Source of the DNA: Thiomicrospira pelophila DSM 1534
GTDB taxonomy: Bacteria; Pseudomonadota; Gammaproteobacteria; Thiomicrospirales; Thiomicrospiraceae
NCBI RefSeq assembly: GCF_000711195.1
Contig: NZ_JOMR01000001.1
Location: 1 to 64,000, forward strand
DNA: 64,000 nt
Direction: 5' to 3'
Shown: positions 1 through 64,000 of the stretch, piece after piece
Position numbering within the stretch: position 1 is the first letter of the stretch
Layout of the letters: every line of letters starts with the position of its first letter
Notes under the pieces: generated by a model
Databases searched by the model: none
Seen by the model: the letters and a program-made list of their open reading frames with translations, nothing else
Told to the model about the DNA's origin: nothing
Translations under genes and position numbers: made by a program

Positions 1-167
1 CCAAAGACGGCGATAGAGAACACTTAATTTACGAAGTCACCGACTTATGGTTTCACAGCCTAGTGTTGTTGGCACACCAAAACTTATCGAGCGCCGATGT
101 TCTAAAAGAACTAGAGCGCCGATTTGGACTGTCTGGATTAGTCGAAAAGGCCCAGAGAGAACAATAA
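1..167 (+). CDS. hisE: Phosphoribosyl-ATP pyrophosphatase, C-terminal part (truncated by window edge)
   Basis: Frame 3 is open from the left edge to a TAA at 165-167. It encodes a tail of about 54 residues with [16 protein letters not shown] followed by [19 protein letters not shown]. This matches the C-terminus of HisE, which hydrolyses phosphoribosyl-ATP to phosphoribosyl-AMP in histidine synthesis. The start lies outside the window. The hisE-hinT-tatABC order downstream is common in Gammaproteobacteria and supports the call. Confidence 0.85.
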
Positions 168-192
168 AACTTCACCCAAGAGAGATCCTCCT

Positions 193-513
193 ATGATTAC
201 CGAACCGACTTTATTCACACGTATTATTAATAAAGAACTGCCCGCCGAATTCGTCTATGAAGACGATAAGTGTGTTGTCATCAAAGACATCAACCCAAAA
301 GCTCGCGTGCATTTATTAATTATTCCCAAAAAGCCTATCCCAACCTTGTTCGACTTGAAACCTGAAGATAAAGACCTCATGGGACACATGATGCTACTTT
401 TGCCACAAATAGCACAGTCGCAAAACTTGGACGGCTTCAAAACCCAAATTCACACTGGCGAAACTGGCGGTCAAGAAGTGTTTCACGTACATATACATTT
501 ACTTGGTAACTAA
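193..513 (+). CDS. hinT: HIT family purine nucleoside phosphoramidase (HinT-like)
   Basis: A 106-residue protein, normal length for HinT. The histidine triad HVHIHLLG lies at the extreme C-terminus and the N-terminal FTRIINKELPAEFVYED is typical of the family. The family hydrolyses nucleoside phosphoramidates such as aminoacyl-AMP adducts; the cellular role is broad housekeeping. An AGAGAGATCCTCC stretch just before the ATG offers only a weak ribosome site. It lies 25 bp after hisE, so co-transcription is likely. Confidence 0.9.
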   Translation: MITEPTLFTRIINKELPAEFVYEDDKCVVIKDINPKARVHLLIIPKKPIPTLFDLKPEDKDLMGHMMLLLPQIAQSQNLDGFKTQIHTGETGGQEVFHVHIHLLGN

Positions 514-532
514 TCACTTATTTTGCTATTAT
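503..532 (+). promoter_or_regulatory. Candidate sigma-70 promoter for tatABC
   Basis: TTGGTA at 503-508 and TATTAT at 527-532 are 18 bp apart. A TG two bases before the -10 (TGCTATTAT) makes it an extended -10. The -35 overlaps the end of hinT. This would separate tatABC transcription from the his genes. Judged by eye only. Confidence 0.45.
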
Positions 533-584
533 TTAGCGTTTGCGATTTAGCAGACAATTAACCCTGTTTTAAATGGAGCACATT

Positions 585-851
585 ATGGGCATCAGCATCT
601 GGCAACTATTAATTATCCTAGCCATCGTTTTGGTTATTTTCGGTGCAAAACGTTTGAAAAACGTCGGTAGCGATTTGGGCGGTGCAATCAAAGGCTTCAA
701 AAAAGCCGTGAGTGATGAAGACGAAAAAAAGGCCAAAGAAGCTGAAGAACTAAAGTTAGAAGACACCGCTGACAAAAAAGGCAACGTCTACGACACTGAA
801 GCGACTGAAAAGAAAACTGCGGATTCTGACGAAACCAAACCTAAGGTTTAA
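585..851 (+). CDS. tatA: Sec-independent protein translocase subunit TatA
   Basis: An 88-residue protein with one N-terminal membrane helix (residues about 3-20), the hinge [14 protein letters not shown] and an amphipathic helix, then an acidic Lys/Glu-rich tail. TatA oligomerises to form the pore of the twin-arginine translocon for folded, often cofactor-bearing, proteins. An in-frame ATG at 573 was rejected because its own GGAG (574-577) is correctly spaced to serve the ATG at 585. First gene of tatABC. A likely client in this window is the twin-arginine FccB at 53264. Confidence 0.93.
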
Positions 852-877
852 TGCGCCCGGCGCCCGAGGTTTAGATC

Positions 878-1354
878 ATGTTTGATATCGGCTTTCTCGA
901 AATCATTATTATCCTGATCATCACGTTGATGGTGATCGGGCCTGAGCGTATGCCTGAAGTGGCACGCAAAGCGGGTGAGTTTGTGCGTAAAATGCGTAAT
1001 TTCATCAACTCAGTAAAAGATGATTCCAACCTGAGAGAAACCGTTCGTGAGCTGCAAGATGCGGTGGATGTGCAAGAGCATAAACGTGAATTTGATCACA
1101 TTAAACAAGACCTTTATAAAGGCTTTGAAGATGTGCAAGATCAAATTAACTTCGATGAACTTCAGCGTCCGTTTGGCAATCCCGAACCAACCCAAGCCGA
1201 TATTGATCAAGCCCAACGTCAATTGGAATCCACCAACGACGTGGCACAAGACGAAGCCCCAAAACCCAAATCAAGCGATAAAGCTGAGAAAAGCCAAACT
1301 GACTCTATTCAGAAGGTAAATCCAGTTGAATCCGCTCCTAAAACGAACGTATAA
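878..1354 (+). CDS. tatB: Twin-arginine translocase subunit TatB
   Basis: 158 residues. The start MFDIGFLEIIIILIITLMVI, followed by GPERMPEVARKAGEFV, is the TatB signature: a membrane helix with a Glu, then GPERxP and an amphipathic helix. The rest is hydrophilic, with heptad-like charged stretches and a Lys/Pro/Ser-rich tail. TatB works with TatC as the twin-arginine signal receptor. It lies 26 bp after tatA and 15 bp before tatC. Confidence 0.93.
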   Translation: MFDIGFLEIIIILIITLMVIGPERMPEVARKAGEFVRKMRNFINSVKDDSNLRETVRELQDAVDVQEHKREFDHIKQDLYKGFEDVQDQINFDELQRPFGNPEPTQADIDQAQRQLESTNDVAQDEAPKPKSSDKAEKSQTDSIQKVNPVESAPKTNV

Positions 1355-1369
1355 CGACATTGGCCCTGC

Positions 1370-2362
1370 ATGAGCAATAGCGCACTTCCCCCTCACGATC
1401 AAGAAATGACGCTGGTTCAACATCTGTTGGATCTTCGAAATGCGGTAGCCAAAGCCGTTATCGCGGTTTTAGTATTGTTTTTAGCCCTGTTTCCGTTTGC
1501 AAATGATTTATACGTTTACATTGCTGAGCCTCTAACTCGTTTTATGCCAGTTGGCGCCAGCATGATTGCGGTTGGTGTGGCTTCACCGTTTTTAACACCC
1601 TTTAAACTAAGTTTAATCTTAGCGATTTACCTCGCCATGCCTTACTTGCTGTATCAGTTCTGGACCTTTATTGCGCCTGCACTTTACCAGCATGAACGCC
1701 AACTGGTTGCGCCCATTTTATTCTTTAGCTCATTTTTGTTTTACGCTGGCGGTGCATTTGCCTACTATGTGGTATTTCCTCTAGTATTTGGCTTCTTATC
1801 GCAAACCGCCCCCGAAGGCGTCACGATTGCGACCGACATTTCGCTTTATCTCGATTTTGTCATCAAAATGTTCTTCGCCTTTGGCCTATCTTTTGAAGTG
1901 CCAGTGGTGGTGGTCTTATTGATATTGACTGGCATGGTTAAATCTGAGTCGATGTCTCATGCACGACCCTACGTGATCGTGGGTGCGTTTGTACTGGGCA
2001 TGTTGTTGACACCACCTGACATTATTTCACAAACCCTTTTAGCCGTCCCGGTTTGGCTGCTTTACGAATTGGGCGTCTTGGTGGGAACCTACATTGTTAA
2101 ACGTAAAGGCTTAGACAAAGAAGAATCAAAATCCGCTGATGAAAACGAATCAAACACATCGACCTATCGTTCAAAAATGGACGAAGAAGGTTTTGACGAC
2201 CGTTATGCCGATCAAGTTGATGACGATTTCGATTATGACGCTGAGTTTGATAAGATTGATGCAGAAATGTCTGCATTAAATAAAGAATCTTCAAAACAAA
2301 ATGAATCTAGCAAAGATGGCGGCTCAAATCCCGATAAGCCTAAGGATGGAGATAAACCTTAA
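1370..2362 (+). CDS. tatC: Twin-arginine translocase subunit TatC with long acidic C-terminal tail
   Basis: 330 residues. Family landmarks are MTLVQHLLDLRNAVAKAV at the N-terminus and FxxFGLSFEVPVVVVLL near the fourth helix, with six membrane helices within about residues 20-245. TatC binds the RR signal peptide. Most TatC proteins end near residue 250. This one carries about 80 further residues, very rich in Asp, Glu, Ser and Lys, with DDDFDYDAEFDKID and a final GGSNPDKPKDGDKP. The tail is predicted to be cytoplasmic and disordered. The next gene starts inside the 3' end of tatC. Confidence 0.92.
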   Translation: MSNSALPPHDQEMTLVQHLLDLRNAVAKAVIAVLVLFLALFPFANDLYVYIAEPLTRFMPVGASMIAVGVASPFLTPFKLSLILAIYLAMPYLLYQFWTFIAPALYQHERQLVAPILFFSSFLFYAGGAFAYYVVFPLVFGFLSQTAPEGVTIATDISLYLDFVIKMFFAFGLSFEVPVVVVLLILTGMVKSESMSHARPYVIVGAFVLGMLLTPPDIISQTLLAVPVWLLYELGVLVGTYIVKRKGLDKEESKSADENESNTSTYRSKMDEEGFDDRYADQVDDDFDYDAEFDKIDAEMSALNKESSKQNESSKDGGSNPDKPKDGDKP

Positions 2363-4076
2363 GGCTTATTTAGACCGCTTAGACACCTACAAAATAGGGC
2401 TAAGCGGAGGGCTTGTGTTGTCATTTTTCATCGCCAGTTTTTCAGCTTTCGCAAGCCCGCTTAAAAACCATCCGTCCGCCTACTTGGCTATGCACGCAGA
2501 AGACCCAGTTAATTGGCAGCTTTGGCAACGTGCCACCCTTAACCAAGCCAAACAACAAAATAAACTGATCTTTATTTCTTCCGGCTATTTCGCCTGCCAT
2601 TGGTGCCATGTGATGCAGCAAGAAAACTATCATGACCCTCAGGTAGCGGCTTTACTCAACCAACATTTTATTTCGATAAAAATTGACCGTGAACTATCAC
2701 CCGACCTAGATGATCATCTATTAGCATTTGCACGTCGAACCACCGGGCAAGCTGGCTGGCCACTGCATGTTATCTTAACGCCTGACGGTTACGCGTTCAG
2801 TAGCTTCGTGTATTTACCCAGAGAAGATTTGATTACACGTCTTAATCGTACTCAACAGCTTTGGCAAACCAATTCCAACACAATTATCCGACTTAGCCAA
2901 GAGTCTAACCAAACCTTATCGTTTAAATCCTTAAGCACCGATCAACTCAAACAATCATTACTAAGCCAACTTCCCCGCCAAATTGATGAGTTCGCTGGCG
3001 GCTTAAATGCCACCCAAAAATTTCCCAACAGCCCATTACTCAAAGCCTTACTGCTTGAAAAAAATCTTGATACCAATATCTTGACCTGGTTAGAAACCAC
3101 GCTTGAAGCCATGCAATCCGAGCATCTTTATGATCATATTCATCACGGCTTTTTTCGCTATACCGTCGATCCGTCTTGGCAAGAACCGCATTTCGAAAAA
3201 ATGCTCTACGACAATGCCCAATTGAGTGAGATTTATTTTCTAGCCGCTGAGGTATTTAAACGCGAAGACTTTTTGCAGACGGCGCAAAACACCTTGCTTT
3301 ATATCGAAACCGAACTCATGAGCCCTTTAACCGGTTTGGCACAATCTAGCCAATCCGCCATTGATGAAAAAGGCTTGGACGGGGGTCGCTACTTATGGAC
3401 ACCTCAGCAACTCAAACAAGCACTTAGCCCTGAGCTATATCAGCAAGTGCACCAGGCCTGGTCTCTTGACCAAGCGCCGCCTTTATTAAATTACGGCTGG
3501 CTACCCAAACCGATTGATGACCACCAGGCCTGGTGGTCAATTCAATCTCACTTAAGCACCAGGCCTGGTATTACCGATGATAAACAGTTAATTGGCTGGA
3601 ATGGTTTATTGCTCAGCGCTTATGCTCAGGCCTTTAAAACCACACAAAATCCGAGCTACCAACGCACTGGACATGCCCTCGCCCAACGTTTGAGTCAATT
3701 ACTATTACTTGACCATGCGCCGCGCGCCGTTAATAACCAAGGCCAATTTTCTGACGCTGCGGGATTAGAAGACTTTGCTTATACTTTGGCTGGTTTAGAA
3801 GACTGGCAAGCCGTCAGTCAACTTGACTTGTCCAAGCCAATTCAGCAATTACAAACCAAAGCAAACCAACTGTTTAAAACCGAAAACGGCTGGGCGACTA
3901 ATCAAGAAAAGCTTCTGCCAACCCAGCAAATACAGTGGGATTATGCTGACAGTGCAACCCCTTCCAGTACCGCTTTATTGCATTGCGAAAACCCAACCAA
4001 TAAACAAAGCATTCAGGTAGAATCCGCCCTACCACTTTGGCGTTATGCCAGTTATTTAATTCAGAAGGATTGTTAA
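2346..4076 (+). CDS. DUF255 / YyaL-type thioredoxin-domain protein, probably exported
   Basis: About 576 residues. A thioredoxin-like DUF255 domain has FISSGYFACHWCHVM (CHWCH at residues 84-88) and GQAGWPLHVILTPDG. A long alpha/alpha-barrel-like region follows, including DEFAGGLNATQKFP and HFEKMLYDNAQLSEIY, typical of YyaL/SSP411 proteins. The biochemical function of this family is not settled. A hydrophobic segment ending in SFSAFA before SPLKNHPS (residues about 18-37) looks like a signal peptide, unusual for the family. The start is uncertain: ATG 2301 or 2346 (overlapping tatC), or GTG 2415 after GGAGGG. Three copies of the CCAGGCCTGG palindrome lie within 120 bp (3452, 3524, 3559). Confidence 0.8.
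   Translation: MEINLKAYLDRLDTYKIGLSGGLVLSFFIASFSAFASPLKNHPSAYLAMHAEDPVNWQLWQRATLNQAKQQNKLIFISSGYFACHWCHVMQQENYHDPQVAALLNQHFISIKIDRELSPDLDDHLLAFARRTTGQAGWPLHVILTPDGYAFSSFVYLPREDLITRLNRTQQLWQTNSNTIIRLSQESNQTLSFKSLSTDQLKQSLLSQLPRQIDEFAGGLNATQKFPNSPLLKALLLEKNLDTNILTWLETTLEAMQSEHLYDHIHHGFFRYTVDPSWQEPHFEKMLYDNAQLSEIYFLAAEVFKREDFLQTAQNTLLYIETELMSPLTGLAQSSQSAIDEKGLDGGRYLWTPQQLKQALSPELYQQVHQAWSLDQAPPLLNYGWLPKPIDDHQAWWSIQSHLSTRPGITDDKQLIGWNGLLLSAYAQAFKTTQNPSYQRTGHALAQRLSQLLLLDHAPRAVNNQGQFSDAAGLEDFAYTLAGLEDWQAVSQLDLSKPIQQLQTKANQLFKTENGWATNQEKLLPTQQIQWDYADSATPSSTALLHCENPTNKQSIQVESALPLWRYASYLIQKDC
3518..3539. repeat. 22-bp perfect palindrome inside the DUF255 gene
   Basis: The core CCAGGCCTGG at 3524-3533 has arms TGACCA / TGGTCA. 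It encodes HQAWW. It is flanked by two more copies at 3452 and 3559, the densest cluster in the window. Confidence 0.85.
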
Positions 4077-4083
4077 ACCGAAT

Positions 4084-4782
4084 ATGGCATTTCTAATTAT
4101 TGGCTTGGTTTTGTTGGCGATTATCAGCTTTGTTCCACAATGGTGGACGCGCGCCATTCTTAAAAAACACAGTCAACCTCACCCTACTTTACCGGGCAAT
4201 GCGCACGCATTTGCCGAACACTTGCTTAATAAATTCCAACTTAACGATGTTCGCATCGAAGAACTACCGGCCGACTCTGCTCATGGTGACCATTATGATC
4301 CAATCGAAAAAGTGGTACGTTTGAGCCACCAAAACTTTCATAGCAATTCATTAACTGCGATTGTCACCACCGCACATGAGATTGGGCACGCGTTACAACA
4401 CCAAGCCAATTACGAACCACTACTAACGCGAACCGAAATGGTCGAACGCTCGCAATGGCTGCAAAAATTCAGTGGAATTGCACTCATGGCCACGCCGGTT
4501 TTAATTCCCCTCATGCACACGCCGATTATTGGTATGGTCACGTTTGCCGCCGGTTTTATTGCAATGGGGATTCCGGTGCTGATTCATTTATCCACTCTGC
4601 CCGTCGAGTTTGATGCCAGCTACAAACGCGCTTTGCCTTTACTGGAAGAAGGCGAGTACCTGAATAAAAAAGATATGAAACGTGCACGCCACATTTTAAC
4701 CGCCTGCGCCATGACTTATGTCAGTAGCAGTTTAGCCAGCTTGTTTAACCTCTGGAAATGGTTCAGCGGCTTTAGACGTTAA
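4084..4782 (+). CDS. YugP-family membrane zinc metallopeptidase
   Basis: 232 residues. A first membrane helix (residues 2-18) is followed by a soluble stretch, then TTAHEIGHALQHQ with the zinc-binding HEIGH at residues 98-102, and two more hydrophobic helices at about 135-180. This matches the Zn_peptidase_2 (YugP) family: neutral membrane zinc proteases of unknown substrate. It begins 7 bp after the DUF255 gene and is probably co-transcribed. It ends convergent with the permease at 4796. Confidence 0.82.
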   Translation: MAFLIIGLVLLAIISFVPQWWTRAILKKHSQPHPTLPGNAHAFAEHLLNKFQLNDVRIEELPADSAHGDHYDPIEKVVRLSHQNFHSNSLTAIVTTAHEIGHALQHQANYEPLLTRTEMVERSQWLQKFSGIALMATPVLIPLMHTPIIGMVTFAAGFIAMGIPVLIHLSTLPVEFDASYKRALPLLEEGEYLNKKDMKRARHILTACAMTYVSSSLASLFNLWKWFSGFRR

Positions 4783-4795
4783 TAGAAAAATAAGT

Positions 4796-5821
4796 TTAAA
4801 CGTGGAGCCGATGGCGTTGCTTTAGTAACAACCATAAAAAAAATGGCCCGCCCAGCGCGGCGATCAATAAGCCAATTGGCAATTCACTCGGCGCAATTAA
4901 ACTACGTGCCAAACTATCAGCGGCCACCACTAACAGCGCGCCCATTAAACCACTTAACACTAATAACCAGCGGTGATCCGGCCCTACTAATAAACGCACT
5001 AGGTGCGGCGCAATTAAACCCACAAAGCCAACTACCCCCGCCACGGCCACACTCGCCCCCACGGCTAACGCGACCAAAGTGACAATAACAAATTTTAAGC
5101 GTTTTACATGCACCCCTAAATGGCGTGCACTGGCTTCACCCATTAAATAACGATTCAGATCCATCGCCCATAAGGGCAGAATTAGCCAGACTAAGAACAT
5201 CGGCCACCAAATCATCATCACCTCACGCCAACTCGAATGCGCCAACGAGCCAAACGCCCAGAAAGTTAAGCTACGCAAGGCTTCATCACTCGCCCAGTAG
5301 GCTAATAAACCCGTGGCCGCCCCCGCCATCGCATTAATTGCAATACCCGCCAATAACATAAGCGCGACATCAGTGGTGCCACGATAGCTCGCCAAACGAT
5401 AGATCAACCAAGTTACCGCAAGGCCGCCCAGAAAAGCCGCCAACGGAATGGCTAAACCCAAACCGACCCAATCCAACCACCAAGCTGGGCCAAACACAAT
5501 CACTAATACAGCGGCTAAGGCTGCGCCACTCGACACACCCACCAGGCCTGGATCGGCTAACGGATTGCGAAACAACCCCTGCATCGCCGCACCAGCCATA
5601 CCTAAACCCGCGCCGACGGCAATCGCCACCAATAAGCGTGGTAAGCGAATTTCCCACACTACCCAATGAGCTTCCGACTGACTTGAAATCAAAGCAAGCA
5701 AAACCTCGGACCAACGCCAATCAATTGCACCCACTTGCAGCGACATAAGGCTTAATAACGCCAACAGAATGAGCAAGCTAATTAAGGCTAATTTAGGAGA
5801 GTTTAATAAACGGTTTTGCAT
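4796..5821 (-). CDS. FecCD-family ABC transporter permease (iron-siderophore, haem or cobalamin type), lone subunit
   Basis: About 341 residues from ATG 5821 (ATGs at 5851 and 5878 are also possible). The family marks are VWEIRLPRLLVAIAVGAGLG, MAGAAMQGLFRNPLADPGLVG, WAFGSLAHSSW and GFVGLIAPHLVRLLVG. These are the ten-helix permeases of BtuC/FecCD importers of Fe-siderophore, haem or vitamin B12. No ATPase or binding protein is next to it: convergent YugP lies on one side and a divergent ATPase gene on the other. Its substrate cannot be told. A CCAGGCCTGG site at 5542 encodes the PGL of the ADPGLVG motif. Confidence 0.85.
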   Translation of the reverse strand: MQNRLLNSPKLALISLLILLALLSLMSLQVGAIDWRWSEVLLALISSQSEAHWVVWEIRLPRLLVAIAVGAGLGMAGAAMQGLFRNPLADPGLVGVSSGAALAAVLVIVFGPAWWLDWVGLGLAIPLAAFLGGLAVTWLIYRLASYRGTTDVALMLLAGIAINAMAGAATGLLAYWASDEALRSLTFWAFGSLAHSSWREVMMIWWPMFLVWLILPLWAMDLNRYLMGEASARHLGVHVKRLKFVIVTLVALAVGASVAVAGVVGFVGLIAPHLVRLLVGPDHRWLLVLSGLMGALLVVAADSLARSLIAPSELPIGLLIAALGGPFFLWLLLKQRHRLHV

Positions 5822-5965
5822 TTCAATACGCCATTCAATAGATGCCAACATTGTACCCACTCTTACACCGCTAAACATTAATTAGCTAGCTTTTTGACTT
5901 TTCTCAGTGACATGCTTAGGATGAAATGACTGTTCCTTATTCTTTTTTAAAAAAAGGGGGCCTAG

Positions 5966-8002
5966 ATGACACACGACCATCATAATCACGATTCGCATTC
6001 TGAACACCCATCACACTCGCATCATGACCATGGTCATGACCAACATGCGGGCCACAGCCCAGAAATGTTTCGTGCCCGATTTTGGCTATCACTATTAATG
6101 ACCTTGCCGATCGTATTTTGGTCTGGCCATATTCAATCTCTAGTCGGTTACGATGCGCCCGAATTTTGGGGTTCAGATTGGATCGCTCCCTTGTTGGGTA
6201 CCGCTATCTTTGTTTATGGTGGTCTAGTATTTTTAAAAGGCGCCTGGCATGAAATAAGTGCCCGATTACCCGGCATGATGACCTTAATATCACTCGCGAT
6301 CCTGGTGGCATTCGTATTTTCTTGGATTGTTCAATTAGGTTTGATTGATGCACAAGCTCTTTGGTGGGAGCTCGCGACTTTAATTACGATTATGTTGCTC
6401 GGTCATTGGATTGAAATGCGCTCCATCAATCAAGCGCAAGGTGCGTTACAAGAACTGGCTAAATTATTGCCCGACCAAGCCACCCGCTTAAAAGGCGATC
6501 AAGAAGAACAGGTCGCCGTAAGTGAACTTAAAACCGGCGATATCCTATTAGTCAGGCCTGGTGCCAGTATTCCGGCCGATGGCGTGCTTAAAAAAGGTAA
6601 AAGCGACGTTAACGAATCCATGATTACCGGCGAATCCAAACCCGTTAGCAAACAGCCCGGCGACAACCTGATTGCCGGCACCATTAATGGCAGCGGCTCT
6701 CTACGACTTGAAGTAACAAAAAGCGGTGATGACACCAAATTATCTGGCATTATGCACTTGGTTAAAGAGGCGCAACAATCCAAATCCGGCGCACAGCATC
6801 TTGCAGATAGAGCGGCTCGCGCCTTAACGGCCGTCGCGATAAGTGCCGGTGTTATCACCCTGATTGCTTGGCAATTTGTCGGGGCCGATATCGAATTCTC
6901 GATCGTGCGTGTCGTCACCGTATTAGTTATCGCTTGCCCGCATGCGTTAGGTTTAGCCGTGCCATTAGTGATTGCGATCTCCACCAGTTTAGGCGCAAAA
7001 AACGGCTTATTAGTACGCGACCAACGCGGGCTGGAGCAAGCTCGCAACCTCAATACGATTGTATTTGATAAAACCGGCACACTCACACTGGGCGAATTTA
7101 GAGTCGTTAGCCAAACCACACAATCCTTATCAGATGATGAGGCGCTAGAGATTGCGGCCAGCATCGAATCGGAATCCGAACACCCAATTGCCCAAGGCAT
7201 CGTTCGCACCGCCAAGGATCGCAAGTTAAACATTCCTTCAGCGCACAACTTTGAATCCTTAACCGGCAAAGGCGTATCAGCTCAAGTGAATGGTAACGAC
7301 TATTTAATGGGCGGCGCCAACTTATTAGAATTAGAAAAAGTGGAACTTAGTGACGAATTAAAACAAGCCACTAATAAAGCTGAAGAACAAGGTCATAGCG
7401 TTATTTATCTTCTACATCAACAACAAGCCATCGCATTATTTGCCGTCGCCGATGCATTGCGTGAAGAAAGCAAAGCCGCGATTAAAACGCTACACCAACT
7501 CGGTATTCAAGTGGCGATGCTGACCGGGGATGCGAAAAACGTTGCCGATGCGGTAGCAAAAGAACTTGGCATTGATCAAGTATTTGCCGAAGTGTTACCG
7601 GAAGATAAAGCTTCAAAAATTAAGGAACTTCAAAAAGGCGGTCGCAAGGTGGCGATGGTGGGCGATGGCGTAAACGACGCACCCGCTTTAGCGACGGCGG
7701 ATATTGGCATCGCAATCGGTGCCGGTACCGATGTCGCGGTCGAAGCGGGTCATATTGTGCTAGTGCGTTCCGACCCACGTGACATTCCGCGCATTATTAC
7801 TTTATCAAAAGCCACCTATCGTAAAATGCTACAAAACCTATGGTGGGCGGCTGGTTACAATATCGCCGCGATTCCTCTCGCCGCTGGGGCATTAGCCGCT
7901 TGGGGTGTTTTATTATCACCCGCTGTTGGCGCGATACTCATGTCGGCCAGTACCATTATTGTCGCCATGAATGCGCAACTTTTACGGCGCGTACAACTTT
8001 AG
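5966..8002 (+). CDS. copB: CopB-type (P1B-3) heavy-metal P-type ATPase
   Basis: 678 residues. The first 30 residues are extremely His-rich (MTHDHHNHDSHSEH...) with no CxxC metal-binding domain. P-ATPase motifs are all present: TGES at 221-224, the transmembrane metal motif CPH at 324-326, DKTGTLT from 368, SEHP in the nucleotide domain and MVGDGVNDAP in the hinge. CPH with a His-rich N-terminus is the P1B-3 pattern of CopB, a Cu or Ag exporter, rather than CPC CopA. The ribosome site is AAAGGGGG just before the ATG. The next gene starts 9 bp after it, so they form a likely operon. Confidence 0.9.
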   Translation: MTHDHHNHDSHSEHPSHSHHDHGHDQHAGHSPEMFRARFWLSLLMTLPIVFWSGHIQSLVGYDAPEFWGSDWIAPLLGTAIFVYGGLVFLKGAWHEISARLPGMMTLISLAILVAFVFSWIVQLGLIDAQALWWELATLITIMLLGHWIEMRSINQAQGALQELAKLLPDQATRLKGDQEEQVAVSELKTGDILLVRPGASIPADGVLKKGKSDVNESMITGESKPVSKQPGDNLIAGTINGSGSLRLEVTKSGDDTKLSGIMHLVKEAQQSKSGAQHLADRAARALTAVAISAGVITLIAWQFVGADIEFSIVRVVTVLVIACPHALGLAVPLVIAISTSLGAKNGLLVRDQRGLEQARNLNTIVFDKTGTLTLGEFRVVSQTTQSLSDDEALEIAASIESESEHPIAQGIVRTAKDRKLNIPSAHNFESLTGKGVSAQVNGNDYLMGGANLLELEKVELSDELKQATNKAEEQGHSVIYLLHQQQAIALFAVADALREESKAAIKTLHQLGIQVAMLTGDAKNVADAVAKELGIDQVFAEVLPEDKASKIKELQKGGRKVAMVGDGVNDAPALATADIGIAIGAGTDVAVEAGHIVLVRSDPRDIPRIITLSKATYRKMLQNLWWAAGYNIAAIPLAAGALAAWGVLLSPAVGAILMSASTIIVAMNAQLLRRVQL

Positions 8003-8011
8003 GTTAATCAA

Positions 8012-8530
8012 ATGAGCAAAAACGACCCTCAATCAGTCTGGCTTCAATTTCAGCAGTTTATCGAAACTTTTCAAACGGCTGTGATTGCTAGCCTCTCCGC
8101 TGATGGGGAACCCGAGGTAAGTTATGCACCCATTATTCAGCACCAGGCCTGCTTTTATATTTATATTTCGCAATTGGCCAGTCATACCCAAAACCTTATC
8201 GACCATCCGCAAGCGGAACTGTTGTTTATTGAAGACGAATCTAGAGCCAACAATCTATTTGCGCGTGAACGAGTAAGGTTAAAAATCATCGCTGATGTGA
8301 TTCCAAGAGATTCTGGGAATTGGCAAAAAATCATCGCATTATTTAGCCAACAGCATCCTCAAATGATGTCGTTACTCTCGAGCATGCAAGATTTTCAACT
8401 CTTTAAACTCACCCCTCAACAGGCTCATTATGTGGCAGGCTTTGCACAAACTTATACCCTAAGCGGCGCGCAACTTACTGAGGTGCGACAAGTGTTAGCT
8501 GAGCGCATAGCTCAATCAAAAAACACTTAA
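8012..8530 (+). CDS. HugZ/HutZ-like haem-degrading, pyridoxamine-phosphate-oxidase-fold protein
   Basis: 172 residues with a split-barrel flavin/haem fold: FQTAVIASLSADGEPEVSYAPII near the N-terminus, a region with RERVRLKIIADV, and a C-terminal HYVAGFAQTYTLSG like the haem-ligand region of HutZ/HugZ. The family degrades haem to release iron. It follows copB closely. It may handle haem or iron under metal stress, but an ordinary flavin-binding PPOX protein remains possible. An imperfect CCAGGCCTG lies at 8143. Confidence 0.68.
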   Translation: MSKNDPQSVWLQFQQFIETFQTAVIASLSADGEPEVSYAPIIQHQACFYIYISQLASHTQNLIDHPQAELLFIEDESRANNLFARERVRLKIIADVIPRDSGNWQKIIALFSQQHPQMMSLLSSMQDFQLFKLTPQQAHYVAGFAQTYTLSGAQLTEVRQVLAERIAQSKNT

Positions 8531-8636
8531 AACAATCCCAGACAAACCTTTAGTCCGACTTTAACTATCCCTCCTAACATACTGTTATAAAAGAGAATGC
8601 CACCCCACCCGTCAACATAAATAATGCGACTACCAC

Positions 8637-8665
8637 TTGCTTTTTTTATTCAAAAGTGTTATTTT
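8637..8665 (+). promoter_or_regulatory. Candidate promoter for rpoH
   Basis: TTGCTT at 8637-8642 and TATTTT at 8660-8665, spacer 17 bp, with TG at 8657-8658 giving an extended -10. It lies 38 bp upstream of the rpoH start. By eye only. The rest of the gap 8531-8636 shows nothing distinctive. Confidence 0.4.
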
Positions 8666-8702
8666 AAATAGATCGAAAAAACAACCTAAGAGGTCGTGAA
8701 AA

Positions 8703-9569
8703 ATGACAACTACTGCGCTTACGATTCAACAGCTAACGCCAGGCAAAAACCTGGATAGTTATCTGCGCACAGTTCGCACGCTTCCTCAATTAAACGCTGA
8801 GGAAGAACGTGCATTAGCTGAGCGCTTGTATTATCAACAAGACTTAGAAGCGGCTCGTCAACTGATCTTGTCTTCACTGCGTTATGTGGTACCGGTAGCA
8901 CGCAGCTATAAAGGTTACGGCTTACCGTTAAGCGACTTAATTCAAGAAGGCAACATCGGTTTAATGAAGGCCGTTAAGCGCTTTAATCCAGAAGAAAAAG
9001 TACGTTTAATGACTTTTGCCGTGCATTGGATTCGCGCAGAGATTAACGAATTTGTCATCAAAAACTGGCGTATCGTTAAAACCGCCACCACTAAAGCACA
9101 ACGTAAACTGTTTTTTAAATTGCGTGGTGCCAAGCATGCGCTTGAATGGTTTAGCGATAAAGACGCAGACCGTGTGGCTGAAGACCTGGGCGTAACTCGC
9201 GCCGACGTGCTTGAAATGGATAGTCGTTTATACGGCAAAGACATTCAAGTCGACATGAGCTCGGATGAGGAAGAAGAGCGCGGTTATAACTCTCCAATCT
9301 TAATTAGTCATGAATTAGATCCAGAAACTCACTGGGTACGTGAAACGGAAGAATCACGTCAGACTGAGCTTATGCAAGCCGCACTTAAGCAATTGGATGA
9401 ACGCAGTTTAGACATTATCCGTTCACGTTGGTTAGGTGAAAATAAGCTTGGATTAAAAGAGCTTTCAGAAAAATACGGTGTTTCGATGGAACGTATCCGC
9501 CAAATCGAACAACAAGCGATGAAAAAAATGAAAGCCGCTTTAAATCAAAGCATTACACTTAGCGCCTAA
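8703..9569 (+). CDS. rpoH: RNA polymerase heat-shock sigma factor (sigma-32)
   Basis: 288 residues, normal for RpoH. Region 2 has YKGYGLPLSDLIQEGNIGLM and MTFAVHWIRAEINEFV. The RpoH-box region has TKAQRKLFFKLR. Region 4 ends in the helix-turn-helix YGVSMERIRQIEQQAMKKM. It directs transcription of chaperone and protease genes. No ftsX/ftsE genes precede it here, unlike many Gammaproteobacteria. It is a single-gene unit between its own promoter and terminator. Confidence 0.95.
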   Translation: MTTTALTIQQLTPGKNLDSYLRTVRTLPQLNAEEERALAERLYYQQDLEAARQLILSSLRYVVPVARSYKGYGLPLSDLIQEGNIGLMKAVKRFNPEEKVRLMTFAVHWIRAEINEFVIKNWRIVKTATTKAQRKLFFKLRGAKHALEWFSDKDADRVAEDLGVTRADVLEMDSRLYGKDIQVDMSSDEEEERGYNSPILISHELDPETHWVRETEESRQTELMQAALKQLDERSLDIIRSRWLGENKLGLKELSEKYGVSMERIRQIEQQAMKKMKAALNQSITLSA

Positions 9570-9591
9570 CAAAAATCAAACTAATTTATTT

Positions 9592-9613
9592 GCGCCCTTT
9601 TAGGGCGCTTTTC
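9592..9613 (+). terminator. Rho-independent terminator after rpoH
   Basis: GCGCCC, loop TTTTA, GGGCGC, then TTTTC. It sits 22 bp beyond the rpoH stop. Confidence 0.75.
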
Positions 9614-9638
9614 ATTTCCTCTACTTAACAGCAACTTA

Positions 9639-10313
9639 ATGAATCAAAACCCCTTTTCTATTCGTAACTTTATGCTGCTAGGTAGCTTTATGGCCTTGCA
9701 GGCTGGTTATATCAATACCATTTTATTTTTAGAATTTGGCCTACCCGTCAGCCAAATGACCGGCATTATGTCGCGTTTAAGTGAAAGTGTTTACCAACAT
9801 AACTGGTCACTGGCGTTTCATGCCAGCTTGGTTTTTGTTGGATTTATTTTTGGCGCACTCATATCAGGCCTGGTGATTGGCGACAGAGAAAGTCCACAAG
9901 ACCGGCGTTTTGCTTTAGGTATGATTTTACTCTCGACCAGCCTATTCGTCAGCGCCTGGCTAGCTAGCGCCATGCACCTAGCGACACTTTTTACCACTGC
10001 TTTTGCATGCGGCTTACAAAACGCCCTCACCGCAAAATATCGTGGCTTACAAATGCGAACCACCCACGTCACCGGCATCGTTACCGATCTGGGTGTTTAT
10101 TTAGCTAGAATGATTAAAGGCCAAGGCTGGCCTTGGCAGGCCTGGTTGCTCATTTTACTGATTGTCAGCTTTCTGGTTGGCGGCGTACTAGGCATACTCA
10201 TGTTTGCATTCTGGTATGGCGCAAGCTTACTCATCCCCGCCCTAGCCTGCATTCCGATTGCGCTAGCCTGGCTAAGGCTAGCGCACAAAAGCCAAAGTCC
10301 GTTCCGCCAGTAA
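9639..10313 (+). CDS. YoaK / DUF1275 family membrane protein
   Basis: 224 residues with about six hydrophobic helices. ALQAGYINTILFLEFGLPVSQMTGIMSRLSE and LQNALTAKYRGLQMRTTHVTGIVTDLG are the conserved blocks of DUF1275 proteins. These are inner-membrane proteins of unknown function; a transporter role is only suspected. Two near-perfect copies of the AGGCCT palindrome lie inside it (9865, 10137). Confidence 0.8.
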   Translation: MNQNPFSIRNFMLLGSFMALQAGYINTILFLEFGLPVSQMTGIMSRLSESVYQHNWSLAFHASLVFVGFIFGALISGLVIGDRESPQDRRFALGMILLSTSLFVSAWLASAMHLATLFTTAFACGLQNALTAKYRGLQMRTTHVTGIVTDLGVYLARMIKGQGWPWQAWLLILLIVSFLVGGVLGILMFAFWYGASLLIPALACIPIALAWLRLAHKSQSPFRQ

Positions 10314-10327
10314 AACAAACCCAGAAA

Positions 10328-10367
10328 ACTTTAAGCTAACCACCTGGCCTGGTGGTTAGCTTAAAGT
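10328..10367. terminator. 40-bp inverted repeat with 17-bp perfect arms between convergent genes
   Basis: The arms at 10328-10344 and 10351-10367 are perfectly complementary around a 6-base loop TGGCCT. The centre reads CCACCTGGCCTGGTGG, one base off the CCAGGCCTGG palindrome that recurs in this window. The left side starts 15 bp after the DUF1275 stop and the right side contains the stop codon of the gene on the other strand. It can serve as a bidirectional transcription end. No T-tract follows on either strand. Confidence 0.6.
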
Positions 10368-11536
10368 CGAACAGTCGATGGCCTCCAAGCCTTATAAACC
10401 TCATCAAACTTATTACCAAGTACTTCCACTGACCAGTGTTTAGGCCGCTCCATACCCTCTGGCAAAGTTACACTAGCGTCCGCAAAAATTTCATTTAACT
10501 GGCTTTGCTCAATTTTTTTGCAACGCGACAAATCAACATTTCTCATTGTTACCCACATAAAACGCTTAAACTTTGTGAAGTCAATGCCGTCAAGTTGAGC
10601 ATTATTTGAAAAACAAGCTTGGCCGATTTCAGCGTTTTTAACATATGCAAAAGGTAAAAGTGTGTTTTCAAACTTAACATGATACAGCTTCGCATCATCA
10701 AGCTTAGCCTTGTACATTCTTGCTAGCTTGAAGCTTACTTGATAAAAGTTTGCATCAACTAAACTTGTTTCAGATAAATCAGCGTCTTCAAAGGTGGAGT
10801 TTGAAAAATTTGCTCTGTCAAAATTTAAACCCTTTAAAACTGTTTTATCTAAATTAAGATTGCTTAAATCAAGTTCATAACTTTTTTGACGTTCGAGTTT
10901 TATTTGGCTGGAGCTTCTACGACCAATTACTGTTAGTGCAATCTGAATATCTAACCTCAGCTTTGAACTCACATGGTTAGGCTCCAAAGCATTCTCTCGA
11001 ATATAGGCACACAGGATTTCCATAATTTGAATATGGTCACGTAAAGAATCTTGTGCAATGCGCTCTAACGCATAAATTGAACCAATACGCACTTCCAGAT
11101 TGGGTTGAGTAAACTCGCTACTTGTTTTACCGTCTTTGCTAACTTGTTTAACGGTTTTTTCTGCGCCCAAACCCTCTACCGCTTTATTAATGCGGTCAGT
11201 TATATGGCCTTGTTCTTTGACTTTATAATCTTGATGCGCCACCCAAGTCCGCCAAATAATAAAGGGCGCACTTAAAATGGCTGCCATTAGGGCCGCAAAA
11301 CCAAAACTCGGTTCAACAGTATCAACCTTCAAGCCAAAGGAACTAAGTGTGGACTCCCAGTCCCAGGCGTTAAGTTCAACTACTTGAAAAAGCAGGTTAT
11401 AGACGACTAACAAAGCAAGAAAAAAAAGCGGCACAAAAAATAGCAAGGCCAAAGCGAGCAGGAAATTCCGCCCGCTTTTTAGCCATTGTGTAATTTTTTT
11501 AAATAAAGCTACAAACTTGCGCCACATTGCTTGCAT
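10361..11536 (-). CDS. Membrane-anchored pentapeptide-repeat protein
   Basis: About 391 residues. Two hydrophobic helices (about 22-50 and 80-100) are followed by a cytoplasmic region with YALERIAQDSLRDHIQIMEILCAYIRENA, common in membrane-linked pentapeptide proteins. Pentapeptide repeats then run from about residue 225 (LDLSNLNLDKTVLKGLNFDR, continuing ADLSETSLVDANF). The repeats fold as a right-handed beta-helix; the function is unknown. I chose the ATG at 11536, which overlaps the stop of the upstream gene as TAATG, over the TTG at 11548. Translational coupling is likely. Confidence 0.78.
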   Translation of the reverse strand: MQAMWRKFVALFKKITQWLKSGRNFLLALALLFFVPLFFLALLVVYNLLFQVVELNAWDWESTLSSFGLKVDTVEPSFGFAALMAAILSAPFIIWRTWVAHQDYKVKEQGHITDRINKAVEGLGAEKTVKQVSKDGKTSSEFTQPNLEVRIGSIYALERIAQDSLRDHIQIMEILCAYIRENALEPNHVSSKLRLDIQIALTVIGRRSSSQIKLERQKSYELDLSNLNLDKTVLKGLNFDRANFSNSTFEDADLSETSLVDANFYQVSFKLARMYKAKLDDAKLYHVKFENTLLPFAYVKNAEIGQACFSNNAQLDGIDFTKFKRFMWVTMRNVDLSRCKKIEQSQLNEIFADASVTLPEGMERPKHWSVEVLGNKFDEVYKAWRPSTVRL

Positions 11537-11907
11537 TAGAACGGCCAAACAACCTTATGTACCGCTACTGCAACGATATAAAACAATACCACTAAAGCAA
11601 CTAACCAGTAGATGGCTTTTTGAGCACGGGTTTTGGCAAAACGAAACGCCATTAAACCTAAACCAATATAAGCAACCAAACCTAGAATTTTGGCGACAAT
11701 CCAAGGATCGGTGAAACTAAAGTCGGTGACCATCACAATCCCGATGGCAGAGACTAATAGCAAGGTATCCACAATATGCGGCAGAATTTTAACCGGCTTT
11801 TTGGCCACCCAGCCTTGGTTAAAAATATGCCCAATACCGCGACCGAAAAATCCGACAATGCTTAACAACACCGCCACTTTGTGTAATAAAACTAATCCGA
11901 AATACAT
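11536..11907 (-). CDS. SirB2-like small integral membrane protein
   Basis: 123 residues with four hydrophobic helices: LLHKVAVLLSIVGFFGRG at the start, LPHIVDTLLLVSAIGIVMV, ILGLVAYIGLGLMAFRFAKT and YWLVALVVLFYIVAVAVHK. This is the pattern of the SirB2 (invasion regulator SirB) family, whose molecular function is unknown. It lies 4 bp downstream of bioC and couples to the pentapeptide gene, so it is in the bioHC transcript. Confidence 0.72.
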   Translation of the reverse strand: MYFGLVLLHKVAVLLSIVGFFGRGIGHIFNQGWVAKKPVKILPHIVDTLLLVSAIGIVMVTDFSFTDPWIVAKILGLVAYIGLGLMAFRFAKTRAQKAIYWLVALVVLFYIVAVAVHKVVWPF

Positions 11908-11911
11908 AAGC

Positions 11912-12847
11912 TTAACTCCCTGGTTTTAATTGATTTTGAAACTGGTCTAACGTGATTTCATATACCCCGGACTTATTACGCCCCGGACCTTTGATTATCT
12001 CTTGTGCCGCCCAAGCATGGCCGTGCACGATTTCGTAACTGGCCGGAATTTTGCCTTGTTTGCGCGCGTGTTCATACGCATCCAACATAGCTTTAAATCG
12101 TTTTTTCCCCGTCAATCCTGATGAGCGTTCGCCTTGTGCGTTGGTTGCTCCAATGGCTTTTAAATCGCGCATCACGCCTATGGGCTCATCATAAGTTAAG
12201 GTGTAATGCTCGACATCCATAACGGGCTGCCCAAAGCCGGCGCGAATTAACGCATCGCCTAAATCATGCATATCAATAAAGTGATTCATACGTTGATGAC
12301 CGGCTTCGCCTTCTACCCTTACCCAGGCCTGGCGCAATTCTTTTAAGGTGTCCGGCCCTAAACTGGTGAGCATTAACAAGCCTTCCGGCCGTAACACTCG
12401 ACGAAACTCGGCTAACACCGCATCTAGATCGTCACACCATTGCAGCATAAAATTGGTGACGATCAAATCATGACTCGCATCGGCGATGGGTAAAGCATAG
12501 GCATCGGCTTGAATTAAGTCCACCGGACATTGCAACCAACCCAAACGCGCGGACCAACTTTGCGGTAACCACTTAATGATCGGGCGCAGTAAACGTTGCT
12601 TGGCTTGTTGTAACATAGTATCGGACAAGTCCAATGCCCTAATCTGTGCAGCGGGATAACGTGCAAGCAGTCGCTCGGTTAAAAATCCAGTGCCAGCGCC
12701 AACATCCAATACCTGCTTTACATCCAGTGTGATTAAGTCTAAACGTTGATCTAAGTTCTGTGCGGATAATTTTTGCAATACCGCCGCCTCATCATAGCGA
12801 GCCGCGGCTTTTGAAAAGTGCTGGCGTAAATGTTGACGATTAACCAT
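11912..12847 (-). CDS. bioC: Malonyl-ACP O-methyltransferase (biotin synthesis)
   Basis: About 311 residues. The SAM-binding motif is VLDVGAGTGFLTERLLARYP, with ALDLSDTMLQQA and DASHDLIVTNFMLQWCDD. The C-terminal part has TYDEPIGVMRDLKAIGATNA, typical of BioC. The enzyme methylates malonyl-ACP so that fatty-acid synthesis can build the pimeloyl chain. ATG 12847 is preferred because AGGA lies 8 bases before it; ATG 12856 is possible. The start overlaps the bioH stop, so the pair is translationally coupled. Confidence 0.93.
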   Translation of the reverse strand: MVNRQHLRQHFSKAAARYDEAAVLQKLSAQNLDQRLDLITLDVKQVLDVGAGTGFLTERLLARYPAAQIRALDLSDTMLQQAKQRLLRPIIKWLPQSWSARLGWLQCPVDLIQADAYALPIADASHDLIVTNFMLQWCDDLDAVLAEFRRVLRPEGLLMLTSLGPDTLKELRQAWVRVEGEAGHQRMNHFIDMHDLGDALIRAGFGQPVMDVEHYTLTYDEPIGVMRDLKAIGATNAQGERSSGLTGKKRFKAMLDAYEHARKQGKIPASYEIVHGHAWAAQEIIKGPGRNKSGVYEITLDQFQNQLKPGS

Positions 12848-13643
12848 GCGCACCATCCTGTAAAAACACGATCACTTTCTGTGCGGTTTGTTCGGGGTGT
12901 GAGAAAAACGGGATATGCGCGGCGCCTTCAATCATGGCAATTTGCGCCTTGGGTTGAAGCTGCGGTAACTGTTTTACAATCTCAGGTGGCACTAACGGAT
13001 CTTTTTCGCCCAGCAACCATAAGGTCGGGGGTTGGATTAAGGCTAGATTTTGGCGCATATCAATATCACGCAATAACTCTAAACCCTGTAACAAGCCCGC
13101 AAAGCTTGGCAAGCTGCGTGTTTTCATCTGACTGGTGTAGTGTTTAATCAATTGGCGCGCGCCATCCGAACCTTGCAACTGCAGCTTCCAAAACCGACTT
13201 AATAAAGCCCAGCTATCCAGACCAAGCGCTTTAATAAAGTTGCTCATTAATTCCGGTGAAACTCCCCATTTCCAATTACCGGCCTGTACAAAGCAGGGGG
13301 TTGAAGCCAAGCAAATTAAACGAGAGATTCGTTCTGGATAGGCTTCGGCTAGTTGCTGGGCAATCAAACCGCCCAACGACCAGCCTAACAAATAGGTTTG
13401 AGGGGGCAACACATCTGCCACCGCATCCAACCAGGCCTGGTTAAGATCATCACCGGCTTGTAAGTCCAACTTGGGACTGTCGCCAAAACCCGGCAGCTCA
13501 ATTAAAGTCACCTCATAATGGGGCGCAAGATAGGTTTCTGCCCAATCTCGCCAAACAGCATTTTGAGCGCCCCAACCATGAATGAGACAGAGTGATTCAC
13601 CCTTTCCAAAGGTTTCGGTATGCAATTTAATACTGGATTTCAT
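12840..13643 (-). CDS. bioH: Pimeloyl-ACP methyl ester carboxylesterase
   Basis: 267 residues, alpha/beta-hydrolase. LIHGWGAQNAVWRDWAE holds the oxyanion region, GWSLGGLIAQ the nucleophile serine, GEKDPLVPPEI the acid and EGAAHIPFFSHPE the histidine. It cleaves the methyl ester of pimeloyl-ACP, ending the BioC-primed route. First gene of a bioH-bioC-sirB2-pentapeptide unit. A CCAGGCCTGG copy at 13431 encodes QAW. Confidence 0.92.
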   Translation of the reverse strand: MKSSIKLHTETFGKGESLCLIHGWGAQNAVWRDWAETYLAPHYEVTLIELPGFGDSPKLDLQAGDDLNQAWLDAVADVLPPQTYLLGWSLGGLIAQQLAEAYPERISRLICLASTPCFVQAGNWKWGVSPELMSNFIKALGLDSWALLSRFWKLQLQGSDGARQLIKHYTSQMKTRSLPSFAGLLQGLELLRDIDMRQNLALIQPPTLWLLGEKDPLVPPEIVKQLPQLQPKAQIAMIEGAAHIPFFSHPEQTAQKVIVFLQDGAHG

Positions 13644-13791
13644 GATTTAGCTCAAAAAAAGTGGTGTATGGATTGTAACGATTGCGTGCCGTCAACGCCA
13701 TAAAAAAGGCGCTTATTTGCATTTAGACATCTAACTGCGTGAACTTCTTAGTAAATAATTCATATATAACGATACTTTTTTAAAAACTTGG

Positions 13792-13800
13792 TGATACAAT
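13792..13800 (+). promoter_or_regulatory. Candidate extended -10 promoter for cspA-type gene
   Basis: TGATACAAT carries a TG-n-TACAAT extended -10, with no good -35 at the expected distance. It lies 54 bp before the cspA start. By eye. Confidence 0.35.
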
Positions 13801-13807
13801 GATCAAG

Positions 13808-13844
13808 CGTCATTAAGTTTGATGACGTTTTATTTGTTTTTTTT
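13808..13844 (+). promoter_or_regulatory. Hairpin with T-tract in the cspA leader
   Basis: CGTCAT (13808-13813) pairs with ATGACG (13822-13827) and is followed by TTTTATTTGTTTTTTTT. It is placed between the putative -10 and the GAGGTA ribosome site. It could be an intrinsic attenuator or a cold-responsive leader structure; cold-shock genes often have structured leaders. Confidence 0.4.
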
Positions 13845-13853
13845 GAGGTAGTT

Positions 13854-14063
13854 ATGTCAGATTTAGTAACAGGCACCGTTAAATGGTTTAACGATGAAAA
13901 AGGTTTCGGTTTTTTAGCACAAGAAAATGGTCCAGATGTATTCGTACATTTCCGTGCCATCAATGGCAACGGCCGTAGAACCCTAGCTGAAGGTCAAGCA
14001 GTGACTTTCAACATTACTGAAGGTGAAAAGGGCTTACAAGCGGAAAACGTTACAGCACTTTAA
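13854..14063 (+). CDS. Cold-shock domain protein (CspA family)
   Basis: 69 residues, the usual length. [19 protein letters not shown] contains RNP1 (KGFGF), and DVFVHFRAI is RNP2. It binds single-stranded RNA and DNA as an RNA chaperone. It has its own promoter region, leader hairpin and terminator, so it is monocistronic. The ribosome site GAGGTA is 4 bases before the ATG. Confidence 0.95.
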
Positions 14064-14103
14064 TCCTAATTTGTTGCTCTAACACTTGTGTTTAAGCAGC
14101 CGG

Positions 14104-14138
14104 AACCGTGAGATTGATTTCAGCCTCGCGGTTTTTTT
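14104..14138 (+). terminator. Rho-independent terminator after cspA gene
   Basis: AACCGTGAG pairs with CTCGCGGTT (one G-T pair), followed by a run of seven T. Confidence 0.75.
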
Positions 14139-14280
14139 ATATCTAAAATTTACACAGGCACTTCGGTTGACCAATCGTGTAAGCATTGCGGATTATCCTG
14201 ATTCAAGCCAACAAGCCTTCAGACTTTTCTTTATACTTATAACCATAACCATTTTGTGTATTCGTTTAAGGAGTTTTGTG

Positions 14281-14778
14281 ATGCGTTTTCTACAAATATT
14301 TGCGATTAGTTTAATCACTACCTTGGGTTTTAGTTCTCCGTCAATGGCTGCGGATAAACTTAAATCGGTGCCTGAAATTAAAGGTCCAAGTCAAGATCGC
14401 TTTCCAGGCGACCCTGCCAGTCACAAAGTGGTGTATATGTTTAACCAAGCCGATGAAGGCTATCAAACCAGCATCCTCAACTCGATTCAAGCGATGATTC
14501 GCCAATATGGTGGTGACGTTGAAATAGCGGTTGTTGTAATTGGACCGGGCATTCATGTTTTAGCTAAAGAGCCTAAGCGCGAAGTGCCGGACTTAATTTA
14601 TGATCGTGTTGAAAGTTTTGCAAAAGACTATAATGTACGTTGGATAGCGTGTGGTAGTACCATGCATACGATTGGCTGGGAAGATAAAGACATTCGCCCA
14701 TTTGCAGAATACGTCGAAGTCGGCGCCTCCGCTTTAATGGAGCTGCAAGCGGCCGGCTTTAGTTATATTGCCTGGTAA
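14281..14778 (+). CDS. Periplasmic DsrE/F-like protein
   Basis: 165 residues from ATG 14281, chosen because AAGGAG lies 8 bases upstream and a clear signal peptide follows (MRFLQIFAISLITTLGF, cut near SMAA). The mature part has HKVVYMFNQADEGYQTSILNSI, VEIAVVVIGPGIHVLAKE and VRWIACGSTMHTIGW, the alpha/beta fold of DsrE-like proteins. DsrE proteins handle protein-bound sulfur; here the family sits outside the cytoplasm. A single Cys in IACGSTM matches the usual active cysteine position. It stands alone on + between the two biotin blocks. Confidence 0.75.
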   Translation: MRFLQIFAISLITTLGFSSPSMAADKLKSVPEIKGPSQDRFPGDPASHKVVYMFNQADEGYQTSILNSIQAMIRQYGGDVEIAVVVIGPGIHVLAKEPKREVPDLIYDRVESFAKDYNVRWIACGSTMHTIGWEDKDIRPFAEYVEVGASALMELQAAGFSYIAW

Positions 14779-14786
14779 ATCAATTA

Positions 14787-14802
14787 CTACCAGGCCTGGT
14801 AG
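14787..14802. repeat. Intergenic copy of the iterated palindrome (16 bp)
   Basis: CTACCAGGCCTGGTAG, a perfect palindrome 8 bp after the DsrE-like gene and just before the bidirectional terminator. Confidence 0.85.
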
Positions 14803-14821
14803 CTTATAAATGGCTAAAATT

Positions 14822-14861
14822 AAACGAGCCTTAAGCTATTTAGTTTAAGGCTCGTTTTTTT
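14822..14861. terminator. Terminator between convergent dsrE-like gene and bioF
   Basis: AAACGAGCCTTAA pairs with TTAAGGCTCGTTT (13 bp), followed by T7 on the + strand. On the - strand the A-rich left flank gives a weaker T-tract. The right arm lies inside the end of bioF. Confidence 0.85.
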
Positions 14862-16014
14862 GTATGTGATCCAAAACAGCTAACAATTGTTCAATGTGCT
14901 CAACTTGATGTCCCGCACTTAAAGTGATGCGTAAGCGTGCTTGGTTTTTTGGCACGGTAGGCGGCCGGATTGCGGCAACCCATAAACCTTGCTGTTTCAA
15001 TTTTTCACTCCACGCCATCGCCTTGGCGCTATCCCCCAATAAAATTGGTTGAATAGCACTTTCTGAAGGCATTAAATCCAAACCTAGAGCGACAGCCCCT
15101 TCTCGGAATAAGCGAATATTGGCATGTAACTGATCACGTAAATCTTCGCCTTCGCGCAAAATTTTTAGTGCGGTGCGGGTGGCGAGCGCATTCATGGGCG
15201 ACATGGCGGTGGTATAAATAAACGGTCGTGCAAACTGAATTAAACTTTCAATCAATACACTCGAACCCGCTACAAATGCACCGGATGTGCCAAACGCCTT
15301 GCCAAATGTGCCGACTAGCGCGATATCAGCTCCAAGCTTAAGCCCAAACTGATCAAAACTACCTCGCCCTTCTGCACCCAACACACCCAAACCATGTGCA
15401 TCATCCACCAACAACCAGGCCTGGTGCTTATTAGCTAAAGCTTGCAGTTGACGAATATCGGCTAAATCACCATCCATACTAAACACACTATCGCTCACGA
15501 TTAACGTAGGTGCTTCGGACGATTCTAGACGTTTTTCTAAAGTTTGATAATCAAGATGCGGGTAACGCTTAAAGTCGGCACCACTGGCTAGTGCGCCATC
15601 AATCAGCGAAGCATGATTGAGTTTATCACCCAGAATCAGATCGCCTTTTTGCATCAAGGTTTGCTGCACCGCTAAATTCGCCATATAACCGGTCGAAAAT
15701 AACAACACACGCTCCACCCCCAACCAATCGGCCAATTCATCTTCTAATAGATGATGGTGCAAATGGTGCCCTGTCACAAGATGTGCCGCCCCCGATCCCC
15801 AGCCTGCGGTGTTATCGTCACACACCGCTTGCTTTATACGCGGATCAGCCGCTAAACCTAAATAATCATTCGAGCAAAAGTTGATCATCGGCAAACCATT
15901 AATTTGCATTTGCGGATTCTGCGGGGAAAGCGCCAACGGGCGTTGGCGATAAAGGGATTGCGCTTGTCGTTCGTCTAACTTAGGTTGAAAACGATCCGCG
16001 ATAGTGGGTTTCAT
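14845..16014 (-). CDS. bioF: 8-amino-7-oxononanoate synthase
   Basis: 389 residues, PLP-dependent class II aminotransferase fold. Landmarks are INFCSNDYLGLAADPRI, FSTGYMANLAV, LLVDDAHGLGVLGAEGRG and the PLP lysine in VGTFGKAFGTSGAF. It condenses pimeloyl-ACP with L-alanine. It begins 8 bp after bioB on the same strand. A CCAGGCCTGG copy at 15415 encodes QAW just before LLVDDAHG. Confidence 0.95.
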   Translation of the reverse strand: MKPTIADRFQPKLDERQAQSLYRQRPLALSPQNPQMQINGLPMINFCSNDYLGLAADPRIKQAVCDDNTAGWGSGAAHLVTGHHLHHHLLEDELADWLGVERVLLFSTGYMANLAVQQTLMQKGDLILGDKLNHASLIDGALASGADFKRYPHLDYQTLEKRLESSEAPTLIVSDSVFSMDGDLADIRQLQALANKHQAWLLVDDAHGLGVLGAEGRGSFDQFGLKLGADIALVGTFGKAFGTSGAFVAGSSVLIESLIQFARPFIYTTAMSPMNALATRTALKILREGEDLRDQLHANIRLFREGAVALGLDLMPSESAIQPILLGDSAKAMAWSEKLKQQGLWVAAIRPPTVPKNQARLRITLSAGHQVEHIEQLLAVLDHIQKNEP

Positions 16015-16022
16015 GACAAAAC

Positions 16023-17015
16023 TTAAGCCGACTCTTCTTCAATGTGCGCTTTAGATTGGGCTTGCATATTTAAACCAAGCTTTTTAAACAACTGCACATC
16101 ACTATCCGCTTCGGGGTTGTCAGTGGTTAATAACTTATCGCCATAGAAAATCGAGTTGGCTCCAGCAAAGAAGCACCAGGCCTGGGCTTGTTCGTTGAGT
16201 TCCATGCGTCCGGCGGACAAACGTACATATGACTGCGGCATTAAAACACGCGCGGTCGCGATCACACGGATAAATTCAAACGCATCGGTTTGGCCTTTCA
16301 TGTCCGCCAAAGGCGTACCCTCAACCGGCACCAATAAGTTGATTGGCACACTGCCGGGATGGTTATCCATATTCGCAAAGGTGCGCAATAATTCGACACG
16401 ATCTTTATGTTGTTCGCCCATGCCGATAATCCCACCGGAGCAGACATTGATGCCGGATTTCTGCACTTTATCAATCGTATCTAATCGATCTTGAAAGGAA
16501 CGCGTGGTGATGACTTTGGAGTAATAAGCTTCTGACGTATCGAGGTTGTGGTTGTAATAATCTAAGCCCGCTTCTTTAAGTGCGGCAACCTGGTCATCAT
16601 CCAGCATGCCTAATGTCATGCAGGTTTCCATGCCTAAATCGCGCACCACTTTGACCATTTCCAGCACCACCGGAAAGTCTTTTTTATTCGGATTACGCCA
16701 AGCCGCGCCCATGCACAAACGCGTTGCGCCTTTGGCTTTGGCTTGCATGGCTTTATCCAGTACTTCTTGCACCGCCATCATTTTTTGTTTTTCTAAACCG
16801 GTGTCATAGCGTGAGCTTTGTGAACAATACGAACAGTCTTCCGCACAACCGCCCGATTTAATGTTGACCAAGGTGCTAATTTGCACTTCGTTGGGCTCAA
16901 AGTTCATACGGTGAACCGTATGCGCTTGAAACATCAAGTCATTAAAAGGTTGATTCATAATGGCCTTAATTTCTGCCGAGGTCCAATCGTGACGAATTTG
17001 TCCTAAAGATTTCAT
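16023..17015 (-). CDS. bioB: Biotin synthase (radical SAM)
   Basis: 330 residues. The radical-SAM cysteines are in [16 protein letters not shown] (CxxxCxxC). Later blocks include [24 protein letters not shown] and VRLSAGR with the second-cluster arginine. It inserts sulfur into dethiobiotin. It heads bioBF and is divergent from the comF-family gene with a 61-bp gap, a usual arrangement. I could not find a convincing BirA operator there. bioA and bioD are not in the window. Confidence 0.96.
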
Positions 17016-17076
17016 TTCGAGACTCGCGTTTAAAATAAGCGGTTATTATAACGATTATTCAACCAGGATTTGGAAA

Positions 17077-17751
17077 ATGCAGTGGCTTGAAAAATGGCTA
17101 TTTCCGCCCACTTGCGTCATAACGGCGGTTACGACCCAAAAACATGACTTAGATCCGGCCTTTATTGCTAAATGGCAAATAGGGTCAGACGTCTGTCCGC
17201 GTTGCGCCGAGCCTAGTCCGCAGGGTTTATTGTGTGGGCATTGTCTCTCCCAGCCACCGCGCGTCAGTCGAACCCAAGTCGCGTTTGCGTTTGAAGATGA
17301 ATTGCGCGATTTGATGTATCAATTTAAATATCATCAGCAATTACATTTAAGCCGCCTGTTTGCCGAGTTGTTAGCCCCACAACTCGATGCGCAAGGGATT
17401 CAAGCCATTATTCCGATTCCACTACATCGCACCCGTCTACGAGAACGTGGCTATAACCAAGCGTTTGAATTAGCGCGAATGTTAAGTCCAATGCTGAATA
17501 TTCCAATCATATCGGCCTTAACACGCCCCATTGCTACGCCTAATCAAACCCAACTCAAAGCCAAACAACGCCGTCAAAACCTCAAACAAGCTTTCGCGGC
17601 CGATGCGGCCTTATTAGAAGGGTTAGATCAGGTCGCGCTACTGGATGACGTTATTACGACTGGCGCCACCATGCAAGCCGCCGCTAAACAACTTGAATCC
17701 GCAAAACCAGGTCTGGTGGTTGAAGCTTGGGCGGTTGGCAAAACACACTAA
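17077..17751 (+). CDS. ComF-family phosphoribosyltransferase-like protein
   Basis: 224 residues. A Cys-rich start (CPRCAEPSPQGLLCGHC) looks like a zinc ribbon. The C-terminal PRTase domain has IIPIPLHRTRLRERGYNQAFELAR and the PRPP motif VALLDDVITTGATM. In naturally competent bacteria ComF (GntX in E. coli) is needed for DNA uptake or processing. It is divergent from bioB, as in many Gammaproteobacteria. Confidence 0.9.
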   Translation: MQWLEKWLFPPTCVITAVTTQKHDLDPAFIAKWQIGSDVCPRCAEPSPQGLLCGHCLSQPPRVSRTQVAFAFEDELRDLMYQFKYHQQLHLSRLFAELLAPQLDAQGIQAIIPIPLHRTRLRERGYNQAFELARMLSPMLNIPIISALTRPIATPNQTQLKAKQRRQNLKQAFAADAALLEGLDQVALLDDVITTGATMQAAAKQLESAKPGLVVEAWAVGKTH

Positions 17752-17795
17752 GACGGATTGTTGTAAAATGAATCTTGGTTTAAGGGGAGGTTAAT

Positions 17796-18392
17796 ATGTT
17801 TAAGTTTGTATCCGAGTTAAGTCCACCGGAAATCTATCGCTATTTAGTCGGCGCAATCGTGCCACGTCCGATTGCTTGGATCAGCACCCAAAACGCCGAG
17901 GGTGTACAGAACTTAGCGCCTTATTCGTTTTTTACGGTGGCGAGCGTAAATCCACCAGTGCTTGCGGTAACGCATATTCCATCTCGTACCCAAGCCGAAA
18001 AAGATACTTTAAAAAACCTGCGTACGAACCCACAGTGCGTGATTAATATTGTCAGCGCAAACCAAATCCAACAAGCCAATGCAAGCAGTCAACCGCTGGC
18101 TAATAATGAAAGCGAATTTAAACAATTCGATATCACTTCCACGCCCAGCCAACAAGTTGAACCGGTTAGTGTCGCCGACTCGAAAGTGCGTTATGAGTGT
18201 AAACTGCGTGACCTCGTTAGCATCAGTGCGGGCGGCCAGTTAATTTTATTGGATTTGATTGGTGTATTTGTCGATGACAACTTAATCAAAGATGGCCTGA
18301 TTGATTCGGCACAACTGGACGCCGTTGGCAAAATGGGCGGCGATGACTACAACCTAACCCGCGAATTAATCAAAGCCAAACGCCCAGATTAA
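17796..18392 (+). CDS. Flavin reductase-like FMN-binding protein (DIM6/NTAB family)
   Basis: 198 residues. YRYLVGAIVPRPIAWISTQN and NLAPYSFFTVASVNPPVLAVTHI are the FMN-binding split-barrel motifs of flavin reductase-like proteins. The natural substrate is unknown. The ribosome site AAGGGGAGG sits 6 bases upstream. It is followed after 38 bp by the CDF gene. Confidence 0.82.
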   Translation: MFKFVSELSPPEIYRYLVGAIVPRPIAWISTQNAEGVQNLAPYSFFTVASVNPPVLAVTHIPSRTQAEKDTLKNLRTNPQCVINIVSANQIQQANASSQPLANNESEFKQFDITSTPSQQVEPVSVADSKVRYECKLRDLVSISAGGQLILLDLIGVFVDDNLIKDGLIDSAQLDAVGKMGGDDYNLTRELIKAKRPD

Positions 18393-18430
18393 ATCCAGTT
18401 ATTCATTTATTACAACTTTTGAGACCCAAT

Positions 18431-19315
18431 ATGCATTCACACCCATCTCCCCACCACAACCATACAGCTAAACCCGATGCCAAAAACCAACGTAAAATTG
18501 TCATCGCAGCCACCTTAACTTTCACCTATATGCTGGTGGAAGTGGTCGGCGGTCTCTGGGTAAACTCGATCGCGCTGATTGCGGATGGCATGCATATGCT
18601 GACCGATTCGATTGCCTTAATCATCGCTTGGTGGGGTTTTCATATCGCGCAAAAACCAGCCACTGAACGCATGACTTTTGGTTATCAGCGGGCGCAAATC
18701 TTAACCGCGTTTGTGAACGGGGCAGCCTTACTATTAATCGCGACCGCTATCACAGCGATGGCGATTGAACGCATGTTTAACCCACAAGAAGTGATGGGTG
18801 CGGAGATGTTTATTATTGCCATTGTTGGCTTAGGCATTAATTTAACCGTATTTGTCATGCTGCATAGCGGTGATCAGAAAAACCTAAACATGCGCGGAGC
18901 AACCCTTCACTTTATGGGCGACACCTTGGCATCCATTGCCGTGATAACGGCTGCGATTATTATCTATTTTTCAGGTTGGAATATTGTCGACCCAATTTTG
19001 TCGATTCTAGTCGCCGCCATTATCGCGTTTAATGCCTTTAAACTCACACGTTCAGCCGCCACGATTTTATTGGAAGGCGTGCCAGCCGGTTATGAAATCC
19101 AAGCCATCAAAGACGACCTGTCTGAACACTTTCCATACCTTGAGCAAATTCACCATATTCACTTGTGGGCGATTGCAGAACAACAGGTGATGATGACCCT
19201 GCACGCTAAAACCGATTTAGCGCATATTAATGATGACACCTTGTTTGAAATTAAATCCTACCTAAACGATCGCCACGCAGTACACCACGTGACCTTACAA
19301 CTCGAAACCTTATAA
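18431..19315 (+). CDS. Cation diffusion facilitator, zinc exporter of the CzcD/ZitB type
   Basis: About 294 residues from ATG 18431. There is a His-rich start (MHSHPSPHHNH) and six membrane helices. The zinc site residues are in IALIADGMHMLTDSIAL (helix 2) and LHFMGDTLASIAV (helix 5). A cytoplasmic tail has HIHHIHLWAI. It exports Zn or related divalent metals by proton antiport. The upstream in-frame TTG at 18419 is less likely. Confidence 0.9.
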   Translation: MHSHPSPHHNHTAKPDAKNQRKIVIAATLTFTYMLVEVVGGLWVNSIALIADGMHMLTDSIALIIAWWGFHIAQKPATERMTFGYQRAQILTAFVNGAALLLIATAITAMAIERMFNPQEVMGAEMFIIAIVGLGINLTVFVMLHSGDQKNLNMRGATLHFMGDTLASIAVITAAIIIYFSGWNIVDPILSILVAAIIAFNAFKLTRSAATILLEGVPAGYEIQAIKDDLSEHFPYLEQIHHIHLWAIAEQQVMMTLHAKTDLAHINDDTLFEIKSYLNDRHAVHHVTLQLETL

Positions 19316-19327
19316 AAGGCGATAACC

Positions 19328-20449
19328 ATGCGCAGAATTCTACTTGCCCCAGACAGCTTTAAAGGCTCACTCACCGCGGTAGAATTTTGTCGGATCGGCG
19401 CGCAGGTTATCCAGCGTCACTGGCCAGATATTCAAGTCATTCAACGCCCCTTGTCAGATGGTGGCGAAGGTTTTGTGGATGCGATGGTAGAATCCGGCCG
19501 CGCCGAACGCCGAGTGATCAACAGCCTTGATCCGTTTGAGCGTCCGATTCAAGCGGCCTTTGCTTGGCAAGCCGATAGCCAAACCGCGATTATCGAAATG
19601 GCGCAAGCGTCCGGCCTTCCCCTGTTGAGCAAGCAAGAGCGCGACCCGATGCGAGCGAGCACCTCTGGAACAGGCCTGGTGATTAAGGCGGCACTCGAAT
19701 TAGGCGCTAAACGCATCATTTTGGGTTTAGGCGGAAGCGCAACAAATGACGGCGGCGCAGGTGCTTTACAAGCACTAGGTATTGGATTGCTGGATAAGCA
19801 AAACCAACCGATCAAACCGGGAGCAAAAGGCCTGGTGCAATTAGCGCAAATTGGTGAGATTCCGCAGGAGTTATTGGGTATTGAGTGGCATCTGGCTTGT
19901 GATGTCACCAACCCATTACTAGGCGAGCAAGGCGCGACCGCGGTTTATGGTCCACAAAAAGGTGTGACCCCGCAAACTCATGCCGAGCTTGAACAAGCCC
20001 TAGCCAGCTTTGCCGAGTTAATCGAACAACGAATTGGTCATAACATAAGCACCAGGCCTGGTGCTGGTGCAGCGGGCGGTATGGCCGGCGGGTTTATGGG
20101 GGTTTTAAATGCAAAGACGTTTAGCGGCTTTGAATTGCTCGCCAACACCATTGGCCTGAATCGGACATTTGAGCAGGGCCTGGACTTAGTGATTACCGGC
20201 GAAGGCCGCATGGATGAGCAAACACGTAACGGCAAATTGCCGATGAAATTGGCCGAAATGTCGCAAAGCTATAATGTGCCGATCTTAGGCATTTGCGGTC
20301 AGCTCAATGTCTCCACTGAACAAATGCCAGAATTTATAGGTTTGTTCAGCCTAGTGCATTGCTTGACCAATGAAGCCGATGCCATGCAACAAACCGAAGC
20401 TTGGCTGGCCGATACGCTTTATAGCTCGCTCAAACTTTACCTGCACTAA
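19328..20449 (+). CDS. Glycerate kinase (GarK/GlxK family)
   Basis: 373 residues. ILLAPDSFKGSLTAVEFC, PLSDGGEGFVDAMV, GLGGSATNDGGAGALQALG and DLVITGEGRMDEQT are signatures of the type-1 glycerate kinases, which usually make 2-phosphoglycerate. It ends 29 bp from the convergent glucosylglycerate phosphorylase-like gene. That enzyme would release glycerate, so this kinase is well placed to return it to glycolysis. A CCAGGCCTGG copy at 20052 (18-bp palindrome) encodes RPG. Confidence 0.92.
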   Translation: MRRILLAPDSFKGSLTAVEFCRIGAQVIQRHWPDIQVIQRPLSDGGEGFVDAMVESGRAERRVINSLDPFERPIQAAFAWQADSQTAIIEMAQASGLPLLSKQERDPMRASTSGTGLVIKAALELGAKRIILGLGGSATNDGGAGALQALGIGLLDKQNQPIKPGAKGLVQLAQIGEIPQELLGIEWHLACDVTNPLLGEQGATAVYGPQKGVTPQTHAELEQALASFAELIEQRIGHNISTRPGAGAAGGMAGGFMGVLNAKTFSGFELLANTIGLNRTFEQGLDLVITGEGRMDEQTRNGKLPMKLAEMSQSYNVPILGICGQLNVSTEQMPEFIGLFSLVHCLTNEADAMQQTEAWLADTLYSSLKLYLH

Positions 20450-20460
20450 GCGTGTACCTA

Positions 20461-20480
20461 AAGCACCAGGCCTGGTGCTT
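20461..20480. repeat. 20-bp perfect palindrome between convergent genes
   Basis: AAGCACCAGGCCTGGTGCTT fills most of the 29-bp gap between the glycerate kinase and the phosphorylase gene. It overlaps the stop of the latter. It could form a hairpin in both transcripts. Confidence 0.85.
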
Positions 20481-22254
20481 AACTGGTGCTCATCGCCCAT
20501 AACGGACTGACACTATCCACATTATCCGGCATTAACCACAGCACTTGATAAGGCTGCAATATCAGTGGCTGGCTTGTGGGTTGATAATGCTGATGATCTA
20601 AAATATCCACCCAACCGGACGCACTGTCTAGGCCAGTTTCATGCTGAATATCAAGCTCTTTTACTTCGCTGGTTAAGTTAAAAATCGCCAATAACGGAAA
20701 GTCCAACTCATTCACGCCGCGCCAAATCGCAAAAAAACTTGAACCAAAATCCAACACCTTTTGGGATGTATCAGGATGAAACGCCTTGTGTTTTTTACGC
20801 CGCTTTAACACATGAATTAAACGGTTTAAAACTTGTAAATTGGACGTATTTTGCCCGTCCAGCAAAGCCTTTAAATAATGTTTCTCCCATTTTTTACGGT
20901 TAATGCTTCGTGTTCTACCGGTGCGCTCGACTCCGATTTGATCGTTTTCAGTCGCCAGTAAACTGTGAATATAAACAGCCGGAATCCCCTGCAAACTCAG
21001 CATAATTAATTGCGAGCAAATAAAACGATCCACCTGCCATTGATCTGGCCCTTGACTGTTGCAGGTTTCACGAAATGCACTGAACAAGGCAATGTTAATT
21101 TCATAGGGCGACTCTGAACCATCTGGCCGAGTCCGCATCGAGATATAACCACCCTGACGGTGCATGCCGGTGATCAAATCCTCAATTTCTCGCTGCGGTA
21201 AAATGCCTTCGACCGGACGCAAACCGATACCATCATGCGAGGCGGTAAAATTTAAAAAGTTACAACCATCGACTGGCGGTTTAAGTTGTTGCGCCCACTG
21301 AGTTAAATAATAACCATCACCACGATACAAGGCATGCAACACCAAGGGCGCTAAACTAAATTGGTACACCAAATGCGCTTCATCTTGCTGACCAAAATAA
21401 GATAGGTTTTCGTTGTGCGGCACATTGGTTTCGGTTAGCAGCATGCCGTTTGGATTGACCAATTCAAAGACATCTCGAATCAGTTTTACCACTTCATGGG
21501 TTTCAGGCAGGTGAATGCAGTTGGTGCCGAGTTTTTTCCATAAAAATGCAATCGCGTCTAAACGCAAAATATGGGTTTTTTGTTTAACGTAAAATAACAA
21601 CACTTCGATCATCTTCACCAACACAGCCGGATTCTCGAAGTTCAGATCAATCTGATCCGCACTAAACGTCGCCCAAACCATTTTACGACCGCGGTGTGTA
21701 TAAGCCGGCACCAGCAAGGGCGAATTTCTTGGCCGCACCACCATCGACACATCCTCGCGCCCATCCACCTCAATAAAAAATTGATTAAACGGCGCGACAT
21801 CGGCTTTGTAATCGGTAAACCATAAACTCTCACGCGAGATATGATTGATCACTAAATCGACCATCAATTTATAATCCGAACTGATCGCCTGAATATCTGG
21901 CCAGTCCCCAAAGTCGGGCTCAACCTTGACATAGTCAATCACTGAAAACCCATCATCCGAGCTGAACGGAAAAAACGGCAATAGGTGAACAGTATTGACT
22001 GCATCCTTGACATAGTCTTGCAAAAAATCACGTAATACTTGCAAAGGTGGGTGTGGTTGCTCAGTATCAATCAGGCTGTCGGCATAGCTAATTAACACCA
22101 CATCTTCTTGGTTCCAGCGTTCGCTATCCAGCTCAGACTCGACACCGCAAATTTGAATCAAACGGTGTAATTCCTGATAGGCATCTTTCGCCGACTCCAG
22201 CGGATAGAGTTTTTCTAAACGATGTTTAATGCGCTCAAATATCTCTTGGCTCAT
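20479..22254 (-). CDS. GH13_18 sugar phosphorylase, probable glucosylglycerate phosphorylase
   Basis: 591 residues of the sucrose-phosphorylase subfamily. NTVHLLPFFPFSSDDGFSVIDY is the entry motif. The nucleophile Asp lies in ILRLDAIAFLWK, the acid/base Glu in GMLLTETNVPHNEN and the stabilising Asp in FTASHDGIGLRP. The subfamily splits glucosides with phosphate to glucose-1-phosphate. The neighbours (glycerate kinase, a GpgS-like synthase and a phosphatase) make glucosylglycerate the most likely substrate; sucrose or glucosylglycerol are alternatives. It begins 11 bp after the synthase gene. Confidence 0.85.
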   Translation of the reverse strand: MSQEIFERIKHRLEKLYPLESAKDAYQELHRLIQICGVESELDSERWNQEDVVLISYADSLIDTEQPHPPLQVLRDFLQDYVKDAVNTVHLLPFFPFSSDDGFSVIDYVKVEPDFGDWPDIQAISSDYKLMVDLVINHISRESLWFTDYKADVAPFNQFFIEVDGREDVSMVVRPRNSPLLVPAYTHRGRKMVWATFSADQIDLNFENPAVLVKMIEVLLFYVKQKTHILRLDAIAFLWKKLGTNCIHLPETHEVVKLIRDVFELVNPNGMLLTETNVPHNENLSYFGQQDEAHLVYQFSLAPLVLHALYRGDGYYLTQWAQQLKPPVDGCNFLNFTASHDGIGLRPVEGILPQREIEDLITGMHRQGGYISMRTRPDGSESPYEINIALFSAFRETCNSQGPDQWQVDRFICSQLIMLSLQGIPAVYIHSLLATENDQIGVERTGRTRSINRKKWEKHYLKALLDGQNTSNLQVLNRLIHVLKRRKKHKAFHPDTSQKVLDFGSSFFAIWRGVNELDFPLLAIFNLTSEVKELDIQHETGLDSASGWVDILDHQHYQPTSQPLILQPYQVLWLMPDNVDSVSPLWAMSTS

Positions 22255-22265
22255 GGGCTCAACTC

Positions 22266-23477
22266 CTAGGCATTATCCTGTTCTACCGCGTGTTTGAGTT
22301 CGTCTAATATATCAGGAAACGCACTAATCACCCGGTTCCAGTTCGCTACAAACGGACGCTCATCGTGCATTTCCATAAACGCCTCACCCGCCACTAATAA
22401 ATTATCTGCAAATAACTCCACCACGCGCTCCTCTTCATGCCGATCTAACGATAACCCGTTCATCTCGGCATCAAACGCATACGACTCCAGCTGATCCAAA
22501 GCCGTACGATGATAAACCGCACGAATCGTGCGTATGGTTTGGCGTGAAAACTGATGGCCACTGGTGGCTAGTTTGCGGTACAGGGATTTGGCAATATCCT
22601 GACTCATGCGTGATAAACCGGCATTGACATCATCAAACGACACTTTTTGATGTTTGTGGTCGTAACGATCCGCAATCTCAACTTGGCATACACGACGGTT
22701 AGAATAGTTACGCCGTATTTCAGCCAAAATCCCAATTTCCAGCCCCCAATCACTCGGAATCCGTACATCTTTTAATGCCGTCACCTCAAGCGCAAACTCA
22801 CCCGCTAACGGGTAACGAAATGAATCTAAATAGGTAATTAAATCGTCTTGCCCCAAAACTGTTTCTAAACTTCGTAATAGCGGAGTCACCAACAAACGTG
22901 CAACACGACCATTCATATGCCCATCCGAATAACGTGCGTAGTAGCCTTTTGAAAACACAAAGTTAAAGGTTGGATGTGCGACGGGATAAAGCAGACGTGC
23001 CAGCATCTCGCGCTCATAAGTGAGAACATCACAATCATGCAGCCCAACCACCGATGTTTTTCCCGAAGCCAAAATGTAACCAAAGCAGCCCCACACATTT
23101 TTGCCCTTACCCGGTTCGGTCGGTGCTAAACCCAATTTTTTAAGTGGCTGCATGACTTTATGCAATCTTGGTCCATCGTTCCAAAGAATTTTATGTGGCT
23201 GCGGTAAGCGTGAAAAAAAATGCTTAGCATGCTCAAATTGTGCTTGATCCGCTTGGTCCAAGCCAATCACAATTTCAGATAAGTAAGGCACGCGCTCTAA
23301 CTCATCTAAAATACGCGTTAAGGCCTCACCCTCAAGCTCACTATATAAAGAAGGCAACACTAAACCCATCGGACGTTCGCGTGAAATATTCACCAAATCC
23401 CACTCAAGCTCGGATAAGTCGCGCCGAGTTAAATTGTGTAGGGTTGTGATTGTGCCGTTTTGAAAAAAATCACTCAT
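22266..23477 (-). CDS. Glucosyl-3-phosphoglycerate synthase-like glycosyltransferase
   Basis: 403 residues from ATG 23477, which has a strong AAGGAGG and overlaps the upstream stop as ATGA; the ATG at 23498 was rejected. A GT-A fold with LVLPSLYSELEGEAL, the metal-binding region VVGLHDCDVLTYEREMLARL and FVFSKGYYARYSDGHMNGRV matches GpgS/MpgS synthases. These join a sugar nucleotide to 3-phosphoglycerate. It would make glucosyl-3-phosphoglycerate, precursor of the compatible solute glucosylglycerate. A mannosyl donor cannot be excluded. Confidence 0.85.
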   Translation of the reverse strand: MSDFFQNGTITTLHNLTRRDLSELEWDLVNISRERPMGLVLPSLYSELEGEALTRILDELERVPYLSEIVIGLDQADQAQFEHAKHFFSRLPQPHKILWNDGPRLHKVMQPLKKLGLAPTEPGKGKNVWGCFGYILASGKTSVVGLHDCDVLTYEREMLARLLYPVAHPTFNFVFSKGYYARYSDGHMNGRVARLLVTPLLRSLETVLGQDDLITYLDSFRYPLAGEFALEVTALKDVRIPSDWGLEIGILAEIRRNYSNRRVCQVEIADRYDHKHQKVSFDDVNAGLSRMSQDIAKSLYRKLATSGHQFSRQTIRTIRAVYHRTALDQLESYAFDAEMNGLSLDRHEEERVVELFADNLLVAGEAFMEMHDERPFVANWNRVISAFPDILDELKHAVEQDNA

Positions 23478-24256
23478 TCTGCCTCCTTTAATACCCACCG
23501 ATTGACCGCTTCCACCCAGCCATCTGGAGCAGATTGTTGTGCCTGATAGATTTGATTATTTGATTGCAGGGTTAAATATCCGCCATTCGCATCGGGCATC
23601 ACCACCGCGATGTCGGCCATTTCAAGCATCGCCCGGTCATTTTCACCATCACCTAGCGCAAGTAATTGCCAAGCGGACTGAGTGCTTAAGTAATGATGTT
23701 CATTGTTGAGTAGGATTTTGAGTGTGCTGGCCTTTGAGTGCTGCGCCATCACATGATAAAAGCGGCCGCCTTTCTGAAGTTGCAAACCTTGTTGCTTAAG
23801 CGCTTGTTCAAATAGCACCAGGCCTGGTGCTTCGCCTAACCACAGAATTGGCTCGGTCACTTCGCGCTGCATTGCATTTAGCGCATCTGGGTGTTTAAGC
23901 CCGGTGTGTTGCATCACCTGTTCGACGCTCCAATCACCAAAGCCTTCAAACTGCCAACCACTTTGCTCTCGCCAGTGGTTTAAAAAAGTACGTATTTGCT
24001 TGATCGGACGACCCACTAAATCCGGTGGATTTTGACCAACTTGCATGACCCCGCCATTTTCAGCAATCACCGGCCAAGTCAAATCTAGCCGTTGGCGCCA
24101 CTTGGTAAGCTCAGCTAGCGTTTTACTGGAATTCAAAATCACGGGCACATCCCGCGCTTTTAATTGCGACAGTAGGGGGATAATGCCGGTGTAATCATAG
24201 GTCTTATGATTTAATAAGGTGCCATCTAAGTCGGTTGAAATCAGCCAGCAAGCCAT
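23474..24256 (-). CDS. HAD-IIB phosphatase, glucosyl/mannosyl-3-phosphoglycerate phosphatase type
   Basis: 260 residues. Motif I is LISTDLDGTLLNH, motif II VPVILNSSKTLAEL and the terminal motif LALGDGENDRAML, as in MpgP-family HAD-IIB phosphatases. It would dephosphorylate the product of the adjacent synthase to the free glycosylglycerate. First gene of the three-gene minus-strand operon. A CCAGGCCTGG copy at 23818 sits in an 18-bp palindrome and encodes PGL. Confidence 0.85.
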   Translation of the reverse strand: MACWLISTDLDGTLLNHKTYDYTGIIPLLSQLKARDVPVILNSSKTLAELTKWRQRLDLTWPVIAENGGVMQVGQNPPDLVGRPIKQIRTFLNHWREQSGWQFEGFGDWSVEQVMQHTGLKHPDALNAMQREVTEPILWLGEAPGLVLFEQALKQQGLQLQKGGRFYHVMAQHSKASTLKILLNNEHHYLSTQSAWQLLALGDGENDRAMLEMADIAVVMPDANGGYLTLQSNNQIYQAQQSAPDGWVEAVNRWVLKEAE

Positions 24257-24350
24257 TACACCTCTCCTAATACGTTGTTTTTATTAAACCATAAAGCGAA
24301 CTCAAATCCCAATTAGTGAGCACAAAACTAACTTAGAGGCTAATATAGTG

Positions 24351-24368
24351 CTTGTTATCTTTAACAAG
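24351..24368. promoter_or_regulatory. Inverted repeat upstream of the outer-membrane-like gene
   Basis: CTTGTTA-TCTT-TAACAAG, 8 bp before the ATG at 24377 and just after a possible -10 TAATAT at 24341. It may be an operator or a leader hairpin. Confidence 0.4.
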
Positions 24369-24376
24369 AACCGACT

Positions 24377-25387
24377 ATGCCGATTCGCACACATTTCAAA
24401 ATAGGTTTATGGCTGAGTTTAAGCATTTTGCTTTGGGTGTCACCTTATCTAGCAAAGGCTCAAGACAGCTCAGCAAGCACCGAAGCTCCCCTCAACAATG
24501 GCGAAAATTTTCGGTTAGATTTTGAATTGGTGACCATCCAAAACAACATGGCCTGGTTAACCAAGCATATTGACCGTTACGCCAATAGTATTGATCGATT
24601 TTTCACCCCCGAATCCGAGGTGCCTGAGGGTAAATCATTGATTAAAACCACGCTCAGCCATCAGAACTCACAACACTTAACCCAACAAAATCAATTTAAG
24701 TTTAAGTTGGTGGCCCACTTACCCAAAACTCAAGAACGCTGGAATGTTTATGTCGAATCCTTTGCTGGGCCGGATGAGCGTAGCGCACAATCCAGCGCAC
24801 AGACTCAACTGGAAGCCGAACAAGAAACGTTATTAGGCTTGAGTTCCATTTATCAGTTTTCGGATATGATTGGCTTCAAAACCCGTACCGGAACCCGCTT
24901 AACTGAGGGCGAATTGAGTCCTTATATTACGGCCAAACTGCGCCTAGAATATGCAATCAAACCAGATTTATATTTGGCTTTTGAACCAGAAGTCTTTTGG
25001 CGAAGAGTTGAAGGTACGGGTAAACAAGGCACATTAAACTTGGCCTATCAGCATGATGAACAGCACTATTTACGCTCGACATCGAAAGTGTTTAAGTTTG
25101 ATGAGCGGCCCGAATGGGAGGTTTCACAGGTTTTTGAGTGGCGACACAACTGGGATAAAAATAACCGCCTAAGTTACCAGCTAGGGCGCCAGTGGGATTG
25201 GGCTCGTGAATATGACGACAAACTGCTGGATACTTATTTACAACTAACTTGGCGTCACCAAATGTATGATAATTGGCTATTTTTATCCGTTACGCCGGGC
25301 GTACACGCACCACTTGAATTAGGCTATCAAACTAACCGATTTATCGTGCTTAGTATTGATGTTTTTTCCAGAAAAGTGGCGCTTTAA
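24377..25387 (+). CDS. Secreted protein of unknown function, putative outer-membrane beta-barrel
   Basis: 336 residues. A signal peptide (IGLWLSLSILLWVSPYLAKA, cut before QDSS) precedes a stretch with LVTIQNNMAWLTKHIDRYANSIDRFF. Alternating polar and aromatic strands follow, e.g. YITAKLRLEYAIKPDLYLAFEPEVFWRR and YLQLTWRHQMYDNWLFLSVTPGV. This looks like a porin-like barrel, but I do not recognise a family. It is the only + gene between the glycosylglycerate operon and uvrD. Confidence 0.6.
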   Translation: MPIRTHFKIGLWLSLSILLWVSPYLAKAQDSSASTEAPLNNGENFRLDFELVTIQNNMAWLTKHIDRYANSIDRFFTPESEVPEGKSLIKTTLSHQNSQHLTQQNQFKFKLVAHLPKTQERWNVYVESFAGPDERSAQSSAQTQLEAEQETLLGLSSIYQFSDMIGFKTRTGTRLTEGELSPYITAKLRLEYAIKPDLYLAFEPEVFWRRVEGTGKQGTLNLAYQHDEQHYLRSTSKVFKFDERPEWEVSQVFEWRHNWDKNNRLSYQLGRQWDWAREYDDKLLDTYLQLTWRHQMYDNWLFLSVTPGVHAPLELGYQTNRFIVLSIDVFSRKVAL

Positions 25388-25407
25388 TCGAGCATTTCAT
25401 TAATTGA

Positions 25408-27606
25408 TCAAACCGCTTCCAAGTTAGCATAAGCCTTTACCAGCCACTTTGAGCCCGCATGTTTAAAATTCACCTGGATGCGCGCATGATCACCCGAACC
25501 TTCAGTAGCTAACACCGTACCTTCACCAAACTTTTGATGAAATACGCGCTGACCCATGGCGAAACCGGCTTCATTATGCTGGCTTTTCTGACTCGTGGGA
25601 GAGGCCCATTCTCGTGCTGACTGCACTTGACCAGTCATACGTACCCAATCAAGACAATCCTCAGGCAATTCTTTTAAAAAACGCGACGGCCCCGAATAAA
25701 TCTCCGTGCCATGCAAACGCCGGCGCAGCGCATAGGTCATGACTAATTTTTGTTCGGCACGGGTAATGCCAACATAGGCTAAGCGACGCTCTTCTTCCAG
25801 TCTAAACGGGTCATCAAACGAGGGTTTGGACGGAAATAGACCTTCTTCTAACCCCACCATAAACACCAACGGAAATTCTAGACCTTTAGCGGAGTGCAAA
25901 GTCATTAACTGAATTGCAGACTCCCAAGCTTCCGCTTGGTTATCGCCAGCTTCTAATGTTGCTTGGGCTAAGAAATTAAGTAATGGATTATCGCTAATCG
26001 CGGCATCCAAATCATCCGGATTGGGGTTTTCTTCAGCTGGCGGTGCTTTATCAAATCCGCTGGCGGCGTTTATCAATTCATCCAAGTTTTCAACCCGAGC
26101 CTGACCTTGTTCTGAGCGGTCTTTTTCAAAATGCGTTTGTAGCCCAGAACGTGAAATCACCATCATAACTTGGTCTTGCAGGTTTTTGCCTTGGGTATCA
26201 ATTTGTAACTGCTCGATTAAGTCTAAAAATCCACTCAGCGCGCCTTTGGCTCGCGCGGTTAAGCCAGATTCTAATTGAACTTTAGCGGCATCCCATAAAG
26301 ATAAACCCAAATCACGTGCTAAGTCCCGCACCGTTTGCATGGTTTTTTCGCCTAAACCACGCGTAGGTTGGTTATAGACGCGTTCAAACGAGGCATCGTC
26401 ATCCCGGTTCACCAATAAACGTAAATAAGCCAATACATCTTTTACTTCGGCACGATCATAAAAACGTAACCCGCCGTAAATCCGATAAGGCATTTCGGCT
26501 TGAATCAACGCCTGCTCAAACACGCGTGATTGCGCATTCGAACGATACAAAATGGCCACATCAGAACGCTCACCGCCCTGTTCAACCCAAGCTTTGGCTT
26601 GACTGATGACATAATTGGCCTCGTCATATTCATTAAAGGCTTCATAAATGCGAATCGGATCACCGTCTTCGCCGGCACTCCAAAGCTCTTTACCCATGCG
26701 CTCGGTGTTAAACGCAATAATATGGTTAGCGGCTTTCAAAATACGTCCGCTTGAACGATAGTTTTGTTCTAAACGGACGGTTTTGACGTCAGCAAATTCT
26801 TGCTCAAACAAACGAATATTTTCGATTTTTGCGCCGCGCCAGCCATAAATGGACTGGTCATCGTCGCCCACCACAAACAATTTACCCGTGCCGCCCGCTA
26901 ATACTCGCAACCAGGCATACTGCAAACTGTTGGTATCTTGAAACTCGTCCACCAAGATGTGTTTATAACGTGCTTGATAAAAACTCAACACCTCCGGGCG
27001 TTTCAACCAGAGTTCGTGCGCCCGCAACAACAGCTCCGCGAAATCCACCAGGCCTGCTTTTTGGCATTGTTGCTCGTAAGCTTGGTAAATTTGCAGCATT
27101 TTTTTCACAAACGGGTTGTGTCCCGGATCAATATGATGAGGGCGGCGACCTTCTTCCTTTTCACCATTAATATAAGCTTGAACCTGCTTAACCGGCCATT
27201 GAGTTTCATCTAGTTCCATGGCTTTTAAAAGACGTTTAATTAAACGCTTCTGATCGTCTGAATCTAAAATCTGGAAGCTTTGCGGCAAGCCGGCGGCTTC
27301 AAAGTGCTGACGTAACAAACGATAAGCAATCCCATGAAACGTACCCATCGTGACACCCTGAGCTTGATGACCAATTAACTGTTCCATTCGTCCACGCATC
27401 TCACGCGCCGCTTTATTTGTAAAAGTCACAGCTAAAATATTAAACGGCGATAATTTCATCACCTCCGTTAACCAAGCGATGCGATGCACTAATACACGTG
27501 TTTTACCACTGCCGGCCCCGGCCAAAATTAACGCATGGCGTTCTTCTAAGGTCACGGCTTCGCGTTGCGCATCGTTCAAGTCGTTTAATATAAATGTAAT
27601 ATCCAT
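25408..27606 (-). CDS. uvrD: DNA helicase II (UvrD)
   Basis: 732 residues. Superfamily 1 motifs in order: LNDAQREAV and LILAGAGSGKTRVL (Q motif, Walker A), VDEFQDTN (motif II), GDDDQSIYGWRGA (III), VRLEQNYRSS (IV), LMTLHSAKGLEFPLVFMVGLEEGLFP (V) and EERRLAYVGITRAEQKL (VI). The C-terminal QRVFHQKFGEGTVL with ARIQVNF is typical of UvrD/PcrA. It unwinds DNA in excision and mismatch repair. The gene is convergent with the OMP-like gene. Confidence 0.95.
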   Translation of the reverse strand: MDITFILNDLNDAQREAVTLEERHALILAGAGSGKTRVLVHRIAWLTEVMKLSPFNILAVTFTNKAAREMRGRMEQLIGHQAQGVTMGTFHGIAYRLLRQHFEAAGLPQSFQILDSDDQKRLIKRLLKAMELDETQWPVKQVQAYINGEKEEGRRPHHIDPGHNPFVKKMLQIYQAYEQQCQKAGLVDFAELLLRAHELWLKRPEVLSFYQARYKHILVDEFQDTNSLQYAWLRVLAGGTGKLFVVGDDDQSIYGWRGAKIENIRLFEQEFADVKTVRLEQNYRSSGRILKAANHIIAFNTERMGKELWSAGEDGDPIRIYEAFNEYDEANYVISQAKAWVEQGGERSDVAILYRSNAQSRVFEQALIQAEMPYRIYGGLRFYDRAEVKDVLAYLRLLVNRDDDASFERVYNQPTRGLGEKTMQTVRDLARDLGLSLWDAAKVQLESGLTARAKGALSGFLDLIEQLQIDTQGKNLQDQVMMVISRSGLQTHFEKDRSEQGQARVENLDELINAASGFDKAPPAEENPNPDDLDAAISDNPLLNFLAQATLEAGDNQAEAWESAIQLMTLHSAKGLEFPLVFMVGLEEGLFPSKPSFDDPFRLEEERRLAYVGITRAEQKLVMTYALRRRLHGTEIYSGPSRFLKELPEDCLDWVRMTGQVQSAREWASPTSQKSQHNEAGFAMGQRVFHQKFGEGTVLATEGSGDHARIQVNFKHAGSKWLVKAYANLEAV

Positions 27607-27961
27607 GGTCGTTAATTGCTTTAACCTAATTGTGTGCGTGAATAAACAGGATGTGTACTGTGAAATCTATCGGTGCGTTATGCTACGATAAAAAAACCTA
27701 AAAGGGAAAATGCATTATAAATTTGCCTCTAAATGAATATTTCGCTTGCAAATCCCACATCCCTAGTGTAATAATTATCAAAATGTTTTGTCAGGGCACA
27801 ATTCAGCCCCGAATCACAGTGATAATAGAGTAGCTAAAATATAGTGAAAAATCACTGCTCTTCGTTTCAACGAACACTTTCCGTACGAATCCCCTCACAC
27901 ACTGATCAAGTTCAGAATGGTTATTCGTACCAAAAAAATAAAACTATATAAGGAGTTACCT
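27607..27961 (+). other. Intergenic region between uvrD and trxA, with candidate trxA promoter
   Basis: 355 bp without a gene, holding the divergent uvrD and trxA promoters. A possible trxA promoter is TTGCAA at 27746-27751 and TAATAA at 27769-27774 (17-bp spacer, TG in front). AGTGAAAAATCACT at 27841-27854 is a small hairpin. AAGGAG 7 bases before 27962 is the ribosome site. An upstream in-frame ATG at 27917 lacks such a site. Confidence 0.4.
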
Positions 27962-28288
27962 ATGAGTGACAAAATTATTGCAACATCTGATGCCAACTTC
28001 GAAGCCGAAGTTTTAAAGTCTGAACTACCAGTATTGGTAGACTTCTGGGCAGAATGGTGTGGTCCTTGTAAGATGATCGCTCCAATTCTTGACGAAGTAG
28101 CTGGCGATTATGATGGCAAACTAAAAATCGTAAAATTGAACATTGATGAGAATCCATCAACCCCACCACAATATGGTGTGCGCGGCATTCCAACTTTAAT
28201 GCTGTTCAAAAACGGTGAAGTCGACTCAACCCAAGTGGGTGCACTGTCTAAATCACAGTTATGCACTTTCTTGGATAACAACCTGTAA
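27962..28288 (+). CDS. trxA: Thioredoxin 1
   Basis: 108 residues. The active site is [16 protein letters not shown] and the cis-proline is in [16 protein letters not shown]. It is a general cytoplasmic disulfide reductant. The start at 27962 was chosen for its ribosome site and the usual length. It is followed by rho, the common trxA-rho order in Gammaproteobacteria. Confidence 0.95.
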
Positions 28289-28297
28289 ACGCGTTTC

Positions 28298-28323
28298 ACG
28301 CGCTGAACGCAAATTCAGCGCGT
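28298..28323 (+). terminator. GC-rich hairpin between trxA and rho, without T-tract
   Basis: ACGCGCTGAA pairs with TTCAGCGCGT around CGCAAA. No T run follows, so it may be a processing or pausing site rather than a full terminator. Confidence 0.45.
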
Positions 28324-28407
28324 ATCACTCCAACCAACGTTCCCAATCAGAATTTCAAAGCCGCCTTTATAGGCACTTCCATTAAATAATAAAACACCAA
28401 AAGCATT

Positions 28408-29667
28408 ATGAATCTAAACGACTTAAAAAAACTCTCAGCCGCTTCACTTATTGACCTTGCTAGCGAATTGGGATTGGATAACAATCTTGCTCGTCAGCGC
28501 AAACAAGATATTATCTTCGCCATATTAAAAGGCCATGCGCAAAAAGGTGAAGACATTTTTGGTGAAGGCGTACTTGAAATTCTGCCAGATGGCTTCGGTT
28601 TCCTGCGTTCTGGCGACGGCTCTTATCTAGCTGGCCCTGACGATCTTTATGTTTCACCCAGCCAAATCCGTCGTTTTGGTTTGCGCACTGGTGATACGGT
28701 TCAAGGCAAAATTCGCCCACCTAAAGAAGGCGAACGTTATTTCGCTCTGCTAAAAGTGGATCGGATTAACTTTGAAGACCCGGAAGTTGCGCGTAAAAAA
28801 ATTGCATTCGAAAACCTTACACCTTTGCATGCCGACAGCCGCATGCGCATGGAAATTGGTAACGGCAGCACCGAAGATATTACCCCTCGTATTATTGATT
28901 TGGCTTCACCGATTGGTAAAGGTCAGCGTGGCCTGATTGTCGCCCCGCCAAAATCCGGTAAAACCGTGATTATGCAAAGCTTAGCGCAGTCGATTGCCGA
29001 AAATTATCCCGAATGTTATTTGATCGTATTATTGATTGATGAACGTCCTGAAGAAGTGACCGAAATGCAGCGCACCGTTAAAGGTGAAGTGATTGCATCT
29101 ACCTTTGATGAGCCAGCTACCCGTCACGTACAGGTTGCCGAAATGGTCATCGAAAAAGCCAAACGCCTAGTCGAACACAAAACCGACGTGGTGATTTTAT
29201 TGGATTCGATTACCCGCTTAGCGCGTGCTTATAACACCGTTGTACCGGCCTCTGGCAAGATTTTAACCGGTGGTGTCGATGCCAATGCTTTACACCGTCC
29301 AAAGCGTTTCTTTGGTGCCGCGCGTAATATTGAAGAAGGGGGCTCTTTAACCATTATTGCCACGGCATTAGTGGATACTGGCTCTAAAATGGACGAAGTT
29401 ATTTTCGAGGAATTTAAAGGCACGGGTAACATGGAACTTCACTTGTCGCGCCATATTGCTGAAAAACGTACCTTCCCGGCGATTAACATCACTAAGTCTG
29501 GCACACGTAAAGAAGAACTCTTGACCACACCAGAAGAACTGCAGAACATTTGGGTTCTACGTCGCTTCTTGCATAGCATGAATGAAGTGGAAGCCATTGA
29601 AACCCTGATTGATCAAATGAAAGTGAGCAAAACAAACACGGCTTTATTTGAGTCGATGAAACGCTAG
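28408..29667 (+). CDS. rho: Transcription termination factor Rho
   Basis: 419 residues, as in E. coli. The N-terminal helix bundle starts [18 protein letters not shown]. The RNA-binding domain has [15 protein letters not shown] and [16 protein letters not shown]. The ATPase domain has [15 protein letters not shown] (P-loop), [13 protein letters not shown] (Walker B region) and [29 protein letters not shown] (Q/R loops). It is a hexameric RNA helicase that ends transcription. Confidence 0.97.
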
Positions 29668-29693
29668 TTTATTAGATAAATCAGAAACATGAC

Positions 29694-29721
29694 TTGATTT
29701 TAACTTTTTCTCTGTTAAAAT
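29694..29721 (+). promoter_or_regulatory. Candidate promoter for rpmE2
   Basis: TTGATT at 29694-29699 and TAAAAT at 29716-29721, spacer 16 bp, with TG before the -10 (TGTTAAAAT). It lies 43 bp upstream of the start. Confidence 0.5.
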
Positions 29722-29764
29722 CTCGTCTTTAAATTTTAACCCCCTATTAATTTGGACCGTCATT

Positions 29765-30016
29765 ATGAAAGCAGACATTCATCCAGAATATAACGAAGTC
29801 GTCTTCCAGGACATCTCAACTGGTGAGACATTTATGACTCGTTCAACCATGAAAACTTCTGGCGATACAATCACTCTAGACGGTAAAGACTATCCGCTGG
29901 TTCGTGTTGAAGTATCAAGTGCTTCTCACCCGTTTTATACTGGTAAGCAAACACTGGTTGACACCGAAGGTCGCGTTGAGAAGTTCCGTCAAAAATACGG
30001 TTCACTTCGCAAGTAA
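29765..30016 (+). CDS. rpmE2: 50S ribosomal protein L31 type B
   Basis: 83 residues. It starts [20 protein letters not shown] and has [29 protein letters not shown]. There are no zinc-binding cysteines, so it is the C-minus (type B) L31 that replaces the zinc form under zinc shortage in many bacteria. A C-plus copy is not in this window. It has its own promoter and terminator. Confidence 0.93.
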
Positions 30017-30053
30017 GATCAGGTTTTTACCTATCGCCGTCAAACGCGACTTT

Positions 30054-30081
30054 AAAGCCACATTTTTATGTGGCTTTTTTG
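30054..30081 (+). terminator. Rho-independent terminator after rpmE2
   Basis: AAAGCCACAT-TTTT-ATGTGGCTTT followed by further T. Confidence 0.85.
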
Positions 30082-30156
30082 TTTGTGCTTTTAGTTTGTA
30101 ATCACACACGTCATTCGATTGCGGTTCGTCAGCGCTTGTTCTAGAATGAACTCATC

Positions 30157-30966
30157 ATGAAAACACAAACTCTTTTATTCAACTTAGTCCTAGTTTTAAG
30201 CACCTTATCGTTGAGTTCGGTGCACGCCCAAAGTTGTGGCCCAAGCAAAATCGAAAACTGGGAAAAAGCGCGCATTGCCCAAGCCGGTAATATTATAGTG
30301 GTCGGCAGTCGACAATATATTATGGCTGGCGTTTACGCGCCAGAAATTGGCGACCCGAGTAAACGTACGGATCCAGCTCGCCCATTGTCACGTGAGTCCA
30401 TGACCTTCCTAAATCGAATCTTGGCGAATAACGACCGTAAAATTGGTATCGAGTTTGACGAAGAAATAACCGATGGCTTTGGGCGCACGGTCGCGCATAT
30501 ATTTCTAGAAGACGGCCGCAACGTTAATCGAATGATGTTAGAAAACGGATTAGGCATGGTAGAAACCAATCCGCCTAATTTGAAATACCAAGAGTGCTAC
30601 TACCAAGCAGAACAACGAGCACGCCAAGCTAACCGAGGTATTTGGCGGTTAAGCATTAGTCAACCTGAACTCAAATTTCCAATTGCCCTTAGTAGTGAGC
30701 TTTCTGATATTGATCTAGGGTTTCGGATCATCCGTGGTGAAGTTCGCCATGTATCTAAAAGTCGCAACAATATTATTATTAACTTAGACACCACAGGGAT
30801 TCGCGTAAAACGTGAAGATTGGGACAACTTTAACTATCCGGACGTGGAAGCCTTAAAAGGCCAAACTATTGAAGTACGTGGTTATGGCTTTGCCTATCAA
30901 GGTGCGATGTATGTGGTGATCTCTCACCCCAACATGATAGATAAACTTAATCCATATCAACCTTAA
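30157..30966 (+). CDS. Secreted staphylococcal-nuclease-like (SNase domain) protein
   Basis: 269 residues with a signal peptide (MKTQTLLFNLVLVLSTLSLSS, cut after VHA). The SNase fold is seen in YIMAGVYAPEIGDPS, KIGIEFDEEITDGFGRTVAHIFLEDGRNVNRMMLENGLG and RQANRGIWR. A second OB-like region (GEVRHVSKSRNNIIINLDTT) follows. The catalytic arginines of true thermonuclease are not clearly all present. It may degrade DNA or simply bind it in the periplasm. Confidence 0.78.
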   Translation: MKTQTLLFNLVLVLSTLSLSSVHAQSCGPSKIENWEKARIAQAGNIIVVGSRQYIMAGVYAPEIGDPSKRTDPARPLSRESMTFLNRILANNDRKIGIEFDEEITDGFGRTVAHIFLEDGRNVNRMMLENGLGMVETNPPNLKYQECYYQAEQRARQANRGIWRLSISQPELKFPIALSSELSDIDLGFRIIRGEVRHVSKSRNNIIINLDTTGIRVKREDWDNFNYPDVEALKGQTIEVRGYGFAYQGAMYVVISHPNMIDKLNPYQP

Positions 30967-30969
30967 GTT

Positions 30970-30991
30970 TGAGCACCAGGCCTGGTGCTCA
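30970..30991. repeat. 22-bp perfect palindrome upstream of hemE
   Basis: An intergenic copy of the iterated motif, with core CCAGGCCTGG at 30976-30985 and arms TGAGCA / TGCTCA. It begins 3 bp after the nuclease stop. It could also end that transcript. Confidence 0.85.
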
Positions 30992-31020
30992 GTAACCTCT
31001 CCGCGAATGCGACAGCAAAG

Positions 31021-31049
31021 GTGACAGTCTTGTGCTTTGTCGGTAGAAT
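31021..31049 (+). promoter_or_regulatory. Candidate sigma-70 promoter for hemE
   Basis: GTGACA at 31021-31026 and TAGAAT at 31044-31049 with a 17-bp spacer, 32 bp before the hemE start. Confidence 0.55.
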
Positions 31050-31081
31050 ACTGTTTTTGTTTTTCACAAAGGTTTCTTTTC

Positions 31082-32146
31082 ATGTCTGCATTACAAAACG
31101 ACCGTTTCTTACGCGCCTTAATGCGCCAGCCTGTTGACCGCACACCGGTATGGATGATGCGCCAAGCTGGCCGCTACCTACCTGAATATCGTGCGACGCG
31201 TGCCGAAGCCGGTTCGTTTATGGACTTATGCCGTAATGCAGAGTTCGCTTGTGAAGTAACTTTGCAGCCATTAGAACGTTTTCCGCTTGATGCCGCAATT
31301 TTGTTTTCCGACATTTTAACCATCCCCGATGCTATGGGGCTTGGCTTACGTTTTGCGACAGGCGAAGGCCCAGTTTTTGACAAGCCTATCCGCTCGATGG
31401 CAGAGGCTAAAAAACTTTATGTACCGGATATGGGATCAGATTTAGGCTATGTAATGAACGCGGTCAGTACCATTCGTAAAGCCCTAAACGGCCGCGTACC
31501 TTTGATTGGTTTTTCCGGCAGTCCTTGGACACTGGCGACTTACATGGTGGAAGGCGGATCGAGCAAAACCTTCGCAACTATCAAAGCCATGATGTATGAT
31601 CAGCCAAAAACTCTACACCACATTTTGGATGTATTGGCTGACTCTGTAATTCAATATCTAAACGCTCAAATTGAATCCGGCGCACAAGCCGTACAAATTT
31701 TTGACACTTGGGGCGGCGTCTTAACCCCACGCGACTATAAAGAATTCTCGCTAAACTACATGGCTAAAATTGTTGACGGTTTAAAGCGTGAACATAATGG
31801 TGTGAAGGTGCCGGTTATTCTATTTACCAAAGGTGGCGGCCAGTGGCTAGAAGCCATGGCGGATACGGGTGCGGACGCATTAGGACTAGATTGGACAACC
31901 GATATTGATGATGCACGCCGTCGCGTAGGTGATCGCGTCGCGATTCAAGGCAACATGGACCCGAGTATGTTGTACGCCTCACCAGAGCGTATTCGTCAAG
32001 AAGTGGCTTATATCTTAGAAAAGTATGGTCAAGGTTCAGGCCATATCTTCAACCTAGGCCACGGCATTCATCCAGAAGTGAAGCCGGAACATGCGGGCGC
32101 ATTTATAGAAGCAGTGGTTGAGTTAAGCCCAAAATACCACGCTTAA
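31082..32146 (+). CDS. hemE: Uroporphyrinogen decarboxylase
   Basis: 354 residues from ATG 31082 (the in-frame upstream ATG at 31037 lies inside the promoter). [18 protein letters not shown] and [15 protein letters not shown] form the active site, and [16 protein letters not shown] and [10 protein letters not shown] are further family blocks. It converts uroporphyrinogen III to coproporphyrinogen III in haem synthesis, relevant to the many cytochromes here. Confidence 0.96.
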
Positions 32147-32168
32147 GAATCAAGTAATCCAAAAACAA

Positions 32169-32196
32169 AAAACCACCAAATCGGTGGTTTTTTTAT
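32169..32196 (+). terminator. Rho-independent terminator after hemE
   Basis: AACCACC-AAATC-GGTGGTT followed by a T run. Confidence 0.85.
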
Positions 32197-32221
32197 GTCT
32201 ATAAATATACAACCAACAGCC

Positions 32222-33439
32222 TCATCCTAAGGGTGACAAATCTACACTTTGAGAATATTGCATCGCTTGCAAATAAAGGTTTGATAATTCCGTTGGAGTT
32301 AAATCCCCAGGTAATTTAAAACGAGTTGAGCCCTGCTCTAAACCCTTCGCAGACTTAAGCACCAGGCCTGGTGTATTATCTTCGCCCATCAACGCGCCCA
32401 CAATTAAATCATCCAAACTTAACTTGTCTAACAAGCTAGGCAAGTCTAAATCCATCACCGCATCCAGAGTCGAAAACAAGCCGACCGTAAAATAAAGTTC
32501 TTTTGGAGTGGTTTTTAATCGCTCAGCCACTAATTCACAAAACTTAGCACGCGTTAAAGAAGTATGAAACAACTCATTTGGCTTATCATCCATCCCGGAT
32601 AAGACCAACATCCCTGCCCAGCTCTTCAAACGCTCTAAACCAAAGCGTAACACTGCATCATGAATCGAACTGATTTTTGCTTTACCGGCTGAACCATCCT
32701 GAGCCAAAAACCTTAATAGCTTTTGGCTCAGTGAGACATCCTTCGCAATAATCTGGCTGAGTTTGACCATGTCCACGTCAGGATCATAAACGTTGGACAG
32801 CAACTCTAAAACACTCACTTTATTGGTGGGTAGGCGCTGACCTTTAATAATCACTGGTTTGGCAAAGAAGTAACCTTGAAAATAATCAAAGCCGATTTTT
32901 TTACAAAAATCGTACTGTTCGCGTGTTTCGACTCGTTCCGCCAATAAACGCACACCCTTATCTTTTAAACGCTGCACATGTTCCAATAATTGCTTTGGCC
33001 CAACCTCAAGAATATCGACTTTGATAATATCCGCTAAGGCTTCAAGTGGTTCGAGTTTAGGGTTAAACACATAGTCGTCCAAGGCAATGGTATAACCTCG
33101 GTCACGTAGTTTTTTGATGGCAGAAAGCAGTGCAGGGGTCACATTAACATCTTCTAAGATTTCAATAATGACCTGACTTTTAGGGAAGAAAGGCTGGTAT
33201 TCGCGCAACAACAAGCCTTCGGTGAAGTTAATAAAGACTTTATGATCACCGGCGACATCTTTTATACCAATATCACCAAAGGTATTCAGCATCACCTGCG
33301 CTGAGGCACTGTCACCGCCCACGATCACCGCGTGATTGTCTTCACTATTGGTACGAAACAACAACTCATATGCAAAAAGTTGCAATTGACCATTGAAAAC
33401 TGGCTGTCGCCCAACAAAAACATCGATCAATTTAGACAT
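32222..33439 (-). CDS. EAL-HDOD signalling protein (YuxH/CdgJ type)
   Basis: 405 residues. The EAL-like domain covers about 1-200: VFVGRQPVFNGQLQLFAYELLFR, IALDDYVFNPKLEPL and RLLAERVETREQYDFCKKIGFDYFQGYFFAKP. The HDOD domain covers about 200-390 (IIAKDVSLSQKLLRFLAQDGSAG). The EAL signature reads ELL and the usual DDFG reads DDYV. Cyclic-di-GMP hydrolysis is therefore doubtful, though some such proteins act in motility or twitching. A CCAGGCCTGG at 32362 encodes PGL. Confidence 0.85.
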   Translation of the reverse strand: MSKLIDVFVGRQPVFNGQLQLFAYELLFRTNSEDNHAVIVGGDSASAQVMLNTFGDIGIKDVAGDHKVFINFTEGLLLREYQPFFPKSQVIIEILEDVNVTPALLSAIKKLRDRGYTIALDDYVFNPKLEPLEALADIIKVDILEVGPKQLLEHVQRLKDKGVRLLAERVETREQYDFCKKIGFDYFQGYFFAKPVIIKGQRLPTNKVSVLELLSNVYDPDVDMVKLSQIIAKDVSLSQKLLRFLAQDGSAGKAKISSIHDAVLRFGLERLKSWAGMLVLSGMDDKPNELFHTSLTRAKFCELVAERLKTTPKELYFTVGLFSTLDAVMDLDLPSLLDKLSLDDLIVGALMGEDNTPGLVLKSAKGLEQGSTRFKLPGDLTPTELSNLYLQAMQYSQSVDLSPLG

Positions 33440-33523
33440 TTATTCACTACAAAAACAGACAATTAGAATTTATTATAACAAACTCTATCGTGAATTAGCC
33501 TAAGTTTTACTGCAAATAAAGGG

Positions 33524-33793
33524 TTATACCGGCTTAAACTCGTCCGGCATGTCAATATCCTCATCACCAAATAAGAACTTTTGCATTTCTTCCTGCAGAA
33601 ACGACCGCGCTTTAGGATCTAAACTGGATAAACGGTATTCATTTATCAAAATCGTCTGTTGGCTTAACCATTGTTTCCACGCTTCTTTAGAAACGCTCTC
33701 ATAAACACGTTTACCTAGCTCACCCGGAAACGGGGCGAAATCCAAACCTTCCATGTCTTCGTTAAATTTTGCGCAATGTACTTGTCGTGTCAT
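33524..33793 (-). CDS. yggX: Probable Fe(2+)-trafficking protein YggX
   Basis: 89 residues. [21 protein letters not shown] with [22 protein letters not shown] and KAREFLQ-like [16 protein letters not shown] is the YggX family. It protects Fe-S clusters from oxidation and works near MutY. The start at 33793 follows GGAGA; the upstream ATG at 33805 overlaps that site. The mutY-yggX order is conserved. Confidence 0.93.
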
Positions 33794-33827
33794 AGATGTC
33801 TCCAAAAGGTTTTGTTTCTAATACGGT

Positions 33828-34853
33828 TTACTTTAATGCCCGTTGCAATAAAGTTTTTATCGGTGCTGGTAACCCCACTTTCAACGCCTCGTCTAGCGTC
33901 AACCAATAATAAGGTTCGCATGGGTCAGGCTCGGCCACGGTTGGCGCTTTTAAGGCATACACCGGCTTTATCTCTAAATGGTAATGACTAAAAGTGTGCC
34001 GAATACCCGACCATTTTACCAGACTATTCAAATCTACCCCAGCCAAGCTTAAATCATCGAAACAATCAAATTCCGGCAAACTATACAAACCACCCCAAAT
34101 ACCGCTATTTGGGCGCTGTATCAGAGCGATCTGATTATCCGAATTAAACAATAATAAGAACCAGGCCTGGCGGGTTGGTTTTTGTTTTTTGGGTTTGGAA
34201 TAAGGAAACTCAGCCACCCGTCCAAGCTGAAAAGCTTGGCAATCCTGTTTAAGCGGGCATTCTTCACAACCAGGCCTGGTTCTTTTGCACAAGGTCGCGC
34301 CCAAATCCATAATCGCCTGAGTGTAATCGGCAAAACGCGTTTGCGGGGTAAGGTCTTCCGCCAATTGCCAGAGTTCCGTTTCGAGTTTTTTATTACCCGG
34401 CCAACCTTCAATTGCCGCATGACGGGTTAACACGCGTTTTACATTGCCATCCAAAATTGCATAACGCTGCTCAAACGCCTGCGACAAAATTGCCCCCGCG
34501 GTCGAGCGTCCAATTCCTGGTAACGCCACTATCGCCTCAAACTCATCGGGAAACTCGCCGCCATATTGAGTGTCAATAATTTGAGCCGCTTTATGTAAAT
34601 TTCGGCCACGTGCGTAATAACCCAAGCCCGCCCAATGCGCTAACACCTCATCTTGGTCAGCCAACGCTAACGTCTTAATATCAGGAAAGCGCTGCATAAA
34701 ACGTTCGAAGTACGGAATCACCGTTTGCACCTGGGTTTGCTGCAACATAATTTCCGACACCCAAACCTGATAAGGCGAACGCGGATGTTGCCAAGGCAAA
34801 TCGTGACGGCCATGCACATCAAACCAAGCTAATAAACGTGCTGCAAAGCTCAA
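33828..34853 (-). CDS. mutY: A/G-specific adenine glycosylase
   Basis: About 341 residues from TTG 34853, chosen because AGGAGAGG lies just before it, it matches the family's normal N-terminus (FAARLLAWFDVHGRHDLPWQ), and it avoids overlap with trmB. The ATG at 34949 would run into trmB. The helix-hairpin-helix is in VALPGIGRSTAGAIL with the catalytic Asp in AILDGNVKRVLTR. The Fe-S cluster cysteines are in CKRTRPGCEECPLKQDC. The NUDIX-like C-terminal domain follows. It removes A opposite 8-oxoG. Two CCAGGCCTGG copies (34161, 34270) encode QAW and RPG; the second lies within the cluster loop. Confidence 0.93.
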   Translation of the reverse strand: MSFAARLLAWFDVHGRHDLPWQHPRSPYQVWVSEIMLQQTQVQTVIPYFERFMQRFPDIKTLALADQDEVLAHWAGLGYYARGRNLHKAAQIIDTQYGGEFPDEFEAIVALPGIGRSTAGAILSQAFEQRYAILDGNVKRVLTRHAAIEGWPGNKKLETELWQLAEDLTPQTRFADYTQAIMDLGATLCKRTRPGCEECPLKQDCQAFQLGRVAEFPYSKPKKQKPTRQAWFLLLFNSDNQIALIQRPNSGIWGGLYSLPEFDCFDDLSLAGVDLNSLVKWSGIRHTFSHYHLEIKPVYALKAPTVAEPDPCEPYYWLTLDEALKVGLPAPIKTLLQRALK

Positions 34854-34927
34854 ACCCCTCTCCTGTAAAGCTTCCACGAAGTCGGTTATACTAGCAGACT
34901 TTTCAACGCCCGCTGAGAGATTACGCC

Positions 34928-35632
34928 ATGAGCGAACAAGCCAACTCAACCGACAATACCCTTCGTCACCGAATCAAAAGTTTTGTATTACGCCAAGGTC
35001 GCATGTCAAAAGGTCAACAAGCCGCTATAGACCGAGTTTGGCCACAATACGGACTCGAAGCCGACGCCGGGTTATTGGACTTAGCACAGGTATTTGGCCG
35101 CGACGCGCCAACCTATGTCGAAATCGGTTTTGGCATGGGCAGCAGCTTGGCGCAAATGGCGCAAGATAATCCACAGAATAACTACATTGGAATCGAAGTG
35201 CATCGCCCAGGCGTCGGCGCGTTATGCAAGTTGATTGAAGAAAAGAACCTGACGAATATTCGAATTTTTAACCACGACGCGGTCGAGATTTTAGAAAAGC
35301 AAATTCCACAGAACAGCTTAAGCGGCGTATATCTATTTTTCCCCGATCCGTGGCACAAAGCCCGCCACAAAAAACGCCGCATTGTGCAGCCAGAATTTGT
35401 CGCCAAACTGGCTGAACATTTAGTACCTGGCGGTGAGTTTCACATGGCCACCGACTGGGAAGATTATTCCGAACACATGATGGAAGTCATGAGCGCCGCG
35501 CCAGATTACACCAACGCCGCCGGAGTAGGTCAATTCACTCCGCGCCCCGACTACCGCCCCCTAACCAAATTCGAACAACGCGGCCATAGACTAGGGCATG
35601 GGGTTTGGGATTTGATATTTACAAAGCTCTAA
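34928..35632 (+). CDS. trmB: tRNA (guanine-N7)-methyltransferase
   Basis: 234 residues. [20 protein letters not shown] binds [27 protein letters not shown] and [15 protein letters not shown] are the TrmB catalytic and tRNA-binding blocks. It makes m7G46 in tRNA. Divergent from mutY, as in E. coli yggH-mutY-yggX. Confidence 0.95.
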
Positions 35633-35687
35633 TTGAGTAAATCCTGGTCAAATAATAACCTTGATATAAAACGAAATTTGACCTGAC

Positions 35688-36275
35688 TCATCCAAAAAAG
35701 ACCTTAACTCCGACAAGAAATAGCAAAACTATACTGGTATAGGTCATTAGAAATTCCAAACTGTCGGCACCGCTGCCATCATCAAACTTCTGTTTAACTT
35801 TTTCTGCCACAAAATGAGGTAATCCTGCAACTGAGGCATCCATCTTCACGAATCCTTTTGGTATATATATTATTCGGGCAAGAAAATTACGCCATTTACT
35901 ATAAATCTGCGCCTCTTTTTCGTACGGTTTTAACTGCAATTTTTGCGGGTCACTAGAGGTTATCATTTCCTGGAAAGCTTGGTCGAACCCCGCTACATAG
36001 AATGCAGAAATGCGTTTATTGATCAATTGCCACCGAGTGTAATAGTGAATAAGAAACCACAGCATGCCATACACCAAAAAAGTTGCTAACTCTGGAAGGA
36101 TAATAATTTCGGCCACCCATTCTGGCGGCCAAATATTATTAGTAATTACAGCACTAAATAGACTTATCTGGACAAGAAATCCTGCATTTGACATGTTCTC
36201 TTTATGGTTGTGGTAAGCGACCCAAAGTTCCAAACGCACACTTAAATATTCTTTAACTTGATTTATCTGGTTCAT
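35688..36275 (-). CDS. Hypothetical membrane protein
   Basis: 195 residues, no family recognised. Hydrophobic segments at about 30-50 (AGFLVQISLFSAVIT), 58-80 (IIILPELATFLVYGMLWFLIHYY) and the C-terminus (YTSIVLLFLVGVKVFFG) flank a soluble loop with charged residues. A ribosome site GGAGGA is 11 bases before the ATG. More AT-rich than the neighbours and flanked by an AT-rich gap, so it may be an acquired gene. Confidence 0.6.
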   Translation of the reverse strand: MNQINQVKEYLSVRLELWVAYHNHKENMSNAGFLVQISLFSAVITNNIWPPEWVAEIIILPELATFLVYGMLWFLIHYYTRWQLINKRISAFYVAGFDQAFQEMITSSDPQKLQLKPYEKEAQIYSKWRNFLARIIYIPKGFVKMDASVAGLPHFVAEKVKQKFDDGSGADSLEFLMTYTSIVLLFLVGVKVFFG

Positions 36276-36592
36276 ATTTCACATGTCCTCCTTGATTATT
36301 CTGATAAACCTTAACGCTTCACATCAGTTACTTTAAAGCATTGCGCAGAGTGGGTTTAAGTAACCACTTGATCTTTAATTGTATTTTGTTAAGTAGAAAT
36401 CTACATTTATAGATTAAATTTCGAAATAAACTGCGTTGACCTTGCTAAGGTTATATCACCCTCAATTTTTCTAAGCATAAATTATCCATTTTGCGCTTCA
36501 CCTTGTCGACTTACAGAGTTTGTTAAAATTACCCACCAGGCCTGGTTATCATCTAAAATCATCCTATTCAAATTTAGTTATTAAGGTTTCAC
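36276..36592 (+). other. AT-rich intergenic region with polA promoter and an iterated palindrome
   Basis: 317 bp without a gene. An extended -10 (TGTTAAAAT, 36521-36529) with a weak TTGTCG 15 bp upstream could drive polA. CCAGGCCTGG at 36536-36545 lies right after this -10, near the expected transcription start. AAGGTTT before the ATG is a modest ribosome site. Nothing else was recognised. Confidence 0.5.
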
Positions 36593-39376
36593 ATGTCTCA
36601 AAGCCCCATTATTCTCGTTGACGGTTCGTCTTATTTATTTCGCGCGTTTCATGCGATGCCGCCTTTGACCAATAGAGAAGGTCATCCGACTGGCGCGATT
36701 TATGGCGTCACCAATATGATTGGCAAGTTGCTGGAAACCTATCAGCCCGAACACATGGCGGTCGTATTTGATGCCAAGGGCAAAACCTTTCGTAACGATT
36801 TATACGCCGAATACAAAGCGCATCGCCCACCGATGCCGGATGAGCTGCGGGTGCAAATTGAGCCAATCCATCAAATTGTCAAAGCCTTGGGGTTACCCTT
36901 ATTGGTGATTGAAGGCGTGGAAGCAGATGATGTGATCGGTACGCTGGCTGTGCAGGCGACTAAAGCCAAGCGCGATGCGTTGATTTCCACTGGCGATAAA
37001 GACATGGCGCAGTTGGTGAATGAACACATTACCTTAATTAACACCATGAACAATACTTTGATGACGCCGGATAAGGTGGTGGAAAAGTTTGGCATTCGCC
37101 CCGATCAAATTATCGATTATTTAGCCTTAATGGGCGACACCTCAGACAACATTCCCGGCATTCCAAAATGTGGCCCTAAAACTGCGGTGAAGTGGTTAGA
37201 TGCGTATGGCACGATGGATAATCTGATCACGCACGCCGACGAAATCAAAGGCAAAATTGGCGAAACTCTGCGCGAGCATATTCCGCATTTGGATTTATCC
37301 CGCCAACTTACCACCATTCGCACCGATTGCGATTTGCCAATTAACCTGCCCGACTTGGCGCGACAAGAACCGGACGTTGAGGCACTTAAAACCCTGTTTG
37401 CGGAATACGAATTTAAAAACTGGTTAGGCCAGCTTGAAGACGGCAAAATGCCGTTTAGCCGTCAAGTAAATCACCACGCTAAATCCACGCCTACGCAACA
37501 AACCGCCCCCGCCTCTAAGCCAGTTGAAGCCGTGAAAGGTGTAATAGCGGATAGCGCAGATTATGAAACCATTTTAACCCGTGAACAATTTGATAACTGG
37601 TTGGGCAAACTCAAAGCGGCCGAGGTGTTTGCGATTGATACCGAAACCACCGCGCTCGAACCTATGTTGGCTCAAATGGTCGGCATTAGTTTTGCGGTTG
37701 AGCCACAACCAGGCCTGGTGCAAGCGGCTTATCTGCCTTTACGCCACGATTATGAAGGCGCGCCCACTCAGCTGGATTTCGAGCAAACACTGCAAGCTTT
37801 AAAACCGATACTTGAATCAAAAGATCTGATTAAAGTCGGCCAAAACATTAAATACGATTGGCATATTTTCAAAAACCACGGCATTACTTTACAAGGCATT
37901 GGCTTCGATACCATGCTGGAATCTTATATTCTCAACAGCGTGGCCACGCGCCATAATATGGACGATTTGGCCGAGTTTTATCTGCAAAAAACCACGATTA
38001 AATTTAAAGACATCGCCGGTACGGGTCGCGCTCAAAAGACTTTTAATCAAATCGAACTCGACACCGCCAGCCCTTACGCGGCGGAAGATGCGGATATTAC
38101 ATTACGTTTACACCAAACGCTGTGGCCGAAACTGCAAACGGAAAACCAGTTAATGGACGTTTTCCGCGACATCGAAATGCCGCTATTGCCTATTTTAGCG
38201 AAGATGGAACGTCACGGCATGTTGGTGGATAAAGACCTGTTAAAAATTCAGAGCAATGAGCTGGCCGAGAAAATCCAAGCTATCGAAGAAGCCGCTTATC
38301 GTGTGGCCGGACAAGAGTTTAACTTGGGTTCTCCCAAGCAACTGCAAGAAATTCTGTTTGAGAAACTCGATTTACCGGTGATTAAAAAAACCCCAAAAGG
38401 TCAGCCTTCTACCGCCGAACCGATTTTGGCCGAGCTGGCCGAACAAGGTCATGAGCTGCCTAAATTGATTATGCAGCATCGTAGTATGGCAAAACTTAAA
38501 TCGACCTACACCGATGCGCTACCAAAACAAATTCACCCCGAAACCGGGCGCGTTCATACCTCTTATCAACAAGCGGTTGCGTCTACTGGGCGGTTGTCGT
38601 CCACCGATCCAAACCTACAAAATATTCCAATTCGAACTGCCGAAGGTCGCCGCATTCGCCAAGCGTTTATCGCCAGGCCTGGTTATGTCTTGCTCGCCGC
38701 CGACTACTCACAAATCGAATTACGTATCATGGCGCATTTGAGTGAAGACCCCGGTCTGCTCACCGCGTTTGCTGAAGGTAAAGATATTCACAAAGCCACC
38801 GCCTCTGAGATTTTTGATACGCCTTTGGATGAGGTCACGACTGAACAACGTCGCAGCGCGAAAGCGGTCAACTTTGGTTTAATTTATGGCATGTCGGCAT
38901 TTGGCTTGGCGAATCAGCTCGGTGTGAATCGTGGCTTGGCGCAGGCTTATATTGATCGCTATTTTGATCGTTACCCGGGTGTGAAAACCTATATGAACAC
39001 CACCAAAGCCGATGCTAAATATAATGGCTATGTTGAAACCCTAGCTGGTCGTCGCTTGTATTTGCCGGACATTAACGCACGTAACGGCCAACTGCGCCAA
39101 TACGCCGAACGCACCGCGATTAACGCACCGATGCAAGGCACCGCAGCGGACATTATTAAACGCGCCATGATTGCGCTGGACGGATGGATAGACAAGGGCG
39201 AATTTGATATCCGTATGTTGATGCAAGTCCACGATGAACTGGTATTTGAAGTCAAAGCCGAGCAGGTCGAAACCGTCAAAACGCACATCAAACAATACAT
39301 GGAATCCGCGATGAAACTGGATGTGCCGTTAATTGTTGATATCGGCCAAGGTTTAAACTGGGACGAAGCCCATTAA
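36593..39376 (+). CDS. polA: DNA polymerase I
   Basis: 927 residues, three domains. The 5'-3' exonuclease (1-290) has LVDGSSYLFRAFHAMPPLTN, GVEADDVIGTLA and GDTSDNIPGIP. The 3'-5' exonuclease (about 330-520) keeps FAIDTETTALEP and KVGQNIKYDWHIF, so proofreading seems intact. Polymerase motif A is LAADYSQIELRIMAHLSED, motif B RRSAKAVNFGLIYGMSAFG and motif C MLMQVHDELVFEV. It acts in repair and Okazaki-fragment processing. Two CCAGGCCTGG copies (37709, 38673) encode PGL and RPG; the second is eight residues before motif A. Confidence 0.97.
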   Translation: MSQSPIILVDGSSYLFRAFHAMPPLTNREGHPTGAIYGVTNMIGKLLETYQPEHMAVVFDAKGKTFRNDLYAEYKAHRPPMPDELRVQIEPIHQIVKALGLPLLVIEGVEADDVIGTLAVQATKAKRDALISTGDKDMAQLVNEHITLINTMNNTLMTPDKVVEKFGIRPDQIIDYLALMGDTSDNIPGIPKCGPKTAVKWLDAYGTMDNLITHADEIKGKIGETLREHIPHLDLSRQLTTIRTDCDLPINLPDLARQEPDVEALKTLFAEYEFKNWLGQLEDGKMPFSRQVNHHAKSTPTQQTAPASKPVEAVKGVIADSADYETILTREQFDNWLGKLKAAEVFAIDTETTALEPMLAQMVGISFAVEPQPGLVQAAYLPLRHDYEGAPTQLDFEQTLQALKPILESKDLIKVGQNIKYDWHIFKNHGITLQGIGFDTMLESYILNSVATRHNMDDLAEFYLQKTTIKFKDIAGTGRAQKTFNQIELDTASPYAAEDADITLRLHQTLWPKLQTENQLMDVFRDIEMPLLPILAKMERHGMLVDKDLLKIQSNELAEKIQAIEEAAYRVAGQEFNLGSPKQLQEILFEKLDLPVIKKTPKGQPSTAEPILAELAEQGHELPKLIMQHRSMAKLKSTYTDALPKQIHPETGRVHTSYQQAVASTGRLSSTDPNLQNIPIRTAEGRRIRQAFIARPGYVLLAADYSQIELRIMAHLSEDPGLLTAFAEGKDIHKATASEIFDTPLDEVTTEQRRSAKAVNFGLIYGMSAFGLANQLGVNRGLAQAYIDRYFDRYPGVKTYMNTTKADAKYNGYVETLAGRRLYLPDINARNGQLRQYAERTAINAPMQGTAADIIKRAMIALDGWIDKGEFDIRMLMQVHDELVFEVKAEQVETVKTHIKQYMESAMKLDVPLIVDIGQGLNWDEAH

Positions 39377-39392
39377 TAAAGGAAGCGTAATT

Positions 39393-40670
39393 ATGAAACT
39401 TGAAACTCTCGCTCTACACGCTGGATATGAACCAGAAGCCACCACCAAAGCTGTGGCCGTACCGATTTATCAAACCTCATCATTTGCGTTTGACAATGCC
39501 CAACATGCGGCCGATTTGTTTGACCTAAAAGTCCCCGGCAACATTTATTCGCGCATGATGAACCCCACCAATACCGTGTTAGAAGCACGCTTAACCGCGA
39601 TGGAAGGTGGACTTGCCGCATTAGCCGTTGCAACCGGCATGGCCGCCATTACTTACACCGTGCAAACACTGGCCGAAGCTGGCGACAATATTCTTAGCAC
39701 CAGCGAACTTTATGGTGGTACCTACAACCTATTTGCCCACACCTTGCCTCGTCAAGGTTTAGAAGTGCGCTTTTTTGACAAGGATGCCAGCGACGAAGAA
39801 CTCGCCGGTTTGATTGATGAAAAAACCAAAATGCTGTATTGCGAAACCATCGGTAATCCATCCGGCAGCATTGTCGATATTGAGCGACTTGCCAAGTTAG
39901 CTCACGCCCACGGCATTCCATTAGTGGTTGATAGCACGGTTCCTTCACCCGCGCTCTGGCGCCCGATTGAATACGGCGCGGATATTGTTATCCATTCGGC
40001 CACCAAATATATCGGCGGCCACGGCACCACATTGGGCGGCGTGATTGTCGATGCCGGTACCTTTCCCTGGGCCGAAAATGCCGGGCGTTTCCCGCTGCTA
40101 AACACACCTGACATTTCTTATCACGGCGTGACCTATACTCAAGATTTCGGCCAGGCGGCGTTTATAGCGCGTTGTCGTGTAGTGCCTTTGCGTAATATGG
40201 GCGCGGCCTTATCTGCAAACAGCGCGTTTCAATTGCTTCAAGGCCTGGAAACCCTGACCTTACGCATGGAACGTATTTGTCAAAACGCTCAAGCGGTCGC
40301 TGAATTTTTAGACGCTCATCCGGCGGTTTCTTGGGTGAACTATGCGGGATTGCCTAGCCATAAGGACCATGCGCTAGCGCAAAAATATATGAACGGCCAA
40401 GCCTCTGGAATTTTAAGTTTTGGATTAGCATCTGGACGAGAAGGCACGCGCCGCTTCTACGATGCGCTCAAGTTGATTATTCGATTAGTTAATATTGGCG
40501 ATGCTAAGTCTTGTGCCAGTATACCGGCCGAAACAACCCATCGACAATTAAATGATGCTGAGCTCAAGTCCGCTGGTGTACCGCCAGAAATGGTTCGATT
40601 GTCCATAGGTATTGAACATATCGACGATCTGATCGCTGATATTGATCAAGCGCTTCAAGTGGCCTCATAA
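39393..40670 (+). CDS. metY: O-acetylhomoserine (thiol)-lyase / sulfhydrylase
   Basis: 425 residues, Cys/Met-metabolism PLP family. ETLALHAGYEPEATTKAVAVPIYQTSSF at the start, YSRMMNPTNTVLEARLTAMEGG, and the PLP lysine in VIHSATKYIGGHGTTLGGVIVD fit the long MetY subfamily. It makes homocysteine directly from sulfide and O-acetylhomoserine, which suits a sulfide-rich lifestyle. It follows polA by 16 bp, with AAAGGAAG as ribosome site. Confidence 0.92.
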   Translation: MKLETLALHAGYEPEATTKAVAVPIYQTSSFAFDNAQHAADLFDLKVPGNIYSRMMNPTNTVLEARLTAMEGGLAALAVATGMAAITYTVQTLAEAGDNILSTSELYGGTYNLFAHTLPRQGLEVRFFDKDASDEELAGLIDEKTKMLYCETIGNPSGSIVDIERLAKLAHAHGIPLVVDSTVPSPALWRPIEYGADIVIHSATKYIGGHGTTLGGVIVDAGTFPWAENAGRFPLLNTPDISYHGVTYTQDFGQAAFIARCRVVPLRNMGAALSANSAFQLLQGLETLTLRMERICQNAQAVAEFLDAHPAVSWVNYAGLPSHKDHALAQKYMNGQASGILSFGLASGREGTRRFYDALKLIIRLVNIGDAKSCASIPAETTHRQLNDAELKSAGVPPEMVRLSIGIEHIDDLIADIDQALQVAS

Positions 40671-40683
40671 CCAAGCCGCACTT

Positions 40684-40714
40684 CTCCCCCCCTGTTATCA
40701 CTCACGCGGGGGAG
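40684..40714. terminator. Hairpin between convergent metY and acyltransferase genes
   Basis: CTCCCCC pairs with GGGGGAG around a 17-base loop. No T-tract is present. It is a possible bidirectional stop. Confidence 0.4.
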
Positions 40715-40727
40715 TCTCAATCACCCT

Positions 40728-41633
40728 TCAATAAACTTTTGCATAGCCTTTAGGCAGGTTTTTATAGCGTTTGTATGACCATTGGTATTGACTGGGCAAT
40801 TGGCGCACGCAGGTTTCGACACCCTGATTTAAAGCGCTGGTGGCTTCTTGTTCATCCGCTGACGCCACTTCGGCCGGTGCGTCTAATAAATGAATGACAT
40901 AACCCTGTGCATTCGGTAACCGTTCCGCCACAATATAAAACACCGGGCATTGGGATTTTTGCGCTAGTTTCGAAACCAGCACCATGGTATTCGCCGGTTG
41001 GCCAAAAAACGGTGCGACCACACCGCCACTTTTTCCTGGGTCTTGATCGGGCAAGATGCCGACCACTTCGGCATTTTTCAACGCTTTTCGAAGCCCTTTT
41101 ACACCAGACATATCGGTGGGCTGTAATTTTACGCCACTTGATTGTCGCGCTTGTCGCATAAAATTATCAAGCGAACCAATGCGCGGTGGTCGATATAAAA
41201 TCGTCGTCGGATACTGTTCGGCTAGATAATGCCCAATGATTTCCCAGCAGCCTACATGCGGCGACAACACCATCACACCTTTGCCCTGAGAAACCGCTTG
41301 CTCTAGCCGCTCCGCGCCTTCAACTCGTTTAATTAAAGCGAGTTTTTTGGCCTGTGACCAGCACCAAATCGCCCCCAATTCGGTGGCGGTTTTGCCGGTT
41401 TCGATAAGGCTTTTCTTCACCAGCTGCGCGCGCGCTTCCGTTGTTAGATTGGGAAACGCAATCTCGATATTTTTAATCGACACGCGTTTGGCCGAGTTCG
41501 GTAGTCGCCATAATAACCACCCAATCGCCGCACCTAAACGCTGATTCCATTTAAGCGGCAACCAAGATAAAGACCGCACCAAACCTTTAAACAGGGCACC
41601 TTGAATTGGGTGATGCTCGCTACTCTTCTTCAT
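40728..41633 (-). CDS. Lipid A biosynthesis (lauroyl) acyltransferase, LpxL/HtrB-like
   Basis: 301 residues. An N-terminal membrane anchor region (LVRSLSWLPLKWNQRLGAAIGWLLW) precedes VSIKNIEIAFPNLT, LSPHVGCWEIIGHYLAEQYP (the HX4E catalytic motif), TILYRPPRIGSLDNFM and VGILPDQDPGKSGGVVAPFFG. It adds a secondary acyl chain to lipid A; which acyl chain cannot be told. Its start overlaps the ttcA end by 14 bp. Confidence 0.88.
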   Translation of the reverse strand: MKKSSEHHPIQGALFKGLVRSLSWLPLKWNQRLGAAIGWLLWRLPNSAKRVSIKNIEIAFPNLTTEARAQLVKKSLIETGKTATELGAIWCWSQAKKLALIKRVEGAERLEQAVSQGKGVMVLSPHVGCWEIIGHYLAEQYPTTILYRPPRIGSLDNFMRQARQSSGVKLQPTDMSGVKGLRKALKNAEVVGILPDQDPGKSGGVVAPFFGQPANTMVLVSKLAQKSQCPVFYIVAERLPNAQGYVIHLLDAPAEVASADEQEATSALNQGVETCVRQLPSQYQWSYKRYKNLPKGYAKVY

Positions 41634-42420
41634 CCCAGGCTTCCTCCAAACCGGCTAAACCCGCATGGTTATCATCGGCAATCAGCGGTTGCATCGCCGT
41701 CCATAAATTGGCATACACATGTTTATTGCGTTTTTCTTCGTCCAATAACATTTGTTTAAAATACTGACGCGCCTGCGGCTTAGCATAACAAGCTGGACAA
41801 TTATCGGGAATCACCGGCAAATTAGCCGCCTCGGCAAAGTCACGCGTTTGGTTTTCGCGCACTTTTACAAATGGGCGGATAATACGCACATCGCCATCGT
41901 TATTTAAATAATGCGCTTTCATGGTTCTAAGCTGACCGGCATTAAACGCCGACATTAAAAAACTTTCTGCCAAGTCATCCAAATGTTGCGCTAATGCCAA
42001 TACGTTGTAACCTTCGCGCCGACAAACCGTGTACAACTTGCCGCGTTTTTGGCGCGAACAAAAACTGCAAAACGAATCGCCTTTCATATATTTATCGGCC
42101 AAGGCCACCAAGTCTTCCGACTCGTAAAAATAAGGCACGTTTAACTCAGCTAAAAAACCTTTTAATGGCGAAGGATCAAACCCAGGAATTTCGGGGTTAA
42201 TCGTACAGGCGGCCAGTTCAAACTTAACCGGCGAATGGCGCTGCAGATGTTTCAAGACCATTAATAAGGCGAGTGAATCCTTACCGCCCGACAAACCCAG
42301 CAACACCCGGTCGCCTTCGCGGATCATATTAAATTGCGCAATGGCTCGCCCAACCGGCTGCAAAATTTTCTTTGGCGGCTTAATCACGGCTTCTTTTTTG
42401 GTCTTTATAACGTCTTCCAT
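41620..42420 (-). CDS. ttcA: tRNA 2-thiocytidine(32) synthetase
   Basis: 266 residues. The PP-loop is LLGLSGGKDSLALLMVL. CSFCSRQKRG and NCPACYAKP supply the Fe-S/thiolation cysteines. HLDDLAESFLMSAFNAGQL is also typical. It thiolates C32 of some tRNAs in an ATP-dependent way. It overlaps the TauE gene by one base (TAATG-type coupling) and continues into the acyltransferase. Confidence 0.93.
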   Translation of the reverse strand: MEDVIKTKKEAVIKPPKKILQPVGRAIAQFNMIREGDRVLLGLSGGKDSLALLMVLKHLQRHSPVKFELAACTINPEIPGFDPSPLKGFLAELNVPYFYESEDLVALADKYMKGDSFCSFCSRQKRGKLYTVCRREGYNVLALAQHLDDLAESFLMSAFNAGQLRTMKAHYLNNDGDVRIIRPFVKVRENQTRDFAEAANLPVIPDNCPACYAKPQARQYFKQMLLDEEKRNKHVYANLWTAMQPLIADDNHAGLAGLEEAWDEEE

Positions 42421-43190
42421 TAGCTTCCCATCACCAGGCCTGGTAGTTTTTGATAAAGAATAAATACGCTCATCAGCACGAGGAATACGGCGAAGATTCG
42501 GCGCAATAACTGCTGGTCAAATTTGTGGCTGACTTTGTGGCCTAACCAACCGCCGATAATACCGATAAGGGTGAATTTAATAATAATGCCCCAATCCAGT
42601 GCGAGATTCAGAGCGCTTAACACCTCTAAGTAGGCACCAAAACCGGCAAAGGATTTCATCGCGATAATAACTAAACTGGTGCCAATCGCCAAACGCATCG
42701 ACAAGCCACCCAATAAAACCAACGCCGGAATAATGAGAAAGCCACCGCCTACACCGACGAGCCCGGTGACCGCGCCCACCACTAAGCCATCTGCCACAAT
42801 TTTATAAGCCGCACGAGGCGCTTTAGGCGCATCGCTCAAGTCGACGGGTTTAAACATTAAATAAGCGGCGCTTAACATTAAAACGGCGAAAATTAACATC
42901 TGGATGACGCCATCAATAAAATGCGCCAGCCAAGCACCAAACACCGCCCCTGCCAGGCCCGGTATACCAAACCATGCCACCATGCGCCAGTCAATGGTCT
43001 TTTGGCGCGCGTAGGGAATCGCCGAAATTAACGAGATCACGCCCACAATCATCAAGGACCCAGCCATCGCGACTTTCGGGTCTTGTCCGACTAAATATAC
43101 TAATACTGGCACGGTCAAAATTGAGCCGCCCGAACCGAGCAAGCCTAAGCTTAGGCCAATTAATAACGCGCCAATCCAGGCCAAAATCAT
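42420..43190 (-). CDS. TauE/SafE-family sulfite / sulfonate exporter-like membrane protein
   Basis: 256 residues from ATG 43190, chosen for GAGGAAAA upstream; the start at 43238 lies inside trmA. Eight hydrophobic helices. The two family repeats have GLSLGLLGSGGSILTVPVLVYL and GLVGVGGGFLIIPALVLLGG. The family exports anions such as sulfite or sulfoacetate. Export of sulfite made in sulfur oxidation is a reasonable guess only. A CCAGGCCTGG at 42434 encodes the PGL three residues from the C-terminus (LPGLVMGS). Confidence 0.85.
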   Translation of the reverse strand: MILAWIGALLIGLSLGLLGSGGSILTVPVLVYLVGQDPKVAMAGSLMIVGVISLISAIPYARQKTIDWRMVAWFGIPGLAGAVFGAWLAHFIDGVIQMLIFAVLMLSAAYLMFKPVDLSDAPKAPRAAYKIVADGLVVGAVTGLVGVGGGFLIIPALVLLGGLSMRLAIGTSLVIIAMKSFAGFGAYLEVLSALNLALDWGIIIKFTLIGIIGGWLGHKVSHKFDQQLLRRIFAVFLVLMSVFILYQKLPGLVMGS

Positions 43191-43200
43191 AAGGTTTTCC

Positions 43201-44301
43201 TCATGTCGGTTTCCTTTTGAGCAATACGCCCGATTCAATGTGGTGACTGTAAGGGAACTGATCGAATAAAGCCGCGGCCATTACATCATGCGTTTGTTCT
43301 AAAATAGACAAGTCTCGTGCCAGCGTTTCTGGGTTACAGGAGATATACAAAATGTGATCAAAATCACTCGATAATTGGCGCGTTAAATCGTCCAACCCCG
43401 CACGCGGCGGATCGACAAAAATAGTGTTGAATTGATAACTGGATAAATCAATGTCTGCCAAACGATTAAATGTTTGACCTTGCAAGGCTTGTGACACCTC
43501 TTCGGCGGCCATCTTAATAACCTCGACATTTTCCACGCCATTTTTTGTCAAATTGAATTGTGCTGATTTCACCGAGGTTTTAGAAATTTCGGTCGCCAAT
43601 ACTCTGTCATACAAATCGGCCAGCGCAATCGAAAAATGACCATTTCCGCAATACAACTCCAACAAATCACCGCCCGCAGAATTAATATCGCGACTTTGCT
43701 CGCGCGCCCAGGCCAACATATTCTGCGCCATTTTAGCATTCGGTTGGGTAAAGCTATTTTCAATCTGCTGAAACCACCAGGCCTGGTGGTCGGCTTCTAA
43801 GCGTTCGATCACAAAATCTTGATCAAGCAAAATTTTCTGTTTACGGCTGCGGCCAATAATATGATCAATCGGCAAAACTTCACGCAAGCTTTGCGCGGCG
43901 GACGACCAGGCCTGGTCGTCGAGTTTTTTACGATAAATTAAAGTCACCAACATTTCGCCGCTTAAGGTGGCGAGAAAATCAATTTCAAACAGGCCATTAC
44001 TTAAAATTTCTTGCTGACCAATCGCTTCTAACAAGGGCGTCATCAAGTTATCAATCGATTCCGCCGCCATTGGGCACGATACTATTTCGACCGGGTGCTT
44101 GGGATTAGCCGGATCAAACATAGCATAAAACAAGCGCTCCGGCGTATGCCAGATACGAAACTCCGCGCGTTGTCGAAAATGCGCCGGCACCGACGCAAAC
44201 ACTTGCAACTTATCCGCCATACTCGGCACCAAACCTAACAAACGCTGCTGTTTGTCGGCTAGCTGTTGATCATATTGTTGGGGAAAAACCTGACACAGCA
44301 C
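43201..44301 (-). CDS. trmA: tRNA (uracil-5)-methyltransferase
   Basis: 366 residues from GTG 44301, supported by AGAGGAC 7 bases upstream. [46 protein letters not shown] (SAM) and the catalytic Cys in [15 protein letters not shown], with HIESGVLL at the end, define TrmA. It makes m5U54 in tRNA. Two long copies of the palindrome (43777 in 18 bp, 43906 in 20 bp) both encode QAW within 130 bp. Confidence 0.94.
43901..43920. repeat. 20-bp perfect palindrome inside trmA
   Basis: GACGACCAGGCCTGGTCGTC, encoding DDQAW. A second, 18-bp copy with different arms (ACCACC / GGTGGT) lies 120 bp away at 43773-43790. Confidence 0.85.
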
Positions 44302-44417
44302 AAGGCCGTCCTCTTTATCAAAATTAGGCGGGCATTATATCGTGTCTAAGCGGCTATGCCTAACTTCTCAACCCTAGATGCTTGACAAGTCGACAGGTCT
44401 AATTTAATCTGCTTGGC

Positions 44418-44512
44418 ATCTCTCGGGGTGCGTTTGCGATCGCGAACGCTGAGATGGTCTTCGACCGAACCCGCTGAACTTGAACTGGTTAGAACCAGCG
44501 TAGGGAAGAGAA
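44418..44512 (+). promoter_or_regulatory. TPP riboswitch (thi box) upstream of thiC
   Basis: The conserved blocks appear in order: CTCGGGGTGC at 44422-44431, CGCTGAGA at 44457-44464, ACCCGCTGAACTTGAACTGG from 44469, then CCAGCGTAGGGAA at 44495-44507. This is the thiamine pyrophosphate aptamer. The thiC start is about 190 bp downstream; the stretch between has no evident intrinsic terminator. The mode of control (start-site masking or Rho-type termination) is open. Confidence 0.95.
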
Positions 44513-44592
44513 TCATCTTAATCGGCGTGTGCTTCATACTTTGTGACCCACTCTATTCGCCGTTTCTGAATGCCTCCGGCGCCTGCGTTTAA

Positions 44593-46590
<1,998 letters not shown>

Positions 46591-46593
46591 GTT

Positions 46594-47658
46594 ATGAAGC
46601 TAGACGGTTTAAAAACCGTTGGCATCGCCGGTGCAGGCCTGGTCGGTCGCGTGCTGGCGTTGAATTTAATTCAGCGCGGGATTCAGGTCACGCTGTATGA
46701 AAAAGATGCGTCAGATGCCACACCTAATGCCGCTGGTTATACCGCGGCTGGCATGCTCGCGCCTTATGCTGAATTGGAGTTAATGGATGCCGAGTTATTT
46801 AAACTCGGTACACGTTCGATTGCACTTTGGCCAGGCCTGCTTGCTTGGATGGCGCAACAAGGTTATGCGGTCGATTTTCAACACCGTGGCAGCTTGATTT
46901 TGGCGCATCATAATGACCGTGCCGATCTGCAGCATTTTATGCGGCAACTGCTGGATAAAATGCCCGCCGGCCATCAAAACAGCCAAGTCGAACCGCTAAA
47001 CAACGCACGCATTAGCGAACTTGAACCAGAACTGACACATCATCACCAGGCTTGGTGGTTGCCTAACGAAGGCCAGGTAGACTCCACCCAGTTTTTTGCG
47101 CAAAGCGAACGCCTGCTAAAAAACCATCCGCTAGTCGAATGGCGCGTAAGTACTGAGGCAAAAGAAGTTGAAGCTCACGTTGTTCATTGTTGCAAACAGC
47201 AAGATTATTATGACTGGGTATTTGATTGTCGTGGCTTAGGTGCGAAAGCGGCGTTAAAAGATTTACGCGGCGTACGTGGTGAAGTGCTTTGGCTGGATGC
47301 ACCCGAGGTGAACCTCACGCGGCCAGTACGCTTAATGCACCCACGTTATCGCATTTATATTGTGCCGCGCGCCAATGGACGCTATATCATCGGCGCGAGT
47401 GAAATCGAAAGCGAAGACCGCAGTCCGATGTCGGTGCGCTCGAGCTTGGAATTACTCTCTGCCGCCTATAGCGTGCACCCTGGTTTTGCTGAGGCACGCA
47501 TTGTCAATCAACTCACCAATTGCCGTCCGGCGCTGGGCGACAATTTACCGCGCATTGAGCAACTTGAGGGGTTAACGCGCATTAACGGGCTCTACCGCCA
47601 CGGTTATTTATTCTCCCCTGCGATGATTGAAAAGGCACTGGCTGAATTAAAGAATTAG
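46594..47658 (+). CDS. thiO: Glycine oxidase ThiO (FAD-dependent)
   Basis: 354 residues. An FAD-binding start GIAGAGLVGRVLALNLIQRG, then AAGYTAAGMLAPYAELE, LVEWRVSTEA, VFDCRGLGAKAALKDLRGVRGE and a C-terminal YRHGYLFSPAMIEKAL define the DAO-type glycine oxidase. It makes dehydroglycine for the thiazole ring and needs O2, so this is the aerobic route. It starts 3 bp after thiC. Confidence 0.92.
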   Translation: MKLDGLKTVGIAGAGLVGRVLALNLIQRGIQVTLYEKDASDATPNAAGYTAAGMLAPYAELELMDAELFKLGTRSIALWPGLLAWMAQQGYAVDFQHRGSLILAHHNDRADLQHFMRQLLDKMPAGHQNSQVEPLNNARISELEPELTHHHQAWWLPNEGQVDSTQFFAQSERLLKNHPLVEWRVSTEAKEVEAHVVHCCKQQDYYDWVFDCRGLGAKAALKDLRGVRGEVLWLDAPEVNLTRPVRLMHPRYRIYIVPRANGRYIIGASEIESEDRSPMSVRSSLELLSAAYSVHPGFAEARIVNQLTNCRPALGDNLPRIEQLEGLTRINGLYRHGYLFSPAMIEKALAELKN

Positions 47659-47677
47659 TCGAACCACAAGGTGAAAC

Positions 47678-47872
47678 ATGATTTTATTGATTAACGACAA
47701 ACCAACAGAAAGCAATGCTCAAACCTTAGCCAGCCTGGTGCTTGAGTTGGAAATTGAAGGCGCATTTGCGTTAGCACTGAATGAAAACTTTGTGCCCAAA
47801 AGCCAATACGCTGACACGTTTGTAAATGAAAACGACCGCATAGAAATCGTCGCCCCCATGCAAGGCGGCTGA
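47678..47872 (+). CDS. thiS: Sulfur carrier protein ThiS
   Basis: 64 residues, ubiquitin-like, with the C-terminal Gly-Gly (IVAPMQGG) that is thiocarboxylated. It begins MILLINDKPTE with ALALNENFVPKSQY. Sulfur donor to ThiG. Confidence 0.93.
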   Translation: MILLINDKPTESNAQTLASLVLELEIEGAFALALNENFVPKSQYADTFVNENDRIEIVAPMQGG

Positions 47873-47897
47873 TTTGGTTTTAAACACAGTATACAAA

Positions 47898-47987
47898 GTA
47901 GGTCAGATTAGGCTGCAAGCCGTAATCTGACAATCATGCGTCAAGAGCATGTTGGATTACGGTCTTCGACCTAATCCAACCTACAAA
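47898..47987. repeat. Pair of inverted REP-like elements (BIME-like) between thiS and thiG
   Basis: Element 1 (47898-47931) begins GTAG and folds as GTCAGATTA-GGC...GCC-TAATCTGAC. Element 2 (47951-47987) is the same type in opposite orientation, GTTGGATTACGGT...ACCTAATCCAAC, ending CTAC. GTAG heads at both outer ends are the hallmark of REP pairs spread by RAYT transposases. No RAYT gene is in the window. Confidence 0.75.
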
Positions 47988-48037
47988 TATCCTGTGCCTT
48001 CGTGTCTCTTTGCTGAATAAAAATACAGGAAATGAAT

Positions 48038-48835
48038 ATGACAACTCACAACCAGGCCTGGTCATTGGCAGATACTTTATTGCAAAGCCGTTTGTTAATC
48101 GGTTCAGCGCTTTATCCGTCACCCGAGATTATGCGCCAGGCGATTCAAGCCAGTGAAAGCCAAGTGGTCACCGTGTCGATTCGTCGGCAGAATATAGGTG
48201 ACCAAAGTGGACAGGCGTTTTGGCAAATTATTCAATCACTCGGTTGTCACATTCTACCCAATACCGCTGGTTGCCGAACGGCTCAAGAATCGATTACCAC
48301 CGCGCAGATGGCACGTGAAATTTTTGGTACCAACTGGGTTAAACTCGAAGTGATCGGTGATGACTACACCCTGCAACCCGATCCATTTGATTTGGTCAAA
48401 GCCGCGCAGGTATTAATTGAGGACGGCTTTGAAGTCTTCCCTTATGCGAGTGATGATCTCGTTTTGTGTCAACGTTTAGTTGATGTCGGTTGCCGTATCG
48501 TCATGCCTTGGGCATCACCGATTGGTTCGGGCAAAGGCATTATGAATCCCTATAATATGGAATTGATTCGCCAACGTCTGCCCGATACCACTCTGATTGT
48601 CGATGCGGGCATCGGCAAACCATCCCACGCAGCTCAAGCTTTGGAAATGGGTTTTGATGGGGTGTTGCTTAATTCCGCGGTGGCTTTGGCCGATGATCCA
48701 ATCAATATGGCGAGCGCCTTCAAGCTCGCCATCGAAGCCGGACGCTTAGGCTACAACTCAGGCACCATGCCACAACGCGAATTCGCTACGCCTTCCACCC
48801 CGGTTTTAGGTACCCCGTTTTGGCATCAGGGTTAA
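48038..48835 (+). CDS. thiG: Thiazole synthase
   Basis: About 265 residues from ATG 48038, with AGGA 8 bases before; ATG 48032 is an alternative. [50 protein letters not shown] (Schiff-base lysine region) and [17 protein letters not shown] mark ThiG. It builds thiazole phosphate from DXP, dehydroglycine and ThiS-COSH. Codons 7-9 are the CCAGGCCTGG palindrome (QAW) at 48052. thiE is not adjacent. Confidence 0.93.
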
Positions 48836-48837
48836 AT

Positions 48838-49482
48838 TTAAGAGGTTCTTTTTTTATTTGAAATTGTATAAAACTTTTCGAATAAAACTTTTAATTGATT
48901 GATTTCATCTGTGTATCTATTGTTATGATTGAAGTGAGATAACATCTCTAGAAACCCATCTAAGACTTCTTCATATGGTGCTTCTGTATAATTTTGTTCT
49001 GTCATATTAGGGGAACAATTTACTATGATCAATCTCAATGCTTTCTTGAGGTTTCCTTCTTCATTCGCTTTAATGCTTTCCTTTGCAGCTCTAACGAAAC
49101 TATAAGAAGCCAACCAGTAAAGCTTATTACTTAACTGTAAGGAGCCCTGTACAAACAAAACCCCTGATAATGCATGCGACACCCTTTCTTGTAATTTTTC
49201 TTCACTATTACTTATCTTTTGAGTTAGTAAAATGTCTTTTTCTGCTAAATCTCTATCAAGTTTTTCTTGAAGCGACGATTCTATTTGTCCAAGCCTTTTA
49301 GTTAACATTGCTTCGATTTCTGTTTGCTCCAAGTTAACTAATCTTTTTTGGTAAAAAGTTAACAATATTGGCAAAAAGACTCCGATAAACGCCAAAAAGC
49401 CTAACGTTATTGTAATAAGTTGTCCAAATGACTGGCTATAAAAATTATTTACAGCAGAAATAATTTCTAATGATTCTTGCAT
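48838..49482 (-). CDS. Hypothetical membrane-anchored coiled-coil protein
   Basis: About 214 residues from ATG 49482, with GGAGGG 5 bases before. One membrane helix (LITITLGFLAFIGVFLPILLTF) is followed by a Lys/Glu-rich coiled coil (about 55-110: LEQTEIEAMLTKRLGQIESS and on). A helical tail has LYWLASYSFVRAAKESIKANEEGNLKKALRL, TPR-like in feel. No family recognised. Clearly more AT-rich than the flanking thi and fcc genes, suggesting acquisition. It ends 2 bp from the thiG stop, convergent. Confidence 0.6.
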   Translation of the reverse strand: MQESLEIISAVNNFYSQSFGQLITITLGFLAFIGVFLPILLTFYQKRLVNLEQTEIEAMLTKRLGQIESSLQEKLDRDLAEKDILLTQKISNSEEKLQERVSHALSGVLFVQGSLQLSNKLYWLASYSFVRAAKESIKANEEGNLKKALRLIIVNCSPNMTEQNYTEAPYEEVLDGFLEMLSHFNHNNRYTDEINQLKVLFEKFYTISNKKRTS

Positions 49483-49670
49483 ACACACCCTCCAAATTTA
49501 TTACATACTTTATTCCAGTTTCAATATAACTGAAATAGAAGCTCTGCTTAATTTTTTGTCTACCAGCTTTTTCATAAAGTGTGTATTCCCCAGTTAAATC
49601 ATGTTGCTAAGTTTTGCCTTCCCAAACCTCCACAATTGCATGATTTAAACTTTATGCGTTTTTAGACTAG

Positions 49671-49793
49671 TCATAAGGTAACGAGTTCCTCATAGGTTTG
49701 AAAATCCTCAAACCTGATAACAACAGCTGGAATCCCGCACAGTAGTGCAATCAGGGTTGACTTGTGCTCTTCGCCCACCTTATCTTGAATTAA
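49671..49793 (-). pseudogene. Probable gene remnant, 40 codons, no start
   Basis: The minus strand encodes an open stretch with DKVGEEHKSTLIALLCGIPA and then VIRFEDFQTYEELVTL before a TGA. A TAA precedes it and there is no start codon. The protein-like composition in otherwise non-coding AT-rich DNA suggests the tail of a lost gene. I cannot name the family. Confidence 0.35.
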
Positions 49794-50087
49794 TTAATAA
49801 CCATCTGTATTAATTAGATTTATCCTACATACATAATTAAGCCTAGACTCTATAAAAGCACGTCTTTTAGAAGGTAGGTAAGCATATATACTTATCGTCA
49901 CGAATAAACCTTTTAATTTGTATGGGTGATTAAATTTTTAGACATTTAAGTATTAAATTATTCGATAACCACATTCACATTATTTATATACAATCTATCC
50001 CAAGCAACAATCTCAAACAAAGTGTCATGAACGCATCGTAGCTTAGGCGTATGATTGATTTGAGAATTTTACTTATTCGCTGACTAA

Positions 50088-50103
50088 ACTTGTTAAGACA
50101 AGT
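50088..50103. promoter_or_regulatory. Inverted repeat, candidate operator of the Fcc/bd-like operon
   Basis: ACTTGT-TAAG-ACAAGT, with further dyad flanks GACT (50082) and AGTC (50108), lies 40 bp before the first gene's start. A regulator site is plausible but unproven. Confidence 0.35.
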
Positions 50104-50142
50104 CATTAGTCTGCATATCATCTAATGAAAAAGGACGTTTTT

Positions 50143-51606
50143 ATGGAATTCATTAGCTTATTTCCAACTTGGTTCGAACCAATGGTGGGATCAGGCTGGG
50201 TGGTTGGTTTTATTGCGACCTTCCATGTACTGGCCTCTCATACATCGGTAGGCGCGGCTTTGTTGTTCGCTTACTTATCCTACCGAGCCTACAAAGAAGA
50301 TAACGATGACTATCTAGACTTTGTTAAGAAGTATGGATTGTTTTTATTGGTGTTCACCTATGTCGCCGGCTCCTTAACTGGGGTGGGGATTTGGTATTCA
50401 ACCACGGTCGCCAGCCCGAATGGTATCGGCGCTTTGATCCACTCCTTTGTTTGGAAGTGGGCAACCGAATGGGTGTTCTTCGTGATCGAGGTGGTCGGGA
50501 TTTATATGATCGTTTACCTAGTCGGCAAGGTTGATAAGAAGACCCACATGAAAATCTCGGTGATTTTCGGTATTTCTTCGTTCGCGACCATGGTGATTAT
50601 CATCGGTATCTTGTCTTTCATGATGGTGCCGGGTAAAGAGGCTTGGTTTGAAGAAGGCGGCTATTTGCTTGGTTTCTATGGTGACAATACCTTTGTGCAA
50701 TTGGGTATGCGCATGACCTTTATGATGACTATGACCGCGATTGTTGGTGGCATAGTGGTTGCCAGCATTACCAACCCAGCGTTCAAAAAAGAAATGGCGC
50801 GCAAGCTCGGTTGGTTAGGGATTATCGCCACCTTGATCGGCGCAGGGTTATTCCAGGTTTATTTAAAAACCGTACCGGAGTCGGCTTTATTGGTGATGGA
50901 AAACCGTCTGCCAGATTATTTCGGTCCCAGCATTATGATCGTGTTAGCGATGACCTTGGCTTATTTCATTGTCACCATGTGGAAACCGCGTTTATTGGTG
51001 GCTGGCTTTGCCGGCTCGATGGCGGTGATTTTATTGGTGGCCGGTTTATGGCCGGAAGAAACCGCGCGTGAATCTATGCGTAAACCTTGGGTAGCGGGTC
51101 AATATGTTTACTCCAACCAAGTCATTGGTCGGGATGTGCCGGGTATGGGGATCGAGTCACAATTACCCCACCTTGAAAAGCACGGCATCTTGAAGTCTCA
51201 CCCTATGACGCCTGCGCATCTGCGCGAAGTAAATGACGGCAATATTATTCAAGCGGGTGAATTTATCACTATGACCTATTGCTCGAACTGTCATTCACCT
51301 AGCGAAACTGGGATTCGACCATTACATCGTTATTTCCCTGAAGGCGTGACACAAGAGGTCATGGCACGTTATATCCGCGGTGCAATTATGCCTGGACATA
51401 TCGCTTACATGCCAAAAATGCCTATGATCGACTCTGAAATCGAAGCGTTATCGGCCTATTTAGTGATGAATAACGAAAGCGGTCAAGCGGCGACACAAGT
51501 GGCGATTGAACAAGAAATAGCAAATCGTGAAGCAAGCAAGCTGGCTGATCAGGCACTAGGCCTGGTAGTGAGCTTGAATGAGTCGGCTAAACAGGAGGTT
51601 CAATAA
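50143..51606 (+). CDS. Cytochrome bd subunit I-like membrane protein with fused C-terminal cytochrome c domain
   Basis: 487 residues from ATG 50143, served by AAGGACG; ATG 50125 overlaps that site. About eight or nine helices lie in residues 15-305. FIATFHVLASHTSVGAAL recalls the first helix of CydA with its haem ligand His (here His28, His33). GSLTGVGIWYSTTVASPNGI and ATEWVFFVIEVVGIYM (Glu109, Glu116) recall the next CydA helices. No quinol-binding Q-loop was recognised. After residue 305 a periplasmic cytochrome c domain has CSNCH at 380-384, with PGHIAYMPKMP supplying a likely Met ligand. First gene of a six-gene unit. Exact family uncertain. Confidence 0.65.
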   Translation: MEFISLFPTWFEPMVGSGWVVGFIATFHVLASHTSVGAALLFAYLSYRAYKEDNDDYLDFVKKYGLFLLVFTYVAGSLTGVGIWYSTTVASPNGIGALIHSFVWKWATEWVFFVIEVVGIYMIVYLVGKVDKKTHMKISVIFGISSFATMVIIIGILSFMMVPGKEAWFEEGGYLLGFYGDNTFVQLGMRMTFMMTMTAIVGGIVVASITNPAFKKEMARKLGWLGIIATLIGAGLFQVYLKTVPESALLVMENRLPDYFGPSIMIVLAMTLAYFIVTMWKPRLLVAGFAGSMAVILLVAGLWPEETARESMRKPWVAGQYVYSNQVIGRDVPGMGIESQLPHLEKHGILKSHPMTPAHLREVNDGNIIQAGEFITMTYCSNCHSPSETGIRPLHRYFPEGVTQEVMARYIRGAIMPGHIAYMPKMPMIDSEIEALSAYLVMNNESGQAATQVAIEQEIANREASKLADQALGLVVSLNESAKQEVQ

Positions 51607-52844
51607 TGGAAGCCATGCAATTGACCGAAATGATGTACGCCATGCGCAACCCCGCAGGCGTACCTTTCTACCCAATTGTGTTTGTCGCATTGGGTGTATT
51701 GACCTTTGCACTGCATATTTTCTTTGTACAACTAATGCTGGGTACCGCCACGCTCACTGCGTTTGGTGCCTTCAGTAAGCAAGATAACTGGCGCCGCTTA
51801 GCCAGCGCTATGTTGGAAGTGGCGAAAGTATCGGTATCGGTTGCGATCGTCATCGGGGTCGCCCCGCTGCTATTTGTACAGGTGGTATATGACCCACAAT
51901 GGTATACCTCCAATGTGCTTTCAGCTGACTGGGTGATTGCGTTTATCGTGATTATGATTGCCGGTTACTGGTCGATGTATTACTACTATTTTAAAAATGG
52001 TAAATACGGCCAAAATGCGGGCTCTCCTAAAGCACGCTGGTCGATCTTAGCGAGTTTAGTGATCTTCTTATTCGCTGGTTGGATTATGCATAGCTTGACC
52101 TCGCAAATGTTACATCCTGAACTATGGCAAGAGTGGTATGCACCAGGCGGCATGATGGATTACAGCGGTTCACAACTGCATGCCAATAACCCTTGGCGTT
52201 ATGCCTTCTTTATTTTGCTAGGCATTCCAGCCGCAGGTGCGATGTTGGTGGCTTATCGTCGCTTCAAGTCGGTTCGTACTGATATGGATCAAGACTACTT
52301 GAACTGGGCAGGTGAGCTTGGCAAGAAATGGATAAAAATCGGTTCTTTAGTGGTGATCGTGCCTTATATCGGCTGGATGGCGACCGTACAAGAATCCGCC
52401 GCAGGGTTTGGCCTAACCATTTGGGGTTTATTACCGATTGTCGCCTTAATTGGTGTTGCGGCATGGGCTCAGCTTCGTTTAAAAGAAAGTCAATCACTTT
52501 GCAATTACATGGCATTAGGCGTGGTGTTTGTCGCGGTATTAGTCGCGTCTATCGGACGTGAAGTATTGCGTTACGACATCTTAAACGGTGCATTTGGTTA
52601 TGACTTTTTTGACTATAAAGTCACGATGGATTGGTATTCAACCGCCCTATTCTTTGGCACCTTTGCGGTCGTTGGTGGCGCTATTTTGGCCTACTTCTTG
52701 ACGATTGCTTGGAAGGTTGGCCAAAGCCAAGGTGTCTATACCCCAAGTAAAGCCGTTGATCGTATGGGAACCATCGCAATTTGGATTGTCAGTCTTTGGA
52801 TGATTCACTTCTTCGCCATCGGTTTCTGGATCTGGGCTCAATAG
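51606..52844 (+). CDS. Second polytopic membrane subunit, bd subunit I-like
   Basis: 412 residues with about nine helices. It starts on the last base of the previous stop (TAATG), so the two are made together. Its first helix, FVALGVLTFALHIFFVQLMLGTATL, resembles that of the upstream subunit, with a His at a like position. The two may be paralogous halves of a heterodimer. WIMHSLTSQMLHPELWQEWY and IGREVLRYDIL are other notable stretches. No cytochrome c motif. Family not certain; distant relation to cytochrome bd subunits is inferred. Confidence 0.6.
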   Translation: MEAMQLTEMMYAMRNPAGVPFYPIVFVALGVLTFALHIFFVQLMLGTATLTAFGAFSKQDNWRRLASAMLEVAKVSVSVAIVIGVAPLLFVQVVYDPQWYTSNVLSADWVIAFIVIMIAGYWSMYYYYFKNGKYGQNAGSPKARWSILASLVIFLFAGWIMHSLTSQMLHPELWQEWYAPGGMMDYSGSQLHANNPWRYAFFILLGIPAAGAMLVAYRRFKSVRTDMDQDYLNWAGELGKKWIKIGSLVVIVPYIGWMATVQESAAGFGLTIWGLLPIVALIGVAAWAQLRLKESQSLCNYMALGVVFVAVLVASIGREVLRYDILNGAFGYDFFDYKVTMDWYSTALFFGTFAVVGGAILAYFLTIAWKVGQSQGVYTPSKAVDRMGTIAIWIVSLWMIHFFAIGFWIWAQ

Positions 52845-52862
52845 GATTGGAGAAATATAACT

Positions 52863-53267
52863 ATGAAAAAACAACTCATCAGCTTAGCGGTTTTGGCCTG
52901 TGTTTCGTTACCAGGTCTGGCGGCTAAAGCTAAATTAACCGATGATCAAATCAATCAGATCAACCAACAATATCCAATGCCAAGCGGCAAAATGTTGGCG
53001 GATAATTGTTCGGCTTGTCACGGCACCATGGGCGCCGAGTTCAGCGAAGGCATGCCACCTTTAGCAGGTATGGATCGCGATGATTTTATTAAATTAATGA
53101 AAGCATTTCGTGCCAACGAATTCCCCACCGTGGTGATGCACGATGTCGCGTATGTATACAACGATAAAGAAATCGAAGCTATGGCGGATTATTTTGCGGC
53201 ACAACCGGCCCAACAATGGCCGCATTTAAATGCAGACGGCACAGTAAAACAAGGAGTGAAACCATGA
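52863..53267 (+). CDS. Monoheme c-type cytochrome (periplasmic)
   Basis: 134 residues with a signal peptide (MKKQLISLAVLACVSLPGLA). One haem site CSACH is at 49-53. A distal methionine is likely in GMPPLAGM. FIKLMKAFRANEFPTVVMHDVAYVYNDKEIEAMADYFAAQ resembles the haem domains of FccA and cytochrome c4-type subunits. Its TGA overlaps the ATG of fccB (ATGA). It probably passes electrons between FccB and the membrane subunits. Confidence 0.85.
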   Translation: MKKQLISLAVLACVSLPGLAAKAKLTDDQINQINQQYPMPSGKMLADNCSACHGTMGAEFSEGMPPLAGMDRDDFIKLMKAFRANEFPTVVMHDVAYVYNDKEIEAMADYFAAQPAQQWPHLNADGTVKQGVKP

Positions 53268-54559
53268 GCTCTTTAACGAGAAGACAATTAATTAAATACC
53301 TAGGCGCGTCCGCTGTTGCCGGTTCAGGCTTGTTTGGTTTCAACAACCAGGCCTGGTCGAATAAATCGGCTCATATCGTCATCGTAGGTGGTGGTATTGG
53401 TGGCGCGGCTTTGGCAAAATATCTACGTATTGCGGACGGCAGCGTACGCATTACCATGATTGAACCTAACCCGGAATACACCTTCTGCCCTGGCAGTAAC
53501 GAAGTGTTTAATGGTCACGAAACCTTAGACAATCTAACCTATAACTACGACACGTTTAAAACCCGTTTTGGGGTCAACATGATCCAAGATAAGGCAGTCG
53601 CGATTGATTACGACAAGCATCGTGTTCGTGTTAGTTCAGGCGATTGGGTGAGCTACGACAAATTAGTGGTATCAACTGGCCCGGACTTTATGTATGACGC
53701 GGTGGAAGGTTACAGCGCGCAGTTGGCCGCTACCGATTTACCACACGCTTGGAAGGCTGGTCCGCAAACAGCCAAACTAAAACAACAGCTTGATTCTATG
53801 CGCCAAGGCGGCACGGTGGTTATTTCTTCACCCGATGGCGCTTATCGCTGCCCGCCCGCACCTTATGAGCGTGCTTCGATGATCGCCGAACAACTTGAAA
53901 AGGTAAACCCCACCGCCAAAATTTTAATTTTGGATTCCAAAAACGGTTTCACTTTTGACAAACACTATTGGCATTACTGGACAGAGCGTCACGGATATGG
54001 CACCGATAACGCTCGTATTAGCTGGATCAGTGAACAAGAAGGTGGTCGTGCGGTCAAAGTCGATGCTAAAAATAAAGTGATCACCACGGCCAATGATGAA
54101 AAGGTAAAAGCGGACGTGATTAATATCATTCCACCGCATAAAGCCTCTAAGTTTGCAATGGATACGGGATTAGCTAAGGGTCAACGTTGGGTGCCTTTTG
54201 ACACTAAAACCTTTGCCTCGGATGTTCATCCTGACGTATTTGTGATCGGTGACATGGTGGATGCCCCTATGTCGAAAACCGGCTACATCGCCAGCAACCA
54301 AGCCAAAGTAGTGGCACAAGCGATTGTGGATCAGTTAGAGGGTCGTGAACCAGGTACGCCGTTTATCACTAACAACTGTGTCGCGATTATTTCGGAAGAA
54401 TACGGTATGAGCATTGCCGATACCCACCGTTTCGGCGGCGATACTTACCTGCTGCAAAAACGACTTTCCAAAGTCACCGACAATCCTTACGAACGTCGCA
54501 TTCGCGCCGAACTGGCGAAGAATTGGCAACGTACCTTCCGTAAAGATATTTTCAGCTGA
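53264..54559 (+). CDS. fccB: Flavocytochrome c sulfide dehydrogenase, flavoprotein subunit
   Basis: 431 residues from ATG 53264. A twin-arginine signal (LTRRQLIKYLGASAVAGSG) shows export in folded form. The FAD fold is IVIVGGGIGGAALAKYLR. Cys75 (YTFCPGSNEVFNG) matches the cysteine that binds FAD covalently in Allochromatium FccB (Cys42 there). Cys196 (YRCPPAPYERASMI) and Cys372 (TNNCVAIIS) match the redox-active pair (Cys161, Cys337). VHPDVFVIGDM is the second FAD block. It oxidises sulfide and hands electrons to the cytochrome subunit. A CCAGGCCTGG at 53347 encodes QAW at the signal cleavage region. Confidence 0.92.
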   Translation: MSSLTRRQLIKYLGASAVAGSGLFGFNNQAWSNKSAHIVIVGGGIGGAALAKYLRIADGSVRITMIEPNPEYTFCPGSNEVFNGHETLDNLTYNYDTFKTRFGVNMIQDKAVAIDYDKHRVRVSSGDWVSYDKLVVSTGPDFMYDAVEGYSAQLAATDLPHAWKAGPQTAKLKQQLDSMRQGGTVVISSPDGAYRCPPAPYERASMIAEQLEKVNPTAKILILDSKNGFTFDKHYWHYWTERHGYGTDNARISWISEQEGGRAVKVDAKNKVITTANDEKVKADVINIIPPHKASKFAMDTGLAKGQRWVPFDTKTFASDVHPDVFVIGDMVDAPMSKTGYIASNQAKVVAQAIVDQLEGREPGTPFITNNCVAIISEEYGMSIADTHRFGGDTYLLQKRLSKVTDNPYERRIRAELAKNWQRTFRKDIFS

Positions 54560-54576
54560 GTGACAAGGAGAGCAAT

Positions 54577-55278
54577 ATGAAAAAACAATTATTTGTCGCT
54601 CTATTCAGTGCTGGGACATTTATGACCGGTTCGGCGATGGCAGCGGATCATGCCCCAAAGGCTGAGCCTTGGACACCCATGCAATGGAGTAAGACATTAG
54701 AGAAAATGCCACAAGGTGATATTCAACGTGGTGCCGATTTACATCGTAATGGTTTGTGCATGACCTGCCATGGCGCAAACGGCGTCGCGCCTTCACGCAA
54801 TGCCCCCAGTCTGGCGGCGCAACCGATCGAGTATACCTACAAAACCTTGTTGGATTATAAAAGTGGCTTACGTAACGAAGGCGATGGCAAAGCTAGCTTA
54901 ATGCATGCCGCTACTCAGCCTATGTCTCAACAAGACATGGCCGATTTGGCTGTTTATTATGCCGATCAAAGCCTTCCTCCACGTGCGGAAGCCAAGCAAA
55001 TTGACCCGGCTATTGATCGATTAACACGCAAAGGTGATATGTCTCGCATGATTGTCGCTTGTGCGTCTTGTCATGGGGCTAAAGGGGAAGGCAACGGCGT
55101 TACCCCAGCCTTAGCGGGTCAAACGCCTGAATATTTTGTGCGTACGATGCAAGCATACAAAAACAAACTGCGTACCAATGACCTTAATGAAGGTATGGCG
55201 CAATTCACTTATAATCTAACCGATGCCGAAATTGATGCCTTGGCGGATTATTACGCCAGCTTTGGCAAAGGAGAGTGA
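54577..55278 (+). CDS. fccA: Diheme cytochrome c, FccA/c4-like subunit
   Basis: 233 residues with a signal peptide cut near SAMAAD. Two haem sites, CMTCH (61-65) and CASCH (162-166), each start a similar domain (GANGVAPSRNAPSLA and GAKGEGNGVTPALAG). It pairs with FccB as the cytochrome of flavocytochrome c, or acts as a c4-type shuttle. The call as FccA rests largely on position. It follows fccB by 17 bp with AAGGAGAG as ribosome site. Confidence 0.8.
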   Translation: MKKQLFVALFSAGTFMTGSAMAADHAPKAEPWTPMQWSKTLEKMPQGDIQRGADLHRNGLCMTCHGANGVAPSRNAPSLAAQPIEYTYKTLLDYKSGLRNEGDGKASLMHAATQPMSQQDMADLAVYYADQSLPPRAEAKQIDPAIDRLTRKGDMSRMIVACASCHGAKGEGNGVTPALAGQTPEYFVRTMQAYKNKLRTNDLNEGMAQFTYNLTDAEIDALADYYASFGKGE

Positions 55279-55279
55279 T

Positions 55280-55378
55280 ATGACAGGAATGAAAGCCATC
55301 ATTTGGGGAATTATCCTCACCTTTGGCTCAATCGCCTTAATTTGGCTATTGAGTTTATTAACTGTCGTATCGGTTTAA
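55280..55378 (+). CDS. 32-residue single-helix membrane peptide at the end of the Fcc/bd-like operon
   Basis: ATG at 55280 has GGAGAG 4 bases before it and begins one base after the fccA stop. The product starts MTGMKAIIWG and continues as one hydrophobic helix, IILTFGSIALIWLLSLLTVV, ending SV. A terminator follows 22 bp on. Size and position recall CydX/CcoQ-type small subunits of terminal oxidases. No homology can be claimed by eye. Confidence 0.6.
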   Translation: MTGMKAIIWGIILTFGSIALIWLLSLLTVVSV

Positions 55379-55400
55379 TTTCACCTTAACCACATCAATC

Positions 55401-55422
55401 GCCCGCTTTAGCGGGCTTTTTT
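55401..55422 (+). terminator. Rho-independent terminator of the Fcc/bd-like operon
   Basis: GCCCGC-TTTA-GCGGGC followed by six T. It marks the end of the six-gene unit. Confidence 0.85.
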
Positions 55423-55538
55423 ATGGCGCAAGTTTAACATTGTAACTGGTTATTCATCTGCGCCTTAGCCCGCCCGTCTTGTTTCGACTTCCACCAGTCG
55501 CTTAGGTTAAAATAAACTTTCAAAACCGAAGGATACGC

Positions 55539-56216
55539 ATGAAAATCGTTCATATCAGTGACACCCACGGCCTCCATCGTCAAATCGACTTTGCTCATGT
55601 TGAGGCGGATGTGTTGGTGCATTCAGGCGATTTTTTAACCGAGCTTCGTGATAGCGGTTACAAACAATATGAGTTTGAAGCTTTTATTAAGTGGCTGGCG
55701 GCGTTGCCTTTTAAACATAAAATTTTAGTCGCGGGCAATCATGACTGGTTCTGTTATGAATGTCTAACTCAAACCGTCGACTTAAAAACATACTTGCTGG
55801 ATGAGTTTGGAATTCATTATTTAGAAGATGATGAAGTTGTCATTAACCAAGTCAAATTCTATGGCTCTCCTTGGCAGCCAGAGTTTATGAACTGGGCATT
55901 TAACTTACCTATCAATGGCCCTGAAATAACCGAAAAATGGCAACAAATCCCCCAAGATACCGATGTACTCATCACGCATGGCCCTGCGTTTGGTCACTTG
56001 GATTTGGGTCGTCCTCAAGCGCGTCCGCTGGGCTGTGAACGTTTACGCGAAACTCTAGATCAACACCCAAACATTAAGCTGCACTTGTTCGGTCATATTC
56101 ATGAAAGCTATGGCTATAAACAGTTTAATGGCGTACATTTTTATAACAGTGCCTATGTTAAACGTGATGAAAATCTACTCGCGTTTCCGCCGATTATTGA
56201 CTTGGCTAAACTATGA
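55539..56216 (+). CDS. Calcineurin-like metallophosphoesterase
   Basis: 225 residues. Metal-site motifs are HISDTHGLHRQ, VHSGDF, VAGNHDWF, LITHGPAFGHLD and LFGHIHESYG. It cuts phosphodiester or phosphomonoester bonds; the substrate is unknown. It overlaps thiD by 4 bp (ATGA). Confidence 0.87.
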   Translation: MKIVHISDTHGLHRQIDFAHVEADVLVHSGDFLTELRDSGYKQYEFEAFIKWLAALPFKHKILVAGNHDWFCYECLTQTVDLKTYLLDEFGIHYLEDDEVVINQVKFYGSPWQPEFMNWAFNLPINGPEITEKWQQIPQDTDVLITHGPAFGHLDLGRPQARPLGCERLRETLDQHPNIKLHLFGHIHESYGYKQFNGVHFYNSAYVKRDENLLAFPPIIDLAKL

Positions 56217-57013
56217 ATCAACCTATCATTCTGACGATTGCTGGTTCGGATACGCTGGCCGGTGCCGGACTGCAAGCTGACTTAAAAACCATTCATGCTT
56301 TAGGCGGGTATGCGGTTACGGTAACCACCGCGATCACCGCGCAAAATTTTGCAGGTGTGCAAGCCGTGTTTCCGTTATCGGCCGCGCAGGTGTCAGCACA
56401 GTTAGATAGCTTATTATTGAATGTTAAAATTGATGCGATCAAAATTGGTCAGCTCGCCAGCGCTGAGATTATTCAGGCGCTTAGCCAATCACTGAAACCT
56501 GCACAATGCCCGATTGTATTGGACCCTGTTTTGGTCAGCTCTAGTGGTCAAGCCTTGTTATCTCCATCGGCCCATTCAACCTTAATTCGCCAGTTGCTTC
56601 CACTTGCACAACTCATCACACCCAATATTCCAGAAGTCAACGCGCTGCTCGGCACGAAATATAAAGGCTTAGCCGATGAAATGAGTGATATTGGCCAGGC
56701 CTTTTTTGCATTAGGTGTGCAGGCGGTCTTAGTGAAAGGCGGCCATAGTTTAGATGACGAGGCGGTCGATTATTTGCTGTACCCCGATCGACCGCCGCAG
56801 GTTTTTTCAGCCCCGCGTCTGACTCACTTAAATGTAAAAGGCACCGGTTGCGCCCTGTCTTCTGCGTTGGCTTTTTATCTTTCACAGGGGGATGATTTAA
56901 TCCATGCCACCGGACATGCGAAAACATTTTTATATCAAAATTTAACGCACGCGCACTATGCAGAGATTTCTCAACCCACCGAATCCGCGCGCCTGATTAA
57001 TCCATTTCTATAA
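56213..57013 (+). CDS. thiD: Hydroxymethylpyrimidine / phosphomethylpyrimidine kinase
   Basis: 266 residues, ribokinase fold. ILTIAGSDTLAGAGLQADLKTIHALGGYA, VTTAITAQNFAGVQ, LDPVLVSSSGQALL and the anion hole NVKGTGCALSSALAFYL define ThiD. It phosphorylates HMP-P to HMP-PP. It is apart from the thiCOSG group and shows no riboswitch. Confidence 0.93.
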   Translation: MNQPIILTIAGSDTLAGAGLQADLKTIHALGGYAVTVTTAITAQNFAGVQAVFPLSAAQVSAQLDSLLLNVKIDAIKIGQLASAEIIQALSQSLKPAQCPIVLDPVLVSSSGQALLSPSAHSTLIRQLLPLAQLITPNIPEVNALLGTKYKGLADEMSDIGQAFFALGVQAVLVKGGHSLDDEAVDYLLYPDRPPQVFSAPRLTHLNVKGTGCALSSALAFYLSQGDDLIHATGHAKTFLYQNLTHAHYAEISQPTESARLINPFL

Positions 57014-57089
57014 GCCTTAGGTCTGCTTGTTTTAAATAGTATTTAGTGACACAATCCATAAGCCTATTCGAAAAAATAAGGAGTAGATT

Positions 57090-57596
57090 ATGGCGAGTAT
57101 TACTCTCAAAGGCCAACCAATCCAAACAATTGGCGAGCTACCAACAGCGGGCTCTCTTGCTCCAAACTTTACCCTCACTAAAGCCGACTTAAGCGATACT
57201 AATTTAGCCGACTATGCTGGCAAAAAATTGGTGCTTAATATTTTTCCAAGCATCGATACTGGTGTTTGCGCCGCTTCGGTTCGACGTTTTAATGAGATTG
57301 CCTCTAAGGTAAAGGATGTACAAGTGCTGTGTATTTCCGCCGACCTACCTTTCGCTCAACAACGGTTTTGTGGTGCCGAAGGTTTAGACCAGGTAATTAA
57401 TTTGTCGAGCTTTCGTCACTCGGCCTTTGGTGAGAGTTATGGTTTAATAATAACAACCGGTCCACTCCAGGGCTTATTATCGCGTGCCGTTGTGATCGTC
57501 GATTCGAATGGAAAAATTTGTTATACCCAACAGGTTCCCGAAATTGTCCAAGAACCCGATTACGATGCGGCTTTAGACGCACTAAAGCGCTGCTAA
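57090..57596 (+). CDS. tpx: Thiol peroxidase (Tpx, atypical 2-Cys peroxiredoxin)
   Basis: 168 residues. The peroxidatic Cys is in NIFPSIDTGVCAASVRRFNE and the resolving Cys in FAQQRFCGAEG, the Tpx spacing. It reduces lipid and other hydroperoxides with thioredoxin. The ribosome site AAGGAG is 7 bases before the ATG. Confidence 0.95.
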   Translation: MASITLKGQPIQTIGELPTAGSLAPNFTLTKADLSDTNLADYAGKKLVLNIFPSIDTGVCAASVRRFNEIASKVKDVQVLCISADLPFAQQRFCGAEGLDQVINLSSFRHSAFGESYGLIITTGPLQGLLSRAVVIVDSNGKICYTQQVPEIVQEPDYDAALDALKRC

Positions 57597-57614
57597 GAGG
57601 GAAGTAATAAATCA

Positions 57615-57624
57615 CCAGGCCTGG
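57615..57624. repeat. CCAGGCCTGG copy downstream of tpx
   Basis: An intergenic site 19 bp after the tpx stop. The 12-bp perfect palindrome is ACCAGGCCTGGT, flanked by AATC and TGTT. Confidence 0.8.
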
Positions 57625-57720
57625 TTGTTTCTGTATGGAAAAAGTATTTTTATATTAGTGGGATTATCATTCATATGAGAAATAGTTAGGATAGTCACGT
57701 ACCAATAAGGAAGCATTTTT

Positions 57721-58260
57721 ATGTTAACAAATCAGGCAAATCAATATGGAGTGGTTCAAATCGCTTTGCATTGGTTAATTGCGGTGACCATATTTGGCCT
57801 GTTTGGCCTTGGACTTTGGATGGTGGATTTAACCTACTATAGTGCTTGGTATCGAACCGCACCTGATTTGCATCGCAGTATTGGTGTGCTTGTCGTAAGT
57901 TTAATGGTGTTTCGTTTGTTATGGCGTCTGGCGAACCCGAAAGTTGAGTTGATACCAACTCATAAAAACTGGGAACGCAAACTAGCTCACGTTACCCATG
58001 CTTTAATGTATGGCTTAATGCTGCTGCTGGCAATTTCAGGCTATATGATCACGACGGCTAAGGGGCAGCCCTTACATGTGTTTGATTGGTTCTCGATTCC
58101 GGCGATATCAACGGGCATTGAATATCAAGAAGACATTGCAGGCGATTTGCATGAAATTTTTGCTTGGAGCTTAATTGGCCTGGCCTTGTTACATATTGCT
58201 GGCGCATTGAAACACCATTTTGTTGATCGCGATAACACCCTGAAGCGCATGCTTCCATAA
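57721..58260 (+). CDS. Cytochrome b561 (di-haem, four-helix)
   Basis: 179 residues. Four helices with haem histidines in VVQIALHWLIAV, DLHRSIGVLVVSLM, LAHVTHALMYGLM and IAGDLHEIFAWSLIGLALLHIAGALKHHF. This is the bacterial b561 family, quinol-linked electron carriers. It is followed 26 bp on by yceI, a common pairing. Confidence 0.9.
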   Translation: MLTNQANQYGVVQIALHWLIAVTIFGLFGLGLWMVDLTYYSAWYRTAPDLHRSIGVLVVSLMVFRLLWRLANPKVELIPTHKNWERKLAHVTHALMYGLMLLLAISGYMITTAKGQPLHVFDWFSIPAISTGIEYQEDIAGDLHEIFAWSLIGLALLHIAGALKHHFVDRDNTLKRMLP

Positions 58261-58286
58261 CTATTTTTTCTACCAAGGAGCGTAAT

Positions 58287-58868
58287 ATGAAAGCGTTGAA
58301 ATATTTATTAGCTGGCTTATCTTTAGCCTTAGTTTTTCCGTTAGCCCACGCTAAACCTGTTACTTATGATTTTGATATGGAAGGCATGCATGCTTCCATT
58401 AACTTCAAAGTAAATCACTTAGGTTACAGCTGGTTAGTCGGTCGTTTTGATAAGTTTGATGGTCATTTTGTGCATGATGCAAAAAACCCTAAAAACGAGA
58501 AAGTTGAAGTCACCATCGACACACGCAGCGTGAACTCAAACCATGCTGAACGTGATAAACATTTACGCAGCGATGACTTTTTAAATGTAGGTGAACATCC
58601 ACAAGCCAAGTTTGTTAGCACCAGCGTGACAAACCAAAAAGATGGCACTAAGTTAATTAAAGGTGACTTTACTTTAAACGGTGTCACTAAAGAGATTGAA
58701 ATTGTTGCCAACAAAATTGGTGAAGGTGATGATCCTTGGGGTGGTTACCGCGCAGGCTTTGAGGGCACAACTGAAATCACGATGAAAGACTTTGGCTTTA
58801 AGATGGATTTAGGTCCAGCTTCGGCTAAAGCCTACCTTGATCTTCATGTTGAAGGTATCCGTCGTTAA
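58287..58868 (+). CDS. yceI: YceI-family periplasmic lipocalin-like protein
   Basis: 193 residues with a signal peptide (ALKYLLAGLSLALVFPLAHA). The mature part has HASINFKVNHLGYSWLVGRFDKFDGHF, RDKHLRSDDFLNVGEHPQAKF, FTLNGVTKEIEIV and TEITMKDFGFKMDLGPA. The family binds isoprenoids such as ubiquinone-8. It is probably in one transcript with b561. Confidence 0.93.
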   Translation: MKALKYLLAGLSLALVFPLAHAKPVTYDFDMEGMHASINFKVNHLGYSWLVGRFDKFDGHFVHDAKNPKNEKVEVTIDTRSVNSNHAERDKHLRSDDFLNVGEHPQAKFVSTSVTNQKDGTKLIKGDFTLNGVTKEIEIVANKIGEGDDPWGGYRAGFEGTTEITMKDFGFKMDLGPASAKAYLDLHVEGIRR

Positions 58869-58893
58869 TTTGTTTTGAACGAGCAAAGCGACT

Positions 58894-58918
58894 AAGCCGG
58901 GTTTATCCCGGCTTTTTT
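58894..58918 (+). terminator. Rho-independent terminator after yceI
   Basis: AAGCCGGG-TTTAT-CCCGGCTT with a T run. Confidence 0.85.
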
Positions 58919-58975
58919 ATAGCTGTAGGTTTATCGGCTATAATGTCAGGTTTTCATTTCACACAAAAGGGCGTC

Positions 58976-59464
58976 ATGAGCCAAGCGATTAAACAACTTG
59001 AGTTACGTTACAACAATACAGAAGATCGAATTTTGCTCACGATTGCAACCCCGACCCATCATGTGATGAAGGCTTGGATTACGCGTCGGTATGTCAAAAT
59101 CTTAGTGCCTGCCTTACAAGGTCTGAATCCTGAAACACTTAAACCCATGGTCGAAATGCCTGATAAGGCTGAACATGAAGATCATGATTATAATTTGGAT
59201 GATGAATTTAACGAGCCGGACAATCCTCATTACCCTTTGGGAAAAGAGCCTATCGTGTTGAGTAGCTTACGTTTTATGAAACAAGACGCACCCATGCCGC
59301 GCTTAGCTTTAGAACCTAAAAGTGGATCAGGTATTATGTTGAATCTTTACCCGCCTTTTGTCCGAGCACTACAAAGTCAATTAGCGAATGCGATTTTAAA
59401 GGCCGATTGGCAATTAGATTTGGATCCGATGGTTGGTTTTGCGAGTTCACACCGTTTACAGTAA
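58976..59464 (+). CDS. Conserved-looking hypothetical protein
   Basis: 162 residues from ATG 58976. It has LELRYNNTEDRILLTIATPTHHVMKAWITRRYVKIL, an acidic middle (EHEDHDYNLDDEFNEPDNP) and a C-terminal LNLYPPFVRALQSQLANAI. It looks like a soluble cytoplasmic protein. I do not recognise the family. An ATG at 58943 would add 11 residues but lacks a ribosome site. It overlaps the end of ubiA by 9 bp. Confidence 0.6.
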   Translation: MSQAIKQLELRYNNTEDRILLTIATPTHHVMKAWITRRYVKILVPALQGLNPETLKPMVEMPDKAEHEDHDYNLDDEFNEPDNPHYPLGKEPIVLSSLRFMKQDAPMPRLALEPKSGSGIMLNLYPPFVRALQSQLANAILKADWQLDLDPMVGFASSHRLQ

Positions 59465-60322
59465 CTGAGCATCGCTATAATTCAATATCAAACTCAGCAG
59501 AATAATGAGGCCTACCCAATGGTTATGTTTAAAGGCTTTAAAACAGAGTGCACGATCTCGATCCTTAATCAGCCACTGGTGGTATACAAACAAAGCCATC
59601 ACCAAGCTCAAACTGACATAATAAATCGTGTTTAAATCAAAAAGTTTCCCCATCACCAGCAACATACCCAACATAAGGACTTGTAGTAAACCTATGATCA
59701 AACGGTCATAATCACCAAATAAAATCGCGGTAGACTTTATGCCGACCTTTAAATCATCTGGTTTATCCGTCATCGCATACATGGTGTCGTAAATTAAAGT
59801 CCACAACAGAGTAATCGCAAACACCCACCAGGCCTGGTAGGGAACCGTGTTTTGCACGGCGGCAAAGCCCATCGGCACGGCCCAGGCAAACGCCATCCCC
59901 AAAAAAACCTGAGGCCAATGCGTAAATCGTTTGGTATAAGGATATAAAGCGGTTAACAAGAGCGCACCAACCGCCAATGCAATGGTTAAAGTGTTGAGCA
60001 GTAAAACCAAACTAAAACCCAATAAGCCCAAACCAAAAAATAACCATAGTGCTTCGCGTGGTTTAATCTGTCCCGTTGCTAAGGGACGCTCACAAGTTCG
60101 TGCTACTGATCCATCCCAATGACGATCTGCATAGTCGTTAATGACACAACCTGCCGAACGAACAACTATGGCGCCGAGCACAAAAACCAAAAGCACCAGG
60201 CCTGGAGGAGAGCCCTCCGCCGCCAACCATAATGCCCAAAGCGCCGGCCAGAGCACCAAATAAATACCCACCGGCTTGTTAAGACGCATTAAATCAATAT
60301 AGGGTTTAATCTTCGAAAACAT
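59456..60322 (-). CDS. ubiA: 4-hydroxybenzoate polyprenyltransferase
   Basis: 288 residues, about eight helices. The two Asp-rich sites are VINDYADRHWDGSVARTCERPLATG and YDTMYAMTDKPDDLKVGIKSTAILFG. YIDLMRLNKPVGIYLVLWPALW is the usual start. It attaches the prenyl tail in ubiquinone synthesis. Two CCAGGCCTGG copies lie inside (59828 QAW, 60196 PGL). It overlaps the small upstream gene by 17 bp. Confidence 0.94.
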   Translation of the reverse strand: MFSKIKPYIDLMRLNKPVGIYLVLWPALWALWLAAEGSPPGLVLLVFVLGAIVVRSAGCVINDYADRHWDGSVARTCERPLATGQIKPREALWLFFGLGLLGFSLVLLLNTLTIALAVGALLLTALYPYTKRFTHWPQVFLGMAFAWAVPMGFAAVQNTVPYQAWWVFAITLLWTLIYDTMYAMTDKPDDLKVGIKSTAILFGDYDRLIIGLLQVLMLGMLLVMGKLFDLNTIYYVSLSLVMALFVYHQWLIKDRDRALCFKAFKHNHWVGLIILLSLILNYSDAQLL

Positions 60323-60557
60323 GGGCCCAGCCCTGCTGTTTAATCCAGTCTACGCCTTTCGGATTAGCGCTGATTTCGTAACTAACTTCGCTATAACGTT
60401 CGCTGTGATTGAGCGTAATTTTAGCTTGGTCCTTTTGCCAGACGCTTTCAATCGTCCAACCCATTAAATGACTCTGACCGCCATCAAAACTGATTCGTTC
60501 CCAACCTTCTTCGGCGAGTGTAGTGTTAATAAGTTGATAGTCTTGTTCCGTCATCAT
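60306..60557 (-). CDS. Small hypothetical protein
   Basis: 83 residues (or 82 from the second ATG). Sequence features: TEQDYQLINTTLAEEGWERISFDGG, KITLNHSERYSEVSYEIS and a C-terminal GVDWIKQQGWAHVFED. Soluble, acidic, no family recognised. It sits 2 bp after glmU and overlaps ubiA, so it is in a glmU-orf-ubiA unit, which supports it as real. Confidence 0.6.
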   Translation of the reverse strand: MMTEQDYQLINTTLAEEGWERISFDGGQSHLMGWTIESVWQKDQAKITLNHSERYSEVSYEISANPKGVDWIKQQGWAHVFED

Positions 60558-60559
60558 GG

Positions 60560-61924
60560 CTATTTTTTAACCGGCTTTTGCCAGCCCTTTAGAGTGAGTT
60601 GTTTAGCTCGACTAAGTGTGAGTTCATTCGCGGGTGCCGTTTTAGTAATGGTTGAACCGGCTCCAATTGTAGCGCCGTCTTCAATTGTTACTGGAGCAAT
60701 TAATTGGCTGTCAGAGCCAACAAATACATTGTTTCCAATAATGGTTTTGTATTTATTCACGCCATCATAATTACAAGTGATTGTGCCCGCGCCTATATTA
60801 ACGTCAGAGCCCATATTGGTATCACCGACGTAACTTAGATGGTTAACCTTCGAGCCAACACCAACCTGTGCATTCTTTAACTCTACAAAGTTTCCGATAT
60901 TTACTTTATCCGACAAATTTGTACCAGGTCGAATTCGAGCATAAGGGCCGATATTACAGTTTTGGCCCAGCTTAGCCGAATCTAAATGACTGAAAGGTTT
61001 GATGATTGTACCGGACGCAATCTCAACATCTTTCAGAACACAATAGGCACCGACTTTAACACCATCACCTAGTTTAACTTGACCTTCGATGATGACACCC
61101 ACATCCAGTTCGACATCCATACCTACTTCTATCTCACCACGAATATCCAAACGATTGGCATCAAGTAACGTAACACCTTGCTCCATTAAGGTTTGGGCTT
61201 GCTGACGCTGAAATTGACGTTCTAAATCTTGTAACTGAGCTTTATTATTTACACCTAACACTTCCATTTCTGAAGACGGAGAGGCCGTACGAACTTGAAA
61301 TCCATCATCCACCGCCATCGCGATAATATCGGTTAGATAATATTCTCCCTGTGCATTATTGTTTTGAAGGCGTGACAACCAGGCCTGCAATTGCTGGCCT
61401 TGTACGGCCATAATACCCGTATTAACCTCGTTCACTTTTAGCTGATCAGCATTTGCATCTTTTTGTTCGACGATAGCCGTAACACAATGATGTTTATCAC
61501 GTAAAATTCGGCCATAGCCGGTAGGATCTTCTAAATTAATAGTGAGTAAAGCGAGTGGATGCTTGGCATCAATTTGAGACAATAAATCTTCTAACGTTTC
61601 AGGCCGAGTTAAAGGGACATCCCCATACAAAATTAATACGCGATCGTCGCCTTCTATACAGGGTAAAGCTTGTTGAACGGCATGACCGGTGCCAAGTTGC
61701 TCGGTTTGCTCAACCCAACGAATTGCTGGAGAATTAAATACCTGTTTAACTTGGTCTGATCCATGTCCAACTACCAGAGTAATTTTGGCAGGGTTAAGTT
61801 GACCTGCTCTATCAAGCACATGTCCTAATAACGGTTTGGCCGCCAAAGGTTGAAGTACTTTTGGCAATTTGGAACGCATACGTGTACCTTTGCCCGCCGC
61901 CAAGATAACAAGATTTAAATTCAT
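60560..61924 (-). CDS. glmU: Bifunctional UDP-GlcNAc pyrophosphorylase / GlcN-1-P acetyltransferase
   Basis: 454 residues. The uridyltransferase domain has NLVILAAGKGTRMRSKLPKVLQPLAAKPLLG, TGHAVQQALP and LYGDVPLT. The left-handed beta-helix has the RPGTNLSDKVNIGNFVELKN and YDGVNKYKTIIGNNVFVGSDSQLIAPV repeats. It makes UDP-GlcNAc for peptidoglycan and LPS. It lies after the ATP synthase operon as in many relatives, but behind a terminator. Confidence 0.96.
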   Translation of the reverse strand: MNLNLVILAAGKGTRMRSKLPKVLQPLAAKPLLGHVLDRAGQLNPAKITLVVGHGSDQVKQVFNSPAIRWVEQTEQLGTGHAVQQALPCIEGDDRVLILYGDVPLTRPETLEDLLSQIDAKHPLALLTINLEDPTGYGRILRDKHHCVTAIVEQKDANADQLKVNEVNTGIMAVQGQQLQAWLSRLQNNNAQGEYYLTDIIAMAVDDGFQVRTASPSSEMEVLGVNNKAQLQDLERQFQRQQAQTLMEQGVTLLDANRLDIRGEIEVGMDVELDVGVIIEGQVKLGDGVKVGAYCVLKDVEIASGTIIKPFSHLDSAKLGQNCNIGPYARIRPGTNLSDKVNIGNFVELKNAQVGVGSKVNHLSYVGDTNMGSDVNIGAGTITCNYDGVNKYKTIIGNNVFVGSDSQLIAPVTIEDGATIGAGSTITKTAPANELTLSRAKQLTLKGWQKPVKK

Positions 61925-62017
61925 TGAAACATCTCCTAAAAATCCTCAACACTCTAAATGGCTGAGCACTTAGTATAAAACCAGCCAATAAAATGTTCAG
62001 GGCTTTTAGTTAATTAT

Positions 62018-62043
62018 AAAAAAAGCGCCCGAAGGCGCTTTCT
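62018..62043 (-). terminator. Rho-independent terminator of the ATP synthase operon
   Basis: On the minus strand: AAAGCGCC-TTCG-GGCGCTTT followed by a T run. The stem has a stable TTCG loop. It lies 19 bp after atpC. Confidence 0.85.
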
Positions 62044-62061
62044 TTTTTTCGGGGGACTAAA

Positions 62062-62496
62062 TTAAGCCATCCCAGTTTTTTCCAAACGATCACGTAGTTT
62101 CGTAATTGTCTGAATTTGGGCTACCGCTTCCGCCAAGTCGATTTGCGCACGCGCTATATCGACATCAGTTTTTGCGTTATCCATTGCTTCTTCAGCACGC
62201 TGTTTTGCTTCAAGTGCTTGAGCTTCATCTAAGTCTTTAGAACGCACACATGTGTCGGCCAAAATGGTCACCACATGCGGCTGAACTTCGATTGTGCCAC
62301 TGTTGACGAAAAAAGCATCTTCTTCATCACCACTTTTCACACGTACTTCGCCAGGTCTTAACTGACTTAAAAACTGGGTATGGAAAGGCAAAATACCTAC
62401 CTCTCCATTGGCAGCCTGTGCGAAAAGCATGTCGGCTTTTCCAGAGAAAATCTCACCTTCCGCACTTACTATATCTACTTGCATAGAGACTGCCAT
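62062..62496 (-). CDS. atpC: ATP synthase epsilon chain
   Basis: 144 residues. VDIVSAEGEIFSGKADMLFAQAANGEVGILPFHTQFLSQL and FFVNSGTIEVQPHVVTILAD are the beta-sandwich domain; a helical Ala/Glu-rich hairpin follows. It is the central-stalk regulatory subunit of F1. It starts 6 bp after atpD with AAGGGGT as ribosome site. Confidence 0.95.
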   Translation of the reverse strand: MAVSMQVDIVSAEGEIFSGKADMLFAQAANGEVGILPFHTQFLSQLRPGEVRVKSGDEEDAFFVNSGTIEVQPHVVTILADTCVRSKDLDEAQALEAKQRAEEAMDNAKTDVDIARAQIDLAEAVAQIQTITKLRDRLEKTGMA

Positions 62497-62502
62497 AACT
62501 TA

Positions 62503-63912
<1,410 letters not shown>

Positions 63913-64000
63913 CTAAACCGCAGAAGCACCTGCGACAATTTCCGATAGCTCTTGGGTAATCGCTGCTTGACGCGCTTTGTTATATGATAATTTAAGATCT
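63913..64000 (-). CDS. atpG: ATP synthase gamma chain, C-terminal end (truncated by window edge)
   Basis: The minus strand encodes KLSYNKARQAAITQELSEIV followed by AGASAV and a TAG at 63913-63915. This is the highly conserved C-terminus of the gamma subunit, the rotor shaft of F1. The rest lies beyond the window. Confidence 0.92.
   Translation of the reverse strand, partial: DLKLSYNKARQAAITQELSEIVAGASAV

Follow-up and report, generated by a model that had tools for sequence, protein, structure and literature searches.

The window, a stretch of 64,000 nucleotides of contig NZ_JOMR01000001.1 of Thiomicrospira pelophila DSM 1534, contains on its forward strand (positions 50143 to 55378) six closely packed genes that probably encode a sulfide:oxygen electron transfer module, in which electrons would pass from sulfide to FAD, on to c haems and finally to a copper-free O2 site of the bd type. 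The parts of this operon are of known kinds, and their union was not found in the literature searched. Every element of the six-gene set described in an earlier, sequence-only reading of this DNA was present at its place (Table 1), flanked by thiamine genes and a phosphoesterase. Gene A starts at 50143, a start common to its relatives (the mechanical ORF start is 50125), its stop overlaps the start of B by 1 base, and cyt1 and FccB overlap by 4 bases. A terminator scan found 8 sites versus 6.8 expected, which proves little alone, and promoter-like sites were at chance level in the same scan (10 found versus 11.1 expected). The hairpin in Table 1 is built of G-C pairs throughout and lies directly 3' of the last gene of the operon.

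Table 1. Features of the operon, in positions of the window
Feature	Position	Strand	Description
A	50143..51606	+	CydA-like membrane protein with C-terminal, periplasmic-type cytochrome c domain, 487 aa
B	51606..52844	+	second polytopic protein, paralogue of A; no c haem
cyt1	52863..53267	+	secreted monohaem cytochrome c, one CXXCH (CSACH)
FccB	53264..54559	+	flavocytochrome c sulfide dehydrogenase flavoprotein, Tat-like signal
cyt2	54577..55278	+	secreted dihaem cytochrome c, two CXXCH
Peptide	55280..55378	+	32 aa, one TM-like stretch, putative membrane peptide
Terminator-like hairpin and T run	55401..55422	+	hairpin 55401-55416, six G-C pairs

The bd-like core that had been proposed for the membrane proteins was borne out for A. 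Comparison with the canonical CydA profile gave a prob of 92.4 (E 5e-7), and the ten best rows of the fold comparison were all bd oxidases (Z 19.4 to 22.4); the Pfam family PF01654 matched A with E 4.6e-5 and a score of 22.6, under the curated cut-off of 26.2. Structures were predicted as single chains from 20-row alignments, and the model of A was weak (pLDDT 64.6; below 50 in the motif region 306 to 341). The membrane part of A has about 8 predicted TM helices (residues 18 to 326), and the c domain carries CSNCH at 380 to 384 and M423. With eight predicted helices rather than nine, the cytochrome c domain would come to lie on the periplasmic side, next to FccB.

A likely keeps the high-spin haem residues of cytochrome bd, as judged from the alignment of H28, E116, E310 and R313. 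In the profile alignment of A with CydA, H28 is paired with E. coli H19, E116 with E107 and H135 with H126, and the motif E310-x-x-R313-K-P matches E445-x-x-R448-Q-P, whose E. coli residues were checked; E109 lies near E. coli E99, one residue off. In E. coli CydA, H19, E99, E107 and E445 supply ligands and acidic residues at the high-spin haem, with haem and proton roles. H28, E109, E116, R190, E310, R313, P315, C380, C383, H384 and M423 were identical in all 98 A rows linked to FccB, a set in which some genomes occur twice, among the G loci and among the named loci (e.g., G001 and Thiomicrospira sp. ALE5); the four c-domain residues among them (C380, C383, H384 and M423) were also kept in 12/12 other rows. 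Between residues 136 and 342, A of T. pelophila has no His, and no column of this stretch shows a conserved His (at most 21/120 aligned rows); the low-spin haem ligand H186 has no counterpart in A. The quinol-site features K252, E257 and the long Q-loop are absent as well, and helices 6 and 7 are joined by a short loop.

B is a paralogue of A with a CydA-like fold and not a recognisable CydB. It matched the profile of A with a prob of 95.9 (E 6e-9) and that of canonical CydA weakly and in TM1 only (prob 8.2). CydB was dropped as the poorer label after control profile comparisons (B versus CydB, prob 2.4; CydA versus CydB, prob 1.1). In the fold comparison, CydA chains stood at Z 25.3 to 27.4 versus 21.7 for one CydB row, the two folds being alike. 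H37 of B is invariant, and R318-E319-x-x-R322 is mostly kept. An NrfD or complex III-like subunit was also considered for A and B, and such chains were found in the fold lists, below the bd oxidases. The profile check advised for both membrane proteins thus gave a CydA-like result for A, and B turned out to be neither NrfD nor a recognisable CydB.

By homology, FccB is the genuine flavoprotein of a flavocytochrome c sulfide dehydrogenase. It is homologous to FccB of A. vinosum (1fcd_A) over 359 residues (E 1e-99), and the Pfam families PF21706 and PF09242 matched above their cut-offs. The claim that all three key cysteines are present was confirmed, C75, C196 and C372 aligning with the cysteines of 1fcd_A. 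cyt1 takes the place of FccA directly 5' of fccB. For cyt2, the nearest PDB relative is cytochrome c4 (1etp, E 2e-19); FccA as its identity was rejected, the match to 1fcd_C (E 3e-4) being far poorer.

A lack of conservation of the linkage in other genomes had been named beforehand as a refuting outcome, and the linkage proved to be conserved. The order A-B-cyt1-FccB-cyt2 was kept in 25/25 orthologue loci of the host family, and FccB adjoined A in 68 of the 79 named loci (from the best 80 of 280 relatives in genome contigs). It was missing in 11/79, near contig ends, about three of which look like true exceptions; no relative turned up in a scan of viral contigs. Because the five-gene set is kept in every host-family locus and the peptide, which reads as coding, in 19/25, the assembly is not due to chance. 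Most hosts are, by name, sulfur oxidisers or their kin. Among the 120 A rows, 10 were scored as unlinked to FccB (three paralogues in the host family among them) and 12 were unscored for linkage; after removal of sequences more than 93% alike, the linked A proteins formed one clade with an SH-aLRT of 95 (62 linked versus 10 unlinked rows). Linked FccB, together with three nested unlinked rows, fell on one side of a branch with a support of 96 (three duplicates and sequences more than 90% alike having been removed) and then of 100 (five long-branch rows dropped). The branch held at 99 after addition of 24 more FccB from other genomes, with 35/65 linked rows used. A clade of linked FccB that left out the three nested rows was rejected (AU p 0.00013). 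The clade is separate from ordinary FccB, including the second copy encoded elsewhere in the T. pelophila genome. Distances of A and FccB were correlated (Mantel r 0.67, 0/999 permutations as high; 77 loci, host kinship included). The trees and loci show one joining event, long kept across gamma- and betaproteobacteria.

The substitution pattern of the peptide reads as that of a coding gene: mean pN was 0.18 and mean pS 0.72 (190 pairs of 20 sequences). A scan 3' of cyt2 found a candidate in 17/64 named loci, 15 of them of the family type, versus 59/1580 in the random-position control. Outside the host family the peptide was not found except in G092, and the idea of a general subunit was dropped. 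The copy at locus L101 was visible by tblastn and lay under the threshold of the scan.

We infer that sulfide is the natural donor and O2 the substrate. In the periplasm, FccB and the monohaem cyt1 would oxidise sulfide as far as zero-valent sulfur, and the electrons would flow via FAD and c haems into the membrane part of A, where they would enter a high-spin site of two haems, of the cytochrome bd type and without copper. There, O2 would be reduced with cytoplasmic protons. B would stand in for CydB as the second core subunit, and the peptide would be a small accessory subunit of one lineage. The haem types, the coupling to protons and a physical association of the subunits are predictions of the same kind. 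Such a route would skip the quinone pool and bc1, and also cbb3, a copper-dependent enzyme and the only oxidase of the haem-copper type seen in the T. pelophila genome (one COX1 match); no other PF01654 match and no CydC match over the cut-off were found in that genome. That the products form one membrane-bound sulfide oxidase complex, with three to four c haems carrying the electrons from flavin to the copper-free bd-type O2 site, is put forward more tentatively.

The two halves of the operon may instead be separate machines under one promoter, with FccB, cyt1 and cyt2 feeding the ordinary soluble cytochrome c pool and cbb3, and A-B serving as a general cytochrome c oxidase at low oxygen, low copper or sulfide stress. 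Remoter A-B pairs exist without FccB and therefore do not require it, and the three nested FccB trios stand without A-B, so FccB can work without them. cyt2 resembles c4, and the PDB entries 8smr and 8snh, with a c4 chain, also hold cbb3 chains; the conserved linkage could reflect shared regulation only. However, a single joining event was kept across gamma- and betaproteobacteria with an FccB of separate lineage, although an ordinary FccB is retained elsewhere in the same genome, and we consider separate machines unlikely.

The sequence-only reading had left two acceptors, quinone or oxygen. A-B might move electrons between cytochrome c and quinone, either reducing quinone or running electron flow in reverse. 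An autotroph would profit from reverse flow, and both B and A match complex III-like and polysulfide reductase membrane subunits. These matches have lower Z scores (16.5 to 18.7 and about 14), and uphill quinone reduction from c haems would need a drive. The evidence favours oxygen: every probable high-spin ligand is retained, neither the long Q-loop nor the low-spin haem His remains, and bd oxidases head the fold comparisons of both A and B. A quinone route appears improbable. Still less probable to us is that the module serves detoxification, with sulfide removed and O2 or NO scavenged for little energy gain, or that its true donor is another sulfur species such as persulfide. Stress roles of bd enzymes are known, and the covalent-FAD cysteine is replaced in 40/65 linked FccB rows, so the substrate or the potential may have shifted. 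On the other hand, FccB of T. pelophila retains all three cysteines, and the hosts' names point mostly to sulfur oxidation.

Among known systems, the cytochrome bd superfamily is divided into qOR, OR-C and OR-N. The OR-C family reportedly has a CydA-like core without a quinol site and with a c haem (said to be described by Murali, Gennis and Hemp in 2021, ISME J 15:3534). Compared by description, A, which combines the lack of a quinol site with a C-terminal c haem, probably belongs to this published, little characterised family; FccB, cyt1, cyt2 and the peptide are additions in T. pelophila. For the OR-N enzymes of Nitrospira and Nitrospinota, cytochrome c has been proposed as the donor, with electrons presumed to come from nitrite oxidation. 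Their CydAA' has two CydA-like paralogues and no pair of CydA and CydB, as A and B would have if they are partners, but here the partner genes encode a sulfide dehydrogenase and A has its own c domain. E. coli CydABX shares with A and B the fold and the high-spin ligand pattern, and has a small single-helix peptide, to which ours is an analogue in kind; the T. pelophila module differs by its c haem and by the lack of a recognisable CydB, the H186 equivalent and the long Q-loop. FccAB is described as soluble, with electrons going to small periplasmic cytochromes. The likeness to A. vinosum FccAB (1fcd) extends to FccB, the three cysteines and the monohaem partner directly upstream, but our fccB is fixed beside the genes of a putative membrane oxidase and belongs to a distinct lineage.

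Membrane-bound flavocytochrome c has reportedly been found in Thiobacillus sp. W5 (Visser et al. in 1997; a 40 kDa flavoprotein and an 11.2 kDa monohaem subunit) and in Ectothiorhodospira vacuolata (Kostanjevecki et al. in 2000). We know of no oxidase subunits reported for either. Tabulated Km values of the W5 enzyme are 1.7 uM for sulfide and 3.8 uM for cytochrome c. Halothiobacillus loci carry the A-B/FccB module, and it is a guess that the membrane flavocytochromes of W5 and E. vacuolata are identical with it. The earlier statement that no named system has this composition holds for the whole within the literature searched, in which no fcc joined with a bd-like oxidase was found (the context may already appear in Sousa 2018 or Murali 2021), and very probably fails for the membrane core, as a member of the published OR-C family.

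In the usual picture, sulfide oxidation and oxygen reduction sit at opposite ends of a chain, with quinone or soluble cytochrome c as the link. If our reading is true, a conserved module ties these ends into a short respiratory chain that has an oxidase of its own, plausibly sulfide-resistant and copper-independent, and sulfur oxidisers could respire under conditions in which sulfide blocks haem-copper oxidases and makes copper unavailable. PMC5733100 lists three Hydrogenovibrio strains with both FCC and CydAB and a fourth with neither, a pattern that may reflect one operon of the A-B-FccB type. Annotators now score 'fccB' and a bd-like gene as two unrelated traits; the FccB lineage, recognisable in trees and, for one large branch, also from the missing covalent-flavin cysteine, would be a cheap genomic marker. 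Cytochrome-c-linked bd-type oxidases, for most of which the donor is a guess, would gain a donor and a physiological setting and one OR-C oxidase branch a functional meaning, and those A-B pairs that lack FccB and are more metal-linked would be copper-sparing cousins.

The six genes lie end to end and encode a CydA-like membrane protein with a C-terminal cytochrome c domain (A), a second polytopic protein (B), two cytochromes (cyt1 and cyt2) flanking FccB, and a 32-residue peptide. A and B overlap by 1 base and cyt1 and fccB by 4 bases, and the remaining gaps are shorter than 20 bases, which suggests that the six genes form one transcript. Since thi genes are found on both sides, the operon is an insertion within the thiamine region of the genome (2,108,215 bases, one contig), not a piece of a bigger sulfur cluster.

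Positions of the operon and its neighbours in the window
Feature	Position	Strand
thiC, thiO-like gene, thiG (5' neighbours)	44611-48835	
A, B, cyt1, fccB, cyt2, 32-codon gene, in that order, end to end	50143-55378	+
G-C hairpin and T run after the last operon gene	55401	
thiD-like kinase (3' side, where a phosphoesterase gene also lies)	56213-57013	

A was present in 26 of 57 related genomes (29 matches). With the window excluded, A-B-cyt1-FccB-cyt2 was complete in 25/25 loci, 19 of which also carried the peptide gene; three more loci held paralogous A-B-cytochrome sets without FccB. A wider scan of species genomes, in which the best 80 of 280 relatives were used, gave 79 loci, and in 68 of these FccB was encoded no more than 5 kb from A in the same orientation (61 downstream, 7 upstream). 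The remaining 11 loci, without FccB near A, are close to contig ends. L165, L166 and L170 are probably true exceptions to the linkage, since the 7.7 kb downstream of A at L166 contain no FccB and all three cluster with the unlinked locus G170. Hosts among the best 80 of 280 relatives include Thiomicrospira, Thiomicrorhabdus, Hydrogenovibrio, Halothiobacillus, Thiothrix, Thiocapsa, Thiobacillus, Hydrogenophaga, Rhodoferax, Limnohabitans and Tepidimonas. Among 369 genomes sampled evenly across the class, 10 had A (seven linked to FccB, three unlinked) and 114 had FccB-like proteins. Of 398 genomes sampled from the phylum, three had A, the window's own counted, and no FccB was seen beside the other two, remote A genes, one of which is on a 3.8-kb contig. 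Some loci differ in arrangement: Thiomicrorhabdus heinhorstiae (L102, 4005-13441) has a second A-B-cyt1-FccB set right behind the first, and a Hydrogenophilus MAG (L143) has a cyt1-FccB-cyt2 set upstream of A-B and an FccB-cyt2 set downstream. Duodenibacillus massiliensis (Sutterellaceae; L171) has the module, with FccB and A on long branches.

In the A tree, one branch parted 62 linked from 10 unlinked rows (SH-aLRT 95). In the FccB tree, 65 linked rows and three unlinked cyt1-FccB-cyt2 trios formed one group (support 96, rising to 100 once five long rows were removed), and when 24 FccB from class genomes were added, the 52 other rows fell on one side of a branch (support 99). A clade of the linked FccB rows alone, minus the three trios, was rejected (AU p 0.00013). 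These trios (L184, L187 and L188) belong to the linked FccB lineage and have no A-B; the same genomes hold a full operon. The most economical explanation is that an FccB trio joined an A-B pair once and that copying or loss followed.

A matched cytochrome bd subunit I in Pfam with an E value of 4.6e-5, which is under the curated cut-off, and residues 370-441 gave weak matches to cytochrome c. A profile from 20 relatives matched one from 12 canonical CydA (probability 92.4, E 5e-7), pairing H28, E116 and H135 with H19, E107 and H126 of E. coli; E109 is offset by one residue from E. coli E99. The motif R309-E310-x-x-R313-K-P315 has the spacing of E. coli E445-x-x-R448-Q-P450. Because the profile alignment stops short of it, E310 and R313 are matched through the motif together with the fold alignment, where model residue 320 is paired with E. 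coli 458. Confidence in the predicted model is low (pLDDT 64.6, pTM 0.55); it has eight membrane helices, and its c domain spans roughly residues 367-449. Chains of bd oxidases filled the top ten rows of its fold search (Z 19.4-22.4, about 300 residues), followed by complex III-like rows (Z 17.0). H28, E109, E116, E310, R313, P315, CXXCH and M423 were identical in 98/98 linked rows and, except for one D at E116, in 12/12 other rows. Besides having a short quinol loop, A of the window lacks histidine between residues 136 and 342, which leaves the low-spin haem of canonical bd oxidases without an evident ligand. The literature splits the bd superfamily into the families qOR, OR-C and OR-N and puts cytochrome c forward as the electron donor of OR-N. 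A is very probably a member of OR-C.

B matched no Pfam family. Its profile matched that of A (probability 95.9, E 6e-9), with H37 paired to H28 and R318-E319-x-x-R322 to R309-E310-x-x-R313, compared with a probability of 1.1 in the control, canonical CydA against CydB. Against CydB, the B and A profiles reached 2.4 and 35.8, and B against canonical CydA 8.2. The B model is good (pLDDT 81.3, pTM 0.83), and in its fold search, with one row per entry, CydA was the best chain for nine bd entries (Z 25.3-27.4) and CydB for one (Z 21.7). H37 was kept in 110/110 rows, E319 in 108/110 and R322 in 109/110. Taken together, these data identify B as a paralogue of A.

FccB of the window matched Allochromatium vinosum FccB with an E value of 1e-99 and with C75, C196 and C372 in register. 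The monohaem cyt1 occupies the usual fccA position, and the dihaem cyt2 is closest to cytochrome c4. The C75 column is that of the flavin-carrying cysteine of A. vinosum FccB. This cysteine, retained in the window, has given way to P, G, H or A in 40/65 linked FccB rows, for which one change on the tree suffices, and is kept in 23/24 further unlinked FccB. Elsewhere in the genome, a second, ordinary pair of monohaem cytochrome and FccB lies at about 192.5-193.8 kb, and the one COX1 match, at 2103496, adjoins cbb3-type cytochrome genes. Besides A, the genome gave no bd subunit I match.

A-B pairs without FccB may serve as cytochrome c oxidases that spare copper or metals. Metal genes were near the pair in the three cases examined: methanobactin and feoB on a Methylosinus plasmid (L002), a metal ABC transporter and GTP-binding proteins on a Thermus plasmid (L003), and Fur, CobW and a TonB receptor at L060. 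These surroundings, in three cases only, fit copper sparing. On the Methylosinus and an Agrobacterium plasmid (L002, L004), A-B is followed by genes for an ATP-binding protein and a response regulator. At L229 (6162-7979; G168), an A gene neighbours a B homologue that has a fused cytochrome tail with two CXXCH motifs, and no FccB was seen nearby.

Membrane-bound flavocytochromes c are known from Thiobacillus W5 and Ectothiorhodospira vacuolata; that of Thiobacillus W5 could, at a guess, equal the FccB-cyt1 part of the module. No publication uniting flavocytochrome c with a bd-like oxidase was found in the literature searched, which is no proof of novelty, since Murali 2021 (the OR-C paper of Murali, Gennis and Hemp) and Sousa 2018 may touch on such a union. 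The gene module is real, conserved and specific; its components are of known kinds, but their combination is unusual.

The sequence-only reading had proposed that sulfide electrons pass to quinone or oxygen. Among the explanations weighed, sulfide-to-oxygen transfer is the best, and we consider it reasonably probable. As the parts of the module suggest, electrons would flow from sulfide via FAD to the haem c of cyt1, the haems of cyt2, the haem c of A, the high-spin haems and finally O2. On established bioenergetic grounds this flow would be downhill, since the oxidation of sulfide to sulfur by O2 yields energy well in excess of the requirement. Charge would be separated by proton uptake from the cytoplasm near E116 of A (E. 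coli E107). The genome gave no CydC match above the cut-off, which is consistent with a b-haem instead of a d-haem site but is no proof of one. By analogy with the bd class, the module may be independent of copper and resistant to sulfide.
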